Source: Dehalogenimonas etheniformans
GTDB taxonomy: Bacteria; Chloroflexota; Dehalococcoidia; Dehalococcoidales; Dehalococcoidaceae
Reading direction: 5' to 3'
NCBI RefSeq assembly: GCF_014672715.2
Contig: NZ_CP058566.2
Span: forward strand, 1,612,001-1,676,000
Length of the DNA: 64,000 nt
The notes below the pieces were generated by a model. It worked only from the letters and a program-made list of their open reading frames with translations, ran no database searches and was not told the origin of the DNA. The position numbers were made by a program, and so were the translations under genes. Of this stretch, positions 1 through 64,000 are shown piece by piece (the stretch's first letter is position 1; each line of letters starts with the position of its first letter).

Positions 1-558
1 CGCTGGTTCAACCGCGTCTGGAAACTGGCATTGGAGGAGTACACACCAACAGATTTCGGTTCCGATGCGGACGCGGCTCTTACCCGCAAAACTAACCAGG
101 TCGTTCGCAAAGTGAATCAGGATATCGACAAGCTCCAGTTCAACACCATGCTGGCGGCTCTGATGGACTACACCAACTACCTGGCGACGGCAAAAGATAC
201 CGGGAAAGTGTCGATCGAAACCTGGAACAAGGCTATCGAAAGCTTGACGCTGATGCTGGCTCCGACTGCGCCTCACCTAACCGAAGAAATATGGCAGCGC
301 CTGGGTAAACCATATAGCATTCATAATCAGTCATTCCCGTCGTGGGATGACGAATTGGCCAAGGAACCGGAAATCACACTAGTGGTGCAGGTAAACGGCA
401 AAGTACGCGCCCGGATCCAAGCACCTGCTGATATTACCGAGTGCCAGGCTACCGACCTGTCCATGTCCAACGACAGGGTCAAAGAGTTCAGTGCCGGGAA
501 GACGGTCAAAAGCGTGGTCTACGTTCCCGGCAAATTGGTCAACGTCGTCGTCGTATAG
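1..558 (+). CDS. leuS: Leucine-tRNA ligase, C-terminal part (5' end outside window)
   Basis: The frame is open from base 1 and encodes the last 185 residues of a class Ia aminoacyl-tRNA synthetase. It shows the helical anticodon-binding domain (residues MLAPTAPHLTEEIW are typical) followed by the small C-terminal domain with VVQVNGKVRARI, which is characteristic of bacterial LeuRS. The protein charges tRNA-Leu in the cytoplasm. The catalytic and editing domains lie upstream of the window. The stop codon overlaps the first base of a perfect hairpin. Confidence 0.93.
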   Translation, partial: RWFNRVWKLALEEYTPTDFGSDADAALTRKTNQVVRKVNQDIDKLQFNTMLAALMDYTNYLATAKDTGKVSIETWNKAIESLTLMLAPTAPHLTEEIWQRLGKPYSIHNQSFPSWDDELAKEPEITLVVQVNGKVRARIQAPADITECQATDLSMSNDRVKEFSAGKTVKSVVYVPGKLVNVVVV

Positions 559-612
559 GGCGACCTGCCGGTCGCCCGCCTGGTCTGTCCTTTCCCCCGG
601 GTGGGAAAGGAC
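558..612 (+). other. Two perfect hairpins between leuS and proC
   Basis: The first stem has 8 bp (GGGCGACC / GGTCGCCC, 558-577, loop TGCC). The second has 10 bp (GTCCTTTCCC / GGGAAAGGAC, 587-612). Neither is followed by a T run, so a classical terminator is unlikely. The second ends just before the proC ribosome binding site and could act on mRNA stability or translation. Confidence 0.5.
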
Positions 613-629
613 TTAAAGGAGAGGGCATC

Positions 630-1430
630 ATGAAAATAGCGTTTATCGGCGGCGGCAACATGGGCCGCGCCATGATCTCTGCCATCATCGATAAGGGGCT
701 GGCTGAGCCCGAAGACATCACCGTCGCCGACGTTAAAGAGGAAAGCCGCGAGGCTATCGTCCTGGACCTCGGCGTTTTTGCGACGCCGTCAAACCTGGCC
801 GCGGTCAAAGATGCCGAAGTGATTATACTGGCTATCAAACCGCAGAACCTGGCAGATGTCACTGCCGACCTTGCCGGAAAGCTCGATAGCTGCCAGTTAG
901 TCTTATCTATTATCGCCGGAAAGAAAATCTCGACTCTGGTCGACGGGTTCAAGCATCGGGCGGTTGTCCGTGTAATGCCCAATACCCCGGCACAGATAGG
1001 TAGAGGCATGAGCGTTTGGACTGCCACCGAGGTGGTCAGTCCGAAGCAAAAAGAATCCACCCAAAAGATCCTCACCGCCATGGGGCAAGAGCTGTTCACA
1101 CCGGATGAGAACGACCTTGACAAGGCCACGGCTCTTTCAGGCAGCGGTCCAGCCTATTTTTTCCTGTTTATGGAAGCCCTCGTCGATGCCGGCGTGAAAA
1201 TGGGCTTCAGTCCCGAGGTCGCGCGGCAACTGGTGCTCCAGACCGCTTCGGGCTCCGCAGAGTATGCCTGCCTTTCCGGTCGAGACCTGATGGAATTACG
1301 ACGGATGGTCACCTCGCCCGGTGGCACCACTGCAGAGGCGATCAAGGTATTTGAATCCGGCGATTTCAAGGGTCTGGTGAATAAGGCTGTCGAGGCAGCT
1401 TTACGGCGGGCTAAAGAGCTGGGCGTCTAG
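630..1430 (+). CDS. proC: Pyrroline-5-carboxylate reductase
   Basis: Catalyses the last step of proline synthesis, NAD(P)H-dependent reduction of pyrroline-5-carboxylate. The 266-residue product opens with the Rossmann motif IAFIGGGNMGRAMI. It carries VRVMPNTPA in the middle and the C-terminal signature ALSGSGPAYFFLFMEAL followed by TSPGGTTAEAI. The ATG at 630 is chosen because AAAGGAGAG lies 7 bases upstream and the protein then starts at the dinucleotide fold; an open frame further upstream encodes unrelated sequence. Length is normal for the family. Confidence 0.95.
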   Translation: MKIAFIGGGNMGRAMISAIIDKGLAEPEDITVADVKEESREAIVLDLGVFATPSNLAAVKDAEVIILAIKPQNLADVTADLAGKLDSCQLVLSIIAGKKISTLVDGFKHRAVVRVMPNTPAQIGRGMSVWTATEVVSPKQKESTQKILTAMGQELFTPDENDLDKATALSGSGPAYFFLFMEALVDAGVKMGFSPEVARQLVLQTASGSAEYACLSGRDLMELRRMVTSPGGTTAEAIKVFESGDFKGLVNKAVEAALRRAKELGV

Positions 1431-1444
1431 TTTCGGAGGGCACG

Positions 1445-1810
1445 ATGGAAAAACCAAAATCGACCGACGAATATATTAAAAGTTTTCCCGCAGATATCCA
1501 GGGCATTCTTGAAGAAATCCGCCGGGTCATCAAAGGGGCAGCTCCCGAATCTACAGAGGTTATCAGTTATGGCATGCCGGGATTCAAATTAGATAACCAT
1601 TTACTCTTATGGTTTGCGGCTTTCAAGGACCATATCAGTCTTTTCCCGACCAGTTCCGGCGTTGACGCTTTCAAGGCAAAATTGAAAGAATTCAAGGTGT
1701 CGAAGGGGACGATCCAATTCCCGCTGGATAAGCCGATCCCCTATGATTTAATCCGAGAAATAACCGGGTTCAGGGTGAAGGATCCCGCCAGGCACGGTTC
1801 GAAGTATTAA
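1445..1810 (+). CDS. DUF1801 / YdhG-like small protein
   Basis: A 121-residue protein with the N-terminal pattern EYIKSFPADIQGILEEIRRVI and the central EVISYGMPGFKL, both typical of the DUF1801 (YdhG/YjbR-related) family. Some members have been linked to iron handling, but the role is not established. It follows proC by 14 bases with GGAGGG before the ATG, so it is probably co-transcribed. No membrane segment or signal peptide is visible. Confidence 0.8.
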   Translation: MEKPKSTDEYIKSFPADIQGILEEIRRVIKGAAPESTEVISYGMPGFKLDNHLLLWFAAFKDHISLFPTSSGVDAFKAKLKEFKVSKGTIQFPLDKPIPYDLIREITGFRVKDPARHGSKY

Positions 1811-1824
1811 CAGGCGCGGGGTAG

Positions 1825-4284
1825 CTATGCTCGTAACGTGGCGCCGAGCTGGGTCATCAACGTTGATACGATCTCGGCCATGACCTTATCCACTTCTGCG
1901 TCCGTAAGCGTTGCAGCCGGCGACTGGAAAACCAGCCGGTAAGCCAGCGATTTCTTGCCGTCCGGAACCTGTTTGCCTGAATAGACGTCGAACAACCGGA
2001 CTTCCTTAAGCAAGGTGAAAGCGGAAAGGATATCTGACACCTGTTTGTGGGTTACGGACTCGTCCAAAACCAGGGCGATATCACGCATCACTGCTGGATA
2101 TTTGGGCAGCGTCTGGTAGGTACGGCCGGGCCTTACTTTGGGTAATAAAGCCGTCAGGTTGATTTCAAAGAGGAAAGCCCTATCTTCGATATCGAAATTC
2201 TTAAGTACCTTGGGATGGACTTCACCAAGCACCCCGAAATTGACGCCGGCTACAGAGAGTTGGGCCTGGTGACCGGGGCGCAAACCGGAGTCAGTCCCCG
2301 GTTCGAGTGTATAAGGCAAATTCATTCGCCCGAGAATTGTCTCCAACAGACCTTTCGCGTCATAGAAATCAAACGGGCGCTTGCATTGCTGCCATCCCAT
2401 CGGTTCTGCTTCGCCCGCAATGATGCCGCAGACCATTTCAGGTTCAGCCGGCAACGCCCCCGGCTTTGAATGATAAGCCCGGCCGATCTCGAAGAATCTG
2501 AGTCCGCCTTCTTCGAAGCGACGATTGGAGGACACAGCGTCCAGCAACGGGGCTCTCAGATTAGTGCGAAGGCATTCCTGTTCGGATGACATCGGGTTCA
2601 ACAATTTTACCGGCTCAGCGATAAGTTTTCCGTCCGCCGTAGCGCGCTGTAAAGCGTCGAAACTGGACAATGAAAGCGACATCATTTCCTGGAAGCCAAA
2701 ACCGGCAAGAGCGATGCGCCATAATTTCTTGAAGGCTAAAATCGGCGGGCCGACTCGTCTGGGAATATCTCCGGAAAGGGGACGGGTGGGCAAATTATCA
2801 TAGCCATAGATCCTGGCGACCTCTTCGATCATATCTTCGACGATGTTCAGATCGGTCCGCCACCAGGGGCAATAAACTCGGAGGAATTGAGTTTCGCCGC
2901 CGGCGCCATATTCAGCTTCATCGACGGTTTCCCAATAGAAATCGATCGCTAAAGCCCTGAAAGCCCTGAGTATCTTGTCGTATCCGAGGTCAGTACCGAG
3001 CACCAAATTGAATCGGGATGCCGGAACCTGGATGCCGATCCTGGCTTTCTTGCTCGGAAAGACATCGATCAGTCCGGTGGCTGCCTGGCCGCCACAGATC
3101 TGCAGAACAAGCTGTACAGCCCTTTTCAGAGCGTGGATCGCCATTTCCGGGTTCAGGTTCCTCTCGAAGCGCATTGAGGCTTCAGAACCCAGTTTCAAAC
3201 GATGAGAAGTATGGTGGATGCCCGTGGAATTGAAGCTGGCGGATTCGAGGATGATGTCCGTGGTCTCAGCCGATACTTCCGAATTAGCGCCGCCCATGAC
3301 TCCCGCGATGGCTATTGCTTTCCCGGCGTCGGCGATCATCAGAGTGTCGCTCGAAAGTATCCGCTCTTCGCCGTCCAATGTGACGAACTTTTCGCCCTCG
3401 GCGGCGCGCCGGACGTTGATTTTGCCTCCGGCAACCTTCGACATGTCGAAGGCGTGCATCGGCTGGCCATATTCCATCATCACATAATTGGTGATGTCCA
3501 CGATGTTGTTGATGGGGCGCATGCCCACCGCCGTCAGGCGCTTCTTAAGCCAGTCAGGCGATTCCGCAATTTTCACGCCTTTGACAATTGCCGCCGTGTA
3601 ACGGGCGCAAAGATCCGGCGCGTCGATGGCAACCGACAGCAGCGAGTTGACGTCCGGACCTTTTTCCTCATAGGCGGTATCCGGCAGTCTGATGGATTTG
3701 ATCTCCATCTGGGGAATGTCTTTAGACACGGTGACAGCAAAAATCTCGCGGGCGATGCCGGTTATGGACATGCAGTCGACCCGGTTGGGGGTGATATCCA
3801 GTTCGAGCACCTTGTCGCCAAGAACTTCAGCCAATTTGGTACCGACGATCGATTCGGGCGGAAGTTCAAGGATGCCCTCGTGGCGGTCGGAAATACCTAA
3901 CTCACGCTCGGAAAGGACCATCCCCCTGGATTCCACGCCACGGATGACGGCGGCTTTGAGTTCCATCGGCTGACCGGTATGACCGTCAGTGAGCTTGGTG
4001 CCGATACCGGCAAAGGCAACTTTCTGGCCGACAGCGACATTCGGCGCGCCGCAAACAACTTTAGGTTGCTCGGCACCGGTATTGACGGTGACTAGCCTGA
4101 GTCTGTCGGCATTGGGGTGGGGTTCCACAGCCAGAACCTCAGCAACGACGACACCTTCCCAGGCGGGAACGGTATAAGAAATCGCGGACACTTCATTGCC
4201 GGCAAGTGTCAGCTTTTCAGCGACCTCTTCAACCGGAATGTTGATATCAACGTAATCTTTAAGCCAGGAAATCGGGGCTTTCAT
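1825..4284 (-). CDS. pheT: Phenylalanine-tRNA ligase beta subunit
   Basis: The 819-residue beta chain of the alpha2-beta2 PheRS. Domains in order: N-terminal B1 (MKAPISWLKDYVDINIPVEEVAEKL), an EMAP/tRNA-binding OB fold with EVLAVEPHPNADRLRLVTV (about residues 45-150), the B3/B4 editing region, B5 with EDMIEEVARIYGYDNLPT, the catalytic-like core, and the C-terminal ferredoxin-like anticodon-binding domain (YPAVMRDIALVLDESV). Its ATG immediately follows the pheS stop codon, so the two subunits are translated from one message. Confidence 0.96.
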   Translation of the reverse strand: MKAPISWLKDYVDINIPVEEVAEKLTLAGNEVSAISYTVPAWEGVVVAEVLAVEPHPNADRLRLVTVNTGAEQPKVVCGAPNVAVGQKVAFAGIGTKLTDGHTGQPMELKAAVIRGVESRGMVLSERELGISDRHEGILELPPESIVGTKLAEVLGDKVLELDITPNRVDCMSITGIAREIFAVTVSKDIPQMEIKSIRLPDTAYEEKGPDVNSLLSVAIDAPDLCARYTAAIVKGVKIAESPDWLKKRLTAVGMRPINNIVDITNYVMMEYGQPMHAFDMSKVAGGKINVRRAAEGEKFVTLDGEERILSSDTLMIADAGKAIAIAGVMGGANSEVSAETTDIILESASFNSTGIHHTSHRLKLGSEASMRFERNLNPEMAIHALKRAVQLVLQICGGQAATGLIDVFPSKKARIGIQVPASRFNLVLGTDLGYDKILRAFRALAIDFYWETVDEAEYGAGGETQFLRVYCPWWRTDLNIVEDMIEEVARIYGYDNLPTRPLSGDIPRRVGPPILAFKKLWRIALAGFGFQEMMSLSLSSFDALQRATADGKLIAEPVKLLNPMSSEQECLRTNLRAPLLDAVSSNRRFEEGGLRFFEIGRAYHSKPGALPAEPEMVCGIIAGEAEPMGWQQCKRPFDFYDAKGLLETILGRMNLPYTLEPGTDSGLRPGHQAQLSVAGVNFGVLGEVHPKVLKNFDIEDRAFLFEINLTALLPKVRPGRTYQTLPKYPAVMRDIALVLDESVTHKQVSDILSAFTLLKEVRLFDVYSGKQVPDGKKSLAYRLVFQSPAATLTDAEVDKVMAEIVSTLMTQLGATLRA

Positions 4285-5325
4285 CTAGAATTGCCTCAGG
4301 AAACGCAAATCATTTGAATAGAACAACCTGATATCATCGATTCCGTAACGCAGCATCGGCAGCCGTTCGACGCCGATACCGAAAGCAAATCCGGTATAGG
4401 TCTGGGGATCAATGCCGACTCCTTCGAGTACCTTGGGGTGGACCATGCCGGCGCCCAGGATTTCCAGCCAGCCGGTGTCGCCGCACAGACGGCAACCAGC
4501 GCCCTTACAAACGGCGCATTCGACTGCCATCTCCACTCCCGGTTCGACGAAGGGGAAGAAATCGCAGCGGAAACGGACGCGGCGGTCCGGGCCGAAGAAG
4601 CGCCGCGCGAACTCAAAGAGGGTACCTTTAAGGTCCGCCAGCGATACATTCCTGTCAACCATGAGGCCTTCAACCTGGTGGAACATGGGCATGTGAGAGG
4701 CATCCGTGGCCTCATAGCGGAAAACGCGCCCGGGAACCACGATGCGGATCGGCGGTTCTTTGTACTTCTCCATGAAACGGACCTGCATCGGCGAGGTGTG
4801 AGTCCGGAGAAGAACGTGCCGGTCACCTTGGGCATCGGCTTCATCGACCCAAAAAGTTTGCATTGTATCCCTGGCCGGGTGTTCCTTGGGGATGTTCAGG
4901 GCGTCGAAATTATAGCGGTCGAGTTCGACTTCGGGGCCCTCGATCACCGAAAAACCAAGGCTGGAAAAGATGTCGGTAATTTCGTTGACAATGCGGGTCA
5001 CCGGATGCAGTTTGCCGGATAGCCACGGGCGACCCGGCAGGCTGATGTCAATTCCAGAGACAACCTTTAACGACTCTTCGTTAATCGCATCTTCCCTGGC
5101 CTTGAGCGCGGTTTCAAGCTCTTCACGGACGACATTGGCGTCCGCACCGACAGCTTTCCGTTCTTCAACGGGCAGATTAGCCAGCCCGCGAAGGATGATG
5201 TTCAGATCGCTTTTTTTCCCGAGATATGCAACCCGCCAAGACTCAAGCGCATCTTCGGTGTTCGCGGACGACAGTTCAGCCAGGGCTTTTTGTTTAAGAT
5301 TTTCGAGTGAAGTGTTTTCTGTCAT
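4285..5325 (-). CDS. pheS: Phenylalanine-tRNA ligase alpha subunit
   Basis: The 346-residue class II catalytic subunit of PheRS. It has an N-terminal coiled-coil region (about 1-85), motif 2 region with [22 protein letters not shown], and the motif 3 region [22 protein letters not shown] near the C-terminus. Four cysteines in [12 protein letters not shown] sit between motifs 2 and 3 and may bind zinc. It is first in a two-gene operon with pheT and is divergent from the ABC exporter at 5437. Confidence 0.96.
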
Positions 5326-5436
5326 TTCAGTAACTTACAAGACACCGATTATAGCCAGTCACCCACCATTGGGTCAAATCATCTGTAAACTTCATTGCCT
5401 ATTTTACCCCGCCCATCCCCGATGTTATCATTAGCC

Positions 5437-6351
5437 ATGCCCGCCGCGTTCGAAATCCGTAATCTCACCAAACACTACAAGGATGTCACTGCCGTCGATA
5501 ATCTTTCCCTCGATATTTTCGAAGGTGAATGCTTCGGACTCCTGGGCCCCAACGGCGCCGGCAAAACTACCCTGGTAAAAATGCTGACCACCACGTCTCC
5601 CTTAACCAACGGAACCATCCACGTAATGGGCATGGACCTGCAAAAGGAACCGCGGCAAATTAAGGCCTTTTATGGTGTGGTGCCTCAAGGCGACAACCTG
5701 GATCCCGAACTTTCGGTCATCGAGAACCTGACTACTTTCGCAAGGTATTTTGAGATCCCAGGGGAAGCAGCCAAGAATCGAGCTAATGAAGCGCTCTCCT
5801 TGTTCAAGCTTGAGCACAAAGCCCAGGGGAAGATAAAAAACCTTTCGGGTGGCATGAAACGGCGTCTTCTGCTCGCCCGCGCCCTTATCAATAACCCACT
5901 AATTATCATCCTCGACGAGCCTACGGTAGGTCTGGATCCCCAGTCCAAATACCTGGTTTGGCAAAAATTGAAGGAATTGAAGAGCCGGGGAGTGACCCTG
6001 CTGCTGACCACTCAGAACATGGATGAGGCGGCGGTGCTTTCAGACCGTGTGGCTATCATGCACCAAGGCAAAATTCTCGCTCTGGATACGCCAAAAGGTT
6101 TAGTTGAAAAACACGTCGGCAACCGTGTTGTCGAAATCCTGCCTGAAGAACAGTGCCGCGGAGAGCTCCTCGCCGAACTCAACAAGCGAGGCTATGAATT
6201 TGAAGAGGTGGAAAGCATATTCCAGGTTTTTCATTCCGAGACAGACACGTTGTGTGCCGATCTGGGGAAACTCGGTTTCAACGTGTGGCAGCGGCTCGGA
6301 ACCCTTGAAGACGTATTTATCAAGTTGACCGGCCGGGGACTGGTGGAATGA
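5437..6351 (+). CDS. ABC-2 type exporter, ATP-binding protein
   Basis: A 304-residue ATPase of the DrrA/NodI type. The Walker A motif GPNGAGKTTLVKML, the signature LSGGMKRRLLLARAL and the Walker B LIIILDEPTVGLDP are all present. The ATG at 5437 gives a normal N-terminus (FEIRNLTKHYKDV); an earlier ATG adds a non-conserved proline-rich tail. The C-terminal ~90 residues form the usual regulatory extension. Its stop overlaps the start of the permease gene, so the two form one transporter. The substrate is unknown. Confidence 0.93.
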   Translation: MPAAFEIRNLTKHYKDVTAVDNLSLDIFEGECFGLLGPNGAGKTTLVKMLTTTSPLTNGTIHVMGMDLQKEPRQIKAFYGVVPQGDNLDPELSVIENLTTFARYFEIPGEAAKNRANEALSLFKLEHKAQGKIKNLSGGMKRRLLLARALINNPLIIILDEPTVGLDPQSKYLVWQKLKELKSRGVTLLLTTQNMDEAAVLSDRVAIMHQGKILALDTPKGLVEKHVGNRVVEILPEEQCRGELLAELNKRGYEFEEVESIFQVFHSETDTLCADLGKLGFNVWQRLGTLEDVFIKLTGRGLVE

Positions 6352-7115
6352 TCCAGCTACCCTCGCTCCGGGCTATCCACATGTGGCAGCGCAACCGGGA
6401 TGTTTTCGTGAGGCTCTGGTGGTCGCTGGCACCGGCATTCATGATCGAACCAATTCTACTGCTTTTGGCAATCGGCCTGGGGTTCGGAGCCTATATCGGC
6501 GTCATTCAAGGTGAGGAGTACATCAATTACATCGTCCCGGGTATTCTGGCCAGCTATGCCATGACCACCGCAACCTTCGAAGCAACTTATGGCGCCTATT
6601 TCCGAATGGAGTATAGGCGTACTTACGACGCCATTCTGGCGACGCCTCTTAACATCGAAGATATCGTAACCGGCGAGATCTTGTGGGGTGCAACACGCTC
6701 GGTTATCACCGCCACGATCATCGTGGTCGTCTCCCTGTTTTTTGGTTTATTGAATTCATGGTGGGCTCTGTTGATTCCAGTCGCCGCCGGTCTAGTGGGA
6801 TTCCTCTTTTCCTGCCTTGCCATAATCTTCGTTTCCGTGGCTTCTTCGGTCTATAGCTTCAACTACTACTTCACATTGTTCATCGCGCCGATGACCTTCT
6901 TTTCCGGCGCCTTCTTCCCGTTGGACAACCTTCCGTCAGCGGTCAGCCGCGTATCGCCATTTTTACCTTTGACTCATTCGGTCAGACTGATGAGATCGCT
7001 GGTCACCGGTGAGTTTTCCTCATCGGCGATCTTTTCTCTCATCGTTATCATCGCCGCCACAGCGGTCTTCTTTCTTGCCGCCGCAGCGGTTATGAGACGC
7101 CGAGTATTGGAATAA
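6348..7115 (+). CDS. ABC-2 type exporter, permease
   Basis: A 255-residue inner-membrane protein with about six transmembrane segments. It shows the ABC2 permease pattern, including FRMEYRRTYDAILATPLNIEDIVTGEI and FFSGAFFPLDNLP, resembling NodJ/DrrB. It starts 4 bases inside the upstream ATPase gene (ATGA overlap), a strong sign of coupled translation and of one exporter. It probably moves a hydrophobic molecule, lipid or drug, but nothing in the sequence fixes the substrate. Confidence 0.92.
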   Translation: MIQLPSLRAIHMWQRNRDVFVRLWWSLAPAFMIEPILLLLAIGLGFGAYIGVIQGEEYINYIVPGILASYAMTTATFEATYGAYFRMEYRRTYDAILATPLNIEDIVTGEILWGATRSVITATIIVVVSLFFGLLNSWWALLIPVAAGLVGFLFSCLAIIFVSVASSVYSFNYYFTLFIAPMTFFSGAFFPLDNLPSAVSRVSPFLPLTHSVRLMRSLVTGEFSSSAIFSLIVIIAATAVFFLAAAAVMRRRVLE

Positions 7116-7256
7116 TCCCGGAAGGCTATTCTCGTTCGGATTGTTCAATTCAATTGCTTTATGTCGACTTTCATAATAGAATGAATGCCAGTGTTTCACC
7201 CTTTCCCAGAAAATAGGCGTCTGTCTGCCTGAACGACATGGCAAGACAGTATTTAT

Positions 7257-9353
7257 ATGCCCGATAGCGAAGCCACACACAACCCCGACTCAAGACCACC
7301 CGCCGTTGACAAAAAGCCCGACGGCGCCAAGCTGAACCCCGAGCTAATATCCAGGGAACACCGGAGAGGCTCGCGTCCGGGCGATGTCGTAGTTAGAGTA
7401 AAAAGGCCGAAGGGGTTCCAGAAAGTCGGACCCGGACATTTCCTGGCAACTCCAGAAGCAAACATACCTGAAGGCAGGCTTGACCGGATATTTCTTGCGA
7501 TAAAGCGCATCTTCATCGGCCTGCCGCTGGCAAACGTCGAGGAGTCTCAAGAACGGCTGGGCGTTGGCAAAGCCCTGGCGGTATTCGGCTCCGATGCCAT
7601 CTCGTCCTCTGCATACGCAACCGAAGCCGCGCTGCTCATCCTCATGACCGCCGGCAGTGCCGCTCTGCATATCTCACTTTACACCTCGATAGCAGTGGCG
7701 GTTGTTTTCGCGATTGTAGTGTTTTCGTATCGTCAAATAGTCTACGCATACCCCCAGGGTGGAGGCGCATACAACGTCTCGAAAACCAATTTAGGTAAAA
7801 TGCCCAGTTTGATCGCGGCCGCAGCGCTCGTTATCGATTACGTTCTCACAGTCGCGGTTTCGATCGTCGCCGGAGTTCAAGCGATCACGTCGGCGCTGAT
7901 CGTCTCAGGCCATGGGCACTGGATCCAGATACTGAACGATAAACTTCCGGGGGTTGCCGAACCCGCCGTGGTTCTCTGTCTCGTTTTTATCGGCTTGATG
8001 ACTCTAATTAACCTGCGCGGAGTTCGGGAATCCGGCACCGTATTTTCAATCCCTACGTATCTCTTCATAATCGGGATGATAGCCGTCCTTACTATCGGCA
8101 TCTTCAAATCGATCAATGGCACGTTAGAGCCAGCCTCACCTCCACCAATAATTCCCGTTCTAGCCCCGGTGACGCTGTGGCTGATTCTTCATGCTTTTTC
8201 CTCCGGTGCCGTCGCTATGACAGGTACCGAAGCCATTTCCAACGGGGTGCCGTCCTTTAAACCGCCGGAATCACGCAAAGCGGCCCGAACCATGACCTTA
8301 ATGGCCATATGTCTCGCTGCTTTCTTCCTCGGTATAAGCTTTTTGGCTAATCACATGCACCTGGTCCCCGGGACCGAAACCATAATCTCCCAGACAGCTT
8401 TAGCTGTTTTTGGCCCTAACATCGTCTATTATGTATTTCAGATCGCTACTATGGGTATCCTGGTAGTTGCGGCGAACACTGCTTTCTCGGGCTTCCCTCG
8501 ATTAGCTTCTGTATTGGCTGCCGACGGCTTCATGCCCAGGCAGTTCCTTTTCAAAGGTGACCGACTGGCTTTCTCTACCGGAATTTTAGCTCTGGGAATC
8601 GCAGCGTCATTACTCGTGGTTTTATTCCAGGGTAATATTGGCAGCCTGATCAACTTGTATGCCATCGGCGTATTCCTCGCATTCAGTCTGTCAAATTCCG
8701 GAATGGTCATACACTGGTTCCGCGTTAAGACAAAGGGCTGGCGGATGAATATGGTTATCAACGGCACGGCAGCAGTGATGACCGCAGTGATCCTGTTCAT
8801 CGCCATTGTCACCAAGTTTGCCGAGGGCGGCTGGATAGTAATAGTAATGGCTCCAGTGATCGTTTTAATCCTCCTTGCGACTCGCGACCACTATGACCGC
8901 ACTGCTGCGCAACTTCGCATTACAGAGCGGGAGGTTCTTCCGGCAAAGTTGGAGCAGCTGGCAATCCTGCCTATAGACGATGTCAATCGGGCCTCTCTCC
9001 GAGCCATGGCTTTCGTCCGCACGATCTCGACTGAGTCGTTGGTGCTTCACGTATCAACAAATCCAGAACGATCTGAGCGTCTGAAGCAAAAAATGAAGAA
9101 ATTCGCCCCGGATTTCAAGCTAGTTATTGTTGAGTCGCCCACCTCCTCCTTCGTACAGCCGATGATCACTTACATCAACGCGATTCACAGTCAATCTCCG
9201 GAAACCCTGGTGACGATTGTTTTCCCGGAATTCATCACTGCCCGGTGGTGGGAGCAATTCCTGCACAACCGCACCGCCCGGCGCCTCTACCGCGTGTTCG
9301 AAAAACATCCCAATGTGGCAGTCGTCCTTGTTCCCTATCAATTGGTTAAGTAG
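7257..9353 (+). CDS. APC superfamily permease with long soluble tails
   Basis: A 698-residue membrane transporter. Residues about 1-95 are hydrophilic. They are followed by the APC family start GKALAVFGSDAISSSAYATEAALLIL and about twelve transmembrane segments. The final ~150 residues are cytoplasmic and contain a fold with alternating beta strands (VLHVSTNPERSERL). This architecture is common among amino acid or potassium-type permeases of uncertain substrate. The start codon is uncertain because no Shine-Dalgarno sequence precedes it. Confidence 0.85.
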   Translation: MPDSEATHNPDSRPPAVDKKPDGAKLNPELISREHRRGSRPGDVVVRVKRPKGFQKVGPGHFLATPEANIPEGRLDRIFLAIKRIFIGLPLANVEESQERLGVGKALAVFGSDAISSSAYATEAALLILMTAGSAALHISLYTSIAVAVVFAIVVFSYRQIVYAYPQGGGAYNVSKTNLGKMPSLIAAAALVIDYVLTVAVSIVAGVQAITSALIVSGHGHWIQILNDKLPGVAEPAVVLCLVFIGLMTLINLRGVRESGTVFSIPTYLFIIGMIAVLTIGIFKSINGTLEPASPPPIIPVLAPVTLWLILHAFSSGAVAMTGTEAISNGVPSFKPPESRKAARTMTLMAICLAAFFLGISFLANHMHLVPGTETIISQTALAVFGPNIVYYVFQIATMGILVVAANTAFSGFPRLASVLAADGFMPRQFLFKGDRLAFSTGILALGIAASLLVVLFQGNIGSLINLYAIGVFLAFSLSNSGMVIHWFRVKTKGWRMNMVINGTAAVMTAVILFIAIVTKFAEGGWIVIVMAPVIVLILLATRDHYDRTAAQLRITEREVLPAKLEQLAILPIDDVNRASLRAMAFVRTISTESLVLHVSTNPERSERLKQKMKKFAPDFKLVIVESPTSSFVQPMITYINAIHSQSPETLVTIVFPEFITARWWEQFLHNRTARRLYRVFEKHPNVAVVLVPYQLVK

Positions 9354-9357
9354 TTCT

Positions 9358-9636
9358 ATGGACAAATTCAAAAAAGCGCTCGCTGCCTACATAGAGGTGT
9401 TAGCCAGGAGTTCGATAGAATCGAAAACTCCCGGAGATCAGAGTTTGTACCAGTTCCACCTCGCTCAAGCCGCATTGATGTTCCTGGCTATCGAAAAAGA
9501 CGAATCGATTGATAAGCTTAAACAGATCGTCGGAATGGTGAGGCAGGTATATCAACTGAATCCGTTGCGAAGCCCGCCAGGAAAAGCGGCAACGGACGCT
9601 TTCATGATATTTGCTAGTTTCGTTGAGTCCGCCTGA
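9358..9636 (+). CDS. Hypothetical small helical protein
   Basis: A 92-residue soluble protein starting MDKFKKALAAYIEVLARSS, predicted mostly helical. The ATG at 9358 lies 4 bases after the permease stop codon, which suggests co-transcription. A longer reading of the frame would overlap the permease and is not supported. No known domain is recognised. Confidence 0.6.
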   Translation: MDKFKKALAAYIEVLARSSIESKTPGDQSLYQFHLAQAALMFLAIEKDESIDKLKQIVGMVRQVYQLNPLRSPPGKAATDAFMIFASFVESA

Positions 9637-9700
9637 TTTTTTGATCGTCGCTTTGTTCCGGTGCGATTCACTAACGTCAGGTTCATTTGGACAAAGGAAG

Positions 9701-9734
9701 CCCGTTCGTGGTGAGCTTGTCGAACCATAACGGG
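9701..9734. repeat. REP-like palindromic repeat
   Basis: An imperfect inverted repeat with outer arms CCCGTT / AACGGG enclosing GGTGAGCTTGTCGAACC. The core TGAGCTTGTCGAAC belongs to a short extragenic palindrome that is widespread in environmental bacterial genomes. A related unit is inserted within nrdJ at about 34355-34404. A further degenerate fragment, GGGCGACAAGCTCAGAAC, lies at about 9764-9781. Confidence 0.7.
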
Positions 9735-9854
9735 CGATCCATCTCTGATACTCCTCTTCATCGGGCGACAAGCTCAGAACCAGTCCTCAGCGAATGAGTG
9801 GGAAAACATTGATGCTCCAACAATGTTAAACTTTTAGTAATTATTCTCCATATC

Positions 9855-9883
9855 TTGACGCTGCTCTCTGCCACGCCTACAAT
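9855..9883 (+). promoter_or_regulatory. Promoter of the FAD dehydrogenase gene (leaderless)
   Basis: TTGACG at 9855-9860 and TACAAT at 9878-9883 are separated by exactly 17 bases. Only six bases lie between the -10 box and the ATG at 9890, so the transcript should start at or next to the start codon. Confidence 0.7.
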
Positions 9884-9889
9884 CGTCTT

Positions 9890-11227
9890 ATGAGCAGCTA
9901 CGATGTAATTATCATCGGCGGGGGGCCTGCCGGACTTTTCAGCGCGCTTGAACTATCGGGGAACAAAAATCTCAAAATTCTGCTCCTGGAAAAGGGCCGC
10001 GATATTGACGAACGTACCAATATCGTCAGCGGCTTGGGAGGAGCGGGCGCTTTCTCCGATGGCAAACTCACCCTTTCATCAAAGGCTGGCGGTCACCTGG
10101 TGGAATACGTCGGTGAAGTGGCAGCGGAGAAACTTATCGAGCATGTCGATAAGGTCTGGCGCGATTTCGGCGCGCCCGCCAATCTCTTCGGAACCGGTCC
10201 CGGTGTGGCAGAAATCGAACGCCGGGCTTCCCTGGCCGGGTTACGCCTGGTGCCGCTGCCAGTCCGCCACCTGGGAACAGAACGTTGCCCCGCGGTGCTG
10301 CGAGCAATCAGGGACCACCTCAAAAACCTTGTTGAAATCCGGGTTAATACACCTGTTACTCGTATTGTAGAAAGAGACGGCAAGCTAGTCGGTGTCGAGA
10401 TCGCTGATGGGGTAACTATCGAGGCAAAGAACGTCATTGCCGCACCGGGGCGCGAGGGCGCCGACTGGCTGATGAAACAGGCTAGGGCTCTTGGGCTCTC
10501 GTTGGCGACCAATCCGGTTGACGTAGGCGTGCGCGTCGAATTGCCCAACGCTTTTCTGGACAACCTCACCACCGTCCTTTACGAGGCTAAACTGGAATAT
10601 CTATCAAAGAGTTTCGACGACCGCATCCGCACCTTTTGCATGTGCCCGCAGGGCACCGTGGTGCGAGAGACCACGGGAGGAGAGGATCCGGTGACCACGG
10701 TCAACGGTCAGAGCTTCGCCTCTCACGATAGCCCAAATACCAACTTCGCTCTTCTGGTCTCCACTCAATTCACTGAACCTTTCAAAGAACCCATCGCCTA
10801 CGGTAAATATATTGCGAGACTGGCAAACATCCTGGGTAGCGGTGTGTTGGTGCAGCGCTTAGGCGATCTCAAGAAAGGGCGACGTTCAACACCCGAACGC
10901 ATTGACCGCGGCCTTGTGCGTCCGACATTGGAATCCGCTACCCCCGGCGATCTATCCTTCGTCCTGCCCTACCGCCACCTCACGGGACTCCTCGAAATGC
11001 TGGAATCGATGGATAAACTCTCCCCAGGCGTCGCTTCAGACCACACGTTGTTGTATGGAGTCGAAGTGAAATTCTACTCGTCGCGGCCCAAACTCTCGGC
11101 CGGATTCGAGACCGAACTGCCCGGTCTCTTTGCCATTGGCGACGGGGCAGGCATTTCCCGAGGTTTGGTTCAAGCCAGCGCTTGTGGAGTAGTGGCGGCA
11201 CGGGCGATATTGGCAAAGCCGGGATAA
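9890..11227 (+). CDS. FAD-dependent dehydrogenase (COG2509 type)
   Basis: A 445-residue flavoprotein opening with the dinucleotide-binding motif DVIIIGGGPAGLFSALEL. An NAD(P)-type insertion region with VNTPVTRIVERDGKLVGVEI follows. It ends with the FAD-closing motif LPGLFAIGDGAGISRGLVQASACGVVAARAI. It matches the uncharacterised FAD-dependent dehydrogenase family related to geranylgeranyl reductase-like and BFD-like oxidoreductases; the substrate is unknown. The gene has a leaderless promoter and is followed after 3 bases by a small ORF. Confidence 0.88.
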   Translation: MSSYDVIIIGGGPAGLFSALELSGNKNLKILLLEKGRDIDERTNIVSGLGGAGAFSDGKLTLSSKAGGHLVEYVGEVAAEKLIEHVDKVWRDFGAPANLFGTGPGVAEIERRASLAGLRLVPLPVRHLGTERCPAVLRAIRDHLKNLVEIRVNTPVTRIVERDGKLVGVEIADGVTIEAKNVIAAPGREGADWLMKQARALGLSLATNPVDVGVRVELPNAFLDNLTTVLYEAKLEYLSKSFDDRIRTFCMCPQGTVVRETTGGEDPVTTVNGQSFASHDSPNTNFALLVSTQFTEPFKEPIAYGKYIARLANILGSGVLVQRLGDLKKGRRSTPERIDRGLVRPTLESATPGDLSFVLPYRHLTGLLEMLESMDKLSPGVASDHTLLYGVEVKFYSSRPKLSAGFETELPGLFAIGDGAGISRGLVQASACGVVAARAILAKPG

Positions 11228-11230
11228 ATC

Positions 11231-11407
11231 ATGGAAAACGATAAAGCCATCGAAATCTTGAGGAAGATGCTGGAAAAGCCTTCTCTCGACGCGGAAGAAA
11301 AGGAAGCGGTGATGACTGCGCTAGGGATGCTGGGTTGGGTGAAGTTATCAAAAAGCCGGATGAAGTTAATAAAAGAAAAACGCGATCAGAGCCTCAAATG
11401 GCAATGA
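11231..11407 (+). CDS. Small hypothetical protein downstream of the FAD dehydrogenase
   Basis: Encodes 58 residues starting MENDKAIEILRKMLEKPSL, charged and helical. It starts 3 bases after the preceding stop codon and is followed by a hairpin, so it is probably the second gene of a two-gene transcript. It is too short for automated callers with a 60-residue limit. Function unknown. Confidence 0.55.
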   Translation: MENDKAIEILRKMLEKPSLDAEEKEAVMTALGMLGWVKLSKSRMKLIKEKRDQSLKWQ

Positions 11408-11416
11408 TCCGCAATA

Positions 11417-11447
11417 ACGATGAAGGCGCCTCTCGGCGCCTCATCGT
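11417..11447. terminator. Hairpin between convergent genes
   Basis: ACGATGAAGGCGCC and GGCGCCTCATCGT pair around a TCTC loop, with one base out of register. It lies between the plus-strand gene ending at 11407 and the minus-strand regulator ending at 11471. The flanking T runs are short, so termination may be weak and bidirectional. Confidence 0.6.
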
Positions 11448-11470
11448 TTGACCAGTTTACCTGGTTTCCG

Positions 11471-12232
11471 TTACTTTTTGCGCCCCTCAACGTAGTGCTC
11501 GATGGCCGCGGTCATGAACCTGGGCATATCCGGATGGAATTTGAGGTAGAAAGCGGCGAAGCGCTCGTCTTCTGAATACATTCTCCCCAGCCCGAGGATC
11601 ATCTCATCGGTATAGTGGTGGAAGTTTTCCATGAGCTGCCGCCAGCGGGCGATCTGCTCCTGAACTTCCTTGCTCTCCGGCCCCTTTTCCATATTGGCGA
11701 CGATCTTGTGGTAGGTCTGGCCGAACTCCGCCTGCAGGGCGTCCCACTTCTCCTTGCCCATAGCCGTGACGCGGGCTTCGGAATCGGCGATGGTCTTTTC
11801 GCCGTATTTTTCTCGGGCTTCTTTTCGGATTGCCTCGACCTCTTTGTCGGAAAAGCCCTTGTAGTAGTCCTTGATTTCCATTTCTTTTTCTCCTTTCAAT
11901 TTCCTGATCGTCCTGTTAACCGTCGTCAGCAACTCACCCAGCCTATCCGCCTTCTCCTTGAGCAGCTCGCGATGCGATTCCAGGGCGGACAGCAGGTCGA
12001 AGTCCGGTTTCTCCATGATAGCCTTGATTTCGGACAGCCCGAAACCCAGCTCTCGGAAGAACAATATCTGCTGCAGGCGGAGGGCGGCAGCGTCATCGTA
12101 ACGACGGTAACCGGACCCCGAATACGATTCAGGTTTCAGAAGCCCGATCTTATCGTAGAACTGAAGGGTGCGCGTACTGACGCCGGAGATTTTTGCCAGC
12201 TCACCGGTGGCGTAGCTGCGAGCGATAGCCAA
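11471..12232 (-). CDS. MerR family regulator with TipAS ligand-binding domain
   Basis: A 253-residue transcription activator. Residues 1-75 form the winged-helix MerR domain (YATGELAKISGVSTRTLQFYDKIGLL), followed by the dimerisation helix. Residues about 115-253 form a TipAS-like helical domain (DYYKGFSDKEVEAIRKEARE and FYLKFHPDMPRFM). TipAS domains bind thiopeptide-like or other hydrophobic ligands in TipA and relatives. The upstream promoter has the long spacer and dyad expected of MerR targets, so the gene is probably autoregulated. Confidence 0.93.
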   Translation of the reverse strand: MAIARSYATGELAKISGVSTRTLQFYDKIGLLKPESYSGSGYRRYDDAAALRLQQILFFRELGFGLSEIKAIMEKPDFDLLSALESHRELLKEKADRLGELLTTVNRTIRKLKGEKEMEIKDYYKGFSDKEVEAIRKEAREKYGEKTIADSEARVTAMGKEKWDALQAEFGQTYHKIVANMEKGPESKEVQEQIARWRQLMENFHHYTDEMILGLGRMYSEDERFAAFYLKFHPDMPRFMTAAIEHYVEGRKK

Positions 12233-12274
12233 GACTTTTTTCCTTTCTTACCCATTTATCGATCGATAGAAAGT

Positions 12275-12305
12275 AGTATAAACTATGACGTTACGTAATA
12301 GTCAA
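12275..12305 (-). promoter_or_regulatory. MerR-type promoter with 19-bp spacer and internal dyad
   Basis: Read on the minus strand, TTGACT (12305-12300) and TATACT (12280-12275) are separated by 19 bases instead of 17. The near-perfect palindrome ACTATGACGTTACGTAATAGT (12282-12302) fills the spacer. This is the classical layout of promoters twisted open by MerR proteins. It drives the TipAS regulator gene at 12232. Confidence 0.85.
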
Positions 12306-12317
12306 GGGCAGGAGTTG

Positions 12318-12354
12318 GAAAAACAAAAAACTCAGCATCAGAAGATGCCGAGTT
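12318..12354 (-). terminator. Rho-independent terminator after the rnhA operon
   Basis: On the minus strand AACTCGGCATC pairs with GATGCTGAGTT across a TTCT loop, followed by TTTTTTGTTTTT. It sits 20 bases past the stop of the small gene at 12374. Confidence 0.85.
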
Positions 12355-12373
12355 AATGGGTCGCTTATCTTAT

Positions 12374-12553
12374 CTACTTGGCGTTTTGCAGCTTCTCTAT
12401 CACACCATTCAATGTCACTTCTTGCTGTTTGAGCTGCTTGCGATATTCAGGAGTGCTGGTATCGGTGATCTCCATACGGAAATCAGACTTATAATTATTT
12501 AAGATGTCCAGTACCAGATCGCGTTCCTCGGGGGTGAAGGAAAGGGTCAACAT
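12374..12553 (-). CDS. Small hypothetical protein downstream of rnhA
   Basis: Encodes 59 residues, MLTLSFTPEERDLVLDILNN onward, with a charged helical body. A strong GAGGAGGAAG site lies upstream of the ATG at 12553 and a good terminator follows. It lies 104 bases after rnhA on the same strand. The pattern FTPEERDLVLDIL...DLRMEI is seen in many small uncharacterised bacterial proteins. Function unknown. Confidence 0.7.
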   Translation of the reverse strand: MLTLSFTPEERDLVLDILNNYKSDFRMEITDTSTPEYRKQLKQQEVTLNGVIEKLQNAK

Positions 12554-12657
12554 ATTTCTTCCTCCTCGTTTCAGATTGTATTTTCATTGTAGCATCGAAT
12601 TTTGGCATCCCAAAAATCGTTGCACGAGGAAGAGTATTCCTTTGATTGAAGAAGGCC

Positions 12658-13056
12658 TTAATGTTTGAACGCCTGGTTAGCCAGGGCATCAGCTTCCTGG
12701 TTGCGTTCGCGGGGAATGTAGGAATATTTGACGCTTTTGAACCTGGACTCGAGAGCTTTAACCTTGGCATACAAAAGCGCCAGGCCCGCGTTCTTTACCT
12801 GGTACTTGCCGGAGAGTTGCTTGACTACCAGTTCAGAATCAGCTTTAAGGTGCAAATCCGTCGCACCTAATTTCGTTGCTTCTTCGAGAGCCGTTATCAC
12901 CGCGTGATACTCAGCCTGGTTGTTAGTCATGTTGCCAAGTCCGCGGCAAATCGACTTGAGTACCTGCCCCGAAGGAGTCCGGATGATAACACCTAAGGCC
13001 GAAGCTCCGGGGTTGCCCCGGCAGGCGCCGTCGGTGTTGGCAATCAATTGTGTCAA
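12658..13056 (-). CDS. rnhA: Ribonuclease HI-type protein
   Basis: A 132-residue RNase H fold. The acidic residues are in place: D in IANTDGACRGNPG, E in NNQAEYHAVITALEEA, D in LHLKADSELVVKQL, and the last D in NQEADALAN. It hydrolyses RNA in RNA-DNA hybrids, for example at replication primers or R-loops. It follows the zinc-ribbon gene by 4 bases, a pairing that is common in bacteria. Confidence 0.92.
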   Translation of the reverse strand: MTQLIANTDGACRGNPGASALGVIIRTPSGQVLKSICRGLGNMTNNQAEYHAVITALEEATKLGATDLHLKADSELVVKQLSGKYQVKNAGLALLYAKVKALESRFKSVKYSYIPRERNQEADALANQAFKH

Positions 13057-13060
13057 CTAT

Positions 13061-13753
13061 TCACTCCAGATACAAAATGCGATTGCAGTTGGTGCAACGT
13101 ACAATCTCCCCGGTACGAGCGCGGTGCAACCATGCCGCGGTCACGGCTATCCCACAAGCCCGGCAGATTGCCTGTTCAACTTTGGAGACAGCTCTGCCTT
13201 TCTGTTTTCTAAGGGACTGGTATTGAACTTGCACATACGATGGAATCTCGGGTAAAAGCGCGGCTCGGCGAGTCTCGAGTTCGGAAGTTTCAGCCGCGAC
13301 AACCTCCAACTGGCCGATGAGTTCACGTTTATGAGTGTCCAGAGTTTCCTTATGCCTTTGCAAAGCTGTCTCGGCATCGGAAATCGAATGTTCTAGAGCC
13401 TCAACCGCTTCCATCAGCGCAAGCGATTTGTCTTCAAAAGGAATCCGGTGGCCCCGCAGCAGTTCGATATCTTTCTGCAGGGTGGTGAGTTCTTTCGGGC
13501 TGGTAATCCGGCCGCTATAAAGCTTTTCCTCATAGCCTTTGATCCGGTCTGTAAAATCGTCAACCTGCGCATCATTTTCCCGAAGTTCATGTTGCAGGCC
13601 TCTGAGTTCGGTTTGTTGTTTGTTAATTGCGTTACGTTCGACAGCCAGCGGATCGGCCGCCAGTTCATTTTCAATTCGCCCGGATTTCTCTCTGGCGGCG
13701 TCATGTGCCAGATCGATTTCCTGAAGTTGAAATAACAGCCTGGGGATATTCAC
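13061..13753 (-). CDS. CT398-like coiled-coil zinc-ribbon protein
   Basis: A 230-residue protein with a long N-terminal antiparallel coiled coil (about residues 5-180) and a C-terminal zinc ribbon, CRACG ... CTNCNRILYLE. It matches the DUF164/CT398 family, thought to act as a nucleic-acid-associated scaffold. It is translated just before rnhA, which suggests the two act together on nucleic acids. Cellular role not proven. Confidence 0.85.
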   Translation of the reverse strand: MNIPRLLFQLQEIDLAHDAAREKSGRIENELAADPLAVERNAINKQQTELRGLQHELRENDAQVDDFTDRIKGYEEKLYSGRITSPKELTTLQKDIELLRGHRIPFEDKSLALMEAVEALEHSISDAETALQRHKETLDTHKRELIGQLEVVAAETSELETRRAALLPEIPSYVQVQYQSLRKQKGRAVSKVEQAICRACGIAVTAAWLHRARTGEIVRCTNCNRILYLE

Positions 13754-13869
13754 AACCCTATTGTAAATGCTGGAGTAATCGACTTCAATCCGCTCAGTAA
13801 ATCGGACAATCTTGCCAGTTTTCCCTTTTTAAGGTAGGCTATGATAGATATTTTTAAGAGTGGTCAGGG

Positions 13870-14076
13870 ATGATTGACAACATCTTCGGATTCTTCTTCG
13901 GCGGCTTTTTTGGATTCATCGCTTTTCTATTCAGCGTCGTCCTGTATTTTTTACCAACCATAATTGCTGTGGCAGGACGCCGCCGCAACACTTTTGCTAT
14001 TTTCCTGTTGAATCTTCTTCTTGGCTGGACATTCATCGGGTGGGTCATAGCGCTGGTTTGGTCGGTTAAGAAGTAA
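13870..14076 (+). CDS. Superinfection-immunity-like membrane protein
   Basis: A 68-residue protein with two transmembrane segments and the motif YFLPTIIAVAGRRRN ... FLLNLLLGWTFIGWVIALVW. This matches the Imm_superinfect family (T4 Imm-like). In phage T4 the relative blocks DNA injection by later phages. In bacteria these genes are common and their role is usually untested. It is monocistronic, with a strong terminator 20 bases downstream. Confidence 0.85.
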   Translation: MIDNIFGFFFGGFFGFIAFLFSVVLYFLPTIIAVAGRRRNTFAIFLLNLLLGWTFIGWVIALVWSVKK

Positions 14077-14094
14077 ACAAAATTACTTGAAATT

Positions 14095-14130
14095 GGAAAA
14101 AAGGCGGGGTAAAACCCCGCCTTTTTATTT
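14095..14130. terminator. Strong bidirectional terminator
   Basis: AAGGCGGGG and CCCCGCCTT pair across a TAAAA loop. An A run lies upstream and TTTTTATTT downstream, so it can stop transcripts from both directions. Confidence 0.92.
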
Positions 14131-14211
14131 CGTCCGGGTGATTATATTCAGAACATAGCCCACCTGACATTTTTCGCTCTGGCGCGTTCTAAAATATTTT
14201 TGTTAAAAGTA

Positions 14212-14273
14212 TTGACATTGCCCCAACCCACCCATAAAATGGGTAAACGTGGTAAATTGTGGGAGATACGGGG
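14212..14273 (+). promoter_or_regulatory. mraZ promoter with 10-bp spaced MraZ boxes
   Basis: TTGACA (14212-14217) and TAAAAT (14235-14240) are separated by 17 bases. From the last base of the -10 box, four G-rich units (TGGG, TGGT, TGGG, GGGG) begin at 14240, 14250, 14260 and 14270, one per helical turn. MraZ proteins bind such TGGG direct repeats, so this is the likely autoregulatory site of the division cluster. Confidence 0.8.
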
Positions 14274-14284
14274 GCTCCCAATAG

Positions 14285-14713
14285 ATGCTGTTTTTCGGCG
14301 AGTTCCATTACAAATTAGACGAAAAAGGCCGCCTGCCGGTGCCGCCCCATTTTCGCGGACCGCTGCAGGAAGGAATCGTGTTTGCGCCGGGCATCGACGG
14401 TTGCATTGACGCCTATTCCAACAAGGCATGGGAGGTATTTTCCTCGGGAATCGCCGCCGCGTCAACCAGTCCTTCAAAGCTGCGAAAACTCAAACGCACC
14501 ATGTTCGGCCAGGCTTTTCCGGCATCGATCGACGGCCAGGGGAGGATTTCACTGCCCGAACCGCTACGTACTTACGCCGGTATCAAGACCGAGGCGGTGG
14601 TGGTCGGCGTATCGGATCACCTGGAAATCTGGAGCAAGTTCGCCTGGGATAAAGAGAAGGCCGACGACCAGGACCAGGTCTGGCAAATCATGGAAGGGTT
14701 GGAAAAACGCTGA
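14285..14713 (+). CDS. mraZ: Transcriptional regulator MraZ
   Basis: A 142-residue protein of two AbrB-like SpoVT folds. The first has [22 protein letters not shown] and the second has [24 protein letters not shown], each with the DxxGR signature. MraZ binds direct repeats upstream of itself and controls the division and cell wall cluster. Matching repeats are present at 14240-14273. No clear Shine-Dalgarno sequence precedes the ATG. The stop codon overlaps the rsmH start. Confidence 0.94.
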
Positions 14714-15831
14714 TGTTTCGAAAATCGAGAATCGAAAATCGAAAATCGAATTCAGCGCATATCCCGGTCATGCTCGACGAGACGCTGCAGGCTCTAGCCG
14801 TTGGCCCCGGCGGGCGTTACATCGACGGAACGGTCGGCGCCGGCGGTCATGCCCGCGCCATCCTGGAGCTTGCCGCCCCCGGCGGTCAACTCCTTGGCTT
14901 CGATGCCGATCCGAATAGCCTTAAGACCGCAAGCCGGAACCTGATGGGCTTTGAGGGTTCCTACCTCCTGGTAAACCAGAATTTCGATACCATGGAAGCC
15001 GTCGCCCGGGCCAACGATTTCTACCCCGTTCATGGTATTGTCCTGGACCTCGGCCTGGCGTCGATGCAGCTCTCAGAGTCCGGCCGGGGCTTTTCATTTC
15101 AATACGATGCGCCGCTTGATATGCGCTTTTCACCGGATCAGAAACTGACCGCCACCGAAATTATCAATACTTACGCTGAATCAGAAATCGCCGATATTCT
15201 CTGGCGCTACGGCGAAGAACGTTTCAGTCGGAAGATCGCCCGGCGTATCATCGAAACACGCCCAATCAAGACAACAACCGAACTCGCAAGCCTGATTGCC
15301 AGGACTATCGGGCGCGGCGGCGACATTCACCCGGCCACCCGCACCTTCCAGGCGCTCCGCATCGCCGTCAATGAGGAACTCACCAAACTTGAAAGCACCC
15401 TGGAACAGGCGACGAGGCTGCTGGGTTTCGACGGGAGATTGGTGGTTATCAGCTACCACTCGCTGGAGGACCGCATCGTCAAGCAGTTCATGCAGCAGGA
15501 ATCAACCGACTGCATCTGCCCGGCTGATCTGCCCGAGTGCCGCTGCGGCCACGCCGCCAGGCTGCGCATTTTGAATAAGAAAGTCGTCACCCCTTCCGAA
15601 GACGAATTACAAGCTAATCCAAGAAGCCGCAGCGCCAAGCTGCGGGCTGCCGAGCGCATCCTCAGCCGTGAGGAGGCGGGGACGCTCGAGGACCATTTTT
15701 TTCTAAGCGAGAGAAACACGAGAGTGGCTAGGTATGGCCTTGAGGCGGGCATCCCTAACAACCTGAGCGAACTGGCTGAGTTCGCCTGCACCGCTCCTTC
15801 GGGCCCTGTAAGAAGGAGGGCAGCGATGTGA
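14713..15831 (+). CDS. rsmH: 16S rRNA (cytosine1402-N4)-methyltransferase
   Basis: The 372-residue SAM-dependent enzyme modifies C1402 in the ribosomal P site. Conserved parts are [13 protein letters not shown], the SAM loop [29 protein letters not shown] and [17 protein letters not shown]. The first 13 residues ([12 protein letters not shown]) are encoded by a simple TCGAAAA repeat and are not conserved. No better start codon exists before HIPVML. The ATG overlaps the mraZ stop codon, so translation is coupled. Confidence 0.94.
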
Positions 15832-15899
15832 AAAAGGCGAAAAGCCTGAATATGAAAGTACAAACCGGGTAACTTTAAAAACAAATTAAGGAGGAGGAA

Positions 15900-17135
15900 A
15901 TGAAACGTAGGGTCGTCACGGCTATCGATGTCGGTACCACCAAGATCTGTACCGCCATCGCTGAAATCACTGAAAGCGGGGCCACCCAGGTTATAGGGGT
16001 AGGTATCAACCCGTCCCACGGCCTGCACAAAGGGCTGGTGGTCAACATCAACGACGCCGCCGCATCTATCCGCGAGTCCATCAGAAAAGCGGAACAGGCC
16101 GCCAATTACAAGGTCGAATCCGCCTATGTCGGCGTCACCGGCCGCCATGTCAGTTCGGTAAACAACAAGGGTGTAGTATCCATCACTAGGGGCGACCGTT
16201 TGGTCCGCCCGGACGATCTCAAGCGTGTCTTGAACAGCGCTCAATCTATCAAAGTCCCCAACGATCGAAAACTGCTCCACGTTATCCCGCGCAATTACGC
16301 CATCGACGGCCAGGTCGGCGTCAGGAACCCGGTCGGCATGCATGGCTTCAGATTGGACGTCGAGACCCATGTCATCACCGCCGCTTCTGCGTCTGTGCAG
16401 AACCTGGTCAAGTGCATCCGCGGGCTGGGCATCGAGATCGATGACCTGGTCCTCGAACCCCTGGCCTCCAGCGAGGCGGTGTTGACCGAAGACGAGAAAC
16501 AGGTCGGCGTCGTGCTGGCTGATGTCGGCGGCGGCACCACCGACGTCTGCATCTTCAAGGATGGTTCTATCTGGCACACCGCCATTCTCCCCGTTGCCGG
16601 ATACCAGCTCACCCGCGATGTGGCCATAGGCCTCGGCCTGCCCTTCGATGTGGCCGAAGAGATGAAGAAGCGCTACGGTTCGGTAATGCCGGTCTATGAG
16701 AGCCGGATGGAACAGAACCCCATCTCCGAGGACGGCCACGGCATCAGCTACCAGGACCTGTGCGATATTCTTCGCGCCCGGATCGAGGAGATCACCAGGC
16801 TCGTCCTGCTTGAGCTGCCCGGCCAGGACTACGAGAGTATCGTGCCCGCGGGCATCGTCTTCACCGGCGGTTCCTCTAATATCGCCGGACTGGAAACTCT
16901 GGGCCGCGATCTCACCCGCCTGCCGGTCAGGGTCGGTATGCCGGGTAACATCTACGGCCTGACTGATGCCCTGAGAGATCCCGCCTACGCCACCGGCGTC
17001 GGCCTGCTGCTCTGGGGCGCCAAGAACCAGCCCAAAGCCAAGAGTTGGAATCCCTTCGCCTTCTTCGATCGAGTAAAAGGCCTTCTGGCCAAGTTCAAAT
17101 TCGGCAGTCCGGCCGCCCCGACCAAAAACAGCTAA
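15900..17135 (+). CDS. ftsA: Cell division protein FtsA
   Basis: A 411-residue actin-like ATPase that tethers FtsZ to the membrane. It has the phosphate 1 motif VTAIDVGTTKICTAIAE, the 1C domain at about residues 85-165 and the phosphate 2 motif GVVLADVGGGTTDVCIF. The adenosine motif region is IVFTGGSSNIAGLE. The C-terminus (FAFFDRVKGLLAKFKF) forms an amphipathic helix suited to membrane binding. AAGGAGGAGG sits just upstream of the ATG. No ftsL, ftsI or mur genes separate it from rsmH. Confidence 0.95.
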   Translation: MKRRVVTAIDVGTTKICTAIAEITESGATQVIGVGINPSHGLHKGLVVNINDAAASIRESIRKAEQAANYKVESAYVGVTGRHVSSVNNKGVVSITRGDRLVRPDDLKRVLNSAQSIKVPNDRKLLHVIPRNYAIDGQVGVRNPVGMHGFRLDVETHVITAASASVQNLVKCIRGLGIEIDDLVLEPLASSEAVLTEDEKQVGVVLADVGGGTTDVCIFKDGSIWHTAILPVAGYQLTRDVAIGLGLPFDVAEEMKKRYGSVMPVYESRMEQNPISEDGHGISYQDLCDILRARIEEITRLVLLELPGQDYESIVPAGIVFTGGSSNIAGLETLGRDLTRLPVRVGMPGNIYGLTDALRDPAYATGVGLLLWGAKNQPKAKSWNPFAFFDRVKGLLAKFKFGSPAAPTKNS

Positions 17136-17179
17136 ATTAAAATTAAATGAGACGGAAATAAAGAGGAGAGAAAAAGAAT

Positions 17180-18304
17180 ATGGCTAAGACGAGTTACCTG
17201 CCCAATCCCGCAAGAATCAAGGTCTTTGGCTGCGGTGGCGGCGGTTGCAATGCCGTAACCCGCATGGTCCGTGAGGAAATCCAGGGCGTTGAGTTCATCG
17301 CCCTCAACACCGATGCCCAGGCTCTGGCGATCACCGAAGCCCCTGTCCGCGTCCAGCTCGGCGAGCGCGTCACCCGCGGTTTGGGCGCCGGCGGCGACCA
17401 CACCATGGGCCAGAAAGCCGCGGAAGAGTCCCGCGATGACATCCGCGAACTGGTCAGCGGTTCCGACATGGTCTTCGTCACCGCCGGCATGGGCGGCGGC
17501 ACCGGCACAGGCTCCGCTCCCATCGTAGCCGAGGAAGCCAAGAAGAGCGGCGCCCTCACCATCGCGGTTGTCACCAAGCCCTTCGGTTTTGAAGGTTCCC
17601 ATCGTATGAAGACCGCCAAGGAAGGCATCTCCAAGCTGCTCGGCAAGGTCGATACCCTGATCATCATCCCCAACGACCGCCTACTGGAACTCTGCGACGC
17701 CAAGACCGGCGTCGATACCGCCTTCAGAATGGCCGACAACGTCCTGCAGCAGGGCGTCAAGGCTATCTCCGAAGTCATTACCGTCCCGGGCACGATCAAC
17801 CTGGACTTCGCCGATGTCAAAGCCGTTATGAAGGACGCCGGGCCCGCCTGGATGAGCATCGGCCGCGGCGCCGGTAAGAACCGCGCCATCGACGCCGCTC
17901 GGGAAGCCCTGGCTTCTCCGCTCCTGGACGTATCCGTCGGCGGAGCCCGCGGCGTCCTGTTCAACGTCGTCGGCCCGTCCGACCTGTCCCTGTATGAAGT
18001 CAACGAAGCCGCTGAGGTCATCCGCAAAGCAGTCGATCCTGACGCCAACATCATCTTCGGCGTCGGCTCCAACACCAACATGGGCAATGATGTTCACATC
18101 ACCCTCATCGCCACCGGTTTCAACGTCGCCACAGAAGACGGCGAGGGGGATGACGAATTGACCGCCAAGCTTCGTGGCATCAAGAACGAGGAAGAGCTTG
18201 ACGTGCCTTCCTTCCTGCGCCGCCCACTGTTCTCCCAAAGCCGCCAGCCGGCCCCGGAACCCTCCAAATCTAACCGGCCTCCGACCCGCAGCACCTGGCG
18301 GTAG
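17180..18304 (+). CDS. ftsZ: Cell division protein FtsZ
   Basis: A 374-residue tubulin-like GTPase that forms the division ring. It carries the GTP-binding signature GGGTGTGSAPIVAEEAKK, preceded by VFGCGGGGCNAVTRM, and the synergy-loop region NLDFADVKAVMKDAGPAWMSIG. The C-terminal peptide DVPSFLRR, which normally contacts FtsA, is present but is followed by about 27 extra residues instead of ending the protein. GAGGAGAG lies upstream of the ATG. A strong hairpin follows the gene. Confidence 0.96.
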   Translation: MAKTSYLPNPARIKVFGCGGGGCNAVTRMVREEIQGVEFIALNTDAQALAITEAPVRVQLGERVTRGLGAGGDHTMGQKAAEESRDDIRELVSGSDMVFVTAGMGGGTGTGSAPIVAEEAKKSGALTIAVVTKPFGFEGSHRMKTAKEGISKLLGKVDTLIIIPNDRLLELCDAKTGVDTAFRMADNVLQQGVKAISEVITVPGTINLDFADVKAVMKDAGPAWMSIGRGAGKNRAIDAAREALASPLLDVSVGGARGVLFNVVGPSDLSLYEVNEAAEVIRKAVDPDANIIFGVGSNTNMGNDVHITLIATGFNVATEDGEGDDELTAKLRGIKNEEELDVPSFLRRPLFSQSRQPAPEPSKSNRPPTRSTWR

Positions 18305-18332
18305 TCCCCAAGCTCCGATCCGAGTATTGAAT

Positions 18333-18366
18333 ACAGGCGGCATCCCTTCACCGGGATGCCGCCTGT
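18333..18366 (+). terminator. Hairpin terminator after ftsZ
   Basis: A 14-bp perfect stem (ACAGGCGGCATCCC with its complement) around the loop TTCACC, starting 28 bases after the ftsZ stop. The T run is short (TTT), so termination may be partial, leaving read-through into the small ORF at 18393. Confidence 0.8.
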
Positions 18367-18392
18367 TTCGCTAAAAAGGGAGAAGAATTTAG

Positions 18393-18569
18393 ATGCAAGT
18401 TGAAAACCATAAAGGCTGTGTCTGCCTCTACCAATTTCAAATTTGCCAGGAAGGCTTCTGCTCCGACTGCTACATCCATCAAAGTGCGATCAAAAAAACC
18501 GCGCTTGTCCAGTTGAAAACTGGAACCGCACCCAAGGAACTTCTCAAAACGGTCACTGCTTCGAGGTAA
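18393..18569 (+). CDS. Small cysteine-rich protein
   Basis: Encodes 58 residues. The N-terminal half has five cysteines in the pattern CVC-x6-C-x4-CSDC followed by YIH, which could bind a metal or an Fe-S centre. AAAGGGAGAAG lies upstream of the ATG. It lies 27 bases after the ftsZ terminator. The family is not recognised. The short length and single frame make it a moderate call. Confidence 0.5.
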   Translation: MQVENHKGCVCLYQFQICQEGFCSDCYIHQSAIKKTALVQLKTGTAPKELLKTVTASR

Positions 18570-19080
18570 CGGTTCACAATCGTCCGAAAAGCCTTATCCC
18601 TAATTCCAAATCGTGGCGGGGGTGTTTATTCAGACGTCCGATCGTTCTCTATTAATCCTTTTGGTGTGATTTCGCCTTCCAATTCGCTTAAGCAACCTGC
18701 GGGGTATATTTGTTTTTGCAATAAATGAAAAACTTTTATTCAAAAACGATTCAGCTTGTACCAGCTTCAGATTGAACGTACGCTTCGTTTTAGAAAGCGA
18801 AGCCATCACCATAGTGTTTTTGCATCCATTCATTGAACGCCCGTTGGCGAAGTATGCCTGTTTCGAGTCGTGTGTTAGGCGTTTGTTGACGTTGTGCGTC
18901 TTGCATCGCGCACCTAGCGTTTTGTGCCTCGCGTTCCGACCCTGCCAGTGAAAGGCACGAAAACGAATGAAACGAATCGGATGGCTGGCAATCGCGACAC
19001 GCTTTCTCTCGTGTAGCCGGGATTTGGGGTGGAATAGAAGTATCAGCTTGATCACCCGATACAAGTGTTCTGTTTTCATT
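18570..19080. other. Gene-poor stretch after the Cys-rich ORF
   Basis: About 510 bases with no convincing plus-strand gene. On the minus strand a 97-codon frame (19083 to 18790) starts right after a strong promoter, but its composition (MNENRTLVSGDQAD onward) matches no family I know. A second minus frame of 149 codons overlaps it. The stretch may hold a decayed gene or a non-coding transcript. Confidence 0.4.
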
Positions 19081-19083
19081 CAT
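18790..19083 (-). CDS. Possible leaderless hypothetical ORF
   Basis: A 97-codon frame whose ATG lies six bases after a perfect TATAAT box. The product is hydrophilic, with several cysteines (KACRDCQPSD) and no known domain. Support comes only from the promoter position. An overlapping longer frame on the same strand weakens the case. It could equally be a transcript without coding function. Confidence 0.3.
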   Translation of the reverse strand: MNENRTLVSGDQADTSIPPQIPATREKACRDCQPSDSFHSFSCLSLAGSEREAQNARCAMQDAQRQQTPNTRLETGILRQRAFNEWMQKHYGDGFAF

Positions 19084-19089
19084 ATGGGT

Positions 19090-19121
19090 ATTATAGCACG
19101 AGTGTTCCTTGAGGTTGTCAA
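19090..19121 (-). promoter_or_regulatory. Leaderless promoter module, copy A
   Basis: Minus strand TTGACA (19121-19116) and TATAAT (19095-19090) with a 20-base spacer ending in GTGC. The ~30 bases upstream of the -35 box (ATCAAAAACGACACGAAACGC) recur almost exactly at copy B (30123-30153). The ATG follows the -10 box after 6 bases in both copies. Confidence 0.7.
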
Positions 19122-19387
19122 GCGTTTCGTGTCGTTTTTGATGCCATTTTTGAAAAAATATATTTGGACTGAATCAACGTACCTCGAGGTTCCGGGCAAT
19201 AACAGTATTTCAGGATCGAGTTTTGTAAAAGGGAAGTGATTGAGCCTCCACCAAGAATACCAACCCAAAATTACTTCGTCATCCTTCCCCCCAGACAGAA
19301 CTCCTCGCAACGACGGTGAGGGGCGGAATGGATTGCCTGTCTTCGGCGGAATAACGAAGAGAAATTACGACGTGGAACGAACCGGGC

Positions 19388-19408
19388 GGTCAGGTTAAAA
19401 ACCTGACC
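19388..19408 (+). other. Perfect hairpin in intergenic DNA
   Basis: GGTCAGGTT and AACCTGACC form a 9-bp stem around AAA, followed by CTAGAAAAACC. It lies about 60 bases before the -10 region of the fusion gene. It has no good T run, so it is not a clear terminator. The preceding 19260-19385 holds degenerate repeat fragments and no gene. Confidence 0.4.
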
Positions 19409-19470
19409 CTAGAAAAACCCCGATCCACCCCTCGAAGATTTCCGTCGTTTTGGGCTATGATATAGATGTC

Positions 19471-20916
19471 ATGCCTCAGAACAAGGACCACCTCTACTGC
19501 AAAGCGCTGCGCCAGGCGATAACCGCGGCCGGAACCGCCGCGTCGCTGAAAGACAAGCTAGAGGCGATCGTGCGCATCGCTTCACGCTCTTTCGACACCG
19601 GCGCCGCCATCGGGCTCCTCGATGCCACAGGAAGCCATCTTATCCAGACCGCCCATTGGCGCCTGCCCCCGACCTTCGTTCAGAAGGGCATCATCGACGT
19701 CGGCAAAAGCCTGAACGAGACGACTTCCAACGCACCTGTCTTTATTGAAAACGCGGCCACTGACAGCCGCGTGCAATATCCCGCGGCGGCGATCAAAGCG
19801 GGTATCGTTTCCATCTTCGGGGTCCCCATCTCACAGGACGGGCACCAGATAGGGGCTTTAAGGATCTATTTCAAGAAAACCCAATTGATCACTTTACAGG
19901 ATACCAGCTTCGTCAAAGCCCTGGCTCAACTGGTAGGGATCGTGCTTTCCCGACAGACGATCGAGGTCAAAGGCGAGATTCCAACCGCATCCGCAAAACC
20001 ATCGCGAATGGTCAAATTTAACCATGCCAGCGAAGAGGAATTTGCACGTATCCTCGATTTTTATAATGTACCATGGGTCTATGAACCGCGGTCTTTCCCT
20101 ATCGGGCATAAAACCAAAGGCACACCGGAACTGTTCACCCCGGACTTCTACCTGCCGAGCCTCGATCTTTATGTCGAGTTGACCACGATGAAACAGTCGC
20201 TCGTCACCCAGAAGAACCGCAAGCTGAAGGCACTCAAAGCCCAATATCCCGAGATAAAGATCACCTTACTCTACAAGAACGACTACGAAAAACTGCTGGC
20301 AAAATACGGCGCCGGTCCCCTCGCAGAGTCCCGGGCTCATGGCGTCAGCCGGATTCTTTATTCAGCGGCGGATATCAACCAGCGGGTAAAGGACATCGCC
20401 GGTAAAATCTCAGCGGACTACGCCGGCAGGCGCCCGGTGCTTCTCGGCGTGCAGCGCGGTTTCCTGTGCTTTATGGCCGATCTCATCCGCCAGATCACGG
20501 TGCCGATGGACCTCGATTTCATCGCTATATCGTACTATAGCGGCGCCAAGGAACCGGCCGTAAAAATCACCAAGGAGGCCGACTTGCCGCTTGCCGGGCG
20601 CCACATCCTTCTGGTCGAGGACATTGTCGACACCGGTATCACGCTGAACTACATCCTGAATTATCTGACTGAAAAGCAACCGGCAAGCTTGGCGGTCTGT
20701 ACCCTTCTCGACCGCAAAGCGCGTCGCCTGGTCAACATCAAACTCGACTATATCGGTTTCAACGTGCCGGATGAGTTTGTGATCGGCTACGGGCTCGACT
20801 ATCACGAGGAATATCGCAACCTGCCGTTTATCGCCGTCCCGCAGATAAAGGGCCCAGAAAAAGAGAAATCCGAAGCGCCAAACACGAAACCCGAAACAAA
20901 AACCAAAGAGACATAA
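19471..20916 (+). CDS. GAF / nuclease-like / hypoxanthine phosphoribosyltransferase fusion
   Basis: A protein of about 481 residues with three parts. Residues about 10-165 resemble a GAF sensor domain (SIFGVPISQDGHQIGALRIYF). Residues about 185-275 hold FTPDFYLPSLDLYVELTTMK and a KNRKLKALKAQYPEIKI tail, which look like a restriction-endonuclease-type fold. Residues about 295-450 are a purine phosphoribosyltransferase with the PRPP loop ILLVEDIVDTGITL and the C-terminal YIGFNVPDEFVIGYGLDYHEEYRNLP. The tail is rich in Lys, Glu and Thr. The start MPQNKD at 19471 is preferred because TATGAT lies 9 bases upstream, suggesting a leaderless message. It probably salvages hypoxanthine or guanine under ligand control. 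Confidence 0.75.
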   Translation: MPQNKDHLYCKALRQAITAAGTAASLKDKLEAIVRIASRSFDTGAAIGLLDATGSHLIQTAHWRLPPTFVQKGIIDVGKSLNETTSNAPVFIENAATDSRVQYPAAAIKAGIVSIFGVPISQDGHQIGALRIYFKKTQLITLQDTSFVKALAQLVGIVLSRQTIEVKGEIPTASAKPSRMVKFNHASEEEFARILDFYNVPWVYEPRSFPIGHKTKGTPELFTPDFYLPSLDLYVELTTMKQSLVTQKNRKLKALKAQYPEIKITLLYKNDYEKLLAKYGAGPLAESRAHGVSRILYSAADINQRVKDIAGKISADYAGRRPVLLGVQRGFLCFMADLIRQITVPMDLDFIAISYYSGAKEPAVKITKEADLPLAGRHILLVEDIVDTGITLNYILNYLTEKQPASLAVCTLLDRKARRLVNIKLDYIGFNVPDEFVIGYGLDYHEEYRNLPFIAVPQIKGPEKEKSEAPNTKPETKTKET

Positions 20917-20979
20917 TCAAAAAGAAGAAAGGTGAGGGACGAGGGCGGGATTTCGGATTTCCGTATTTCGAATTTGGTT

Positions 20980-21163
20980 AAAAATAGGGATCCCAGGTAG
21001 CCTCTGCCCCCGGGTCAGATTTCTTCAGAACTCCCTGATAGGACCTGCAAAGTTTTCAATAACGCTCCCAGGACGAACCTTGGGTTGATTAAGTTTCCCT
21101 TTCAGGTATCCCACCAAGTCAACGCTCTGGAGATCCTCCCATTGCATTGGTTACCTGGGACAT
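20980..21163 (-). ncRNA. Candidate structured RNA, copy A
   Basis: Read on the minus strand, the ~180-base element begins with GTCCCAGGTAACC and ends with GGCTACCTGGGATCCC followed by TATTTTT. The ends are complementary (CCCAGGTA at 20992-20999 against TACCTGGG at 21152-21159), giving a long closing stem before a U run. An internal hairpin CCCAAGGTTCGTCCTGGG (21067-21084) is kept in copy B. Size and closing stem recall 6S-like RNAs, but no specific identification is possible. A competing coding explanation is the 40-codon ORF at 21025-21147. Confidence 0.4.
21025..21147 (-). CDS. Possible 40-residue ORF inside copy A
   Basis: Encodes MQWEDLQSVDLVGYLKGKLN and a further 20 residues including PKVRPGSVIENF. 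Copy B keeps a related frame at 21549-21638 (MQWE...DLIGQLEGKL..PKVRPGRV) that stops 11 codons earlier. The shared residues could reflect coding constraint or just RNA conservation. There is no ribosome binding site; the ATG lies two codons after an in-frame stop in both copies. Confidence 0.3.
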   Translation of the reverse strand: MQWEDLQSVDLVGYLKGKLNQPKVRPGSVIENFAGPIREF

Positions 21164-21438
21164 TAATATGATGGCACGCGCGGTATAGTGAAGTCAAAGC
21201 GATGGATGGGATCATACGGCCATCAGTCATATTGGATCGCTCCAGGCTATCTACTCATTGCTCGCGATTATCCGGTTGATCGTGATTTCTCGCACTAAAG
21301 CAACGCGGGGGTCAAATGAAACTCGGAGGATGATCCCCATTGTTCAACGAGGGACGAGCCCCGATACAAAGCTCAAGGAATAATATCATAAACCTGAAAC
21401 GGCGAGGGTTGAAGTCGGGCGGGTCGGATGGGATATTC

Positions 21439-21692
21439 GGATTTCGAAATTCGTATTTCGAATTTGGTAATAAAAAGGGATCCCAGGTAGCCTTTGCCCC
21501 CGGGATGGAATCCTCCAGACTCTCTGAAAGGGATCTGCGAAGGTTTTCTTAAACTCTTCCAGGACGAACCTTGGGGTTGTTAAGTTTTCCTTCCAGTTGC
21601 CCGATCAGGTCATTGCCTGATGGCCATTCCCACTGCATTGGTTACCTGGGACATCTACTATGATTTCACACCGATATAACCGGCGTCAAAGT
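21439..21692. repeat. Duplicated ~250-bp locus, copy B
   Basis: Second copy of the locus at 20952-21201, offset by about 487 bases in the same orientation. Divergence is moderate, so the duplication is not recent. Confidence 0.8.
21470..21654 (-). ncRNA. Candidate structured RNA, copy B
   Basis: Same layout as copy A. CCCAGGTA (21482-21489) and TACCTGGG (21643-21650) close a ~170-base element followed on the minus strand by a U-rich tract. The hairpin CCAAGGTTCGTCCTGG is retained. A 5' hairpin ATCAGG / CCTGAT occupies the place where copy A has ATCTCC pairing with GGTGGGAT, a change that keeps pairing with different bases. Confidence 0.4.
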
Positions 21693-21847
21693 CATTGAGA
21701 GCAGAATAGAACCAAAGAGATCGCTGTTTCAATACATGGACTATTCCTTACTTGCTTGTTTCACAGTTTAAAAATATTTTCACCGAACATCGGTTCAGGT
21801 TCGGATGATTTCAGTCGTCGGTAAGGGATCTCAATTTAGAAAGGAGA

Positions 21848-22130
21848 TCATCGTCTTGACAGGACCAGGAATGCGAGTCCGAGCACGAGGATGGCAACCG
21901 CCCAGATGAACATTTTGGCGAGACCGATCAGGATGATGTAGCCTACCAGGATCAGTCCCAAACCCCCCCACCACCAGCAGAATTCCTACGGTCCCGATCT
22001 TTTGCAGGAACGATGGCGGTGAGTTATCGTCAGTCTCTTCAGTGCCGCCCTGCCGCATCCAGCGCCATATAACGAGGATCGACAACAAGACGATAACGAT
22101 GAGGACGAATTCTAAAAATCCAAGACGCAT
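21848..22130 (-). pseudogene. Small three-helix membrane protein with a G7 frameshift
   Basis: The first ~55 codons (MRLGFLEFVLIVIVLLSILV onward) encode one membrane helix and a polar loop. At a run of seven G (plus-strand C7 at 21963-21969) the frame then turns into non-hydrophobic sequence. Removing one G restores a 93-residue protein with two more membrane helices, GGLGLILVGYIILIGLAKMF and WAVAILVLGLAFLVLSRR. The cause could be phase variation, slippage, a real mutation or a sequencing error. It follows the exporter operon on the same strand. Confidence 0.65.
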
Positions 22131-22158
22131 GAGTTGACTCGACTTTTTATTACGGGTG

Positions 22159-22470
22159 TCATTGAAACGAACCTACTATGAACATCGAAATTGTCATCAG
22201 GATCAGAACGCCACTGGCTATCACCGAAAGGAAGACCGTCAGCGCCCGCTCCCTGAATTTGATTAGGCCGATCATGCCGGTGACGAAGGACGCAACACCT
22301 GCCGCCATCGCCGAAATCGAGGCGACGACTGGAAGCCCCGAGGTAACGGCGATCTCCTGCCCTCCTTGTTCCATGGCCGACAGCGCCCGGCCGATAATCA
22401 CCAGCACGAAGAACGCGACAATCAGCCAGACTGACCATTTACCGATATTTGTTGTCGGCAGGAACGACAT
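22159..22470 (-). CDS. Small membrane protein, four helices
   Basis: A 103-residue protein with about four hydrophobic segments (WSVWLIVAFFVLVIIGRAL, GLPVVASISAMAAGVASFVTG, and two near the end). No family is recognised. It lies 53 bases after the ABC permease gene on the same strand and 28 bases before the frameshifted membrane gene. It may be a late member of the exporter operon. Confidence 0.6.
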   Translation of the reverse strand: MSFLPTTNIGKWSVWLIVAFFVLVIIGRALSAMEQGGQEIAVTSGLPVVASISAMAAGVASFVTGMIGLIKFRERALTVFLSVIASGVLILMTISMFIVGSFQ

Positions 22471-22523
22471 CGGCTCAAATCCTAGCCGCTCCCGGGCCTC
22501 AAGTCAACGTAAACTCGCTTCGG

Positions 22524-23318
22524 CTAAATGTACAGGTCCCTCCGGTTATAGGCGATCCGGGCTCCGATGACAGACACCACCATAATTAACAGCGAAAGGC
22601 CAATGAAGACAGGCTCGAATTTCGATTGATGCAGCAACTCCGCCGGATCGAAGTATTTGAACGGCGTCAGGTATTTCAAGAAATCCAGGCTGCTGTTCAG
22701 GGTGACCACGACGGAGAGGAAATAAGTCCCCAGTAATACGAACAAGGCGGTGGAGCTGGCCATCTTGTAACGCTTTAGAGCGGTGCCGATAAAAACGCCG
22801 ATCGAAAGGAATACGAGCTGTAACAGAAACAAGGCTAACATGCTGAGCCCCAGGAAACGGTAAAATCTACTGTCAGGCTGGTAACTGCCGGACGCCGCGA
22901 TAGAGGTGCCCCAGGTAATGAGCAAAAGCAGGACGCAGTTGACGAGCGCAGTCAGGGTCTTGGAGGTAACCACTTTATTACGGGTCACCGGCAAGGTCAA
23001 CGAGAACTCGACAGTCTTATCCCGCTGTTCCTTGGCGATGATATCCGCGCCCCACATGGCGGCGGCGATTGACAGGAGTAAGGCAAAATAAATGAACATG
23101 ATGCCGTAGAAGCCTGAAATAGTGGTCAGGTTGAAAGCCTGCAGGTTTAATATGGTAAGCACCTGCTGCGGCAGGCTGTTCAACGTGTCCAGCAGATCGG
23201 GGTTGTTGTAGTAGGCCGAGAACTTAGATACGCCGACGATAACGAACAAAATCACCACGCCCCCCCAAATGAGGAGGGATCGGAAATTGGCTTTAAGTTC
23301 ACGGAAAAATATGTTCAT
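22524..23318 (-). CDS. ABC-2 type permease, second subunit
   Basis: A 264-residue membrane protein with about six helices. It has the polar patch AKEQRDKTVEFSLTLPVTRNKVVTSKTLTALVN between helices 2 and 3, typical of ABC-2 permeases that act with a separate ATPase. It is paired with the similar permease upstream (9-base gap), so the exporter is probably a heterodimer. C-terminus ends RDLYI, as in the partner's RRDIPAVA. Confidence 0.85.
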   Translation of the reverse strand: MNIFFRELKANFRSLLIWGGVVILFVIVGVSKFSAYYNNPDLLDTLNSLPQQVLTILNLQAFNLTTISGFYGIMFIYFALLLSIAAAMWGADIIAKEQRDKTVEFSLTLPVTRNKVVTSKTLTALVNCVLLLLITWGTSIAASGSYQPDSRFYRFLGLSMLALFLLQLVFLSIGVFIGTALKRYKMASSTALFVLLGTYFLSVVVTLNSSLDFLKYLTPFKYFDPAELLHQSKFEPVFIGLSLLIMVVSVIGARIAYNRRDLYI

Positions 23319-23327
23319 CTGCGCTCC

Positions 23328-24137
23328 CTAAGCCACCGCCGGTATGTCACGGCGGATATACAACCGATATCCGGTGGCGATCGAAACGACCACCACAACG
23401 ACACTGACCAGGGCCAAGGCTGTGTCAAATGAACTGTGACCAATGATATACACCGGGTCGAAATGCTTGAACGGGCTGATCTTTTCCAGGACACTGGTGC
23501 CCAAGAGGTTGCCAAAGGCGGCCAGAACGTACATGCCAAAGCCAAGCGCCAGGGCATAGGTGATGACGCTGCGGATCCTCTTCACCAGTAGGGAAATACC
23601 TAATCCCACCCCGAGGAAGAAAAGCTGGAAGATGAAGATGCTGGACAAAAGGAGTAAAAGAGTCCCGGCATCGAACGAATGGCTGCCTTTGAATAGATTG
23701 AGGAAGACGAAACTCGTAACCCAGGTAACGGCATTGGTGATGGTCAGGCAGGCAAACGCGGCCAGGAGTTTACTGGAGAGTATCCGGTCTCGTTTAACCG
23801 GCTTGGTCAGCAGGAAATCGGCGGTCCATTCAGCCTCTTCCACCGATACCAGTCCGAAACCGTAACTCGCCGCCTGGATAGCCAGGAGTAATTGGGCGAA
23901 CAGGAACATGAAACTATAAAAACCCAAGATAGTCGAGAGATCGACCCCATTCAGGCCGAAGGCGATGAGCAGTTCCTTGGGGAAATTATTAAGGAAATCA
24001 TTGACCGAACCTATCTGGCTGGATATGGTCGAAAACATAGCCGAAAAAGTGAAGATTATGGCAGCGACGGCTATAGACCAGCCGACAGCCGATTTGAGTT
24101 TCATCCGGAATTCGTGCAAAAAAACATTCGAAGCCAT
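23328..24137 (-). CDS. ABC-2 type permease, first subunit
   Basis: A 269-residue protein with six predicted helices and the conserved patch SVEEAEWTADFLLTKPVKRDRILSSKLLAAF. It shares architecture with the next gene and probably arose by duplication. It starts 7 bases after the ATPase gene. Substrate unknown; the TetR regulator suggests an efflux role. Confidence 0.85.
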   Translation of the reverse strand: MASNVFLHEFRMKLKSAVGWSIAVAAIIFTFSAMFSTISSQIGSVNDFLNNFPKELLIAFGLNGVDLSTILGFYSFMFLFAQLLLAIQAASYGFGLVSVEEAEWTADFLLTKPVKRDRILSSKLLAAFACLTITNAVTWVTSFVFLNLFKGSHSFDAGTLLLLLSSIFIFQLFFLGVGLGISLLVKRIRSVITYALALGFGMYVLAAFGNLLGTSVLEKISPFKHFDPVYIIGHSSFDTALALVSVVVVVVSIATGYRLYIRRDIPAVA

Positions 24138-24144
24138 ATTTCAC

Positions 24145-25014
24145 CTACTCGTAGTAATGCATGAAGATCTCTTCGAGCGTCGGCTCCTCGATGGTGACAT
24201 CGGAGACCGTTTTCTCGGCGATCTTGCGCATTACGACGTTGATATCGCCCTTGTACAGGAACCGCACCAGGCCGTCCATATGCTCCAGGCTGGTGACGCC
24301 GGGGAAGTCGAAGCAAGAGGCGTCAATCTCGCCGGTCACCTGAACTTTCTTGTAATTGTCTTTTTGGAGGTTGCGGATGTCATCTATCTCAATGATGCGC
24401 CCCTCCTTGATAATGGCAACCCTATTGCACAATCGCTGCACCTCCCCCAGGATGTGGGAGGAGAAGAAGACCGTTACCCCTTTTTTATTTTCGTCACGGA
24501 TTAGATCGAAGAATTTGCGCTGCATCAGCGGATCGAGACCCGAAGTCGGTTCGTCGAGGAACAGCAACTTCGGGCGATGGAGCAGACCCTGGACAATGCC
24601 TACCTTCTTCCTGTTGCCATAGGACAAGTCTTCGATTTTCCGCTCGAGTTCAAGTTCCATCAGTTCGGAAAGCTCGTGCATCCGCGCCGTGTGATCGCCA
24701 GGATAGAAACTGGCCGAATAATTGAGCAGGTCCTTGACCTTCATCCGGTCGTAGTAGAAAACCTCTGAGGGGAGGTAGCCGATGTCTTTCCTGATCTCTG
24801 GGCCGTACTTGATGCAGTCCTTGCCGAAGATCGTGGCATCGCCGCTCGTCGGATAGATCAACGACAGCAGCAGGCGGATAGTTGTGGATTTGCCGGCGCC
24901 GTTTGGCCCGATGAAACCAAAGATCTCACCATCTTCGACCTTGAAAGAAACGTCGTTGATGCCCCGGGCTTTGCCGTAGTACTTGGTCAGGTGGTTGACT
25001 TCGATGACACTCAT
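24145..25014 (-). CDS. ABC exporter ATP-binding protein
   Basis: A 289-residue ATPase with Walker A FIGPNGAGKSTTIRLLL, signature LSYGNRKKVGIVQGLL and Walker B LLFLDEPTSGLDP. The signature reads LSYGN instead of LSGGQ, as in several CcmA/BcrA-like exporters. It energises the two downstream permeases. It sits 3 bases after tetR, so expression is under that repressor. Confidence 0.92.
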   Translation of the reverse strand: MSVIEVNHLTKYYGKARGINDVSFKVEDGEIFGFIGPNGAGKSTTIRLLLSLIYPTSGDATIFGKDCIKYGPEIRKDIGYLPSEVFYYDRMKVKDLLNYSASFYPGDHTARMHELSELMELELERKIEDLSYGNRKKVGIVQGLLHRPKLLFLDEPTSGLDPLMQRKFFDLIRDENKKGVTVFFSSHILGEVQRLCNRVAIIKEGRIIEIDDIRNLQKDNYKKVQVTGEIDASCFDFPGVTSLEHMDGLVRFLYKGDINVVMRKIAEKTVSDVTIEEPTLEEIFMHYYE

Positions 25015-25017
25015 CGT

Positions 25018-25674
25018 CTACTCCTTATTCGCATTGACAGGCAGGTTGGGCTCAGAACCGAACAGGTCGATTTCCTTCTTCATAAAGCCGTAAAACGTCA
25101 GCCGGGTCATCTGTTTAATTTTTTCAGCATTCTGCATCCAGTCCCGGATTAGTCCCTTCCTGGCGGCGAACCCCGCCCTTAAAATGTCGAGGTATTCCAG
25201 GAAGACCTCAGTGTCGAGCGATTCGTCGATAAATCCCTGAGCTTTGCCCTCAGCCAGGAAGTCACGCCACATCGGCCAGGCTACACTTCGGAACATTTCC
25301 TCGATGAAAGGCGCGATATCTGGGTCCTGACTGAGGATCTTGGCAATCACTTCGTCCGAGGCTGCGGAAGCGATGGATATTTTCCCACTGACAATGCTGG
25401 CAATCTTTTGGTCGAAGGGCAGGTCAGATTTGATGAAGCCCTCAGCCATTCGTCCGATTCTGGTAATGACGGATTTGGCAGCCGCGAGCACCAGAGCCTC
25501 CCGGTTGCCGAATTGATTATAGACAGTAGTGGGCGAGACTCTCGCAGCGGCTGCGATGTCCTCTACCGAGACCTTGCGGACGTCGTGGGTCTTGCGGAAC
25601 AGTTCGACCGTGGTCTCGATGATCACCTGCCGCTTTCCGCCCCGTCCCCGTTCATTATGTAGTTTTAGAGTCAT
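25018..25674 (-). CDS. TetR family transcriptional regulator
   Basis: A 218-residue repressor. The N-terminal helix-turn-helix is VSVEDIAAAARVSPTTVYNQFGNREALVLAA (residues about 33-63). The C-terminal ligand domain is not assignable. It is first in the exporter operon and divergent from the SDR gene at 25807. A palindrome at 25754-25767 in the intergenic region is a candidate operator for it. Confidence 0.9.
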   Translation of the reverse strand: MTLKLHNERGRGGKRQVIIETTVELFRKTHDVRKVSVEDIAAAARVSPTTVYNQFGNREALVLAAAKSVITRIGRMAEGFIKSDLPFDQKIASIVSGKISIASAASDEVIAKILSQDPDIAPFIEEMFRSVAWPMWRDFLAEGKAQGFIDESLDTEVFLEYLDILRAGFAARKGLIRDWMQNAEKIKQMTRLTFYGFMKKEIDLFGSEPNLPVNANKE

Positions 25675-25724
25675 TTACTACAATTATACAATATAATATC
25701 AATAAAAACAGCGGTATCATGTTA

Positions 25725-25780
25725 TTGACATGCAAACCAAACGGGTTTATACTCGGTACTAGTACCGGTTTTAGTACCGG
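25725..25780 (+). promoter_or_regulatory. SDR promoter with palindromic operator
   Basis: TTGACA (25725-25730) and TATACT (25748-25753) are 17 bases apart. Immediately downstream lies the perfect palindrome CGGTACTAGTACCG (25754-25767), then another AGTACCGG half-site (25773-25780). An operator at the transcription start would block the promoter when bound. The divergent TetR protein is the obvious candidate. Confidence 0.8.
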
Positions 25781-25806
25781 ATAGTCTTGATACGGGAGGA
25801 TGGAAC

Positions 25807-26601
25807 ATGGACAAATCGATCAAGGAACTCTTCGATCTATCGGGCAAGGTCGCCATCGTTACCGGCGGCGCCCAGGGTATCGGCAAAGGCATCGCTTTAC
25901 GTCTGGCCGAAGCCGGAGCCAGCATCGTCGTCTCCGACATTAACCTCGAATCAGCCCAGGCGACCGTTGCCGAGATGAAGAAAACTCATTTCAAAGCCGT
26001 CGCCGTCAAATCCGACACGAGTAAAGTGGCTGACGCCGAACGCACGGTCCAGGAAGCGATCGAGGCTTTCGGCGACCTCGACATCCTCGTCAATAACGCC
26101 GGCATCTACCCTTTCGCCTCGACCGAGTCAATGACCGAGGGCATCTGGGACAAAACCATCGACATCAACTTGAAAGGAATCATGTTCTTCACCCAGGCGG
26201 CAGCTAGGGCGATGATTGCCAAAGGTCACGGCGGCAAAATCGTCAATATCGCCTCAGTGGATGGCTTCCACCCTACCGGCAACTTATTGTCGTATGACGC
26301 TTCGAAGGGCGGAGTGGTCATGCTGACCAAGGCACTCGCCAAGGACCTGGCGGGAAAGGGCATTAACGTCAACGCCATCGCCCCCGGAGCGATCGTGACG
26401 CCCGGCGCTTCCGGCGGCTTGTCCGGAATGAGCAAGGAACAAATTGACGCCGTCACCAAAGCGTTTTTGGCAACGATCCCTATGGGCAGGCAAGGGACGC
26501 CGGACGACATAGGCCGGGTGGCTCTATTCCTGGCATCCGAGGCAGCGGACTATATGACCGGCAGTGTCGTGGTCGCTGACGGAGGCTACCTGGTAGGCTA
26601 G
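25807..26601 (+). CDS. Short-chain dehydrogenase/reductase
   Basis: A 264-residue classical SDR enzyme. It has the NAD(P) motif TGGAQGIGKGIALRLAEAGA, the NNAG motif and the catalytic set Ser in NIASVDGF, Tyr and Lys in SYDASKGGVVML. The aspartate in VVSDINLESA favours NAD(H). The C-terminus (DYMTGSVVVADGGYLVG) is typical. The substrate is unknown. GGGAGGAT lies 6 bases before the ATG. It is expressed from an operator-controlled promoter divergent from tetR. Confidence 0.92.
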   Translation: MDKSIKELFDLSGKVAIVTGGAQGIGKGIALRLAEAGASIVVSDINLESAQATVAEMKKTHFKAVAVKSDTSKVADAERTVQEAIEAFGDLDILVNNAGIYPFASTESMTEGIWDKTIDINLKGIMFFTQAAARAMIAKGHGGKIVNIASVDGFHPTGNLLSYDASKGGVVMLTKALAKDLAGKGINVNAIAPGAIVTPGASGGLSGMSKEQIDAVTKAFLATIPMGRQGTPDDIGRVALFLASEAADYMTGSVVVADGGYLVG

Positions 26602-26618
26602 TCAAAGCATCCTGATCT

Positions 26619-26648
26619 AAACGCGCCTGTTAAAAAGCAGGCGCGTTT
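26619..26648 (+). terminator. Terminator after the SDR gene
   Basis: AAACGCGCCTG pairs with CAGGCGCGTTT around TTAAAAAG, beginning 18 bases past the stop codon. The T run after the stem is short. Confidence 0.75.
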
Positions 26649-26699
26649 GTCGTCTCAAACTGAAAACTTCGGTTTTTATCGTGTTAGAATTATTCCATT

Positions 26700-29393
26700 A
26701 TGACCGAGTCCTGGCACTCACTATCCCCCAATGAAGCTCTCGAAAAGCTTGAGGCAACTGCATCCGGGTTAAACGATGAAGTTGTCAAAAAGCGGCAACT
26801 ACAGTACGGTCCAAACGCGCTCGAAGAAAAGCCAGGCAAACCGCCTTTGTTGGTCTTCCTGTCCCAATTCGCCAACCCCCTGGTTTACGTCCTTTTTGTC
26901 GCGGCAGCCGTTTCGATATTCACCGGGCACGCCGTAGACACACTTACCATCTTCGGCGTTCTTCTGATCAACGCCGCAATCGGTTATATCCAGGAGACCC
27001 GGGCTGAAAAGGCGATGGCATCGCTTAAGGAAATGACGGCACCCAAGGCTACTGTTAGGCGCGGGGGGCGGCTGCACGATATTCCCGCCCGTGAACTTGT
27101 GCCTGGAGACATAATCATCCTAGCAGCCGGCGACCGGGTTCCAGCCGACGCCCGGCTGATCCAGATAACCGGGCTCGAGACCAATGAGTCCGCCCTGACC
27201 GGCGAATCCGAACCGGTTGAAAAGGGCCTGCATCAGGTTCCCGATGAGACAACGATGGCCGACCAAGCGGACGTGGTCTTCCAGGGAACCTCAGTAACCC
27301 AGGGCCAGGGTGAAGCCGTGGTAGTTGCTACGGGCATGGCGACTGAACTCGGGCGGATCGCCGGCAGCCTGGAAGAAATACCACAAGAAAAGACGCCGCT
27401 GCAGAAAAACATCGACCGCCTATCCAAGAGCCTAGTATTCATTCTCCTCGGTGTTTGCGTTTTGATCCTAGCCGTCGGTTTAATCCGAGGACTTGGATTA
27501 ACCGATATGGTCCTCTTTGCGATAGCCGCCGCCGTCTCAGCCATTCCGGAAGGGCTGCCGGCGGTGGTCACGGTCGTCCTGGCCATTGGAATGCGCATCA
27601 TGGCCGCCAGACACGCCATTATCCGCAGACTGGTCGCCGTGGAAACACTCGGCTCGGCCACGGTCATCTGCTCCGACAAGACAGGCACCCTTACCATTAA
27701 CCAGATGACGCTGCGCAAGCTCTATTTCGACGGACGCACCATCGAGGTCACTGGTGAGGGATACCGACCGGAAGGAGACTTCAAAGAAGGAGAGCGAACA
27801 CTCAATATAACGGAAGAAGAAACCTTACTCAACCTTCTCCGGGTGAGCGCGCTAACTAACGATGCATCGATTACCACCGGCGCGGAATGCTGCAATATCT
27901 TCGGCGATCCAACCGAAGCAGCTCTACTAGTGGCCGCCGCCAAAGCCGGCATAGTCAAAACCGATCTGGAGAAATCTGAGCCCAGGCTCGATGAAATACC
28001 CTTTTCGTCGGAACTCCAATATATGGCCACACTCAACGCCGTCGGAGATGACCTGCAGACAATAAACCTGAAAGGCGCCGCCGAGAAAGTACTCGGCATG
28101 TGCAATTTAATCTGGCGGGAAGGCCGAGTCCTCGAACTAGACGACGAAGTCAGAGAAAATGTCAAGCAGGAAATCGAAGCCATGGCGGCTGCCGGGTTGA
28201 GGGTGCTGGCACTGGCCTCTGCTGACCTGGCCGAGCCAGTTTCGAGCTTTGACAACCTGTCGTTTGAAGATAAATTGACGTTCATCGGATTGGCCGGCAT
28301 TGCCGATCCCCCGCGAGCCGAAGCTAGAGACGCGGTCGCCATGGCCAGGGGAGCCGGCATTAGGGTGGTGATGATTACAGGCGACCACGTCTCGACAGCA
28401 AAGGCCATCGCCGGTCAAGTGGGCATCGACGGCGATCACGCCCTGACCGGAACCGAGCTTTCGGCGATGACTGAAAGCGATTTCGCCCGCGCGGTCGAAA
28501 AAGTATCCGTTTATGCCCGGACCGAGCCGCTACAAAAGCTACGTATCGTCAAAGCCCTGAAAGCCAGGGGCGAAGTGGTGGCGGTCACCGGCGACGGGGT
28601 CAATGACGCCCCGGCGCTCAAGGCAGCGGACATCGGAGTGGCCATGGGCAAATCCGGCACCGACGTTGCACGCGAGGCCGCCGACATGGTGCTGGCCGAC
28701 GACAACTTCGCCTCAGTGGTTGCCGCAGTTGAAGAAGGCCGCGGGATTTTCAACCGGCTGCGGGCTGTCTTTTATTATCTCCTGGCATCTAATATCGGCG
28801 AACTGCTAGCCCTGGCCGCCGCCATCGCCATCATTGGGCAGGCGCCATTATTGGCCGTCCAAATCCTTTGGGTCAACGTCGTCACCGACGCCACCCTGAC
28901 GGTACCCCTCGCTCTCGAGCCGCGCCGGGGCGATGAACTCGACGGGCCGCCACGTTCCCCCGAAGTGGGACTGCTTTATCCCGGTATGATTTGGCGCATC
29001 GGTTATACCGCCGCTATCATGGCAGTGGCGGTATTCGGCATCTTCTGGTGGGGACTGCGCCACGAAACGCTGGAGCAGGCACGAACGCTGGCGTTCTGCA
29101 CCATCGTCAGTTTCGAACTATTCAAGGGTTTCGTAGCCCGCACCGACAACAAGCCGGTTTTGAAAATCGGGCTGTTCTCAAACAAGTGGTTCATGTTCGC
29201 TATGGGTATCGCAGTCTCCCTCCAGCTTGCCGCAGTGTATTTACCCTTCATGCAGGCAGCTTTTCACACCGCGCCGCCTTCGCTGACGGACTGGCTGATA
29301 ATTATCGGCGCCGGACTATCGATCTTCGTGATCGAGGAGCTTCGCAAACAGTTTTTCCCCGAGCTCTTTTCAAAAGGGAAATGGCGAAAATAA
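26700..29393 (+). CDS. P-type cation-transporting ATPase (Ca2+/PMR1-like)
   Basis: An 897-residue P2-type ATPase that pumps a cation across the membrane. It has the N-terminal cation ATPase domain (WHSLSPNEALEKLEATASGL), the actuator TGES, the transmembrane PEGLP motif, the phosphorylation site CSDKTGTLT, and the hinge GDGVNDAPALKAADIGVAMG. Ten membrane segments are expected. The sequence pattern is that of bacterial Ca2+ or Mn2+ pumps, though the ion cannot be fixed from sequence alone. No metal-binding N-terminal CxxC is present. Confidence 0.92.
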   Translation: MTESWHSLSPNEALEKLEATASGLNDEVVKKRQLQYGPNALEEKPGKPPLLVFLSQFANPLVYVLFVAAAVSIFTGHAVDTLTIFGVLLINAAIGYIQETRAEKAMASLKEMTAPKATVRRGGRLHDIPARELVPGDIIILAAGDRVPADARLIQITGLETNESALTGESEPVEKGLHQVPDETTMADQADVVFQGTSVTQGQGEAVVVATGMATELGRIAGSLEEIPQEKTPLQKNIDRLSKSLVFILLGVCVLILAVGLIRGLGLTDMVLFAIAAAVSAIPEGLPAVVTVVLAIGMRIMAARHAIIRRLVAVETLGSATVICSDKTGTLTINQMTLRKLYFDGRTIEVTGEGYRPEGDFKEGERTLNITEEETLLNLLRVSALTNDASITTGAECCNIFGDPTEAALLVAAAKAGIVKTDLEKSEPRLDEIPFSSELQYMATLNAVGDDLQTINLKGAAEKVLGMCNLIWREGRVLELDDEVRENVKQEIEAMAAAGLRVLALASADLAEPVSSFDNLSFEDKLTFIGLAGIADPPRAEARDAVAMARGAGIRVVMITGDHVSTAKAIAGQVGIDGDHALTGTELSAMTESDFARAVEKVSVYARTEPLQKLRIVKALKARGEVVAVTGDGVNDAPALKAADIGVAMGKSGTDVAREAADMVLADDNFASVVAAVEEGRGIFNRLRAVFYYLLASNIGELLALAAAIAIIGQAPLLAVQILWVNVVTDATLTVPLALEPRRGDELDGPPRSPEVGLLYPGMIWRIGYTAAIMAVAVFGIFWWGLRHETLEQARTLAFCTIVSFELFKGFVARTDNKPVLKIGLFSNKWFMFAMGIAVSLQLAAVYLPFMQAAFHTAPPSLTDWLIIIGAGLSIFVIEELRKQFFPELFSKGKWRK

Positions 29394-29487
29394 CTCCAGA
29401 TTGAAGCCTCATATTATCCCGATAGTTAATACCTTCAACTAAAAGCCTCTTATAATGGATTTAAATTTCAATGAAAGGGCGTATACT

Positions 29488-30018
29488 ATGGAACCCGAAC
29501 AGAAAAACAAGATAGACAACCTGGTGGCTCTCCTCAATTGTGACGATCCGATTCAATGCCGGAAAGCCCGACGGCAACTGATCAAAATCGGGCAGGCGGC
29601 TGTCCCTGCGCTGATCAGTGCAGCTTCAAGCGGATTCACCATGAAGCGCTGGGAAGCCCTGGCTGCCCTGGGTTCCATAGGGGGGCAGGACGCTATAAAG
29701 ACCCTGATAAGCCACCTCGGTGACGCCGACTATGGCATCAGGTGGACCGCGGCGGACAATCTTATCAAGATCGGTGAACCGGCGTTGATACCGGTGCTTA
29801 AAGCCACTATCAGCAACAGCAAGTCCCTGCCGTTCCGCGATGGCGTCCACCATTTCCTGACGGACGCAACTTCTGTAGCCGATCCGCACAACGAGATCCT
29901 CGAAACAGTACTAAAGAGCCTCGAAGAGCCAGTCGCCGAACTTGCCGCGCCTGTGGCTGCTGAAGCCGCCCTCGACAAGTTGCGGGAATTCAACAAAGTC
30001 GCAGAGGTTAAGCGTTAA
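29488..30018 (+). CDS. HEAT-repeat protein
   Basis: A 176-residue soluble protein made of HEAT-like helical pairs, for example ALISAASSGFTMKRWEALAALGSIGGQDAIKTLI and LGDADYGIRWTAADNLIKIGEPALIPVL. These form a protein-binding scaffold. The ATG at 29488 is preferred. An earlier in-frame ATG at 29455 overlaps a TATAAT box and would be part of the promoter. No partner is evident. Confidence 0.75.
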   Translation: MEPEQKNKIDNLVALLNCDDPIQCRKARRQLIKIGQAAVPALISAASSGFTMKRWEALAALGSIGGQDAIKTLISHLGDADYGIRWTAADNLIKIGEPALIPVLKATISNSKSLPFRDGVHHFLTDATSVADPHNEILETVLKSLEEPVAELAAPVAAEAALDKLREFNKVAEVKR

Positions 30019-30531
30019 GTATTGCACGGAAAAACGACTGAAACGACTCACCTCCAAAACACCAAGGCCGACGGTGTGGCAATTTGTGTGCTGCGAGCAT
30101 TTGTGCTAATATGCATGGAGATATTATAGCACTTGCGTTCTCATAGCTGTCAAGCGTTTCGTGTCGTTTTTGATACGATATTTTTTGAAAAGCGGAGCCC
30201 AAGGCCACCGCGAACGGACACGCGAACTAACCGCAGATTGCCACGTCGCTTCGCTCCTCGCAAAGACATAGTATTAGAAGCACTTCCGAGGCGGGAGAGC
30301 AGTCGTTAGGGGAATTTCACCCTCTCCATCACTTCCTCTCCCATCGAGGGACAGGAAAGTAATTTACCAGAATAGACTCTTGCTGCCCTCACCCTATCCT
30401 CTCCCGCGAGGCCGTGGGAGAGGATATACCCCCTCGCAAAGACAGGGGGAATTTGGTCGTCGCGGAAACGGGGATTAATATTATCTTGAGTGGGGAATCG
30501 GACTCGCGGACAAGAGATCGGAGGCAGAGAA
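30019..30531. other. 513-bp repeat-rich intergenic region
   Basis: It contains the second leaderless promoter module (30114-30180) followed on the minus strand by a 22-codon frame (30116-30048, MHISTNARSTQ onward). Next come copies of two dispersed repeats: a GATTGCC...CTCGCAAAGACA unit (30236-30269, partial at 30431-30444) and CCCTCTCC...GAGAGG units (30318-30358 and about 30388-30424). No standard gene is present. Confidence 0.6.
30123..30153 (-). promoter_or_regulatory. Leaderless promoter module, copy B
   Basis: Minus strand TTGACA (30153-30148) and TATAAT (30128-30123) with a 19-base spacer ending in GTGC, and the same upstream ATCAAAAACGACACGAAACGC as copy A at 19090-19121. Here the ATG, six bases after the -10 box, opens only a 22-codon frame, so the gene it served may be lost. 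Confidence 0.65.
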
Positions 30532-31314
30532 ATGTCTGGGGAAAATCTTAAAAAAGCGACGTTCGCGGGGGGCTGCTTCTGGTGCATGCAGCCGCCGTTT
30601 AGAAAACTCGAAGGGGTGACAGATGTCGTCGTCGGGTATTCCGGCGGCACCAAGGAAAACCCCACCTACGAAGAAGTATCGACCGGCACCACTGGCTACC
30701 TCGAATCGGTGCAGGTGACCTATGATCCGTCAAAGATATCTTACGATAAGCTGCTGGACACGTTCTGGCACCAGATCGACCCTACCGACTCCGAGGGACA
30801 GTTCGTGGACAAGGGAACCCAGTATCACACAGCTATTTTCTATCATGATGATGAGCAGAGGCAGCAAGCCGACGCATCCAAAAAGGCGCTCGATGCCTCC
30901 GGCAAGTTCAAAAAGCCGGTGGTGACCGAAATAAAGCCGTTCAAGAACTTCTACCCCGCCGAGCAATACCACCAGGATTACGCCAAGAAAAATCCCGGCC
31001 AGTACGGGATGTACCGCATGTTTTCCGGCCGCGACCAATTCCTGAAGAAAACCTGGGGAGAATCCAAGGGTGTCACGGTTTACACCACGCCCGGCTGCAA
31101 CAACTGCCGGATGACCAAAGAGTACCTGAAGTCGAAGAAGATCGATTTCGACGAGGTTGACATCACAGCGCACGAGGACGCGGCAGAGATGATCGTCGAC
31201 AAGACCGGGCAGTTCGGGGTGCCGGTTATCCAGATCGGGGAAGATTTCCAGGTAGGATTCGATGAAAAGGACATCGATAAGTTTTTGAAAGAGCATATGG
31301 CGGTGACATCGTGA
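30532..31314 (+). CDS. msrA: Peptide methionine sulfoxide reductase MsrA fused to a glutaredoxin-like domain
   Basis: A 260-residue protein. Residues 1-165 are MsrA with the catalytic Cys in FAGGCFWCMQPPF and the HQDYAKKNPGQYG region. Residues about 180-255 are a glutaredoxin/NrdH-like domain (VTVYTTPGCNNCRMTKEYL) with a CxxC pair and the cis-proline in FGVPVIQI. The fused domain probably re-reduces MsrA using electrons from the TrxR-like protein encoded next. The ATG at 30532 follows GGAGGCAGAG. The stop overlaps the next start by 4 bases. Confidence 0.93.
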   Translation: MSGENLKKATFAGGCFWCMQPPFRKLEGVTDVVVGYSGGTKENPTYEEVSTGTTGYLESVQVTYDPSKISYDKLLDTFWHQIDPTDSEGQFVDKGTQYHTAIFYHDDEQRQQADASKKALDASGKFKKPVVTEIKPFKNFYPAEQYHQDYAKKNPGQYGMYRMFSGRDQFLKKTWGESKGVTVYTTPGCNNCRMTKEYLKSKKIDFDEVDITAHEDAAEMIVDKTGQFGVPVIQIGEDFQVGFDEKDIDKFLKEHMAVTS

Positions 31315-32240
31315 AGTGCGAACAGGAGATCAAAGACATCATCATCGTAGGGGGAGGCCCCGCCGCGATCACCTCCGCCATCTACGCGGCCAGGATGAAA
31401 AGGTGTGTCTGGATGCTGTACGAGGTGTTGGCCGGCCAGGCTTCGCTGACCAGCAATATCGAAAATTACACGGGTTTCAGGATGATCTCGGGGAGCGACT
31501 TCACCGACACCCTTCAAGACCATCTCGACGATTACGACCTGCAGCCGATGAAGGAGAAGGTCCTCGAGGTCAGGAAAAACGACGGACTGTTCGAAGTTAA
31601 GACGGGAGGCAACCTTTACAAGTCAAAAGCCGTCATCGTCGCTTCCGGTGCGAGGCATCGGGAGCTTGGCGTGCCGGGGGAGAAGGAATTCCTCGGCCAC
31701 GGCGTCGCCTACTGCGTGATCTGCGACGCGCCATTTTTCAGAAACAAGGACGTAGCGGTCGTCGGCGGCGGGAATTCAGCCCTGACCACCGCGCTCGAAC
31801 TGGTGAAGTATGCCAGCAGGATCTATCTTTTATCCAAGAACGAAGGACTCATGGGCGAGCAAACCCTTATCCAGGCTGTTAAGGTGTCAGAAAAGATCGA
31901 ATTCGTCCCATCGGCCAAAATCCTGAAAATCACCGGAGACAAATTCGTTAATGGTATCGAATTCGAGGTCAAGGGCACAGCTAAAAACCTCGAAGTCCGC
32001 GGGGTGTTTATCGAAATCGGGTACATCCCCAATTCAGAGATCATCGACGTCAAGAAAAACAACCGGAACGAGATCATCATCAACGAGAGAAACGAGACGT
32101 CAGAAGAAGGGTTATTTGCCGCGGGAGACGTGACCAACATCGAAATCAAGCAGATCGTGGTAGCGGCGGGCGAAGGCGCCAAGGCGGCTCTGGCGGCATC
32201 CCAATACCTGGACAGAATCGGAGGCGGTTATGGCCATTGA
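31311..32240 (+). CDS. Thioredoxin reductase-like flavoprotein
   Basis: A 309-residue FAD/NAD(P)H enzyme with the FAD motif IIIVGGGPAAITSAIYAARM. The redox pair is in AYCVICDAPFF (CxxC), followed by the NADPH-binding VAVVGGGNSALTTALEL and the closing motif GLFAAGDVTNIEIKQIVVAAGEGAKAAL. It starts with GTG inside the msrA stop codon. Its place between msrA-Grx and msrB indicates that it feeds electrons to methionine sulfoxide repair. A role with other thioredoxins is possible. Confidence 0.9.
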   Translation: MKCEQEIKDIIIVGGGPAAITSAIYAARMKRCVWMLYEVLAGQASLTSNIENYTGFRMISGSDFTDTLQDHLDDYDLQPMKEKVLEVRKNDGLFEVKTGGNLYKSKAVIVASGARHRELGVPGEKEFLGHGVAYCVICDAPFFRNKDVAVVGGGNSALTTALELVKYASRIYLLSKNEGLMGEQTLIQAVKVSEKIEFVPSAKILKITGDKFVNGIEFEVKGTAKNLEVRGVFIEIGYIPNSEIIDVKKNNRNEIIINERNETSEEGLFAAGDVTNIEIKQIVVAAGEGAKAALAASQYLDRIGGGYGH

Positions 32241-32643
32241 GAAGCTGATCAAAACGAACGAAGAATGGAAGAAGATCCTGACCCCAGCGCAATATCACAT
32301 TTTGAGGGAAGGCGGGACCGAGGCAGCGGGCACCTGCGCCTTCACAATAAAACTGGAAGGGGTGTTTCACTGCATCGCCTGCGATAACCCGTTGTTCATA
32401 TCCGGCACCAAGTTCGAATCGGGGACCGGCTGGCCGAGCTTTTATGAACCCTACTCGCCCGATTCGGTCATATTCAAAGAGGACAATCGGGGTTTTGTGA
32501 AAGCTACGGAAGTGATCTGCGGCCGGTGCGAGGGGCACCTGGGGCATGTCTTCAACGACGGGCCGCCACCGACCTATAAGAGGTTCTGCATTAACGGACT
32601 GGTGCTGAAGTTTGTTAAGGGGGAGAAGCGACCGAGTACTTGA
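32230..32643 (+). CDS. msrB: Peptide methionine sulfoxide reductase MsrB
   Basis: A 137-residue enzyme reducing the R-sulfoxide of methionine. It has the zinc-binding pairs CIACD and CGRCEGHLGHVFNDG, and the catalytic Cys in RFCINGLVLKF. It overlaps the end of the reductase gene by 11 bases. Together msrA (S-form), the reductase and msrB (R-form) form a complete repair operon. Confidence 0.95.
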   Translation: MAIEKLIKTNEEWKKILTPAQYHILREGGTEAAGTCAFTIKLEGVFHCIACDNPLFISGTKFESGTGWPSFYEPYSPDSVIFKEDNRGFVKATEVICGRCEGHLGHVFNDGPPPTYKRFCINGLVLKFVKGEKRPST

Positions 32644-32877
32644 TCGCCGGGGAAGTACCCCCTCTCCTTTAGTCCTCTCCCCGTGGGGGAGAGGTGGATT
32701 TGACTGGTGTACTATTCGCGGACGATTGCCACGCCCCGATTACATCGCGGGTCCTCGCAAAGACAGTCCAAGGGCGGCTTTTCACCCTCTCCTTTACTTC
32801 CTCTCCCATCGAGGGAGAGGAAAGGTCACAGACAAGATTGCCGCGTCGATTCGCTCCTCGCAAATACGACGGTGTCT
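32644..32877. repeat. Repeat block downstream of msrB
   Basis: Contains CCCTCTCC...GAGAGG units at 32659-32696 and 32781-32824 and GATTGCC...CTCGCAAAGACA-type units at 32723-32765 and 32836-32868. The same two families occur on the other side of the operon (30236-30444). No gene is present. Confidence 0.75.
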
Positions 32878-33120
32878 TTATTGTAAATTCTTTTTGATCT
32901 CGTCGAATTGGTCTTTGGTAATTTCGCCTTTGGCGTAGCGTTCTTTGGCGATATCCAGAGGCGTCTGACCGCCTCGGGATTGTCCCATCCCTATCCCCAT
33001 AGGATGGCCGCCGCCCCGAGACAAGGCGATAATGCCCCAGACCAGCAAGCCGATGATAATTAGACCAAGTATGAATAAGAACCATCCTCCGCCGCCGTAA
33101 TCATGCATTGGCCACCACAT
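32878..33120 (-). CDS. SHOCT-domain membrane protein
   Basis: An 80-residue protein with one transmembrane helix (GWFLFILGLIIIGLLVWGIIAL). It has a C-terminal SHOCT motif (DIAKERYAKGEITKDQFDEIKKNL). GGAGGATATTT precedes the ATG at 33120, ruling out the longer frame. SHOCT domains are short two-helix modules found at protein ends, possibly for oligomerisation. Three further copies occur at 39405-40227. Confidence 0.85.
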   Translation of the reverse strand: MWWPMHDYGGGGWFLFILGLIIIGLLVWGIIALSRGGGHPMGIGMGQSRGGQTPLDIAKERYAKGEITKDQFDEIKKNLQ

Positions 33121-33198
33121 AAATATCCTCCTGTCAATTGCTGGCGAGCTTGTCAACTCACCTTTTATTCTAGTCTACCAGCTATTTATGTAAAAACG

Positions 33199-33378
33199 AT
33201 GAACTCTTCAAGTAGATTTGAAGAAATTACATTCATTAATGGTCAAATCCAAGCACAAAATAATTTTCAGCAGTCTCGGTTTTTAGCTTTAACCATTACT
33301 TCCGTTCTATTGACAGCTACTACCCATAGTGGTAACTTATTTCAGCCCCCACAACAGGTTGTAGATATTAGAACGTGA
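33199..33378 (+). CDS. Possible small ORF coupled to nrdR
   Basis: A 59-codon frame (MNSSSRFEEITFINGQIQAQ onward) whose TGA overlaps the GTG of nrdR. Its middle is hydrophobic (FLALTITSVLLTA). Base composition is AT-rich compared with nrdR. The overlap suggests a coupled leader peptide, but the same DNA also holds the nrdR promoter region (TTGACA at 33310-33315), so it may be incidental. Confidence 0.3.
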   Translation: MNSSSRFEEITFINGQIQAQNNFQQSRFLALTITSVLLTATTHSGNLFQPPQQVVDIRT

Positions 33379-33935
33379 ACTGTCCAAATTGCCATCATAC
33401 TAATTTCAAGGTCGTCGACTCGCGCGAGGTCGAAGACGGTATCCGCAGACGCAGGGAGTGCCTGGGCTGCGGCTTCCGTTTCACCACCTACGAGCGGATC
33501 CAGCCGGCGGCGCTATTCGTAATCAAGAGGGACGGCCGCCGCGAGGAGTTCAACAAGGAGAAGCTGCTCGGGGGTTTGCACAAGGCCTGCGAGAAGCGTC
33601 CCCTGCCGGTGGGCACGGTCGACAGACTGGCGAATGAGATCGAAGCCGAGTTGGTCGAAACCGGGCGCTCCGAGATCCCCTCGGCTCTCATCGGCGACAA
33701 GGTGATGGAGAAGCTGAAGGCCGTCGACAATATCGCCTACATCCGCTTCGCCTCGGTATACCGGAAATTCACCGACGTTACCGAGTTCAAGGAAATCATC
33801 GATAAGCTAATCAACGGTGACGGACCCTCCCGTGCCCAGTTGCCCCTGATCCTGGGAGAAGGCGTGAAAGAAACGGGTAGACAGCAGTCCAGCCGTCATT
33901 TAGCGATGTCATCGAAAGAGGCGGGGAAGGTATGA
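33375..33935 (+). CDS. nrdR: Transcriptional repressor NrdR
   Basis: A 186-residue regulator of ribonucleotide reductase genes. The N-terminal zinc ribbon is CPNCHH...CLGCGFRFTTYERI and the ATP-cone follows (FVIKRDGRREEFNKEKLLGGL to about residue 140). NrdR senses ATP/dATP and represses nrd genes. Members are usually about 150 residues; here a ~40-residue C-terminal tail (PSRAQLPLILGEGVKETGRQ) is added and may be a late extension. The start is GTG. nrdJ follows after a repeat-filled gap. Confidence 0.93.
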   Translation: MNCPNCHHTNFKVVDSREVEDGIRRRRECLGCGFRFTTYERIQPAALFVIKRDGRREEFNKEKLLGGLHKACEKRPLPVGTVDRLANEIEAELVETGRSEIPSALIGDKVMEKLKAVDNIAYIRFASVYRKFTDVTEFKEIIDKLINGDGPSRAQLPLILGEGVKETGRQQSSRHLAMSSKEAGKV

Positions 33936-34079
33936 TAATCCAGGCTTTGAGATTGCTTCGCGCTCCTGCGGGATCGCTCGCAACGACGATTGCATTGACA
34001 GACAATCCCAATCGGATTGCCATGGGCCCCCGATTTCAACGCAGCCCTCGCAAAGACACTATAAGGTAAAGGATATCCT
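33936..34079. repeat. Dispersed repeat between nrdR and nrdJ
   Basis: Contains GAGATTGCTTCGCGCTCC...CTCGCAACGACG (33950-33990) and CCCTCGCAAAGACA (34046-34059), members of the same family as the units around the msr operon. No cobalamin riboswitch signature was seen. Confidence 0.6.
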
Positions 34080-36881
34080 ATGACGCCACAACCAATGGGC
34101 AAACCTATTGTTGATAAGAACCGGATCGCCAGCCTGATCTTCAACCAGGCGTCCGCCATGGGAATAGCCGACCGCAAGAAGATCGAAGAGATGACCAAGA
34201 GCATAATCGACAAGTTGGAAAAACCCGCCACCGCCCTTCCCGGTATGGAAGACTTCGTATCGCCCACGGCTAAGGTCCCCATCGCGGTGACTGAGAACGA
34301 AATCGAGAACATGGTCAAGGACGCGGTCGAAGGGGTGAAATCTGATGCTGAGACTCACCCTTCGACAGGCTCCCCGACTGATCGGGGCGAGACAGGACGA
34401 ACGGAGAATAGTATCGTCGAAGGTGTCAAACTAGCTCCGGGCGATATCGACGAAATACCCAAGCCTCCGGTCCCTCCACTGCCTCCGCTGCAATCGACAC
34501 CTGTCGCCAATGTCACACCAAAACCCGTCACCGAGGAGAAGAAAATGGTAGTCGCCATCAAAACCAAAAACTTGAAATCAATGAAGAAACAGCCCATCCC
34601 GGAAAAGATCGGGCTTTCGGATAACGCCCTCCAGGTGCTGGAGAAACGCTATTTGAAGAAGGACAAAGCCGGCAAACCTATCGAGAAACCGGAAGACATG
34701 CTGCGGCGCGTCGCCAGGACGATCGCCGCGGCCGAGTTGATCTATGACCCGAAAATCGACATTCGTTCCATCGAGGACGAATTCTACGGCCTGATGGCGA
34801 GGCTTGAGTTCCTGCCCAACTCCCCGACCCTGATGAACGCCGGCCGAGAGCTGGGGCAACTTTCCGCCTGCTTCGTCCTGCCGATCGACGACGCCATAGA
34901 GAGCATCTTCGACGCCGTAAAGCACACTGCCATGATACACAAGTCCGGCGGCGGCACCGGCTTCTCCTTCTCCCGCCTGCGCCCGGAAAAGGACCGCGTC
35001 GGCTCCACCGGCGGCGTCGCTTCCGGCCCGGTGTCGTTCATGCGCGCCTTCGACGTGGCCACTGACGTCATCAAACAGGGCGGCACTCGCAGAGGGGCCA
35101 ACATGGCCATCCTCTCCGTCGACCACCCGGATATCGAGCGCTTCATCAAGGCTAAATCGGTTCCTGGCGTGCTGACCAATTTCAACTTGTCCGTCGCCGT
35201 TACCGACGCCTTCATGGAAGCCGTCCGAACCAACGGCGAGTATGAACTTAAAAATCCGCATAATGGCGAGGTCGTCGAAAAGAAGAAAGCCCGCGACCTC
35301 TTCGACCAGATCGTTAACCTGGCCTGGAAGACCGGCGATCCCGGCGTGGTGTTCATCGACCGCATCAACGCCGGCAACCCGACACCCCAACTCGGGAAAA
35401 TCGAATCGACCAACCCGTGCGGCGAGCAGCCGTTACTCCCCTACGAGTCCTGCAATTTGGGCTCGATCAACCTGTCCAAGATGGTCAAGAAGAACGGCAA
35501 GGCCTCGGTGGATTATGACAAGCTGAGCTACACCGTGCGCACGGCAGTCCGTTTCCTGGACGACGTCATCGACGTCAACAAGTTCCCGCTGCCCCAGATC
35601 GCCGAGCGCACCCGCCAGACGAGAAAGATCGGCCTAGGGGTGATGGGCTTCGCCGACATGCTGATCGATCTAGGAATCGCCTACGACTCGCCCGCCGCCC
35701 TGGATACCGCCGAGGCGGTCATGGGCTTCATCCAGAGCGAATCGCACAAGGCATCGGAAGAGCTGGCCGCCGTCCGCGGCATCTTCCCGGCCTACGAGAA
35801 ATCGGTCTACGACGGCAAGGTCAAGATGCGCAATGCCTCCTGCACCACCATCGCCCCCACCGGCACCCTGTCCATCATCGCCGGGTGTTCCAGCGGCATC
35901 GAGCCCCACTTCGCCCTGTGCTTCACCAGAAACATCATGGACGGCACCAAGATGGTGGAGGTCAACCCCTATTTCGAGCGCGCTTCAGTCGAGGGCGGCT
36001 TCTTCAGCAAGGAGATGATGGAGAAACTGGCCGGTGGCGCCCACCTGGAAGATTTTAAAGACGTGCCGGAAGCGACGAAGAAGCTGTTCATCACCGCCCA
36101 CAACATCACCCCCGCGGGCCATGTCAAGATACAGGCGGTTTTCCAGAAGTACACCGACAACGCAGTGTCCAAGACAGTCAACTTCCCGGCCAACGCCACC
36201 GTCGCCGATGTCGACAAGGTCTACCTGATGGCTTTCGACGATAAACTGAAAGGCATCACCATCTACCGCGACGGCTGCAAGGCCGACCAGCCCATGTCCA
36301 CCGGCAAGACCGAGGCGAAGCCTGAAGTGGCAGTCGTCGCTGCCCCCGCCAAGCCTGTCGGCCCGCGCGAGCGAGCCAAGGTCACCACGGGAGTCACCGA
36401 GCGGATCAAGACCGGCTGCGGCAACATCTACATCACCATCAACGCAGACGAAACCGGCATCTGCGAGGTCTTCTCCCACCTGGGCAAAGCGGGAGGCTGC
36501 GCCACCGCCCAACTCGAAAGCACCTGCCGCCTGGTGTCACTGGCCCTGCGCAGCGGCGTCCCGGTGGAAACAGTCGCCAAGCAGCTTAAAGGCATCCGCT
36601 GCCCATCCATCGCCTGGGACGCCGGCAAGAGCGTTCTTTCATGCGCCGACGCCATCGCCACCGTCCTGGAGAATTACCTGGCCAATGGCACGAGCGTCAA
36701 GGTGGAGACCAAGGCCGAGCCCAACGGCAACGGGAATGGCAACGGTCACGGCGAGAAAAAGGCCATCAAGGACTTCGGCCTGGTCAAGAACATTGCCGGC
36801 CAGTGCGTCGAATGCGGCAGCATCCTGGTGTACCAGGAGGGGTGTTTCATCTGTCCGGGGTGCGGGTTTACGAAGTGCTAA
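34080..36881 (+). CDS. nrdJ: Adenosylcobalamin-dependent ribonucleoside-diphosphate reductase (class II)
   Basis: A 933-residue enzyme making deoxyribonucleotides without oxygen. An N-terminal extension of about 180 residues includes a REP-derived peptide (residues 91-110). The core follows with NSPTLMNAGRELGQLSACFVLP, HKSGGGTGFSFSRLRP and the catalytic NPCGEQPLLPYESCNLGSINL. PTGTLSIIAGCSSGIEPHFAL forms part of the barrel. A TSCPD-type domain (KTGCGNIYITINADETGICEVF) and a C-terminal zinc ribbon (CVECGS...CPGCGFTKC) close it, the latter probably passing reducing power. Confidence 0.96.
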   Translation: MTPQPMGKPIVDKNRIASLIFNQASAMGIADRKKIEEMTKSIIDKLEKPATALPGMEDFVSPTAKVPIAVTENEIENMVKDAVEGVKSDAETHPSTGSPTDRGETGRTENSIVEGVKLAPGDIDEIPKPPVPPLPPLQSTPVANVTPKPVTEEKKMVVAIKTKNLKSMKKQPIPEKIGLSDNALQVLEKRYLKKDKAGKPIEKPEDMLRRVARTIAAAELIYDPKIDIRSIEDEFYGLMARLEFLPNSPTLMNAGRELGQLSACFVLPIDDAIESIFDAVKHTAMIHKSGGGTGFSFSRLRPEKDRVGSTGGVASGPVSFMRAFDVATDVIKQGGTRRGANMAILSVDHPDIERFIKAKSVPGVLTNFNLSVAVTDAFMEAVRTNGEYELKNPHNGEVVEKKKARDLFDQIVNLAWKTGDPGVVFIDRINAGNPTPQLGKIESTNPCGEQPLLPYESCNLGSINLSKMVKKNGKASVDYDKLSYTVRTAVRFLDDVIDVNKFPLPQIAERTRQTRKIGLGVMGFADMLIDLGIAYDSPAALDTAEAVMGFIQSESHKASEELAAVRGIFPAYEKSVYDGKVKMRNASCTTIAPTGTLSIIAGCSSGIEPHFALCFTRNIMDGTKMVEVNPYFERASVEGGFFSKEMMEKLAGGAHLEDFKDVPEATKKLFITAHNITPAGHVKIQAVFQKYTDNAVSKTVNFPANATVADVDKVYLMAFDDKLKGITIYRDGCKADQPMSTGKTEAKPEVAVVAAPAKPVGPRERAKVTTGVTERIKTGCGNIYITINADETGICEVFSHLGKAGGCATAQLESTCRLVSLALRSGVPVETVAKQLKGIRCPSIAWDAGKSVLSCADAIATVLENYLANGTSVKVETKAEPNGNGNGNGHGEKKAIKDFGLVKNIAGQCVECGSILVYQEGCFICPGCGFTKC
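34355..34404. repeat. REP-like palindrome inserted in nrdJ
   Basis: CACCCTTCGACAGGCTC and CAGGACGAACGG are the two ends of a common extragenic palindrome (compare 9701-9734), here split by an inner stem CCCGACTGATCGGG. It keeps the frame and encodes THPSTGSPTDRGETGRTENS in the disordered N-terminal part. Confidence 0.75.
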
Positions 36882-36930
36882 TGGCGATGTGAGTATGTCT
36901 GAAAATAGTAGAGTCCGTCCGGATTCACAG

Positions 36931-36964
36931 AAGCGCCTGGTGCGAGAAGCCCAGGCGCTTTTTT
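36931..36964 (+). terminator. Rho-independent terminator after nrdJ
   Basis: AAGCGCCTGG pairs with CCAGGCGCTT around TGCGAGAAGC, followed by TTTT, 50 bases past the stop codon. Confidence 0.9.
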
Positions 36965-37006
36965 ACACGATAATATCAGTCTAAGAAAGAACAATCGGAG
37001 GAACGA

Positions 37007-37828
37007 GTGAAATTCCAATATCAATTCCATGATCTCTTCAATCCACTGATCCAAGCTTTGAATAACCTTGGTGGTTCGGCGTCCATTGAGGAGTTAGAAA
37101 ACGAGGTCTCGAAAATTCTCAAATTGACTGATGATCAGGTTAATGAAATCCACAAAGGCAGCAGGACGAAATTAAGCTACCGTTTAGCTTGGGCAAGAAC
37201 CTATTTAAAAAAATACGGATTAATCGATAACTCTGCCCGTGGAGTTTGGACATTGACTGAAATGGGGAAAAACACGAAAAGTGTGTCCCCTCAGAAAGTC
37301 GTTTCAGTGGTGCGGGGTGATGTTCAAACGCCGACCGATGAACCTATTGAAGTCGAGATACACGAAACGCAATGGCAAAACAAACTGATAGAGCATGTCC
37401 AAACGTTGACACCTCAGGAATTTGAGCGGCTTTGCCAAAGGTTGCTGCGCGAATCTGGCTTTGTGAATGTCGTTGTTACTGGGAGGGCGGGGGATGGCGG
37501 AATTGATGGTAAAGGTCTATTCCGGATGGCCGGGGTCATTTCGTTTAATGTGTACTTTCAAGCCAAGCGATATGTTGGGAGCATTTCTCCTTCTGTCGTC
37601 CGGGATTTTAGAGGAGCTTTGCAGGGTCGCGCTGATAAGGGTTTAATAATCACAACTGGTACTTTCACAAAAGCAGCGAAGGATGAAGCCCAGAGGGATG
37701 GCGCGATTGCCATTGACCTGATGGACGGTTGGCAACTCGCGGAAAAACTCAAGGAATATCGTCTTGGTGTAAATGTACAGACGATTGAAGATGTTAATTT
37801 GAACAAAGAATGGTTTCATTCTCTTTAA
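37007..37828 (+). CDS. Mrr-type restriction endonuclease
   Basis: A 273-residue type IV-like nuclease that cuts modified DNA. The N-terminal winged-helix Mrr domain (residues 1-95, FNPLIQALNNLGGSASIEEL) is followed by the catalytic domain (LTPQEFERLCQRLLRESGF). The PD-(D/E)xK core is D in RAGDGGIDGKG and QAK in VYFQAKRY. The GTG start follows GGAGGAAC. The coding sequence is more AT-rich than its neighbours, which suggests transfer. It sits alone without a methylase, consistent with a modified-DNA-dependent enzyme. Confidence 0.88.
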   Translation: MKFQYQFHDLFNPLIQALNNLGGSASIEELENEVSKILKLTDDQVNEIHKGSRTKLSYRLAWARTYLKKYGLIDNSARGVWTLTEMGKNTKSVSPQKVVSVVRGDVQTPTDEPIEVEIHETQWQNKLIEHVQTLTPQEFERLCQRLLRESGFVNVVVTGRAGDGGIDGKGLFRMAGVISFNVYFQAKRYVGSISPSVVRDFRGALQGRADKGLIITTGTFTKAAKDEAQRDGAIAIDLMDGWQLAEKLKEYRLGVNVQTIEDVNLNKEWFHSL

Positions 37829-37874
37829 AATCCCTGACGCATTGCCCAGTGCCTCGTGAATTAGGAGAAAGCCG

Positions 37875-38405
37875 ATGCTCATATTTGAAGGTGTCCGAAA
37901 ATTATTTGGTAAGCCTGAAAAGAGATTTGAATTTGAAGACTATCCGATCAAAACATGGAAGAACCCCAACGCAGGCGAACCCAAAGTAGCTTTTGGTGCG
38001 AAAATTGACGGTTGGGTAACAATGGTAGGGCATGGAGAAACACCTGAACGAGCTATTGAGGCACTCAAAGTGCGATTCAATCAGTATAAAGGCTACAATA
38101 AGAAGTTGCCCGAACCCCACACCCACGTACCATTGAAGTTTGCTCCAAGCGATAAAATCAGCAAATATGAGACGATTGCAATTGACTACTTCCTAAAAGT
38201 CCTCGATATGGACTATAAGAACGGTTTCTACTCCGATGGAAGCAGCCTAGCAAATTTCGGTTTGATGAATGAAGATCAGAATGACCGCGCTAAAAGAGCG
38301 ATCATCGAGAAAACCCAAGCACTATATGGAATCGACATCACTGATCTTTATGACGGCCCATTGTATCTCGTGTTTGAGCGAATAAAAGAATCAAAGGTGC
38401 TTTAA
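37875..38405 (+). CDS. HicB-like hypothetical protein
   Basis: A 176-residue protein. Residues about 20-75 (PKVAFGAKIDGWVTMVGHGETPERAIEALKVRF) resemble the RNase H-like fold of HicB antitoxins, but no HicA toxin lies nearby. The C-terminal half is unassigned. AGGAG precedes the ATG. It is AT-rich like the preceding Mrr gene and probably arrived with it. It could be an orphan antitoxin or have another role. Confidence 0.5.
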   Translation: MLIFEGVRKLFGKPEKRFEFEDYPIKTWKNPNAGEPKVAFGAKIDGWVTMVGHGETPERAIEALKVRFNQYKGYNKKLPEPHTHVPLKFAPSDKISKYETIAIDYFLKVLDMDYKNGFYSDGSSLANFGLMNEDQNDRAKRAIIEKTQALYGIDITDLYDGPLYLVFERIKESKVL

Positions 38406-38427
38406 TTAACAAGGACATTTTTGCCTC

Positions 38428-38617
38428 CCATCCATTGGCCTCCGATTCTTATGACCAAGCCCTCGCCCTGTGGCAAGCTTGAGAGGGAATCGGGCTTTCA
38501 GACGCGGATTCGCGCTGCGGCATAACCAAGTACCTTGAACGCAATCCCGGCTGCAGTTTCGGGGCGTGGGATGGAGAAAGGCTTGTCGGCACGGTGCTTG
38601 GGGGGCATGACGGGGAA
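38428..38617 (+). pseudogene. GNAT acetyltransferase fragment
   Basis: In one frame the DNA reads HPLASDSYDQALALWQA, a stop, then EGIGLSDADSRCGITKYLE and CSFGAWDGERLVGTVLGGHDG. This is the N-terminal half of a GNAT acetyltransferase. It carries an internal TGA and ends where the acetyl-CoA loop (usually RRG) should begin. The remainder has been lost, with the YkgJ-like gene downstream. Confidence 0.7.
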
Positions 38618-38690
38618 CCTCAGCAAGACGCTGAGGAAGGATATCAGCGTTGTGTCACTGGTATTGGAAAAGGGAACGTGTCAACAGGTA

Positions 38691-39329
38691 ATGGCTGACC
38701 TTATTGATTTCGATAAACACGGGCTGGGAAACCTGAGGGGGCGCCAGCCTCACCAATGGATGCAAGCCGAGATGGACAGTTTCCTGACTGCCTGCGAGGC
38801 AGAGGAAGCGGCGCCGAGGATCAACCTGCCGTTCAGTCTCGACACTATCCAAAAACTACTATCGCTGGCTAAATGCCGGGGCTGCGGCAAGTGCTGCATC
38901 CCCAACCCGAAACACCCGGAGTGGCCGGGGGCGGGATTGTTCGAGGATGAACTGAAAGAGGTCGCCAAGGGATCGCTGATACCGTTTAATAAATTGAAAC
39001 AGCAATGCATCTACCGTGATACCGTGGACGGACGCAAGTCATACTGGCTGCCATTTCCATGCCAGTTCCGCTCGGCCAAAGGCTGTAAGGTCTACCAGGT
39101 GCGACCGATGGCTTGCCGGATGTACCCCTTCGTCAGCGGCGACAACGATCCGTCGCATTTAATCCTGAAAGTGAGTTGCGATTACGGCAAAGACATTTAC
39201 CGCGCTATCACGCGGAATATCAAAGAGTCGCTAGTTGATTCCCACTACCTGGCTTCCGGCAGAAAAACGTTCGATCCGACTGAGAAAGACTGGGAGTATT
39301 TGGTCGGGTATCTACCTAAAAACAAATAG
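38691..39329 (+). CDS. YkgJ-family cysteine cluster protein
   Basis: A 212-residue protein with the cluster CRGCGKCCIPN (CxxCxxCC) and a later Cys-rich part (CQFRSAKGCKVYQVRPMACRMYPFV), which define the family of putative zinc or iron-chelating proteins. Related to FliB-type lysine methylases in the cysteine portion. The ATG at 38691 is chosen because the frame upstream overlaps the GNAT remnant and has no family features. Function uncertain. Confidence 0.75.
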   Translation: MADLIDFDKHGLGNLRGRQPHQWMQAEMDSFLTACEAEEAAPRINLPFSLDTIQKLLSLAKCRGCGKCCIPNPKHPEWPGAGLFEDELKEVAKGSLIPFNKLKQQCIYRDTVDGRKSYWLPFPCQFRSAKGCKVYQVRPMACRMYPFVSGDNDPSHLILKVSCDYGKDIYRAITRNIKESLVDSHYLASGRKTFDPTEKDWEYLVGYLPKNK

Positions 39330-39404
39330 CCTCGGCGTAACCCCCGTCACATACAATTCCAATCCTGGATAGTAGAATAAAGCATCGTTTCAGGAGGGGA
39401 AATT

Positions 39405-39665
39405 ATGATGTACGGTTGGGGTCCCGGGTGGTATGGGGGGTTCGGAGGAGGCTGGTTAATGCTTCTCTTCTGGATCGTCCTTATTGCCCTGATAGTCTGG
39501 GGAGTCGTTTCCCTGACAAGGCATGGCCGTTATGGCCACATGCATATGCATACCGGCGGGTGCTGTTCAACTGACGGCAACGCGCTGGACATTGCCAGGG
39601 AGAGGTACGCCAGGGGAGAGATCAGCAAGGACCAGTTCGAAACCCTCAAAAAAGACCTCGGTTAA
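39405..39665 (+). CDS. SHOCT-domain membrane protein (tandem copy 1)
   Basis: An 86-residue protein with a Gly/Trp/Tyr-rich start (MMYGWGPGWYGGFGGG), one membrane helix, a His-rich linker (HGRYGHMHMHTGGCC) and the SHOCT motif DIARERYARGEISKDQFETL. The His/Cys stretch could bind a metal. AGGAGGGG lies before the ATG and TAGAAT further upstream. It is separated from the next copy by a terminator. Confidence 0.85.
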   Translation: MMYGWGPGWYGGFGGGWLMLLFWIVLIALIVWGVVSLTRHGRYGHMHMHTGGCCSTDGNALDIARERYARGEISKDQFETLKKDLG

Positions 39666-39682
39666 GAGATACCGGGAATCCG

Positions 39683-39712
39683 AAAAAGGGATGGATAATA
39701 CCATCCCTTTTT
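39683..39712. terminator. Terminator between SHOCT copies 1 and 2
   Basis: AAAAAGGGATGG pairs with CCATCCCTTTTT around ATAATA, 17 bases after the first gene's stop; A and T runs flank both sides. Confidence 0.88.
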
Positions 39713-39789
39713 CATTTTCGAGATGGAATTATGAGCCTACCTCTTTCGGCGATAAAATGAAATCGACTCATAAGGAGGGTTTCGAGCCG

Positions 39790-39984
39790 ATGTTCGGGGA
39801 CTGGAGATTCAGCGTCGTCATCGTGGTGATACTGGTGATTGTACTGATGTTTGTCGTCTGGAATGTTGCCAGGGGAGGCATCGGCAGTCATGTTCATGAC
39901 CCAAAGGCGATCGCCAAAGAACGCTATGCCCGCGGAGAAATAACCCTGGAGCAGTTCAACGACATCAAAAGGAACATCCGCTAG
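39790..39984 (+). CDS. SHOCT-domain membrane protein (tandem copy 2)
   Basis: A 64-residue protein starting MFGDWRFSVVIVVILVIVLM with one membrane helix and the SHOCT motif AIAKERYARGEITLEQFNDIKRNI. AAGGAGGG lies 10 bases upstream of the ATG at 39790. A longer frame extends upstream through the previous terminator and is not used. Confidence 0.8.
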   Translation: MFGDWRFSVVIVVILVIVLMFVVWNVARGGIGSHVHDPKAIAKERYARGEITLEQFNDIKRNIR

Positions 39985-39996
39985 GTTCAGGATTCA

Positions 39997-40227
39997 ATGT
40001 ATTACTCACACGGATATTGGATTATGGGAGGGATTCTGATGATCATTTTCGCGGTCATTCTTATCGTGTTAATCGTCTGGCTGGCCGCCCGAAACGGCAG
40101 TTGGGGGATGGGAAGCTGGAGTCCCGGTCCCAGGCGCGATCCGCTTGAAATAGCCAAGGAGCGTTACGCCAGGGGCGAGATCACGAAAGAACAGTTCGAG
40201 GAGATCAAGAAGAACCTGATGGGCTAA
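39997..40227 (+). CDS. SHOCT-domain membrane protein (tandem copy 3)
   Basis: A 76-residue protein with MYYSHGYWIMGGILMIIFAV, one membrane helix, a Gly/Ser/Trp linker and the motif EIAKERYARGEITKEQFEEIKKNL. It starts 12 bases after copy 2, so both are on one transcript ending in the hairpin at 40243. Confidence 0.85.
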   Translation: MYYSHGYWIMGGILMIIFAVILIVLIVWLAARNGSWGMGSWSPGPRRDPLEIAKERYARGEITKEQFEEIKKNLMG

Positions 40228-40242
40228 GTTGTTCTGGAAATT

Positions 40243-40277
40243 AAAAATGGGGGTGGCTAATAACCACCCCCATTTTT
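40243..40277. terminator. Bidirectional terminator
   Basis: AAAAATGGGGGTGG pairs perfectly with CCACCCCCATTTTT around CTAATAA, between convergent genes. A and T runs suit both directions. Confidence 0.93.
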
Positions 40278-40294
40278 CGCTACTGGGTAAATGC

Positions 40295-40492
40295 CTATTT
40301 TTTCTTGGTCGAGATGCCGAAGGGCATGTACAGTGGGCACGTGCCGATCAAAGAGGTGACGATCAGGATGGCGCCCAGAGTATACAAAGCGCCTGCCCAC
40401 ACTCCGGTGGCGATAAAAATAGCCCAGAGAACGAAAACAATGCCGAGGATGATCCGAATCCAACGGTCGACCGCGCCCAGGTTCTTGTTCAT
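40295..40492 (-). CDS. DUF2892 (YgaP-like) membrane protein
   Basis: A 65-residue protein, MNKNLGAVDRWIRIILGIVF onward, with two membrane helices and GTCPLYMPFGI. This is the DUF2892 pattern, also found as the membrane half of rhodanese YgaP. Here it stands alone. The cysteine in GTCPLY is conserved. Role unknown. GAGGAT precedes the ATG. Confidence 0.88.
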   Translation of the reverse strand: MNKNLGAVDRWIRIILGIVFVLWAIFIATGVWAGALYTLGAILIVTSLIGTCPLYMPFGISTKKK

Positions 40493-40634
40493 CTATAATC
40501 CTCCTCGATAAGAATTCTTCTTTAATTATCATATCGCGGAATTTTTCGAACCCAAAAAACTCAATTCGTATGATAAACTATCGCTTTTCAAAGCCTGACG
40601 GCTTATAATCAGCCAAAATATATCGGAGCATTTC

Positions 40635-41027
40635 ATGGCGGACAATAAATCTCTTGAGTTCGACACCTGGCTTTTGCGGTCGGTGATGCTGGCCAATGTC
40701 GAAGGCTCGGGGACACCGGAGCGAATCGCCAACGCCGCCGACCTGATGAGCAAAACGCCGATGGCGGCCACGGACTTGCGCGCCGGACTGGCCAGGCTGG
40801 CGCAAAGAGGATTCGTCCAAGAGGCTAACGGTAGTTTTTCAGCGACGCAGATAACAGCGGGTCTCAAATGGAATGAGCGGGACAAGATCCGGCAGTTGCT
40901 TTTAGCGGAGCCTGAGCGGAGCGGGGATATGGGGGCGGGGACGAGTAGCATCGGCAAGGTAGCCGGGGATTATGTCAAGCGATTTCAGGGTTTCATGTCC
41001 GGACTGACCAATCCTAAAAAGGAATAG
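40635..41027 (+). CDS. Hypothetical protein, possible winged helix
   Basis: A 130-residue soluble protein. Residues about 35-75 (LMSKTPMAATDLRAGLARLAQRGFVQEANGSFSAT) have the pattern of a winged-helix DNA-binding fold. The C-terminus is Lys-rich. No family is assigned. It is convergent with the histidine kinase gene. CGGAGC lies before the ATG. Confidence 0.6.
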   Translation: MADNKSLEFDTWLLRSVMLANVEGSGTPERIANAADLMSKTPMAATDLRAGLARLAQRGFVQEANGSFSATQITAGLKWNERDKIRQLLLAEPERSGDMGAGTSSIGKVAGDYVKRFQGFMSGLTNPKKE

Positions 41028-41035
41028 GCTTCCAC

Positions 41036-42730
41036 CTAATTGATGCCGGAATAACGTGAGGTTCCGCCAGCCGGAGCTTGATCAAGCACACGGTCCAGGG
41101 CGTCACGTAACTGGTCCATGGTATAAGGTTTGTGGACGACTCCGCTGAAACCCAACTCGGCATATTGCGACAGAGCCGGGTCGTCGGAATACCCGGATGA
41201 AACGATGGCCTTAACCGCCGGATCGATGTCGCGAAGGACACCGATGGTCTCCAGGCCTCCCATGCCGCCGGGGACCGTCATGTCCAGGATGACCAGGTCA
41301 AATCCGCTGCCGGTTTTCATCCCTTCTCGGTAGACCTCGACCGCCTCACGGCCGTCGACGGCTGTTTGGACGTCGTAGCCCATCCTGAGAAGCATTTTTC
41401 CGGCGACCTTGCGCACGTCTTGTTCGTCATCCATGACGAGGACCCTGAATTGGCTTACGGGCCTGGTATTCGTCTCCTGGAGTTCGGGGGCGGTGATGCC
41501 GGCGGGGAGATAAATGCTGAAGGTGGCGCCTTTAGCTCCATTCTGGCCCAAGGTCAGATAGCCGCCATGGCTTTTACAGATCGAGTAGGCTGCCGCCAGT
41601 CCAAGACCGCTGGCACCGGGTTTAGTCGAAAAGAAAGGTTGAAATATCTTATCCCTGTCTTTCTCAGGGATGCTGGGTCCGTCATCGCTGATCTCGACCA
41701 GGATGTAACGCTCGGCTTTCAGAAGCCCCGAAAGGCCGCGCCGCGCAACCTCGGTATTATCGATGCTCCTGGCAGTGATCCAGATGGTGCCGCCCCCAGG
41801 CATAGCCTCTCTGGCATTCACCAGGATATTTTTCAGAGCCTGCCTGATCTGGGCGGGGTCCATCTCGGCGATGATGACCTCAGGGATGGAGACCTTGGGT
41901 TCGATTGTCGTCCCGTCGAAAACCGATTTGACGGTATCCCGTACTAAATCGACGACGTAAGAGGGTTGCTTTATCGGCTGACCGCCTCGGGCGAAGGTTA
42001 TCAATTGCCGGTTAAGCTCAGTGGCCCGAACGGAGGCTTTTTCGGCCTCGGCTAGGATCTTATCCATTTCGCTGTTCGGCTCCGTCATCTCCCGACCCAG
42101 GCTGACATTACCGATAATGGCGGTGAAAATGTTGTTGAAGTCATGGGCGATGCCCGCCGCGGCTTGACCGATGGCCTCGAGCTTTTCGTTGCGGCGTTGC
42201 TCAAGCTCCATCTTGAGTTTTTCTTCCTGGGCTTGGGCTTCCGCTTCCTTAGCTAAGGTCTCACGGCACCGGGAAGCTTGCATCCGTCGGGAGAGGCCGA
42301 ATCCGACCACATTGACCAGCCCGAAGGTCGGGATGATGGTGAAGAGTTGAGAGCGAAGAGAAGCATCCTTGGTCAATACGAGCACCAGGATACTACCGAC
42401 CATCAAATATATACCCAGGAACGCTTGGTTCGCCAGCTTTTGAGGCACCGCAAGGTAAACCGCAGATACCATCACGAGGTCTAAAAGGAGGTAGGTGACG
42501 TAATCAGAGGGCCGGTTCGCGTCGATTATTAAATTGCAGGTGAGCCCAGCCAGGAAAGCAATGAATAATACACGATCGAACTTTCGAAAATCGTCGACCC
42601 TTTGCAGGAACCTCAGGAGCGACAATCCGATTGTAATAATTGTCAGGCGTAAAAAAGCCAGAGCATAGAATGTTGAAGAAAATCCCTCGAACTGGTAGTC
42701 GCGAAAAACAAAGATTCCGATGACCAGCAT
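41036..42730 (-). CDS. Hybrid sensor histidine kinase / response regulator
   Basis: A 564-residue membrane sensor. Residues 1-140 have about five membrane helices, followed by a coiled coil rich in Glu and Lys. The H box is AAGIAHDFNNIFTAIIGNVSL, the N box QALKNILVNAREA and the G box FFSTKPGASGLGLAAAYSI. A C-terminal receiver (residues about 435-555) has DDEQD, the phospho-acceptor in LVILDMTVPGG and a downstream SGYSDD. The frame remains open and coding-like upstream to about 42841 (RPRYLKEDVRLASVSL), so the true start may lie further upstream. No separate output regulator lies next to it. Confidence 0.9.
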   Translation of the reverse strand: MLVIGIFVFRDYQFEGFSSTFYALAFLRLTIITIGLSLLRFLQRVDDFRKFDRVLFIAFLAGLTCNLIIDANRPSDYVTYLLLDLVMVSAVYLAVPQKLANQAFLGIYLMVGSILVLVLTKDASLRSQLFTIIPTFGLVNVVGFGLSRRMQASRCRETLAKEAEAQAQEEKLKMELEQRRNEKLEAIGQAAAGIAHDFNNIFTAIIGNVSLGREMTEPNSEMDKILAEAEKASVRATELNRQLITFARGGQPIKQPSYVVDLVRDTVKSVFDGTTIEPKVSIPEVIIAEMDPAQIRQALKNILVNAREAMPGGGTIWITARSIDNTEVARRGLSGLLKAERYILVEISDDGPSIPEKDRDKIFQPFFSTKPGASGLGLAAAYSICKSHGGYLTLGQNGAKGATFSIYLPAGITAPELQETNTRPVSQFRVLVMDDEQDVRKVAGKMLLRMGYDVQTAVDGREAVEVYREGMKTGSGFDLVILDMTVPGGMGGLETIGVLRDIDPAVKAIVSSGYSDDPALSQYAELGFSGVVHKPYTMDQLRDALDRVLDQAPAGGTSRYSGIN

Positions 42731-42996
42731 GAAGACAGCCAGGCTTACGGAAGCCAGACGGACGTCTTCCTTGAGGTACCGGGGACGGTACCTGTCTTCA
42801 GGAACATTGGGCAGCCAGAGGTCGTTTGGTGAGTGGTCCAGGCTGCAAAAACCTCAATATAATTTCGGGCATTTTAACACGATAATTGAAAACTAAACAA
42901 AATACATTTAATTACAAAACGTTGAATATGGTTTAAATATTCGCAACCACCTAAGAAACATCTTATAATTGGTGTATTAACCTTGGAGGTAACCCT

Positions 42997-43806
42997 TTGG
43001 CCGATAAAGAAGAACGGGTGATGATCTTCGTTGACGGGTCCAACATGTACCACTCGTTAAAAGCCTATTTTCACCGAACCGACATTGACCTCGGCAAGTT
43101 CTGTGAAAAACTGGTCAACAAGCGCAAACTGGTCCGTATCTACTACTACAATGCCGAGGTCGGCCAAGCCCAGGAGCCGGAACGCTATAAAGACCAGCGC
43201 GCCTTTTTTGACAGTGTAGAAGCAATCCCCTACACCGAACTCCGACTTGGCCGCCTAGTCTACACCAACGCCTGGCCGAATACGCCACCTTACGAAAAAG
43301 GCGTCGATGTCATGCTGGCCACAGACATGCTGACCCACTGTTTCAAAAACAACTACGATACCGCCATCCTTGTCGCTGGCGATGCCGATTTTGTCGGCGC
43401 GCTGCAGGCGGTCAAAGACGATGGCAAGCACTGCGAAGCCGCGCTTTTCGGCGAGGAAAGGACCTCGGTTCCGTTGCGAAAGGTCGCCGACGTGGTTCAC
43501 ATTATCGACGGCAATCTGATGCGCGGCTGCTGGAAAGCACCCCCTCCGCCCCCTCGGCCTCAGCGCCAATTCCCGCACAGGCACGTTCGCCCTCAGCAAG
43601 GGCAGCAACCGCCCCAGCAGGCGCAAACGCCACAGCAGCAATCTGCGACTCCTGCGACACAACCGGTGCCTCAATCATCGCAAATGCGCCCGGAAGCTGC
43701 CGAAGGGCAACCGCCCCCAGTTATGCAACCACCGTCACGTCAATTGCCCCCTTCGCCGCCACCGCAGTACGTACCCAAACCTTTTAATCCGAATGGTCTG
43801 GAATAG
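42997..43806 (+). CDS. NYN-domain (LabA/DUF88) protein with Pro/Gln-rich tail
   Basis: A 269-residue protein. Residues about 5-175 form an NYN/PIN-like nuclease fold with the first acidic residue in MIFVDGSNMYHSL, and later DVMLATDML and AILVAGDADFVGALQAV. The last ~85 residues are rich in Pro, Gln and Arg and probably disordered. LabA-type proteins are likely RNases. The start is TTG, 7 bases after GGAGGT, with TATAAT at 42964-42969. It overlaps the next gene by 14 bases. Confidence 0.88.
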   Translation: MADKEERVMIFVDGSNMYHSLKAYFHRTDIDLGKFCEKLVNKRKLVRIYYYNAEVGQAQEPERYKDQRAFFDSVEAIPYTELRLGRLVYTNAWPNTPPYEKGVDVMLATDMLTHCFKNNYDTAILVAGDADFVGALQAVKDDGKHCEAALFGEERTSVPLRKVADVVHIIDGNLMRGCWKAPPPPPRPQRQFPHRHVRPQQGQQPPQQAQTPQQQSATPATQPVPQSSQMRPEAAEGQPPPVMQPPSRQLPPSPPPQYVPKPFNPNGLE

Positions 43807-45319
43807 GGCTTTAAAAGATCGGCTGAGCGCCGAATCCGGCGCGGTCATCACAGACTGGGGCGGCCGCCTCCCGGTAGCTATCGTCTACGCCAATAGTTAC
43901 CACATCGGCATGTCCAACCTGGGAGTCCACGCGCTCTATAAATGGTTCAATTCCCGGGATGATTTTGTCGCAGAGCGCGTCTTCTGGGATGAAGAGCCCC
44001 AATCCACCAGCGGCGGGTTATCCGTGGAGAGCCGCCGGCCTCTGCCCGATTTCAGTGTTCTGGCGTTCTCTGTGTCCTTCGAGCTTGATTATCTGAATAT
44101 TCCACGCATGCTAAAATCGGCTGGCATCCCAGTCTTCTCGAACGACCGCGATGAATCGTATCCACTGGTAATCGGCGGCGGGGCGGTGCTTACCGCCAAC
44201 CCTATGCCTGTTGCACCCTTCTTCGATGCCGTCTGCATCGGCGAGGCTGAAGCGATCCTCCCCAGCCTGTCCCAAGCGATCAAAGACCCCCTTGACCAGC
44301 CTAGACAAACACAATTGGAGCGATTAGCGGCAATATCGGGTGTCTATGTCCCGTCCCTTCCGGCGCCAGTCAAACGACAGCATGTTTCTATCCTCGATGA
44401 TTTCATGGTCGGGACCACAGTGTTCACAGAAGATACCGAGTTCGGCGACATGTTTCTCCTGGAGGTACAGAGAGGCTGCCGCTTCTCCTGCCGCTTTTGC
44501 CTGGTGGCCAGCTCGTTCTATCCCTTCCGATATCGCTCGATCGAATCGCTTCTCAATCAGGCCCGACTGGCCCGAAAATACCGTAACCGGATCGCCCTGG
44601 TTGGTCCCGTGGTCAGCGAGTACCCCCATCTGGCGGAGCTACTGCGAGGGCTCAAAGAATTGGGCTACAGCCTGTCGATCGGCTCGATGCGAGTTAAGCC
44701 GATCTCGACTGAAGTCCTCAATGAATTGGTAATGGGCGGAGTCAAAAGCCTGACCATCGCGCCTGAGGCGGGTACCCCCAAACTGCGGCGGTCCATCGGT
44801 AAGGGTTTCTCAGATGACGACATCACCGAGGCAGTCCGGAAGATCGGCGGCGCCGGTATAAGGCAGTTGACGTTGTATTCCATGGTCGGCCTGCCGGGTG
44901 AAACCGATGCCGACGTGGATTCGTTAGCCTCTTTAGTTCTGCGCTCTAAAGTTGAGGCAGACAAGCACCATGTTGCGTTGTCGCTAAACGTCTCAGCCTT
45001 CATCCCCAAGGCGCACAGCCCCTTCGAACGCGAACCCATGGCATCCGCCAAAGATATCGACGGGCGTTTCGACAAACTCGAAAGGTCGTTATCCGGCAAA
45101 GGTGTCAAGGTCAAGCCCGATACATCGGGGTGGGGGGAGATCCAAGCGGCTCTGGCACGGGGCGACGATAAACTGGCCGGAGTTATCGAAAAGTTGGACA
45201 AAATTTCACTTGCCGGTTGGCGCCGCTCAATGAAAACCGCCGGGTTGTCCACTGAGGCATACGCCCATCGCCGCTTCAGCGAAGATGAGCCGTTGCCCTG
45301 GGATATCATTTCGATGTAG
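43793..45319 (+). CDS. B12-binding-type radical SAM protein
   Basis: A 508-residue protein. The N-terminal ~180 residues resemble the B12-binding fold that precedes radical SAM domains in COG1032 (MSNLGVHALYKWFN, VIGGGAVLTANPMPVAPF). The radical SAM cluster motif is CRFSCRFC at about residue 231. The core then reads KSLTIAPEAGTPKLRRSIGKGFSDDDI, typical of this family. The modified substrate is unknown. It overlaps the NYN gene, so the two are co-expressed. Confidence 0.88.
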   Translation: MVWNRALKDRLSAESGAVITDWGGRLPVAIVYANSYHIGMSNLGVHALYKWFNSRDDFVAERVFWDEEPQSTSGGLSVESRRPLPDFSVLAFSVSFELDYLNIPRMLKSAGIPVFSNDRDESYPLVIGGGAVLTANPMPVAPFFDAVCIGEAEAILPSLSQAIKDPLDQPRQTQLERLAAISGVYVPSLPAPVKRQHVSILDDFMVGTTVFTEDTEFGDMFLLEVQRGCRFSCRFCLVASSFYPFRYRSIESLLNQARLARKYRNRIALVGPVVSEYPHLAELLRGLKELGYSLSIGSMRVKPISTEVLNELVMGGVKSLTIAPEAGTPKLRRSIGKGFSDDDITEAVRKIGGAGIRQLTLYSMVGLPGETDADVDSLASLVLRSKVEADKHHVALSLNVSAFIPKAHSPFEREPMASAKDIDGRFDKLERSLSGKGVKVKPDTSGWGEIQAALARGDDKLAGVIEKLDKISLAGWRRSMKTAGLSTEAYAHRRFSEDEPLPWDIISM

Positions 45320-45330
45320 GGAAAAACAGC

Positions 45331-46431
45331 TTAAATAACAAACTCACCGTTCTTGTACAGTAGTTCACCATCAACTGTGATCTCCCCGTCGTGGCGCAGG
45401 TCGCAGACCATGTCCCAGTGGATGGCGCTTTCGTTCTTGGCTCCCGTTTCCGGAATGCCGGCGCCGAGAGCCATGTGGAAGCTGCCGCCGATCTTCTCAT
45501 CGAAAAGAATTTCGCGGGTGAAGTTCTTGATGCCCTCGTTGGTGCCGATAGCCAGCTCACCAAGGTAACGGGCTCCGGGATCGGCATCCAGGATCTTGTT
45601 CAGATACTCCTCGTTTTTCTCCGCCGTCGCCCTGACGCACTTGCCCTTTTCGAACCACAACCTGACCCCGGTGACCTCATGGCCACCATGGATGGCAGGG
45701 TAGGAAAAGTAAACGTGCCCTTCCGCGGAATCTTCAATCGGTCCAGTAAAGACCTCCCCATCAGGCATGTTCCTCCGGCCGTCGCAATTCTCCCATGTTC
45801 GCCCATGGATATTGAAGGTGATATCGGTTTCCGGAGCGGTGATATGGACCTTCTTCTTACCGGTCAACCAGTTGATGATATATGCCTGTTTGTCGGACAG
45901 CGCCTGCCAGTAGCCCACCGGATCGTTCAGGTCCGGTAGGCAAGCATCGAAAATGAAATCCGTGTAGTCCGCAAGGCTCATATCGGCGTCCTGGGCCATG
46001 GCGTTGGTCGGATAAGGGGCTATGGTCCAGCGGAATGCTCCAGAAGCCGACCTTTGCATCATAGTCTTCATCAAATGGCGGCGTGCCGCCGAGTGCCAGG
46101 CGGCTTTCTGGGGATCGATCCTCGAAAGACTCCGCGTATTCTCCTCCGCCAGGACCGAGATGCGCACGTCATACTGTTCCGTAATGTGGGCAAGCGGCTG
46201 GTGGACATATTCTATCTGTTCTTTCGAGCCATACTTGAATAACAGTTCGGACGTTTGCGACGGTGTTAGCACCAGCGGATGCCCACCGGCCTTAAGCACT
46301 TCGACAAAAATAGAGTCAGATAAAGGCTTGGCAATCTCGAGAGCCATGATGGCCACCCTGTCGCCCGGTTTTACCTCGACGGAGTAATTGACCAAAAGCT
46401 TAGCTAGTTTATCGATTCGTGGATCGTGCAT
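45331..46431 (-). CDS. M29 family aminopeptidase
   Basis: A 366-residue metallopeptidase of the thermophilic aminopeptidase family (AmpS/T type), cutting N-terminal residues from peptides. It has the start MHDPRIDKLAKLLVNYSVEVKPGDRVAI. Likely metal ligands are in EVFTGPIEDSAEGHVYFSYP and the C-terminal GIPETGAKNESAIHWDMVCDL. Length is slightly shorter than the usual ~400-410. It is convergent with the radical SAM gene and followed upstream by cdsA. Confidence 0.88.
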   Translation of the reverse strand: MHDPRIDKLAKLLVNYSVEVKPGDRVAIMALEIAKPLSDSIFVEVLKAGGHPLVLTPSQTSELLFKYGSKEQIEYVHQPLAHITEQYDVRISVLAEENTRSLSRIDPQKAAWHSAARRHLMKTMMQRSASGAFRWTIAPYPTNAMAQDADMSLADYTDFIFDACLPDLNDPVGYWQALSDKQAYIINWLTGKKKVHITAPETDITFNIHGRTWENCDGRRNMPDGEVFTGPIEDSAEGHVYFSYPAIHGGHEVTGVRLWFEKGKCVRATAEKNEEYLNKILDADPGARYLGELAIGTNEGIKNFTREILFDEKIGGSFHMALGAGIPETGAKNESAIHWDMVCDLRHDGEITVDGELLYKNGEFVI

Positions 46432-46449
46432 TTGGGTTCCCTTTCATGA

Positions 46450-47244
46450 TTATTGGACGAAAATGATCACGTAATAATAGACAGCGATAACGGCAAACAC
46501 CACAGAGTCCATCCGGTCAAGTAATCCACCATGGCCAGGGATGGCCTGACTTGAATCCTTGACCGCCATATTCCTTTTGAACAACGACTCAACCAGGTCT
46601 CCGGCTTGCCCGACAATTGAGGCAAAGACACTCAATAACCCGATAGCAACAAAACTTGAGGGTAAGTTGAAAACAGCTTTTAACAACAACCCAACGATCA
46701 GAGCGGCGATCACCCCTGCTGCCGCGCCTTCCCAGCTTTTGGCCGGACTGATGGTTGGGGCCATTTTATGCTTCCCAAATGCGCGCCCGACGAAATAGGC
46801 GAATGAGTCAGAAGCAACGGTTACGCCAAGGGCAAGCAGCACCCAATCACGCCCTGCATCGAGTCCACGCAGCGCGACCAGAAAGGAAAGAAGCAAACCT
46901 ACATAGATTACCCCGGCCAACGTCCAAGCCCATTGGATAAACCTTTGTGACCTGTCACCCGGCTTCAAAAGGTACAGCAGAGAAAGAGTGGCAAACCCAG
47001 TTAGAATGGATGACAGGCTGTTTTCAAAATGCGGCGAGACTATCAATAACGCTACCGCAAGTGAACCAATAACGCCGAAAGGCGCGGCCTTTACCTGTCT
47101 GACTACTTTATTGAACTCATTGAGAGCCAGAATCCCCCAAATCATTGCCCCGATCGTCAGCCAGGGCACCGGCTGGTCGTACCAGACCGCCAAAAGGGCA
47201 GCCAAGCCAAGTATGAAACCCGAGATGAGGCGCGTCTTGAGCAA
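46450..47244 (-). CDS. cdsA: Phosphatidate cytidylyltransferase
   Basis: A 264-residue membrane enzyme making CDP-diacylglycerol, the branch point of phospholipid synthesis. It has about seven helices and the C-terminal signature FKRNMAVKDSSQAIPGHGGLLDRMDSVVF. It starts 2 bases after uppS on the same strand, a conserved order. An M29 aminopeptidase follows. Confidence 0.93.
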   Translation of the reverse strand: MLKTRLISGFILGLAALLAVWYDQPVPWLTIGAMIWGILALNEFNKVVRQVKAAPFGVIGSLAVALLIVSPHFENSLSSILTGFATLSLLYLLKPGDRSQRFIQWAWTLAGVIYVGLLLSFLVALRGLDAGRDWVLLALGVTVASDSFAYFVGRAFGKHKMAPTISPAKSWEGAAAGVIAALIVGLLLKAVFNLPSSFVAIGLLSVFASIVGQAGDLVESLFKRNMAVKDSSQAIPGHGGLLDRMDSVVFAVIAVYYYVIIFVQ

Positions 47245-47246
47245 AA

Positions 47247-47960
47247 CTAAAGCCCTCCGAAGCGGCGCTGACGCCGGGCGTATTCAGTCAGGGCTTTTTC
47301 GATGTCGGCACCTGAAAAATCAGGCCAGAGCGTATCGGTGAAATAAAGTTCGGCATAAGAAGCTTGCCACAACAAAAAGTTGGATAACCTCATCTCGCCC
47401 CCGGTGCGTATAAGGAGGTCTACGTCGGGAATTCCAGCGCTATAGAGGTACTTCGCGAACGTCTCCTCGTCGACTTCATCGGGCGTGAGACTGCTTTTCA
47501 TCAACTTCCGGGTAGCCTGGATGATCTCAGCGCGACCACCGTAATCGAAAGCAAAGCTAGCAACGGCTCCAGAGTTACCCATGGTTTTCTCGATTACTTC
47601 TTTGATCCGGTGACGCAACGGAGGAGCCAAACGACCAAGGCTCCCCAGGTGGCGGATAGCGATATTTTGGCTGTTCAGATCTTTGACCGTACGCTCCAAG
47701 GCTTCGGCGAGGAGACGCAAAATCCCAGCGACTTCTTCCTTCGGACGTTTCCAATTTTCGGTTGAAAAACTGAAAAGGGTTATATACGACACGCCAGCAG
47801 CGGCAAAGTCGAGGACGGCGTCACCGGCTTTTTCTAAACCGACACGATGTCCTTCGAGTCTCGGGAGACCTCTTGCTGTTGCCCAACGCCCGTTGCCGTC
47901 CATAATAATAGCGACATGGCGAGGAACCGAAGCGGATTGGGTCATTGAAGGTTGCATCAA
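47247..47960 (-). CDS. uppS: Undecaprenyl (polyprenyl) diphosphate synthase
   Basis: A 237-residue cis-prenyltransferase with HVAIIMDGNGRWATARGLPR (catalytic Asp and the Arg/His pocket) and DLLIRTGGEMRLSNFLLWQASYAELYFTDTLWPDF near the end. It elongates farnesyl diphosphate to the carrier lipid. In a lineage without murein the product may carry other glycans. It precedes cdsA in the operon. Confidence 0.94.
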   Translation of the reverse strand: MMQPSMTQSASVPRHVAIIMDGNGRWATARGLPRLEGHRVGLEKAGDAVLDFAAAGVSYITLFSFSTENWKRPKEEVAGILRLLAEALERTVKDLNSQNIAIRHLGSLGRLAPPLRHRIKEVIEKTMGNSGAVASFAFDYGGRAEIIQATRKLMKSSLTPDEVDEETFAKYLYSAGIPDVDLLIRTGGEMRLSNFLLWQASYAELYFTDTLWPDFSGADIEKALTEYARRQRRFGGL

Positions 47961-48004
47961 GGAGTTATTGTAGGGCTATACGGAGTGCAGGGCAAGAAAT
48001 TCCA

Positions 48005-48033
48005 TTGTGCAACAGCATAGACTCTGGTAATCT
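48005..48033 (+). promoter_or_regulatory. Promoter of the MFS gene (leaderless)
   Basis: TTGTGC (48005-48010), 17 bases, TAATCT (48028-48033), then six bases to the GTG at 48040. Confidence 0.5.
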
Positions 48034-48039
48034 TTCCCC

Positions 48040-49320
48040 GTGAATCTGCCCAAGGTCCCGCCCCTGTTCAAAGGCACGGAATACCTTAAGATTACTATTC
48101 TCAGTGCCGGTTTAGCCGCGCTGTCTCAAAGCGTCCACGGAATCATACTTCCCCTCCGGGTGCTCGACTTTGTAGGGGAGTATGACAAAAACACCGCCCT
48201 AGCAGCGATAACGTTCACCGGTCTGATCCTGGCCATGCTGTTCCAGCCTATCGCGGCGGCATTATCTGATTCGACAGCGTCTCGATGGGGACGGCGCAAG
48301 CCCTTTGTAATAGTCGGTGTTTTGGGGCTTATGCTCCTTTTACCGGGTTTGGCGCTGGCTTCGAGTTTTGCAGTCCTGTTCATTATCTATTGCCTAGCCC
48401 AATTATCTGCCAATGCCGCTCAAGGCCCTTATCAAGGGTACATTCCGGATTTGGTGCCCCTTGAACGCCGAGGGCTAGCCTCATCCTTCAAATCCGAGAT
48501 GGAACTTTTTGGAGGGGCAGCGGGAATATTAGGGACGGGCATCCTGATGGCCCACTATTCCCGGCAAGATCAGAACGGGCTCTGGATCTCTCTACTTTGT
48601 TTAGCATTGTTCCTCGGTTCGATCCTGTTTTACATCGGGTTGAGCCTCAAGGAAGGACCGGTGACCCGGCCGCCGAAACCATTCCGTAATCCGCTCTCGG
48701 CGTACAGGTTCAGTATCAAGAAGAGCCCGGCTTTCGGGTGGCTTCTCGGATCACGATTGCTCTTTTTCATGGCCGCCGCAACCATTCAACAATTCGCCCT
48801 CTTCTACCTTCGGGACGTACTCGGGGTGACCGATCCGGCTGGATTCACGGCGATCTTCATCCTGACCGCCGGGGCCAGCATGGCGCTGGCAATCTTGCCA
48901 GCGGGTTATTTCGCCGACAGATACGGAGCCGCAATCCTGTCCAGAGCCGCCGGATTGCTCGGTGCACTGGGAATCCTGTTTTTGTTGCTCTGGCCTTCGA
49001 CCGTAACAGTCGTCATTACGGCGGGGATCACCGGATTTGCCATCGGCATCTTCGGAGTTTCCAACTGGGCTATGGCGACGAAGATGGTGGTTAAAGGGGA
49101 AGAAGCCAAGTACCTTGCGATCGCCAACATGGCCACAGCTGGCGGGGCTGCAATCGCCAGGCTGATCGGTCCAATCATCGACTACTTCAACCGCCAAAGT
49201 CTCAACATGGGCTACCAGGTCATGCTGGTATTTTGTCTCATATATTTTGTTCTGGGCGGGCTGCTGATCAAAAATCCGAAGACGCGATCGGACGAAGTTG
49301 TTATCGAACGGGACATTTGA
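48040..49320 (+). CDS. MFS transporter
   Basis: A 426-residue transporter with twelve predicted helices. The loop 2-3 motif LSDSTASRWGRRKPFVIVG and the pattern GPYQGYIPDLVPLERRGLASS resemble the sugar/H+ or SLC45-like subgroup. The substrate is unknown. The GTG start follows a -10 box by six bases, so it is probably leaderless. It is divergent from uppS and lies just upstream of tRNA-Glu. Confidence 0.85.
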   Translation: MNLPKVPPLFKGTEYLKITILSAGLAALSQSVHGIILPLRVLDFVGEYDKNTALAAITFTGLILAMLFQPIAAALSDSTASRWGRRKPFVIVGVLGLMLLLPGLALASSFAVLFIIYCLAQLSANAAQGPYQGYIPDLVPLERRGLASSFKSEMELFGGAAGILGTGILMAHYSRQDQNGLWISLLCLALFLGSILFYIGLSLKEGPVTRPPKPFRNPLSAYRFSIKKSPAFGWLLGSRLLFFMAAATIQQFALFYLRDVLGVTDPAGFTAIFILTAGASMALAILPAGYFADRYGAAILSRAAGLLGALGILFLLLWPSTVTVVITAGITGFAIGIFGVSNWAMATKMVVKGEEAKYLAIANMATAGGAAIARLIGPIIDYFNRQSLNMGYQVMLVFCLIYFVLGGLLIKNPKTRSDEVVIERDI

Positions 49321-49338
49321 TATACTCTTAAAGTTCTT

Positions 49339-49411
49339 GCCCCCATCGTCTAGAGGCCTAGGACAACGGCCTTTCACGCCGTCAACAGGGATTCGAATTC
49401 CCTTGGGGGTA
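49339..49411 (+). tRNA. tRNA-Glu (TTC anticodon)
   Basis: A 73-nt cloverleaf. The acceptor strand GCCCCCA pairs with TGGGGGT. The D arm contains CTAGAGGCCTAGGAC, the anticodon arm GGCCTTTCACGCC gives TTC, and the T arm is CAGGGATTCGAATTCCCTT. The CCA end is not encoded. TATACT lies at 49321. It is the probable attachment target of the integrase just downstream. Confidence 0.93.
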
Positions 49412-49434
49412 TTCTAATTCCACAGAGTCCGTCA

Positions 49435-49446
49435 TATAATGATTCT
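49435..49446 (+). promoter_or_regulatory. -10 box of the integrase gene
   Basis: TATAAT (49435-49440) followed by six bases and the GTG at 49447. The -35 match (TTCTAA) is weak and begins right after the tRNA end. Confidence 0.5.
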
Positions 49447-50673
49447 GTGACCCATAACTTCCCCACCAAGTCGCCGAAGGACCAGCAGCTCAAGGGTGAA
49501 CTGCGCGGCGATCTCGGCACCTACGAGAAAATCGGCTTATTCCAGCGCGACATATCCCAGAATACCGCCTACCGCTACCGCGGCGCCCTGCTGCGCTTCC
49601 AGGCCTTCCTGGGCAATAATCCACCGACCCCAGCCGCCAGCCTGGAGTACCTTAGCGGCCTGCGCAAGAACGAGCTCGACCCGGCGACGCTCCGTGTCTA
49701 CTCCGTCGCGCTCAGAGGCTTCCACGAGTGGCGCGGCGAGGAACTTAAATTCAAGGTCAAGGTGCCGAAAAAAGCGCCCAAGCTGATCCCGGAAGAGCCG
49801 ATCCTGAAGATGCTGGAACAGGCAGCGGCCAAGCCGCACGACGAACTGATTCTGCGCCTGATGACCGACGCAGGCATGCGCCGCGATGAAACAGTTAATT
49901 TGACCGAGGGCGCGGCGGAAGATGGCTGGCTAAGGTTTGTAGGCAAGGGCAAAAAAGAACGCCAGGTGCCCATGACCAGAAGACTGGCCGAGTTGGTGAA
50001 GATGTTTTCGACCGGCAAAAGCCCCGACACCAACCTGGTAGGCGTGGGCGAGAAGGGCATTTACGGCCTGGTCAAGCGCTATGCCGCCACCGCCGGTCAC
50101 CCGGAGCTCGCGCCCCATGACCTCAGGCGCTATTTCGGCATGCGCGTCCAAGAGATTAGTGGGGACATCCGCGTCACCCAGGAGCTTTTGGGCCACTCCA
50201 ACGTCAATACCACCCAAATCTACACCGCGGTTAAGCCCAAGCGCCTGGAAGACGCCATCGCCAGGTTGAACGGTCCGGGTTTGGGTGAGCAAGCAAAACG
50301 CCCAGAGCAAAACTCCGTTAATATCGATAGGTTATTGGCCGATTTGGCAAGTTTTTCAGTGAAACTTGTTGACAGGACCACTAATGCCGCGAATTTTCTG
50401 TCCCTTCTGTGGCAGAAGTTTGGCTCTGGAATAACGACCGTCCAAGTTATTCAAACCCTGACAACCGAATTTGGTTTTAGCGCTTCAGATCCCCAAGCTT
50501 TGTGGAATGGGGTTGAAACACTTCTGGCTCAATTGAATCTGCGCCAGATCATCTTCCAAGAACAGCGGCGCGGCGGAACAACCGTCAGAGGCAAGGTTGA
50601 TATTGGCCACTGGGTGTTAACGGATTTCGGAAAGACAGTGGTTTTGGAAATCGAAAAGAGAAAAACAGCATAG
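49447..50673 (+). CDS. Tyrosine recombinase (island integrase) with C-terminal extension
   Basis: A 408-residue site-specific recombinase. The N-terminal SAM-like core-binding domain (residues 25-105) is followed by the catalytic domain. The first Arg is in DAGMRRDETVNL (about 145), Lys near GKGKKER (about 168), HDLRRYFG (224-227), His in LLGHSNVNTTQIYTAV (250) and the nucleophile Tyr at 259. A further ~120 residues (to 408) with LTDFGKTVVLEIEKRK look like a winged helix and are unusual. It starts 36 bases after tRNA-Glu, which makes the tRNA the likely attachment site. Confidence 0.9.
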   Translation: MTHNFPTKSPKDQQLKGELRGDLGTYEKIGLFQRDISQNTAYRYRGALLRFQAFLGNNPPTPAASLEYLSGLRKNELDPATLRVYSVALRGFHEWRGEELKFKVKVPKKAPKLIPEEPILKMLEQAAAKPHDELILRLMTDAGMRRDETVNLTEGAAEDGWLRFVGKGKKERQVPMTRRLAELVKMFSTGKSPDTNLVGVGEKGIYGLVKRYAATAGHPELAPHDLRRYFGMRVQEISGDIRVTQELLGHSNVNTTQIYTAVKPKRLEDAIARLNGPGLGEQAKRPEQNSVNIDRLLADLASFSVKLVDRTTNAANFLSLLWQKFGSGITTVQVIQTLTTEFGFSASDPQALWNGVETLLAQLNLRQIIFQEQRRGGTTVRGKVDIGHWVLTDFGKTVVLEIEKRKTA

Positions 50674-50953
50674 CTAAGATCATTACCACAAAATTGTAAA
50701 TTGGCCACGATGCGCCCAACAACTTGATGGTTGAGATGTCGGTTCTGGCGCTCTGAAACACGGTTTAGGAATGCGCGCGTCTGGATGCCTTTAGCTTTAA
50801 TTTAGCGCCTTTTGTCACCACGGCTGAGAAGCAATTACGTTCAATGGTGACTAATGGTTGCAAACAAAGAATAGCAAACGGAATAGCAAAATAGTTGGAT
50901 TTTATTGGTGGCCACAATCGGGGTTGTGTTATAGAGTGTTAGTATTAACACGA

Positions 50954-51223
50954 TTAAGTAAAGATATGACCGCTAGTTTTACATCTAAACCTCGGACGGT
51001 CTGAGCCATATCCAGCATATTCCACGTTTTCCGATCCGCATATGGGACAAGTTACTTTGTGAGGTATCAGGGACTTTTCGCCCATTTCTTCTGTTGTGAA
51101 TCTTCCATTACACCGCGGTTCCAAACATTCAAAAAGGTTTGACATATAATTAAACCAGACAGTCTTCACTTGAGAGTGTCCGTTCGCCATTTCCCTCTTC
51201 GGACAGAAATAGAGTTTATTCAT
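50954..51223 (-). CDS. Zinc-ribbon hypothetical protein
   Basis: An 89-residue protein with a Cys pattern CLEPRC ... CPICGSENVEY ... CKTSGH, a likely zinc ribbon. Other possible starts are the internal ATG codons before NGHSQ and SNLFE. It belongs to the AT-rich island. No family is recognised. The 280 bases between the integrase and this gene hold no gene. Confidence 0.6.
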   Translation of the reverse strand: MNKLYFCPKREMANGHSQVKTVWFNYMSNLFECLEPRCNGRFTTEEMGEKSLIPHKVTCPICGSENVEYAGYGSDRPRFRCKTSGHIFT

Positions 51224-51300
51224 TAAATCTGCTCACACATCTAGGCTCTTGGTGCGTTTCCGATAGCACCATTGGAACAAAAAGCATATTACCTTCATTT

Positions 51301-51600
51301 CTACATCGAATGGGATGAGTTCGGTTTTTCAAATGGATCGTTGTTGAGAGAATAACCTGAATTACCTCCGCCTCCACGTGTTTGGGAAGGATGCTGAATA
51401 TATGCCATGATAGAGCGTTGAGCTTCCTCTGATAGCTCGTTGAAATCTCGGTGATATACTCGTCTTGCTAACCCATTCGCCTGCTCTTGCCTTGCTCTTT
51501 CGTATTTCTCTTTTGCCCTTTTTCTCTTTAGTCGAAAAAGCAAATAGGTTGTTACTGCGAGCGCAATTCCAATCAGAATCCAAAGAATAGAGTCTAACAT
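51301..51600 (-). CDS. Small membrane-anchored protein
   Basis: A 99-residue protein with one N-terminal helix (LDSILWILIGIALAVTTYLL), a basic Arg/Lys coiled region and a polar, Gly/Asn-rich C-terminus. The ATG at 51600 follows AAAGGAG by 5 bases, better than a GTG two codons upstream. Function unknown. Confidence 0.65.
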   Translation of the reverse strand: MLDSILWILIGIALAVTTYLLFRLKRKRAKEKYERARQEQANGLARRVYHRDFNELSEEAQRSIMAYIQHPSQTRGGGGNSGYSLNNDPFEKPNSSHSM

Positions 51601-51744
51601 AAGCACTCCTTTCAGCTGGCTTTAGGACAATGTTAGCTCTTTATAGTACGCCTCTTCCACTATCTTCCACCATTATTTTACCCGTTGAACAGCAGCAGAT
51701 AGTGGTCTATTATGATAGCGGCGAATCTTTTTAAGGAAACCGCC

Positions 51745-52170
51745 ATGAACAAAAAGAGTGTTTTAGGATTAGTTACAGCCGCGGTTGTTATAGTTTTGTT
51801 TTTAAGTTATGCCGGAATCCAACCGTTTGCCACTTATAAAGACAATGTTGTTTCCTTTGTTAATCAAAAGGCAACCAATATCCCGAATCCGCTTTCAAAG
51901 CAAGTGGCAACTGTGCACGATATTTTTGTTGGCTTCACCCTGTCACTATGTGTTGAAGTTCAACCAACTAATCAAGCACAGGCAAACATACCTTATAAGG
52001 TTCAATTGTTTGAAAAGGGCAACCTCCGGGCAACAAGCACGGTGATTTTTAACCAGCCACAGATAAACGTTGGTGACATGGTACTGGTCTATTTCCCTTT
52101 ATCACGGGATGAAGTGAATGCCTACAATGGGCGTGATTTAAGTAACGTCTTTTCCGCCAAAGTCAGTTAA
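51745..52170 (+). CDS. Secreted or membrane-anchored hypothetical protein
   Basis: A 141-residue protein with an N-terminal hydrophobic segment (SVLGLVTAAVVIVLFLSYAG) that may be a signal anchor. The rest is a beta-rich domain (VGFTLSLCVEVQPTN). AAGGAAACC lies before the ATG. It starts a run of three genes with short gaps (51745-52989). Family not recognised. Confidence 0.6.
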   Translation: MNKKSVLGLVTAAVVIVLFLSYAGIQPFATYKDNVVSFVNQKATNIPNPLSKQVATVHDIFVGFTLSLCVEVQPTNQAQANIPYKVQLFEKGNLRATSTVIFNQPQINVGDMVLVYFPLSRDEVNAYNGRDLSNVFSAKVS

Positions 52171-52180
52171 GAGGACCATT

Positions 52181-52546
52181 ATGTCCAGTAGAGAAGAGGA
52201 AAATGCTGCAGCAGCCAGAGAACCAAAGAGAAAAGGAGCTTGTCCTTATTGCTGGAGCTACAGTATAAGTTACAATGAGCGCTCCAAGATCTGGGGTTGC
52301 CAAAAATGCGAGCGATCCTTTCAAATTCCAAGTTACGGACAAGGCGGGTCTTCTCCACCTCAAAAAGCAGAGCCGATGGGTTTTTTAACTTCAGTCTTTG
52401 AAGTTTGCCCCAATTGTAACGAAAGGTCTCTGATTTATCGAAAGTCTGAACTAATTGAATGGGAATATTATAAATGTAAAAATGAAAACTGCGGGAGAGT
52501 TTTTGGAGTTGAAGAATTGAATGATATGAGGGGGTCAACCTCGTGA
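52181..52546 (+). CDS. Double zinc-ribbon hypothetical protein
   Basis: A 121-residue protein with two Cys-rich modules: CPYCWSY...CQKCERSF and CPNCNERS...CKNENCGRVF. These could bind two zinc ions and nucleic acid or protein. It overlaps the next gene by 4 bases and follows the previous one by 10, so the three form an operon. Function unknown. Confidence 0.65.
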   Translation: MSSREEENAAAAREPKRKGACPYCWSYSISYNERSKIWGCQKCERSFQIPSYGQGGSSPPQKAEPMGFLTSVFEVCPNCNERSLIYRKSELIEWEYYKCKNENCGRVFGVEELNDMRGSTS

Positions 52547-52989
52547 GTGGACAAAGGTGCCCTGGATGTGGAGGATATATTTGGGTAGATGGAATATGCC
52601 AATCATGTGGTTATTCACCCAAGGCGAAGCCGAAGTTTGAGTTTGAAAAAGTGGATGTATTCAAACTCGCCAAGGGGCTAAAAGCCAAAGAAGAGGCAAA
52701 TGCTAACAAATCGGGCGAAACTCAATCGCCTCCTAAACAAATAGCGGCGAGTACGAGGGAAGTCGCAATGTCAGAAATCCTAAAAAATGCGGGTCGACAC
52801 TTCGTGGACATCAATGGACACTATGAAGTTGTGGTTGATGGAGACATGGTCACGATCAACACCATTCATGATGAAAGTGGTCGAGTAGTTGCAAAAGCCA
52901 TGTTTGATGGCTCTGAATGGGGAAGGATTGTGGCGTGGGTTGAATGGGCAAAACATGATTGGAATACACAATCTGAAGGTAGATCGTAA
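52543..52989 (+). CDS. Zinc-ribbon protein with unassigned C-terminal domain
   Basis: A 148-residue protein opening with CPGCGGYIWVDGICQSCGYS (zinc ribbon). A Lys-rich linker and an alpha/beta domain of about 75 residues follow (GHYEVVVDGDMVTINTIHDE). The start is GTG, within the upstream stop region. Translational coupling to the double zinc-ribbon gene suggests they work together. Confidence 0.65.
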   Translation: MSGQRCPGCGGYIWVDGICQSCGYSPKAKPKFEFEKVDVFKLAKGLKAKEEANANKSGETQSPPKQIAASTREVAMSEILKNAGRHFVDINGHYEVVVDGDMVTINTIHDESGRVVAKAMFDGSEWGRIVAWVEWAKHDWNTQSEGRS

Positions 52990-53074
52990 TTACCAATTCT
53001 ATTGTTCGGATCAATCAAACAGTTCCATTGAACTCGCAGATGAGTCTGTAGATGCGTTTTTCGAACTCGATTAA
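52990..53074 (+). pseudogene. Possible DNA methyltransferase remnant
   Basis: The DNA reads YQFYCSDQSNSSIELADESVD before a stop. This resembles the segment just before the catalytic DPPY motif of many DNA methyltransferases (residues like LPDESVD). The catalytic motif itself is missing. The evidence is a short similarity judged by eye. Confidence 0.3.
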
Positions 53075-53205
53075 ATATCCTAAATTATTTCTAATTCATT
53101 ATTTGCATGTATCGGTTCACGTTCGTTTTAGCTTTGGGATTTTGCTCTTGACAAACGGGTTGCTTATGATTTAATTAAATCGGTGACTAAAAGGAGGGCA
53201 TGTTA

Positions 53206-53328
53206 ATGAAAGGCGTACCGACTCAAAAAGAAGGAAACATAGCACGACCCGTATGGACAAAAGGTGGACCTCGACCTGACAAGTCAGGAGATGGTGCTGC
53301 TGTAAGACCGTCTAAAACCAAACGCTAA
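53206..53328 (+). CDS. Forty-residue basic peptide
   Basis: Encodes MKGVPTQKEGNIARPVWTKG and 20 more residues rich in Lys, Arg, Gly and Pro. AAGGAGGG lies 7 bases before the ATG. TTGACA (53149-53154) with TTAATT 17 bases later lies upstream. The strong ribosome binding site supports translation. It may be a small DNA- or RNA-binding peptide of the island. Confidence 0.55.
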   Translation: MKGVPTQKEGNIARPVWTKGGPRPDKSGDGAAVRPSKTKR

Positions 53329-53806
53329 TCGTCTTTCTGATTACTAGATATAGGTTCCCATTTAGGAAACTCTTCTCGGCTTTGGGGGCTTTAGCTTTAC
53401 GGACCGGCGCACCTTTTTATGAATCAGGCGAGCCTGGCAGTGAGACATCCATAATGAAAGACCGAGTCATGACATAGGTCATATGTGATAAATGACTCAT
53501 ATAGTCATGTAGGCTAAAGACACATGGGTTGTCGGGGAGTGTCGGTAGCCGAGTCATATAGTCATGAATGATAAAAGACTCATGGGTTGTCGGGGAATGT
53601 CGTTATAATGCTACCCCATTTGCATCAAGAACATGGTAACCCTTTAGCCCAACAATTCAACATTTTGTTGGTTTGCCGCTTTTGGTCAATTACCGTGCAC
53701 ATAATCGCCTTTTCTCGCCGGCCTTGACTATATCTATAAGACGAATATACTTAACCACAAATATCTCGAGAGGCGCGGGTTTTTGGGAAGAGTTCCGATT
53801 ACTATC
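53329..53806. other. Intergenic region with AGTCAT-type repeats
   Basis: Holds the direct repeats described separately and no gene with family features. A TATAAT box lies at 53604-53609 and a longer open frame at 53673 has no conserved content. Confidence 0.5.
53464..53604. repeat. Direct repeats with AGTCAT/ATGACT units
   Basis: Two ~54-base copies (53494-53547 and 53551-53604, period 57) share GACTCATATAGTCATG, a spacer and CATGGGTTGTCGGGGA.TGTCG. Extra AGTCAT or GGTCAT units precede them (from 53464). ATGACTCATATAGTCAT is nearly palindromic. Such iterated sites bind replication initiators or regulators. Confidence 0.75.
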
Positions 53807-54127
53807 ATGGGATTTCGTTGTGAATGTTGCACATACGAATGGATACCAAAAGATTTCCAGGAGCCAGAGGCTTGTCCAAAGTGCAATAGCGATGTTTGGA
53901 ATGTCCCCCTCAAAAATACACTGATTACTTATGAAGAATTCAGAGATCGCGTAAAACAAATACTTTTAAAATCGCGTTCTCGGATGACATGGACTGAAAT
54001 TCGCACGGGTGCTCAACTCCCTCAGAAGTTCCCCAATAATCAATGGGTACACAAAATGGAAAACGACATAGGTTTATCCAGACAGAAAGATGCACACGGA
54101 ATAATCCAATGGGAAATAAAGGTATGA
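53807..54127 (+). CDS. Zinc-ribbon and helix-turn-helix-like protein
   Basis: A 106-residue protein. The N-terminal CECCTYEW...CPKCNSDVWNVP is a rubredoxin-like zinc site found in many small prokaryotic proteins. The C-terminal part (LLKSRSRMTWTEIRTGAQLPQKFPNNQWVH) looks like a winged helix. It may be a small regulator. The ATG at 53807 is preferred over an upstream start with extra residues. Confidence 0.7.
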   Translation: MGFRCECCTYEWIPKDFQEPEACPKCNSDVWNVPLKNTLITYEEFRDRVKQILLKSRSRMTWTEIRTGAQLPQKFPNNQWVHKMENDIGLSRQKDAHGIIQWEIKV

Positions 54128-54149
54128 GCGAAAAATCAAGGTTTTGAAT

Positions 54150-54665
54150 ATGTTTTTGGATCTTCCTGAAAAAACCCCTCTTGAACAACGCAAAGGGAAA
54201 AATTATTGGAATAGTTCTCATTTTTGCTCCGAGCCTGATTTTTTCACAATTGGTTATTCTGGTCATACCATCCAAAGTTTCATTAATACTCTAAAAGCAG
54301 CAGGTGTCGTCACATTAGTCGATGTTAGGTATTTACCTGTGAGCCGATTTAAGCCAGCGTTTAGTAAAACCAATTTAAAAAATGCTCTTGAGGCTAATGG
54401 GATCCTTTACAGTCATCGCCCCGAATGGGGTATTCCCCGTGAAATCAGAGCCTTCAGCATTGGGAAGCAGTCTCGTGGTGATATTTGGCTTTGGTACGAT
54501 TCTAACGTTTTGCCCAAAATCGCCGGTGATAATCTTAATGTATTTTTTAACTCACTTGAGCATCCCGTTGCATTTATGTGCATGGAGCTTGATCCGACAG
54601 AATGCCACAGGCATAGGATTTTTTTAGGCCTCGAACGAATAGGGTTGGGTGGGCGTGACCTTTAG
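54150..54665 (+). CDS. DUF488 family protein
   Basis: A protein of about 171 residues. It has the family start FFTIGYSGHTIQSFINTLKAAGVVTLVDVRYLPVSRF and the C-terminal motif ELDPTECHRHRI. The DVR...SR and CHR residues are conserved in DUF488, which is widespread and often found near defence or repair genes. The biochemical role is unknown. It is followed after 18 bases by the next gene. Confidence 0.85.
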   Translation: MFLDLPEKTPLEQRKGKNYWNSSHFCSEPDFFTIGYSGHTIQSFINTLKAAGVVTLVDVRYLPVSRFKPAFSKTNLKNALEANGILYSHRPEWGIPREIRAFSIGKQSRGDIWLWYDSNVLPKIAGDNLNVFFNSLEHPVAFMCMELDPTECHRHRIFLGLERIGLGGRDL

Positions 54666-54683
54666 GAGAACGAGGAGTCCTTG

Positions 54684-55484
54684 ATGACTGATGTTGAAAA
54701 ATGGACGAAAAAGAAAATCCTTATCACGGTTCGCACTTATCCAATACCATCGTCAAAAGACATAGAGGTGTCATGCACAGCCGGAATTACCGAAGACGGT
54801 AACTGGATAAGGATATTCCCGGTCCCATTCAGATTTCTGAATGAAGATCAACGATTTAAGAAGTATCAGACGATAGAAGCCAACCTTATTAAAGCTAAAT
54901 CCGATACGAGAGCTGAAAGTTATAGGGTGAACGTCGAAACAATTAAAGTTATAAGTGATTCGATCGGCACTGATAATTGTTGGGCCGCAAGGAAATCCAA
55001 GGTCCTTCCATTGAAGGCTTTGTCCCTTTGTGCTTTGCAACGGGAACGGAATCTTTCATTATTTCCAACATTAGGATTCTTTAAACCGAATAGAATCAAG
55101 CGACTGATCATAGAACCCACGAACCCTGAATGGACCATGGAGGAACTCTCTAAGTTGCGTCAATATCCCCTGTTTGGGAAGTTGCCCAAAGAGGAATTGA
55201 AGAAAGTCCCGTACTCTTTCAAATACGAGTTTGAATGCGAAGATGATAACTGTAAATCGCATATTCTATCTTGCACCGATTGGGAAATGGGAGCCTCATT
55301 CCATAATTGGAAAGATAAATATGGATCTAGTTGGGAAGAACATTTTAGGGCAAAATACGAAAAGGAAATGATTGAGACCAACGACACGCATTTTTATGTT
55401 GGCACCGTCCACCAGCATCCAGATGCTTGGATCATTGTTGGTTTATTTTATCCAAACAAAACGAGTCAGCTATCATTGTTCTGA
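54684..55484 (+). CDS. Partner protein of DUF488 (unassigned family)
   Basis: A 266-residue soluble protein beginning MTDVEKWTKKKILITVRTYP with CTAGITEDGNWIRIFPVPFR early on. The EDGxWIRxxPVPFR pattern is one I recognise from proteins encoded next to DUF488 genes, but I know no assigned function. Cysteines in CEDDNCKSHILSC could bind a metal. The ATG at 54684 follows GAGGAGTCC. Confidence 0.6.
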   Translation: MTDVEKWTKKKILITVRTYPIPSSKDIEVSCTAGITEDGNWIRIFPVPFRFLNEDQRFKKYQTIEANLIKAKSDTRAESYRVNVETIKVISDSIGTDNCWAARKSKVLPLKALSLCALQRERNLSLFPTLGFFKPNRIKRLIIEPTNPEWTMEELSKLRQYPLFGKLPKEELKKVPYSFKYEFECEDDNCKSHILSCTDWEMGASFHNWKDKYGSSWEEHFRAKYEKEMIETNDTHFYVGTVHQHPDAWIIVGLFYPNKTSQLSLF

Positions 55485-55561
55485 ATTCTTGAATATTGGA
55501 TTATTCGTTCTTGATTAGATTTACTAACACGCTCTCGAAATGAAACGAATATCTAAACAAT

Positions 55562-56020
55562 ATGGAAACTGACAACTCAACATTCCTCGAGTGTCCAAGT
55601 GAAGAACTCTGGGAATCTCGACGGCAATGGTTTGAGACACTATCGGAAAGCACAGCCGGAGAAGCTGCATATGTGGTTAGCGAACAAGCTTGTGCTTTGA
55701 TTGGAGAAGTTCAAACGGCGTTTTGTGCAGGCGTTTGGGTCGCAGTGGTCCTTTTAGCTATGGCGGTTGTTGACAGCCAACTTCGCGAAACTGAACTTCC
55801 CGATTACAAGGGGAATACGAAAGATCTTCTTTCAATTGTAGGAGCCAACGAAGCTCTACAAGGTCTACGGATAAGGAGGAATTCATTCGTACACGTTGAT
55901 CCTAAAAACCCTGCAATCACCGTCGATCAGCAATGGAATGATAGGCAAAAACTTGAGAACGAAGCTAGAGAGGCTGTGAAGCTTATGTTTGAAGCTTTCT
56001 ACCTTGGATCTTGGGTATAG
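55562..56020 (+). CDS. HEPN-like protein with RNxxxH motif
   Basis: A 152-residue helical protein. R106-N107-x3-H111 in RRNSFVH is the classic catalytic motif of HEPN RNases, and the following VDPKNPAITVDQQW is common in DUF4145-like members. The middle contains a hydrophobic helix (FCAGVWVAVVLLAMAVVD). HEPN proteins act as toxins or in defence. The gene is convergent with a nucleotidyltransferase, the type of partner HEPN toxins often have, but that partner is in a different operon. Confidence 0.6.
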   Translation: METDNSTFLECPSEELWESRRQWFETLSESTAGEAAYVVSEQACALIGEVQTAFCAGVWVAVVLLAMAVVDSQLRETELPDYKGNTKDLLSIVGANEALQGLRIRRNSFVHVDPKNPAITVDQQWNDRQKLENEAREAVKLMFEAFYLGSWV

Positions 56021-56117
56021 TCCGAATAGAACCAATGAAATTTAAACCCGTTAGGACATGCCAAAAAAAGAATCGGGATCGAAATGATCCCATAGTGTTA
56101 ATGTGTTTTTCTTATAA

Positions 56118-56981
56118 CTATTCAACAAACAAATGAAAGGCTAATTTTGGTAATTCATTTTCTTCCCACAGAGTCAATTGAGGAAGTGACGGAAGAAGTA
56201 TCGGATCCTCACGTTTTTCCCGCAAACTCTTGGAGATATGTTGCAACCATACCCTCATGACCCCAACGTCATAACGAATACGGTTGTAGTGTTTCAATTG
56301 AACCTTCTGAAGTTCCGCATCAGATAGGGAGCCTCCGACATTCGTCAAATAACTTGCCAATTTTGGTCCAATGGCGAAATGTGTATCCGATGCTAAGACT
56401 AGGGCACGAACAACGCACAAGGCAGGAAATTGATTATTTTCATTGTTGATCTCTAAAATCCTGTCAACGATACCGTCAAAGAATTGGTCATTATCAGAAT
56501 AGATTTTTCTCGCTTGGCCTCTCGTCGTCCAAGCGTCCACGGCAACAGCCTCAAGGTTAAAAAACGTCGTCGAGGGCAAAGATTCAAATCGTGCACTCAT
56601 TATTTGGCATTCACGAAATGCCATTGTTTGTTCAAGTGGCCAGATATCAAACTGCCAATGAGAACGCTTCATACTGAGTCCACCAAACCGGGTTTCTCTA
56701 GTAAAATATTCTTGAAACTGTTCTCGTAATTGATCCAAAGATGCACCCGAGACAACAATATCGATATCACGTGGTCTACCAAACTTCCCGGTTTTCAATC
56801 GGGATAACAATAACGACCGAAGCGTTCCGCCAAAAAACACCGCTCGGGTGCTGGAAATTTGAAGATCACGTATCGTTTCGACAATCGGAGCGATCCATAA
56901 TACATCTCTTCGGGAACACAACGATGAGATATCGTGAATTAGTTCGTTTTTTAATTCTGATATTAGGATTTTTCTATCCAT
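56118..56981 (-). CDS. Nucleotidyltransferase-fold protein
   Basis: A 287-residue protein of the polymerase-beta superfamily. The glycine pair and first acidic residues are FFGGTLRSLLLSRLKTGKFGRPRDIDIVVSG (G51, G52, D72, D74) and the third acidic residue is in WQFDIWPLEQT (D112). This is a complete nucleotidyltransferase triad, similar to CCA-adding or poly(A) polymerase heads and to MNT antitoxins. The C-terminal half is helical. Its ATG lies 8 bases inside the dNTPase gene, so the two are made together. Confidence 0.7.
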   Translation of the reverse strand: MDRKILISELKNELIHDISSLCSRRDVLWIAPIVETIRDLQISSTRAVFFGGTLRSLLLSRLKTGKFGRPRDIDIVVSGASLDQLREQFQEYFTRETRFGGLSMKRSHWQFDIWPLEQTMAFRECQIMSARFESLPSTTFFNLEAVAVDAWTTRGQARKIYSDNDQFFDGIVDRILEINNENNQFPALCVVRALVLASDTHFAIGPKLASYLTNVGGSLSDAELQKVQLKHYNRIRYDVGVMRVWLQHISKSLREKREDPILLPSLPQLTLWEENELPKLAFHLFVE

Positions 56982-58356
56982 TTGTTAGTTCGGTGTGTAA
57001 TCTCTTAGCGAACGTATCCGTCATACCGCATATATAGTCGGTCATAAGTTGCAACCGATGATAGTTTTGGGGTAGCTCAGGTAATGTCTGAACAGAATTC
57101 AAGAACACTTGACGATAGTTATCAGAAAATAGCGCTCCGACTTTACCCTCAAATGAGCTTGTCTTTGGCAATCTATCTAGAGGTAAGTTTCTCGCTCCTT
57201 CCCAAAAAATATCCATAAGATCACAAATTACATGGTGACCCATTAATTCCAATTTTAAATTTGATGAGGTGCAGTACACTTTTTTTTGCCCAATGGACTT
57301 CAATTCCTCAACTAGGGCAGATGCATCACAATCTTTGATTAATTCATTTCTATAATCACCCGCCATAATTTCATCATATCGGGAGATGAATACCTTTATT
57401 ACTGAACTTACCATTACCTGAATGGCAGCAGTACGGAATGCTGATGCATAAGTATAGCCTGGCAGATTATCATCAACCTTATCTTTTCCAGCCTTCAATA
57501 TTGTGACCATACCTTCGATGGCGGATTTAATATTTGCATCATGTTTACTGACTAAACAATCATCGATATCGCTCCAGCGTACAATCCCCTTTTTTACAGC
57601 GTCTTCGATGTCAGCGACCGAGTAAACGATGTCGTCTGCAGCCTCAATTAGGTAAGTTAGGGGGTTTCTTGCGTTTCCAGTCCCCGAGCGTTCTCTAATA
57701 TTTTGCACAATGTTTGTTTCCGACGTAAAAAATCCTAGTTTGGACTTCGCGTGATCTATTCCTTCCTTATTAACCTCATTAGAGGAAGCAGTATACTTAC
57801 ATGATGCAGAAAGAGTCCCAAACGTCAAATTGAGGCCATTGAAGTCCGCGAGGATTTGGAGCTTGGTCAATAGTCGCAAGGATTGAGCATTCCCATCAAA
57901 TAGCAAAAAATCTTGGGCGAGTTCATTTCTATCGGCCAGAAATTTTGTAAGTTTATCGTCACCAAATCTCGTCTTGAACCAATCACGAATAGCATCTTCA
58001 CCGCTATGTCCGAACGGAGGATTCCCCAAGTCATGAATTAAACCGCACGTGCTACAAATTGCTTCAATTAACCTCTCCATTCCGCTCGAAACGTGGTCTT
58101 CTTTGAGGAGCCACTGTCCAACAGAAATACCAAGCCCGCGTGAGACTGAAGATACTTCGAGAGAATGCGTTAATCTTGTTCTTACCGCGTCGTTAGGCTC
58201 GAGAGGAAATACCTGAGCCTTATCTTGAAGCCTTTTGACTGGTGTAGAAAAAATTGTTCTATCGTAGTCTCTCTCAAATTCGGTTCTATGATCTTTAGGG
58301 TTTGTTGACTCACGCGGTCTGTCTTTGCACAAAAGTTGTTTCCAAGTTGCAGTCAT
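56974..58356 (-). CDS. dNTP triphosphohydrolase (dGTPase family)
   Basis: A 460-residue HD-domain enzyme. Early motif RLQDKAQVFPL is followed by H64 in RTRLTHSLEVSSVSRGLG and the HD pair in CGLIHDLGNPPFGHSGEDAI (H108, D109, H117). The last metal ligand is in IEAADDIVYSVADIEDAVKKG. These are the hallmarks of dGTPases, which cleave dNTP to deoxynucleoside and triphosphate. Some family members starve phages of dNTPs. It is the first gene of an overlapping pair with the nucleotidyltransferase. Confidence 0.88.
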   Translation of the reverse strand: MTATWKQLLCKDRPRESTNPKDHRTEFERDYDRTIFSTPVKRLQDKAQVFPLEPNDAVRTRLTHSLEVSSVSRGLGISVGQWLLKEDHVSSGMERLIEAICSTCGLIHDLGNPPFGHSGEDAIRDWFKTRFGDDKLTKFLADRNELAQDFLLFDGNAQSLRLLTKLQILADFNGLNLTFGTLSASCKYTASSNEVNKEGIDHAKSKLGFFTSETNIVQNIRERSGTGNARNPLTYLIEAADDIVYSVADIEDAVKKGIVRWSDIDDCLVSKHDANIKSAIEGMVTILKAGKDKVDDNLPGYTYASAFRTAAIQVMVSSVIKVFISRYDEIMAGDYRNELIKDCDASALVEELKSIGQKKVYCTSSNLKLELMGHHVICDLMDIFWEGARNLPLDRLPKTSSFEGKVGALFSDNYRQVFLNSVQTLPELPQNYHRLQLMTDYICGMTDTFAKRLHTELTNG

Positions 58357-58787
58357 GCCTAACTCCTTATCAAACCGCGAAATTCAATAATTCCATAGCA
58401 TACGCAATTATCTAGGTTTACCGTAACGTTCTGAGCTTAAGCAATGACCTTCATAAATAATGGCATCATCGAAAAAGTTTGCTTAAAGCTACAACCCTGC
58501 AAATCGTTTGTCAATATCTGTTTTTAGTTTTGGGTGAATTCCCTCTCGGGAGCGCAACATTAATACAGTTGGTCAAATCGTGTTTCCCTTTGTTTCGATA
58601 GTTGCATCCGACTTTCTCATTAGAATCAACTGCCATAGTGGCGTTTTGATACATACTGGCTTATAAAAGGTGAGGCAGTAATGGGGGACCTTCGTCCAGT
58701 TGAGGAATAAAGAACGACACAATACGTCAAATTGGGGCATTAATGAGGAACCTTCAGATCCGTGGCGGCCAATAAAGGTATCTCCTA
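58357..58787. other. 430-bp island edge without a gene
   Basis: AT-rich DNA between the dNTPase gene and mnmA. No frame has family features. GAATTCCCT at 58537-58545 matches the T arm of tRNA-Glu over nine bases, too short to call an attachment site. It marks the change back to the GC-richer backbone. Confidence 0.5.
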
Positions 58788-59864
58788 TCATGTCATAACT
58801 CCAGACCCTAAGACTCGGTCGTCATCGTAAAAAACTACCGTCTGACCTGGCGCTGGTGCAATCTGAGGTTCTTTGAAGAGAACCATCACTCGATCAGTCC
58901 CTTCAGGTTCTAACAACACAGAAACCATCTTACCCGAGGATCGGATTTTTACGCCTGCTCCTAAACGAACCTTAATTCGTTCGACTGAGATCCAATTCAG
59001 GTCTTGCACGAGGACACTGGAACGCATTAGCGAGACTTTATCTCCGACTGTAAGACTATTCCGTATCGGGTCAATTTCTGTTACGTATAATGGTTCTGCA
59101 CCGCTAAGACCTAATCCGTGACGCTGGCCGATCGTGAAGAACGCCACTCCAGGATGAGTACCCACTTGTTTTCCATTCGCATCCAGAATCAGTCCATTAT
59201 CAGTTTTGCCTTTCAAGAGTTGGCCGTAACCCCCGGCAATAAAATTCTGACTTTCGGCTTTATCGGCTACCGGTAATTCGTATTTCTCAGCCAATCCCCG
59301 CACCTCTTCTTTGGTAAGTTCTCCAAGAGGGAATCGGATAATCTTGAGCTGATCTTGCGACAAACTTGATAGAAAATAAGTCTGATCTTTGTTTAGATCA
59401 CGGGCGCGAAGGAGTTGGTAACGACCGGAAAGATTGTCATATTCTGAGCGGGCATAGTGCCCCGTGGCGACGAAATCAAAATCCAGTCCGGAACTTCGAG
59501 CTCTATCGATGAGAATACCCAACTTAATGCCCTGGTTACAGCGAATACAAGGATTTGGCGTCCTGCCAGCCTGATATTCTGCTTCAAAATATCCCAGAAT
59601 GTCCGACTCGTATTCACGGCTGAGATCGAAAATTTCCAGGGGAATATCCAGCTTCTCAGCCACTTTGCGGGCATCTTCGATATCCTCGGATTCGCCGGGT
59701 CCGTAACAGCCGTGCCTCGTTCGGGTGTCCGCAGTCGGTCCATGACCCTTGTATATTTTCATCATGATGCCGGTGACTTCGTAGCCGTCATCCTTGAGCA
59801 GAGCCGCAGTCACGGCCGAATCGACGCCACCGCTCAAGGCAACGAGAACCTTTGGCATAATCAT
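58788..59864 (-). CDS. mnmA: tRNA-specific 2-thiouridylase
   Basis: A 358-residue ATP pyrophosphatase that puts sulfur on U34 of tRNAs for Glu, Gln and Lys. The PP-loop SGGVDSAVTAALLKDDGYEV is followed by the CYGPGESEDIEDARKVAEKL block and TPNPCIRCNQGIKLG (CxxC pair). The usual second catalytic cysteine, expected near SQ.ICF, is absent (SQNFIAGGYGQLL here). The start may be at the second Met (MPKVLVALSGG). It is last in the sulfur operon, 48 bases after iscU. Confidence 0.9.
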   Translation of the reverse strand: MIMPKVLVALSGGVDSAVTAALLKDDGYEVTGIMMKIYKGHGPTADTRTRHGCYGPGESEDIEDARKVAEKLDIPLEIFDLSREYESDILGYFEAEYQAGRTPNPCIRCNQGIKLGILIDRARSSGLDFDFVATGHYARSEYDNLSGRYQLLRARDLNKDQTYFLSSLSQDQLKIIRFPLGELTKEEVRGLAEKYELPVADKAESQNFIAGGYGQLLKGKTDNGLILDANGKQVGTHPGVAFFTIGQRHGLGLSGAEPLYVTEIDPIRNSLTVGDKVSLMRSSVLVQDLNWISVERIKVRLGAGVKIRSSGKMVSVLLEPEGTDRVMVLFKEPQIAPAPGQTVVFYDDDRVLGSGVMT

Positions 59865-59912
59865 TGATACAACATAGTTTTGATGGGAAAATATGAATTG
59901 ACGCGGAAATAG

Positions 59913-60344
59913 TTAATGGTGATGGTCGGACACTGTTACCTCGAGCGGAGGCTTTTCGCCTCGACGTTCGTAGTAGTTTTCAAGGGCTTTCTTCAAGGCT
60001 TCCTCCGCCAAGACTGAGCAATGCATTTTCACCGGCGGCAGGCCGCCCAGGGCTTCGGCCACTGTCCGGTTGGAGATTTCCAGCGCCTCAGCGATGGTCT
60101 TGCCCTTGACCATTTCCGTCACCATTGAACTGGTGGCGATGGCAGCTCCGCAGCCGAAAGTCTTGAAGGATGCATCGGTGATGACGCCGTCCTTGACCTT
60201 GATATAGAGCTCCATGACATCGCCGCATATAGGGTTGCCTACCCGGCCGATGCCATCGGGATTCTCCATTTCACCGATGTTGCGCGGATTTCTGACGTGA
60301 TCTATCACCAGGGGGCTATAGGCTGCGGGTCCAATATTTGCCAT
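59913..60344 (-). CDS. iscU: Fe-S cluster scaffold IscU/NifU-like
   Basis: A 143-residue scaffold for [2Fe-2S] and [4Fe-4S] assembly. The three cluster-binding cysteines are in GNPICGDVMELY, FKTFGCGAAIATSS and KMHCSVLAEEAL. The C-terminus is short and ends in three histidines. It starts 9 bases after iscS, its sulfur donor. Confidence 0.94.
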   Translation of the reverse strand: MANIGPAAYSPLVIDHVRNPRNIGEMENPDGIGRVGNPICGDVMELYIKVKDGVITDASFKTFGCGAAIATSSMVTEMVKGKTIAEALEISNRTVAEALGGLPPVKMHCSVLAEEALKKALENYYERRGEKPPLEVTVSDHHH

Positions 60345-60353
60345 AAATATCTC

Positions 60354-61523
60354 CTAATGAGCCGCTCGCGGGGTTAACGGCGACATGGCTCTCAATTTGT
60401 TTACGATCCGGGGTAAGGCTTCCACAACCGTGTCTATATCTTCAACTTCAGTGGATTTTCCAAGGCTGAAACGGAGCGAACCATGCGCCTCCTCAGCGAT
60501 TTTACCGCAGGCCAGCAGCACATGAGAAGGTTCCAGAGATGAAGAAGAGCAGGCTGAGCCCGTGGACGCGCAGATGCCTTCAAAATCCAGGTTAAGGAGG
60601 AGCGATTCTCCCTCGACGTAATCAAAGGAGATGTTGATGTTGTTGGGCAACCGCAAAGTTGGATGGCCGTTGAGGTGTGAATCCGGGATACGAGCCAGTA
60701 GTTCTCTGATCAGTCTGTCGCGGAGAATGGTTAGCCTCTCGGCTTCGGCGCTCATTTCAGTTTGGGCAATTTCGGCTGCGGCGCCGAAACCGATGATGCC
60801 GGGCACGTTCTCAGTGCCGGGACGCTTACCGCGCTCCTGGCTGCCCCCGGATAGTAGGGATTCTATCCGGACACCTTTTCTGATATACATGGCGCCGGCG
60901 CCCTTCGGTCCGTAGAGCTTGTGGCTTGAAATCGACAGCAGGTCAATATTAAAGTCATTGACTTTTATCGGAAGGTGCCCGGCAGTTTGCACTGCATCGA
61001 CATGGAAGAGAACTCCGCGCTCCCGGGCGATCTTGCCGATAGCTTCCACCGGCTGGATCGTGCCGATCTCGTTATTGGCGTGCATGACCGAGATCAGGAT
61101 GGTTTTTGGGGTGATGGCGTTTTTCACATCGTCGGGGTCGACCAATCCGAATTTATCCACAGGGATCAATGTAATATCGAAACCATGTTTGGAAAGGTAC
61201 TGGCAGCTTTCAATGACTGCATGGTGCTCGATAGCGCTGGTGATGATGTGATTGCCCTTGTCGGCCTTGGCCCAGGCCGTACCCTTGAGCGCCCAGTTAT
61301 CGGACTCGGTGCCGCCGCTGGTGAAATATGTTTCATCGGAACGGGCATTGATGAGTGCCGCAACCTTGCTGCGCGCTTCCTCCACTGCAGCGCGGACGTT
61401 TTGCCCGGCGCTGTGCACGGATGATGGGTTACCGTATAAATCTTCGAGATAGGGCAAAATGGCTGCCTTAACCCTTGGGTCGACCGGCGTCGTTGCCGCG
61501 TTATCCAGATATACCTGTTTCAT
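60354..61523 (-). CDS. iscS: Cysteine desulfurase
   Basis: A 389-residue PLP enzyme that takes sulfur from cysteine for Fe-S clusters and tRNA thiolation. It has VYLDNAATTPVDPRVKAAI, the PLP lysine in LLSISSHKLYGPKGAGAMYI, and the active-site Cys loop GICASTGSACSSSSLEPSHVL. It is 16 bases after cysK and 9 before iscU, tying cysteine supply to sulfur use. Confidence 0.95.
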   Translation of the reverse strand: MKQVYLDNAATTPVDPRVKAAILPYLEDLYGNPSSVHSAGQNVRAAVEEARSKVAALINARSDETYFTSGGTESDNWALKGTAWAKADKGNHIITSAIEHHAVIESCQYLSKHGFDITLIPVDKFGLVDPDDVKNAITPKTILISVMHANNEIGTIQPVEAIGKIARERGVLFHVDAVQTAGHLPIKVNDFNIDLLSISSHKLYGPKGAGAMYIRKGVRIESLLSGGSQERGKRPGTENVPGIIGFGAAAEIAQTEMSAEAERLTILRDRLIRELLARIPDSHLNGHPTLRLPNNINISFDYVEGESLLLNLDFEGICASTGSACSSSSLEPSHVLLACGKIAEEAHGSLRFSLGKSTEVEDIDTVVEALPRIVNKLRAMSPLTPRAAH

Positions 61524-61539
61524 CTTGATGCCTCTTTTA

Positions 61540-62550
61540 TTACACCACTGGTCGAGTGGGATAAACTTCCTGGAAAAGCCACGTGGACAAATAGCGTTCG
61601 CCGGTATCCGGCAGCACCACGACGATGAGTTTGCCTTTCATCTCCGGCCGCTTGGACAGTTCCACCGCCGCCCAAGTAGCGGCGCCGGAGGAGATGCCGG
61701 CCAGGATGCCCTCTTCGCGCGCCAGGCGGCGAGCCATGACACCGGCATTCTCATTTGATACCTGAATTATCTCATCGATAAGATCGGTTCTCAAAACCTG
61801 AGGCACGAAACCAGCGCCGATACCCTGGATCTTGTGCGGGCCGGGTTTGCCGCCCGACAATACCGGCGAAGCCGCCGGTTCCACGGCGTACGCTTTGAAA
61901 GAAGACTTGCGTTTCTTCAATTCTTCGGCGACGCCGGTGATCGTTCCACCGGTGCCGACGCCAGCGACCAGAGCATCGACCCGCCCCTCCGTATCTCGCC
62001 AGATCTCATCCGCAGTGGTCAGTCGGTGGATTTCGGGGTTCGCCGGGTTTTTAAACTGTTGAGGCATGAAATAATCGGGGTTGGTATCGGCAATCTCCTG
62101 GGCACGCCTGATAGCGCCACCCATACCTTCAGCGCCTGGAGTCAGTACGATCTCCGCTCCCAGGATGGCCATGAGTTGGCGGCGTTCCATAGAGAATGTC
62201 TCAGGCATGGTCAGGATAAGGTGATAACCCTTTGCGGCAGCAGTGAAAGCCAGAGCAATTCCAGTGTTTCCAGAAGTTGGTTCCACCATTGTGCCGCCGG
62301 GCTTCAAATGGCCGGATGCTTCGGCGTCGGTAATCATGGCCACTCCAATGCGATCTTTGACGGAATGGAGCGGGTTGAAGGATTCTAACTTGGCGACGAC
62401 TACTGTCCCAACGCCAGCGGTCACCCTGTTAAGGCGGACCAGAGGCGTGTTGCCGATGGTCTCGGTGATATCGGCAGCGATGCCTCGGGTAAGAACCGGA
62501 AAGCTTTTGCTCCTGAAAGTCATTTTTTTGATCTTGCGCTCGGTTGCCAT
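61540..62550 (-). CDS. cysK: Cysteine synthase
   Basis: A 336-residue PLP enzyme that makes cysteine from O-acetylserine and sulfide. The PLP lysine is in [18 protein letters not shown]. The phosphate loop is [19 protein letters not shown] and the second glycine loop is [20 protein letters not shown]. The first ~20 residues are a non-conserved extension. It sits between metW and iscS in the sulfur operon. Confidence 0.95.
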
Positions 62551-62560
62551 GTCAGACTCC

Positions 62561-63166
62561 TTATGCGTTTTCTATTTTTTTATTTGAAATTAGAAAGATG
62601 CCGGTCTGGGCGAAAATGTTAGGTAGCAACCGGACTTTCGATTCCTTATTCAGATAGATTACTTTTTCAATCATGATGCCATTATCTCTGCAATAGTTGT
62701 GAAAATCCGAAAGGGACAAAAAATGAAGGTTAGGGGAATCGAACCACTGGAAGGGTAGCGCAGGTGTTACGGGTGCCCGCCCGACGACACCGAGTTGCCA
62801 CCGAGCCGATATGTGGGCGAAATTCGACACCCCGACAATGGCTTTTTTACCCACCCTGACCGCCTCGGCTAACACCGTCTGCGGCGATTTAACCTGCTGC
62901 AGGCATTGGTTGAGGATGACACAGTCGAAGGACTTATCACCGTAGTCGGATAATCCGTTATCGATATCCTGGTGAGATACCGATAGGCCGCGGCCGACAC
63001 AACTGTAGATGGCGGGTTCGGCAATTTCGACGCCTCGGACTTTGACTTGCCGCCGCTCCGCGAGATAGGCCATGAGTTCACCCTCGCCGCAGCCCAGATC
63101 AAGCACACTCGATCCGGGGGTTATGAGTCCGGCGATAACCTCATGGTCTTTCGTAATAGCGCTCAT
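62561..63166 (-). CDS. metW: Methionine biosynthesis protein MetW
   Basis: A 201-residue SAM-dependent methyltransferase fold ([20 protein letters not shown], then [32 protein letters not shown]). MetW accompanies MetX in homoserine acylation. It starts 6 bases after metX, the usual order. Confidence 0.92.
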
Positions 63167-63172
63167 TTTCGA

Positions 63173-64000
63173 TTAAACCTTTGCTGTTATCCCGCTCGAT
63201 ACCTTGCGCAAGAAATGGCGGATAAGGTGGGTTTCTTCAGCAACCTCCAGGAGGAAGGCGTCGTGGCCGTAGGTGGAATTGATCTCGCAATAAGTAACAT
63301 CGACACCTGCCAGTTTGCAGCCGCGCACCAGTTCTCGAGATTGATAGGAGGGGTATAACCAATCGCTCTTGAAAGCCAGGACCAGGAATGGGGCGCGGCG
63401 AGATGGGGTAAGTGCCGCCGGAAGTTCCTGGTCTCCAGCTAGATCGAAAAGGTCTACGGCGCGGGTAATATAGAGGTAAGAGTTGGCATCAAAACGTTTT
63501 ACGAAATTATCACCCTTGTATTGAAGATAACCCGCAACCTCGAAATCGGCGGCGAATTTTTGGCCTGATGTCGCTTCACGGAACCGTCGCCCGAATTTCT
63601 CGGCCATGGATTCATCACTCATATAAGTAATGTGGCCGACCATCCGCGCCGTCGCCAACCCGCGCTCCGGCAGTTTACCGCCGTAGTACTTGCCGTCGTT
63701 GAAGTGTGGATCGGAAAGAATTGCCTGCCGTCCCACTTCATTGAAGGCGATCTGCTGGGGTGAGTGTTTAGCGGTGGTGGCGATGGCGATGATTGAATTG
63801 ACGTGTTTCGGGAATTTTACAGCCCAAGAAAGGGCTTGCATGCCGCCCATGCTGCCGCCAGCGACACTCAGAAGTCGTTCGATACCAAGGTGCTCAACAA
63901 GTTTTGCCTGGGCTGCCACCATGTCGCCAATCGTAATGATTGGGAAGTCCAAGCCATACGGCTCGCGGGTAGCTGGGTTGGGAGACAACGGCCCGGTCGA
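63173..64000 (-). CDS. metX: Homoserine O-acetyltransferase, C-terminal part (5' end outside window)
   Basis: 276 residues of an alpha/beta-hydrolase acyltransferase, open to the window end. It has GPLSPNPATREPYGLDFP, the nucleophile elbow VAGGSMGGMQALSWAV, the catalytic Asp region FKSDWLYPSYQSREL and the catalytic His in INSTYGHDAFLLE. It activates homoserine for methionine synthesis. It is the most upstream gene visible in the sulfur operon. Confidence 0.95.
   Translation of the reverse strand, partial: STGPLSPNPATREPYGLDFPIITIGDMVAAQAKLVEHLGIERLLSVAGGSMGGMQALSWAVKFPKHVNSIIAIATTAKHSPQQIAFNEVGRQAILSDPHFNDGKYYGGKLPERGLATARMVGHITYMSDESMAEKFGRRFREATSGQKFAADFEVAGYLQYKGDNFVKRFDANSYLYITRAVDLFDLAGDQELPAALTPSRRAPFLVLAFKSDWLYPSYQSRELVRGCKLAGVDVTYCEINSTYGHDAFLLEVAEETHLIRHFLRKVSSGITAKV

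What the first reader, a model, noticed from the sequence alone, without database searches (positions are those of the whole stretch)
20952..21692. Duplicated ~250-bp locus that may encode a pair of structured small RNAs
Two copies lie 487 bases apart in the same orientation. Each has complementary ends (CCCAGGTA and TACCTGGG) about 150 bases apart. On the minus strand each is followed by a U-rich tract, and both keep an internal hairpin with a TTCGT loop. A 5' hairpin has different sequence but keeps pairing (ATCAGG/CCTGAT against ATCTCC/GGTGGGAT), as expected of a selected RNA fold. A tandem pair of ~180-nt RNAs with long closing stems recalls 6S-1/6S-2. A short ORF with PKVRPG in both copies is the competing explanation.
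Basis: partly seen in the sequence, partly recalled or inferred. Interest (0 to 1): 0.75.

Follow-up and report, generated by a model that had tools for sequence, protein, structure and literature searches.

The report
New rod-shaped RNA beside nuclease-like HPRT
The repeated stretch encodes two copies of a previously uncatalogued small RNA that folds into a long rod, is conserved across Dehalococcoidia and some other Chloroflexota, and nearly always sits next to an unusual second copy of a purine-salvage enzyme fused to a nuclease-like domain, which suggests an unknown RNA-protein partnership.

Summary
The repeat is real, and each copy is a small-RNA gene on the minus strand: RNA 1 at 21161->20990 and RNA 2 at 21652->21480, each followed by a U-rich tail. 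Each has a sigma-70-like promoter ending 6-7 nt before the first G and a 13-bp closing helix. The pair is orthologous in a sister species, where the RNAs are 93-95% identical, the spacer only 51% and the adjacent gene 81%. A third copy lies elsewhere in the genome. Homologues recur in Dehalococcoides, in many Dehalococcoidia and in a few other Chloroflexota classes. Nine of 13 closing-helix pairs show changes on both sides. No copy matches Rfam. No reading frame is open in all copies. It is not 6S RNA: RF00013 misses it, the shortest forms have no large central bubble, and four genomes carry this RNA (one of them only probably) plus a canonical 6S elsewhere. Almost every copy lies convergently just downstream of a GAF/PD-(D/E)XK-like/HPRT gene, a second HPRT besides the standalone one. 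Within Dehalococcoidales, gene and RNA occur together (13/13) or are both undetected (14/14). Best reading: a new rod-like sRNA family, probably the RNA partner of this protein. The RNA gene is well supported; the partnership is inferred.

The parts
21480..21652 (-). RNA copy 2, 173 nt from GUCCCAGG to the end of the closing helix, followed by CCCUUUUU (to about 21471)
   Evidence: ortholog in G002 94.5% identical against 51% in the spacer
20990..21161 (-). RNA copy 1, 172 nt, followed by CCCUAUUUUU (to about 20981)
   Evidence: ortholog in G002 92.8% identical
21640..21652 (-). 5' strand of the closing helix, copy 2 (GUCCCAGGUAACC)
   Evidence: 13-bp helix with changes on both sides in 9 of 13 pairs over 29 sequences
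21480..21492 (-). 3' strand of the closing helix, copy 2 (GGCUACCUGGGAU), followed by CCC and a U-tract: terminator-like
21149..21161 (-). 5' strand of the closing helix, copy 1
20990..21002 (-). 3' strand of the closing helix, copy 1, followed by CCC and a U-tract
21660..21689 (-). promoter-like site of RNA 2: TTGACG - 18 - AATCAT, 7 nt before the first G (coordinates counted by hand)
   Evidence: 24 of 29 family members score at least 9/12 against the sigma-70 consensus at this spacing; 1.9% of random positions do
21168..21197 (-). promoter-like site of RNA 1: TTGACT - 18 - CATCAT, 6 nt before the first G
19450..20916 (+). convergent neighbour: 488-aa protein with GAF domain (about 31-166), PD-(D/E)XK-like domain (about 184-300) and HPRT domain (about 303-463)

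Best explanation
Window 20981-21652 holds two tandem genes, minus strand, of one family of rod-shaped noncoding RNAs (about 110-225 nt across the family, 172-173 nt here). SHOWN by sequence and comparison: conserved promoter-like sites, a start near the first G, a covarying 13-bp closing helix, a long internal-loop-rich rod, a terminator-like 3' end, conservation above that of the neighbouring gene, no shared reading frame, and a fixed convergent position downstream of a gene for a GAF + PD-(D/E)XK-like + HPRT protein that is a second HPRT in the cell. INFERRED: the RNA is a trans-acting structured RNA that the protein binds through its lysine-rich nuclease-like domain. Binding may be tuned by purine or PRPP status, much as the phosphoribosyltransferase PyrR binds RNA hairpins, with the RNA as the protein's regulator, scaffold or substrate. 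The direction of that regulation is not known.
For: RNA gene: covariation (37 cells with changes on both sides against 15.9 in shuffles, 0 of 500 reaching it); fold z-score -7.8 for a 114-nt homologue; promoter 24/29 against 1.9% background; RNAs 93-95% identical against spacer 51% and gene 81%. Partner: nearly all homologues are convergent and directly downstream of the PD-HPRT gene. By my count of the loci, about 27 of 31 Dehalococcoidia PD-HPRT loci have it. A strict detector finds it in 24 of 34 such loci, none in 46 control loci and none in 28 loci of other classes, where it misses the variant forms. In Dehalococcoidales 13 of 13 genomes with the full fusion have the RNA (12 by model R1, G269 by helix scan) and none of 14 genomes without it has a match at E < 0.1. 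All 11 RNA-positive genomes tested carry two HPRTs, so the fused one is an extra.
Against: No transcript, binding or phenotype data. Most genomes of other classes with a PD(-HPRT) gene show no RNA next to it (about 20 of 28 loci), and neither do four Dehalococcoidia loci (L065, L071, L074, L080), so the protein can exist without an adjacent RNA. One copy in this genome (L003) is not beside the gene. Adjacency alone does not prove function: 6S next to ygfA and Ms1 next to a HAD hydrolase gene (PMC9130861) are precedents. The no-RNA result in genomes lacking the gene rests on model R1, which misses diverged members (it missed G269).
Confidence: 0.6

Rival explanations
1. A conserved trans-acting RNA with its own targets or protein (for example another RNA chaperone or RNA polymerase), whose place beside the HPRT gene is only a conserved neighbourhood.
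For: PD-HPRT genes without an adjacent RNA exist; the orphan copy L003; synteny without known function is documented for Ms1 (PMC9130861).
Against: Gene and RNA are present or undetected together within one genus and across the order, and the same convergent order recurs in different classes with otherwise different neighbours.
Confidence: 0.3
2. A 6S RNA or a lineage-specific 6S/Ms1 analogue that sequesters RNA polymerase.
For: Rod of about 180 nt with a closing stem, promoter and terminator; tandem copies as in 6S-1/6S-2; no RF00013 match in any Dehalococcoidia genome sampled.
Against: RF00013 does not match any copy up to E 5-10. G484, G386 and G618, and probably G456, carry this RNA plus a canonical 6S at another place. 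The 110-122-nt forms have no central bubble of 10 nt or more. The RNA is undetected in four congeners that also lack Rfam 6S.
Confidence: 0.07
3. A cis element: a two-way terminator or antisense control of the convergent HPRT mRNA.
For: Convergent, with the 3' end about 65-75 bp from the stop codon; the rod could terminate both transcripts.
Against: Each copy has its own promoter; copies exist with no PD-HPRT gene nearby (L003); two tandem copies; far longer and more conserved than a terminator needs.
Confidence: 0.05
4. A short protein (the PKVRPG frame).
For: A few identical residues in two copies.
Against: Stops or frame changes in every frame in most copies; lengths of homologues vary without regard to frame; base changes keep pairs.
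Confidence: 0.01
5. A small mobile repeat (MITE/REP-like) with terminal inverted repeats.
For: Complementary ends and three copies in the genome.
Against: Only 1-3 copies per genome, orthologous position across genera and families, own promoter, compensatory changes.
Confidence: 0.01

Closest known systems
6S RNA (RF00013), incl. 6S-1/6S-2 pairs
   Same: Rod of about 180 nt, 5' and 3' ends paired, own promoter, tandem copies in some species
   Different: No Rfam match; coexists with canonical 6S; no large central bubble in the short forms; strongest conservation is in the closing helix; tied to an HPRT gene
Ms1 RNA of Actinobacteria
   Same: Stable structured RNA known through synteny; lineage-restricted
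   Different: No sequence or synteny link (Ms1 sits by a HAD hydrolase gene; PMC9130861); RNA polymerase binding untested here
PyrR and its RNA hairpins
   Same: A phosphoribosyltransferase-fold protein as candidate RNA binder (precedent from general knowledge)
   Different: Here a separate convergent RNA gene, not an mRNA leader; the protein is a hypoxanthine, not a uracil, phosphoribosyltransferase and carries extra domains
T7 endonuclease I / PD-(D/E)XK nucleases (for the middle domain of the protein)
   Same: Weak sequence match (PF05367 E 9e-4; PDB 3cae E 0.008) and fold hits among PD-(D/E)XK enzymes
   Different: The lysine of the E-x-K motif aligns with threonine (ELTT), so catalysis is doubtful; fused to or in an operon with HPRT

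Membership tests
6S RNA | matches the RF00013 covariance model | tested here: not met
   no match to any copy or homologue at E up to 5-10, none in the genome or family at E <= 10
6S RNA | it is the genome's 6S (no other canonical 6S present) | tested here: not met
   G484, G386 and G618 (and probably G456) have a canonical 6S on another contig or far away; in Dehalococcoidia no canonical 6S was found at all
6S RNA | large central bubble of about 10 nt or more per side flanked by GC pairs | tested here: not met
   internal loops of at most about 8 nt in the consensus and 2-6 nt in most 110-122-nt homologues
6S RNA / Ms1 | binds RNA polymerase; 6S templates pRNA | not testable with these tools
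   needs RIP-seq or in vitro transcription
structured trans-encoded sRNA | own promoter, intrinsic terminator, covarying fold, no ORF | tested here: met
   transcription itself not tested
any of 4227 Rfam families | gathering score reached | tested here: not met
   within the searched loci only tRNAs and a T-box leader (L075) reach the cut-off, neither overlapping the RNA
HPRT (TIGR01203), for the neighbour protein | score above the curated cut-off and PRPP loop E-D-I-x-D-T-G | tested here: met
   179.1 bits against 150; VEDIVDTG in the alignment
T7 endonuclease I | catalytic D, E and K | tested here: not met
   D and E kept, K aligned with T
RNA-binding phosphoribosyltransferase (PyrR-like behaviour) | protein binds the RNA | not testable with these tools
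   inferred from gene association only

The most novel reading that the evidence does not exclude
A previously unknown two-part system of Chloroflexota: a GAF/PD-(D/E)XK-like/HPRT protein that senses purine or PRPP status and works through binding (or cutting) a dedicated rod-shaped RNA encoded convergently beside it.
Probability: 0.42. Interest if true: 0.86.

Novelty: categorically new. Interest (0 to 1): 0.74.

Why it matters
Within the libraries searched it is a new structured-RNA family, present in several Chloroflexota classes including Dehalococcoides, where it sits beside the same gene. A paralogous purine-salvage enzyme fused to a nuclease-like domain and paired with a dedicated RNA has no counterpart that I found. 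It gives a directly testable partner for both molecules, and a candidate small-RNA regulator in organohalide-respiring bacteria, where I found no described small RNA in the papers searched.

Tried and rejected
6S membership (RF00013 over genome, family and 400 phylum genomes). Coding frame. Mobile repeat (copy number, orthology). AlphaFold of the full protein: poor, pLDDT 50; the middle domain alone is usable at pLDDT 81. Phage and plasmid searches: only T7-type endonuclease relatives in phages and ordinary hpt genes, plus a fused hpt of Thermomicrobium roseum, on plasmid records, so no sign of a mobile defence system; PADLOC hits weak. Weak R1 hits L136 and L138 read as a terminator-like hairpin and a coding stretch. 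Loop-E-like motif (AGUA...GAAA) in the rod: 14 of 29 members against 6.4 expected, best of 200 shuffles 12; kept as a lead only. Literature searches found no description of this RNA (open-access text only). A search of relatives of the L033 genome could not be run.

Full report
WHAT IS THERE. The window is a stretch of a complete 2.07-Mb genome. Dehalogenimonas is my guess for the genus, because another genus of the same family looks like Dehalococcoides; neither name was given by a tool. Two diverged direct repeats lie 490-491 bp apart. Read on the minus strand, each starts GUCCCAGGUAACC and ends GGCUACCUGGGAU followed by CCC and U's: copy 2 at 21652->21480, copy 1 at 21161->20990. Both fold better than dinucleotide shuffles (z -2.6 and -3.7). 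A third copy, 70-76% identical, lies about 1.09 Mb away at G000:C1:544441-544618 (L003).

SELECTION ON THE RNAs. The pair is orthologous in sister genome G002. The RNAs are 92.8% and 94.5% identical, the spacer between them 51.1% and the last 316 bp of the neighbouring gene 81.3%. So both copies are kept, and they are more conserved than the protein gene beside them. The seven sequences of the genus give one continuous rod of 53 pairs, 11 of them with changes on both sides (shuffled mean 5.8, 0 of 500 shuffles reach it). No frame is open in all copies.

PROMOTER AND TERMINATOR. Across 29 non-redundant homologues, 24 have at least 9 of 12 sigma-70 consensus bases with a 15-19 nt spacer, ending shortly before the first G. 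The rate at random positions of the same loci is 1.9%. The closing helix runs into a U-rich tract in nearly every copy. The predicted transcript is therefore about 180 nt, closed 5' end to 3' end.

THE FAMILY. A covariance model of the seven (R1) finds full-length relatives in Dehalococcoides-like genomes (E about 1e-5), other Dehalococcoidales (to 5e-14) and another order of the class (0.0015). Every hit with E <= 0.01 apart from L003 lies beside the same gene. Looking beside that gene finds diverged members the model misses: 110-182-nt rods in other Dehalococcoidia, and forms of about 130-225 nt in four other families of other classes (L077-L081; L084, L085, L086; L088 probable). In the aligned closing helix (29 sequences), 95.5% of cells pair and 9 of 13 pairs show changes on both sides; 37 cells change on both sides against 15.9 in shuffles. 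Sliding the partners by 1-3 columns drops pairing to 29-53%. A 114-nt member folds at z -7.8. No member matches Rfam.

NOT 6S. RF00013 matches no copy and nothing in this family of bacteria. In 400 Chloroflexota genomes it matches 97, none of them in the window's own class. Among those 97 are G484, G386, G618 and G456, which also carry the new RNA (G456 probably) at a different place. The short forms have no large central bubble. Whether the RNA nevertheless acts on RNA polymerase cannot be tested here.

THE NEIGHBOUR. The convergent gene (19450-20916, +) encodes GAF, a ~120-aa middle domain with no accepted Pfam match, and a complete HPRT domain (TIGR01203 179 bits against a cut-off of 150; PRPP loop VEDIVDTG). 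The middle domain resembles T7 endonuclease I (E 9e-4, E 0.008). Its AlphaFold model (pLDDT 81) finds PD-(D/E)XK enzymes, best Bax1 at E 0.002. The motif is PDFYLP..(x)..ELTT, with the usual lysine replaced by threonine and a conserved K-x-x-K stretch after it. The domain occurs in 133 of 400 Chloroflexota genomes, fused to HPRT or encoded beside it in most loci inspected. All 11 RNA-positive genomes tested have a second, standalone HPRT, so the fused protein is an extra, not the salvage enzyme as such.

COUPLING. In Dehalococcoidales, 13 of 13 genomes with the full fusion have the RNA beside it (12 with R1, G269 by helix scan), and none of 14 genomes without the fusion has a match at E < 0.1. 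In the window's own genus, four genomes have both and four have neither. By my count over the class, about 27 of 31 PD-HPRT loci have the RNA (exceptions L065, L071, L074, L080). A strict detector (13-nt helix, promoter, U-tract) finds it in 24 of 34 such loci, in none of 46 control loci and in none of 28 loci of other classes, whose variant forms it does not recognise. Outside the class about 8 of 28 inspected PD(-HPRT) loci have an adjacent RNA by eye or relaxed scan. So the RNA predicts the gene well, and the gene predicts the RNA only within Dehalococcoidia.

MECHANISM. Shown: an RNA gene with these ends, fold and neighbour. Inferred: the RNA acts in trans as the partner of the PD-HPRT protein. 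An active-looking phosphoribosyltransferase joined to a nuclease-fold domain that has lost its usual lysine is a plausible RNA-binding, purine-sensing protein; PyrR is a precedent for a phosphoribosyltransferase that binds RNA (general knowledge). The orphan copy L003 and the tandem copies fit action in trans, not control in cis. I put the reality of the RNA gene at about 0.92, the partnership at about 0.45, an unrelated trans role at about 0.3, and an RNA-polymerase role at about 0.07. The confidence given for the best explanation covers the composite statement.

LIMITS. No transcript data. Pair counts count sequences, not independent events. R1 is insensitive to diverged members. Several loci come from draft genomes of uncultured bacteria. 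Organism names in the whole-genome set are not given. Literature was searched in open-access text only.

Noticed in passing
19450-20916 (+): GAF + PD-(D/E)XK-like + HPRT fusion, a second HPRT besides a standalone one in all 11 genomes tested; the middle domain is phylum-wide, resembles T7 endonuclease I and lacks the E-x-K lysine.
   Followed up: partly
L033 about 1970-2400 (minus strand): In a MAG labelled Desulfovibrio, a cytidylate-kinase-like/PD fusion gene is followed by HPRT, and a promoter plus ~390-nt structured-looking stretch with ends GCCAGGUUCC/GGGACCUGGC runs convergent to them; possibly a distant relative of the RNA outside Chloroflexota.
   Followed up: partly
L003 1496-1677 (-): Third RNA copy of this genome, with its own promoter, not beside the PD-HPRT gene; a HicA-like ORF (831-1085) and a small DNA-binding-like ORF lie nearby.
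   Followed up: no
   Followed up: partly
class Dehalococcoidia: No genome of the window's class among 400 phylum genomes matched Rfam 6S, whereas 97 genomes of other classes did: 6S is missing or very diverged there.
   Followed up: no
L015-L017, L023, L086: tRNA genes lie upstream of the RNA on the same strand; in L086 and L084 the RNA has no clear promoter of its own, so it may be co-transcribed (with tRNAs in L086).
   Followed up: no
RNA interiors, e.g. L068, L066, L077: Recurrent purine-rich 6x5 internal loops (RGUA opposite GAAA), sometimes next to short GNRA-capped stems, reminiscent of loop E / sarcin-ricin motifs; only moderately enriched against shuffles.
   Followed up: partly
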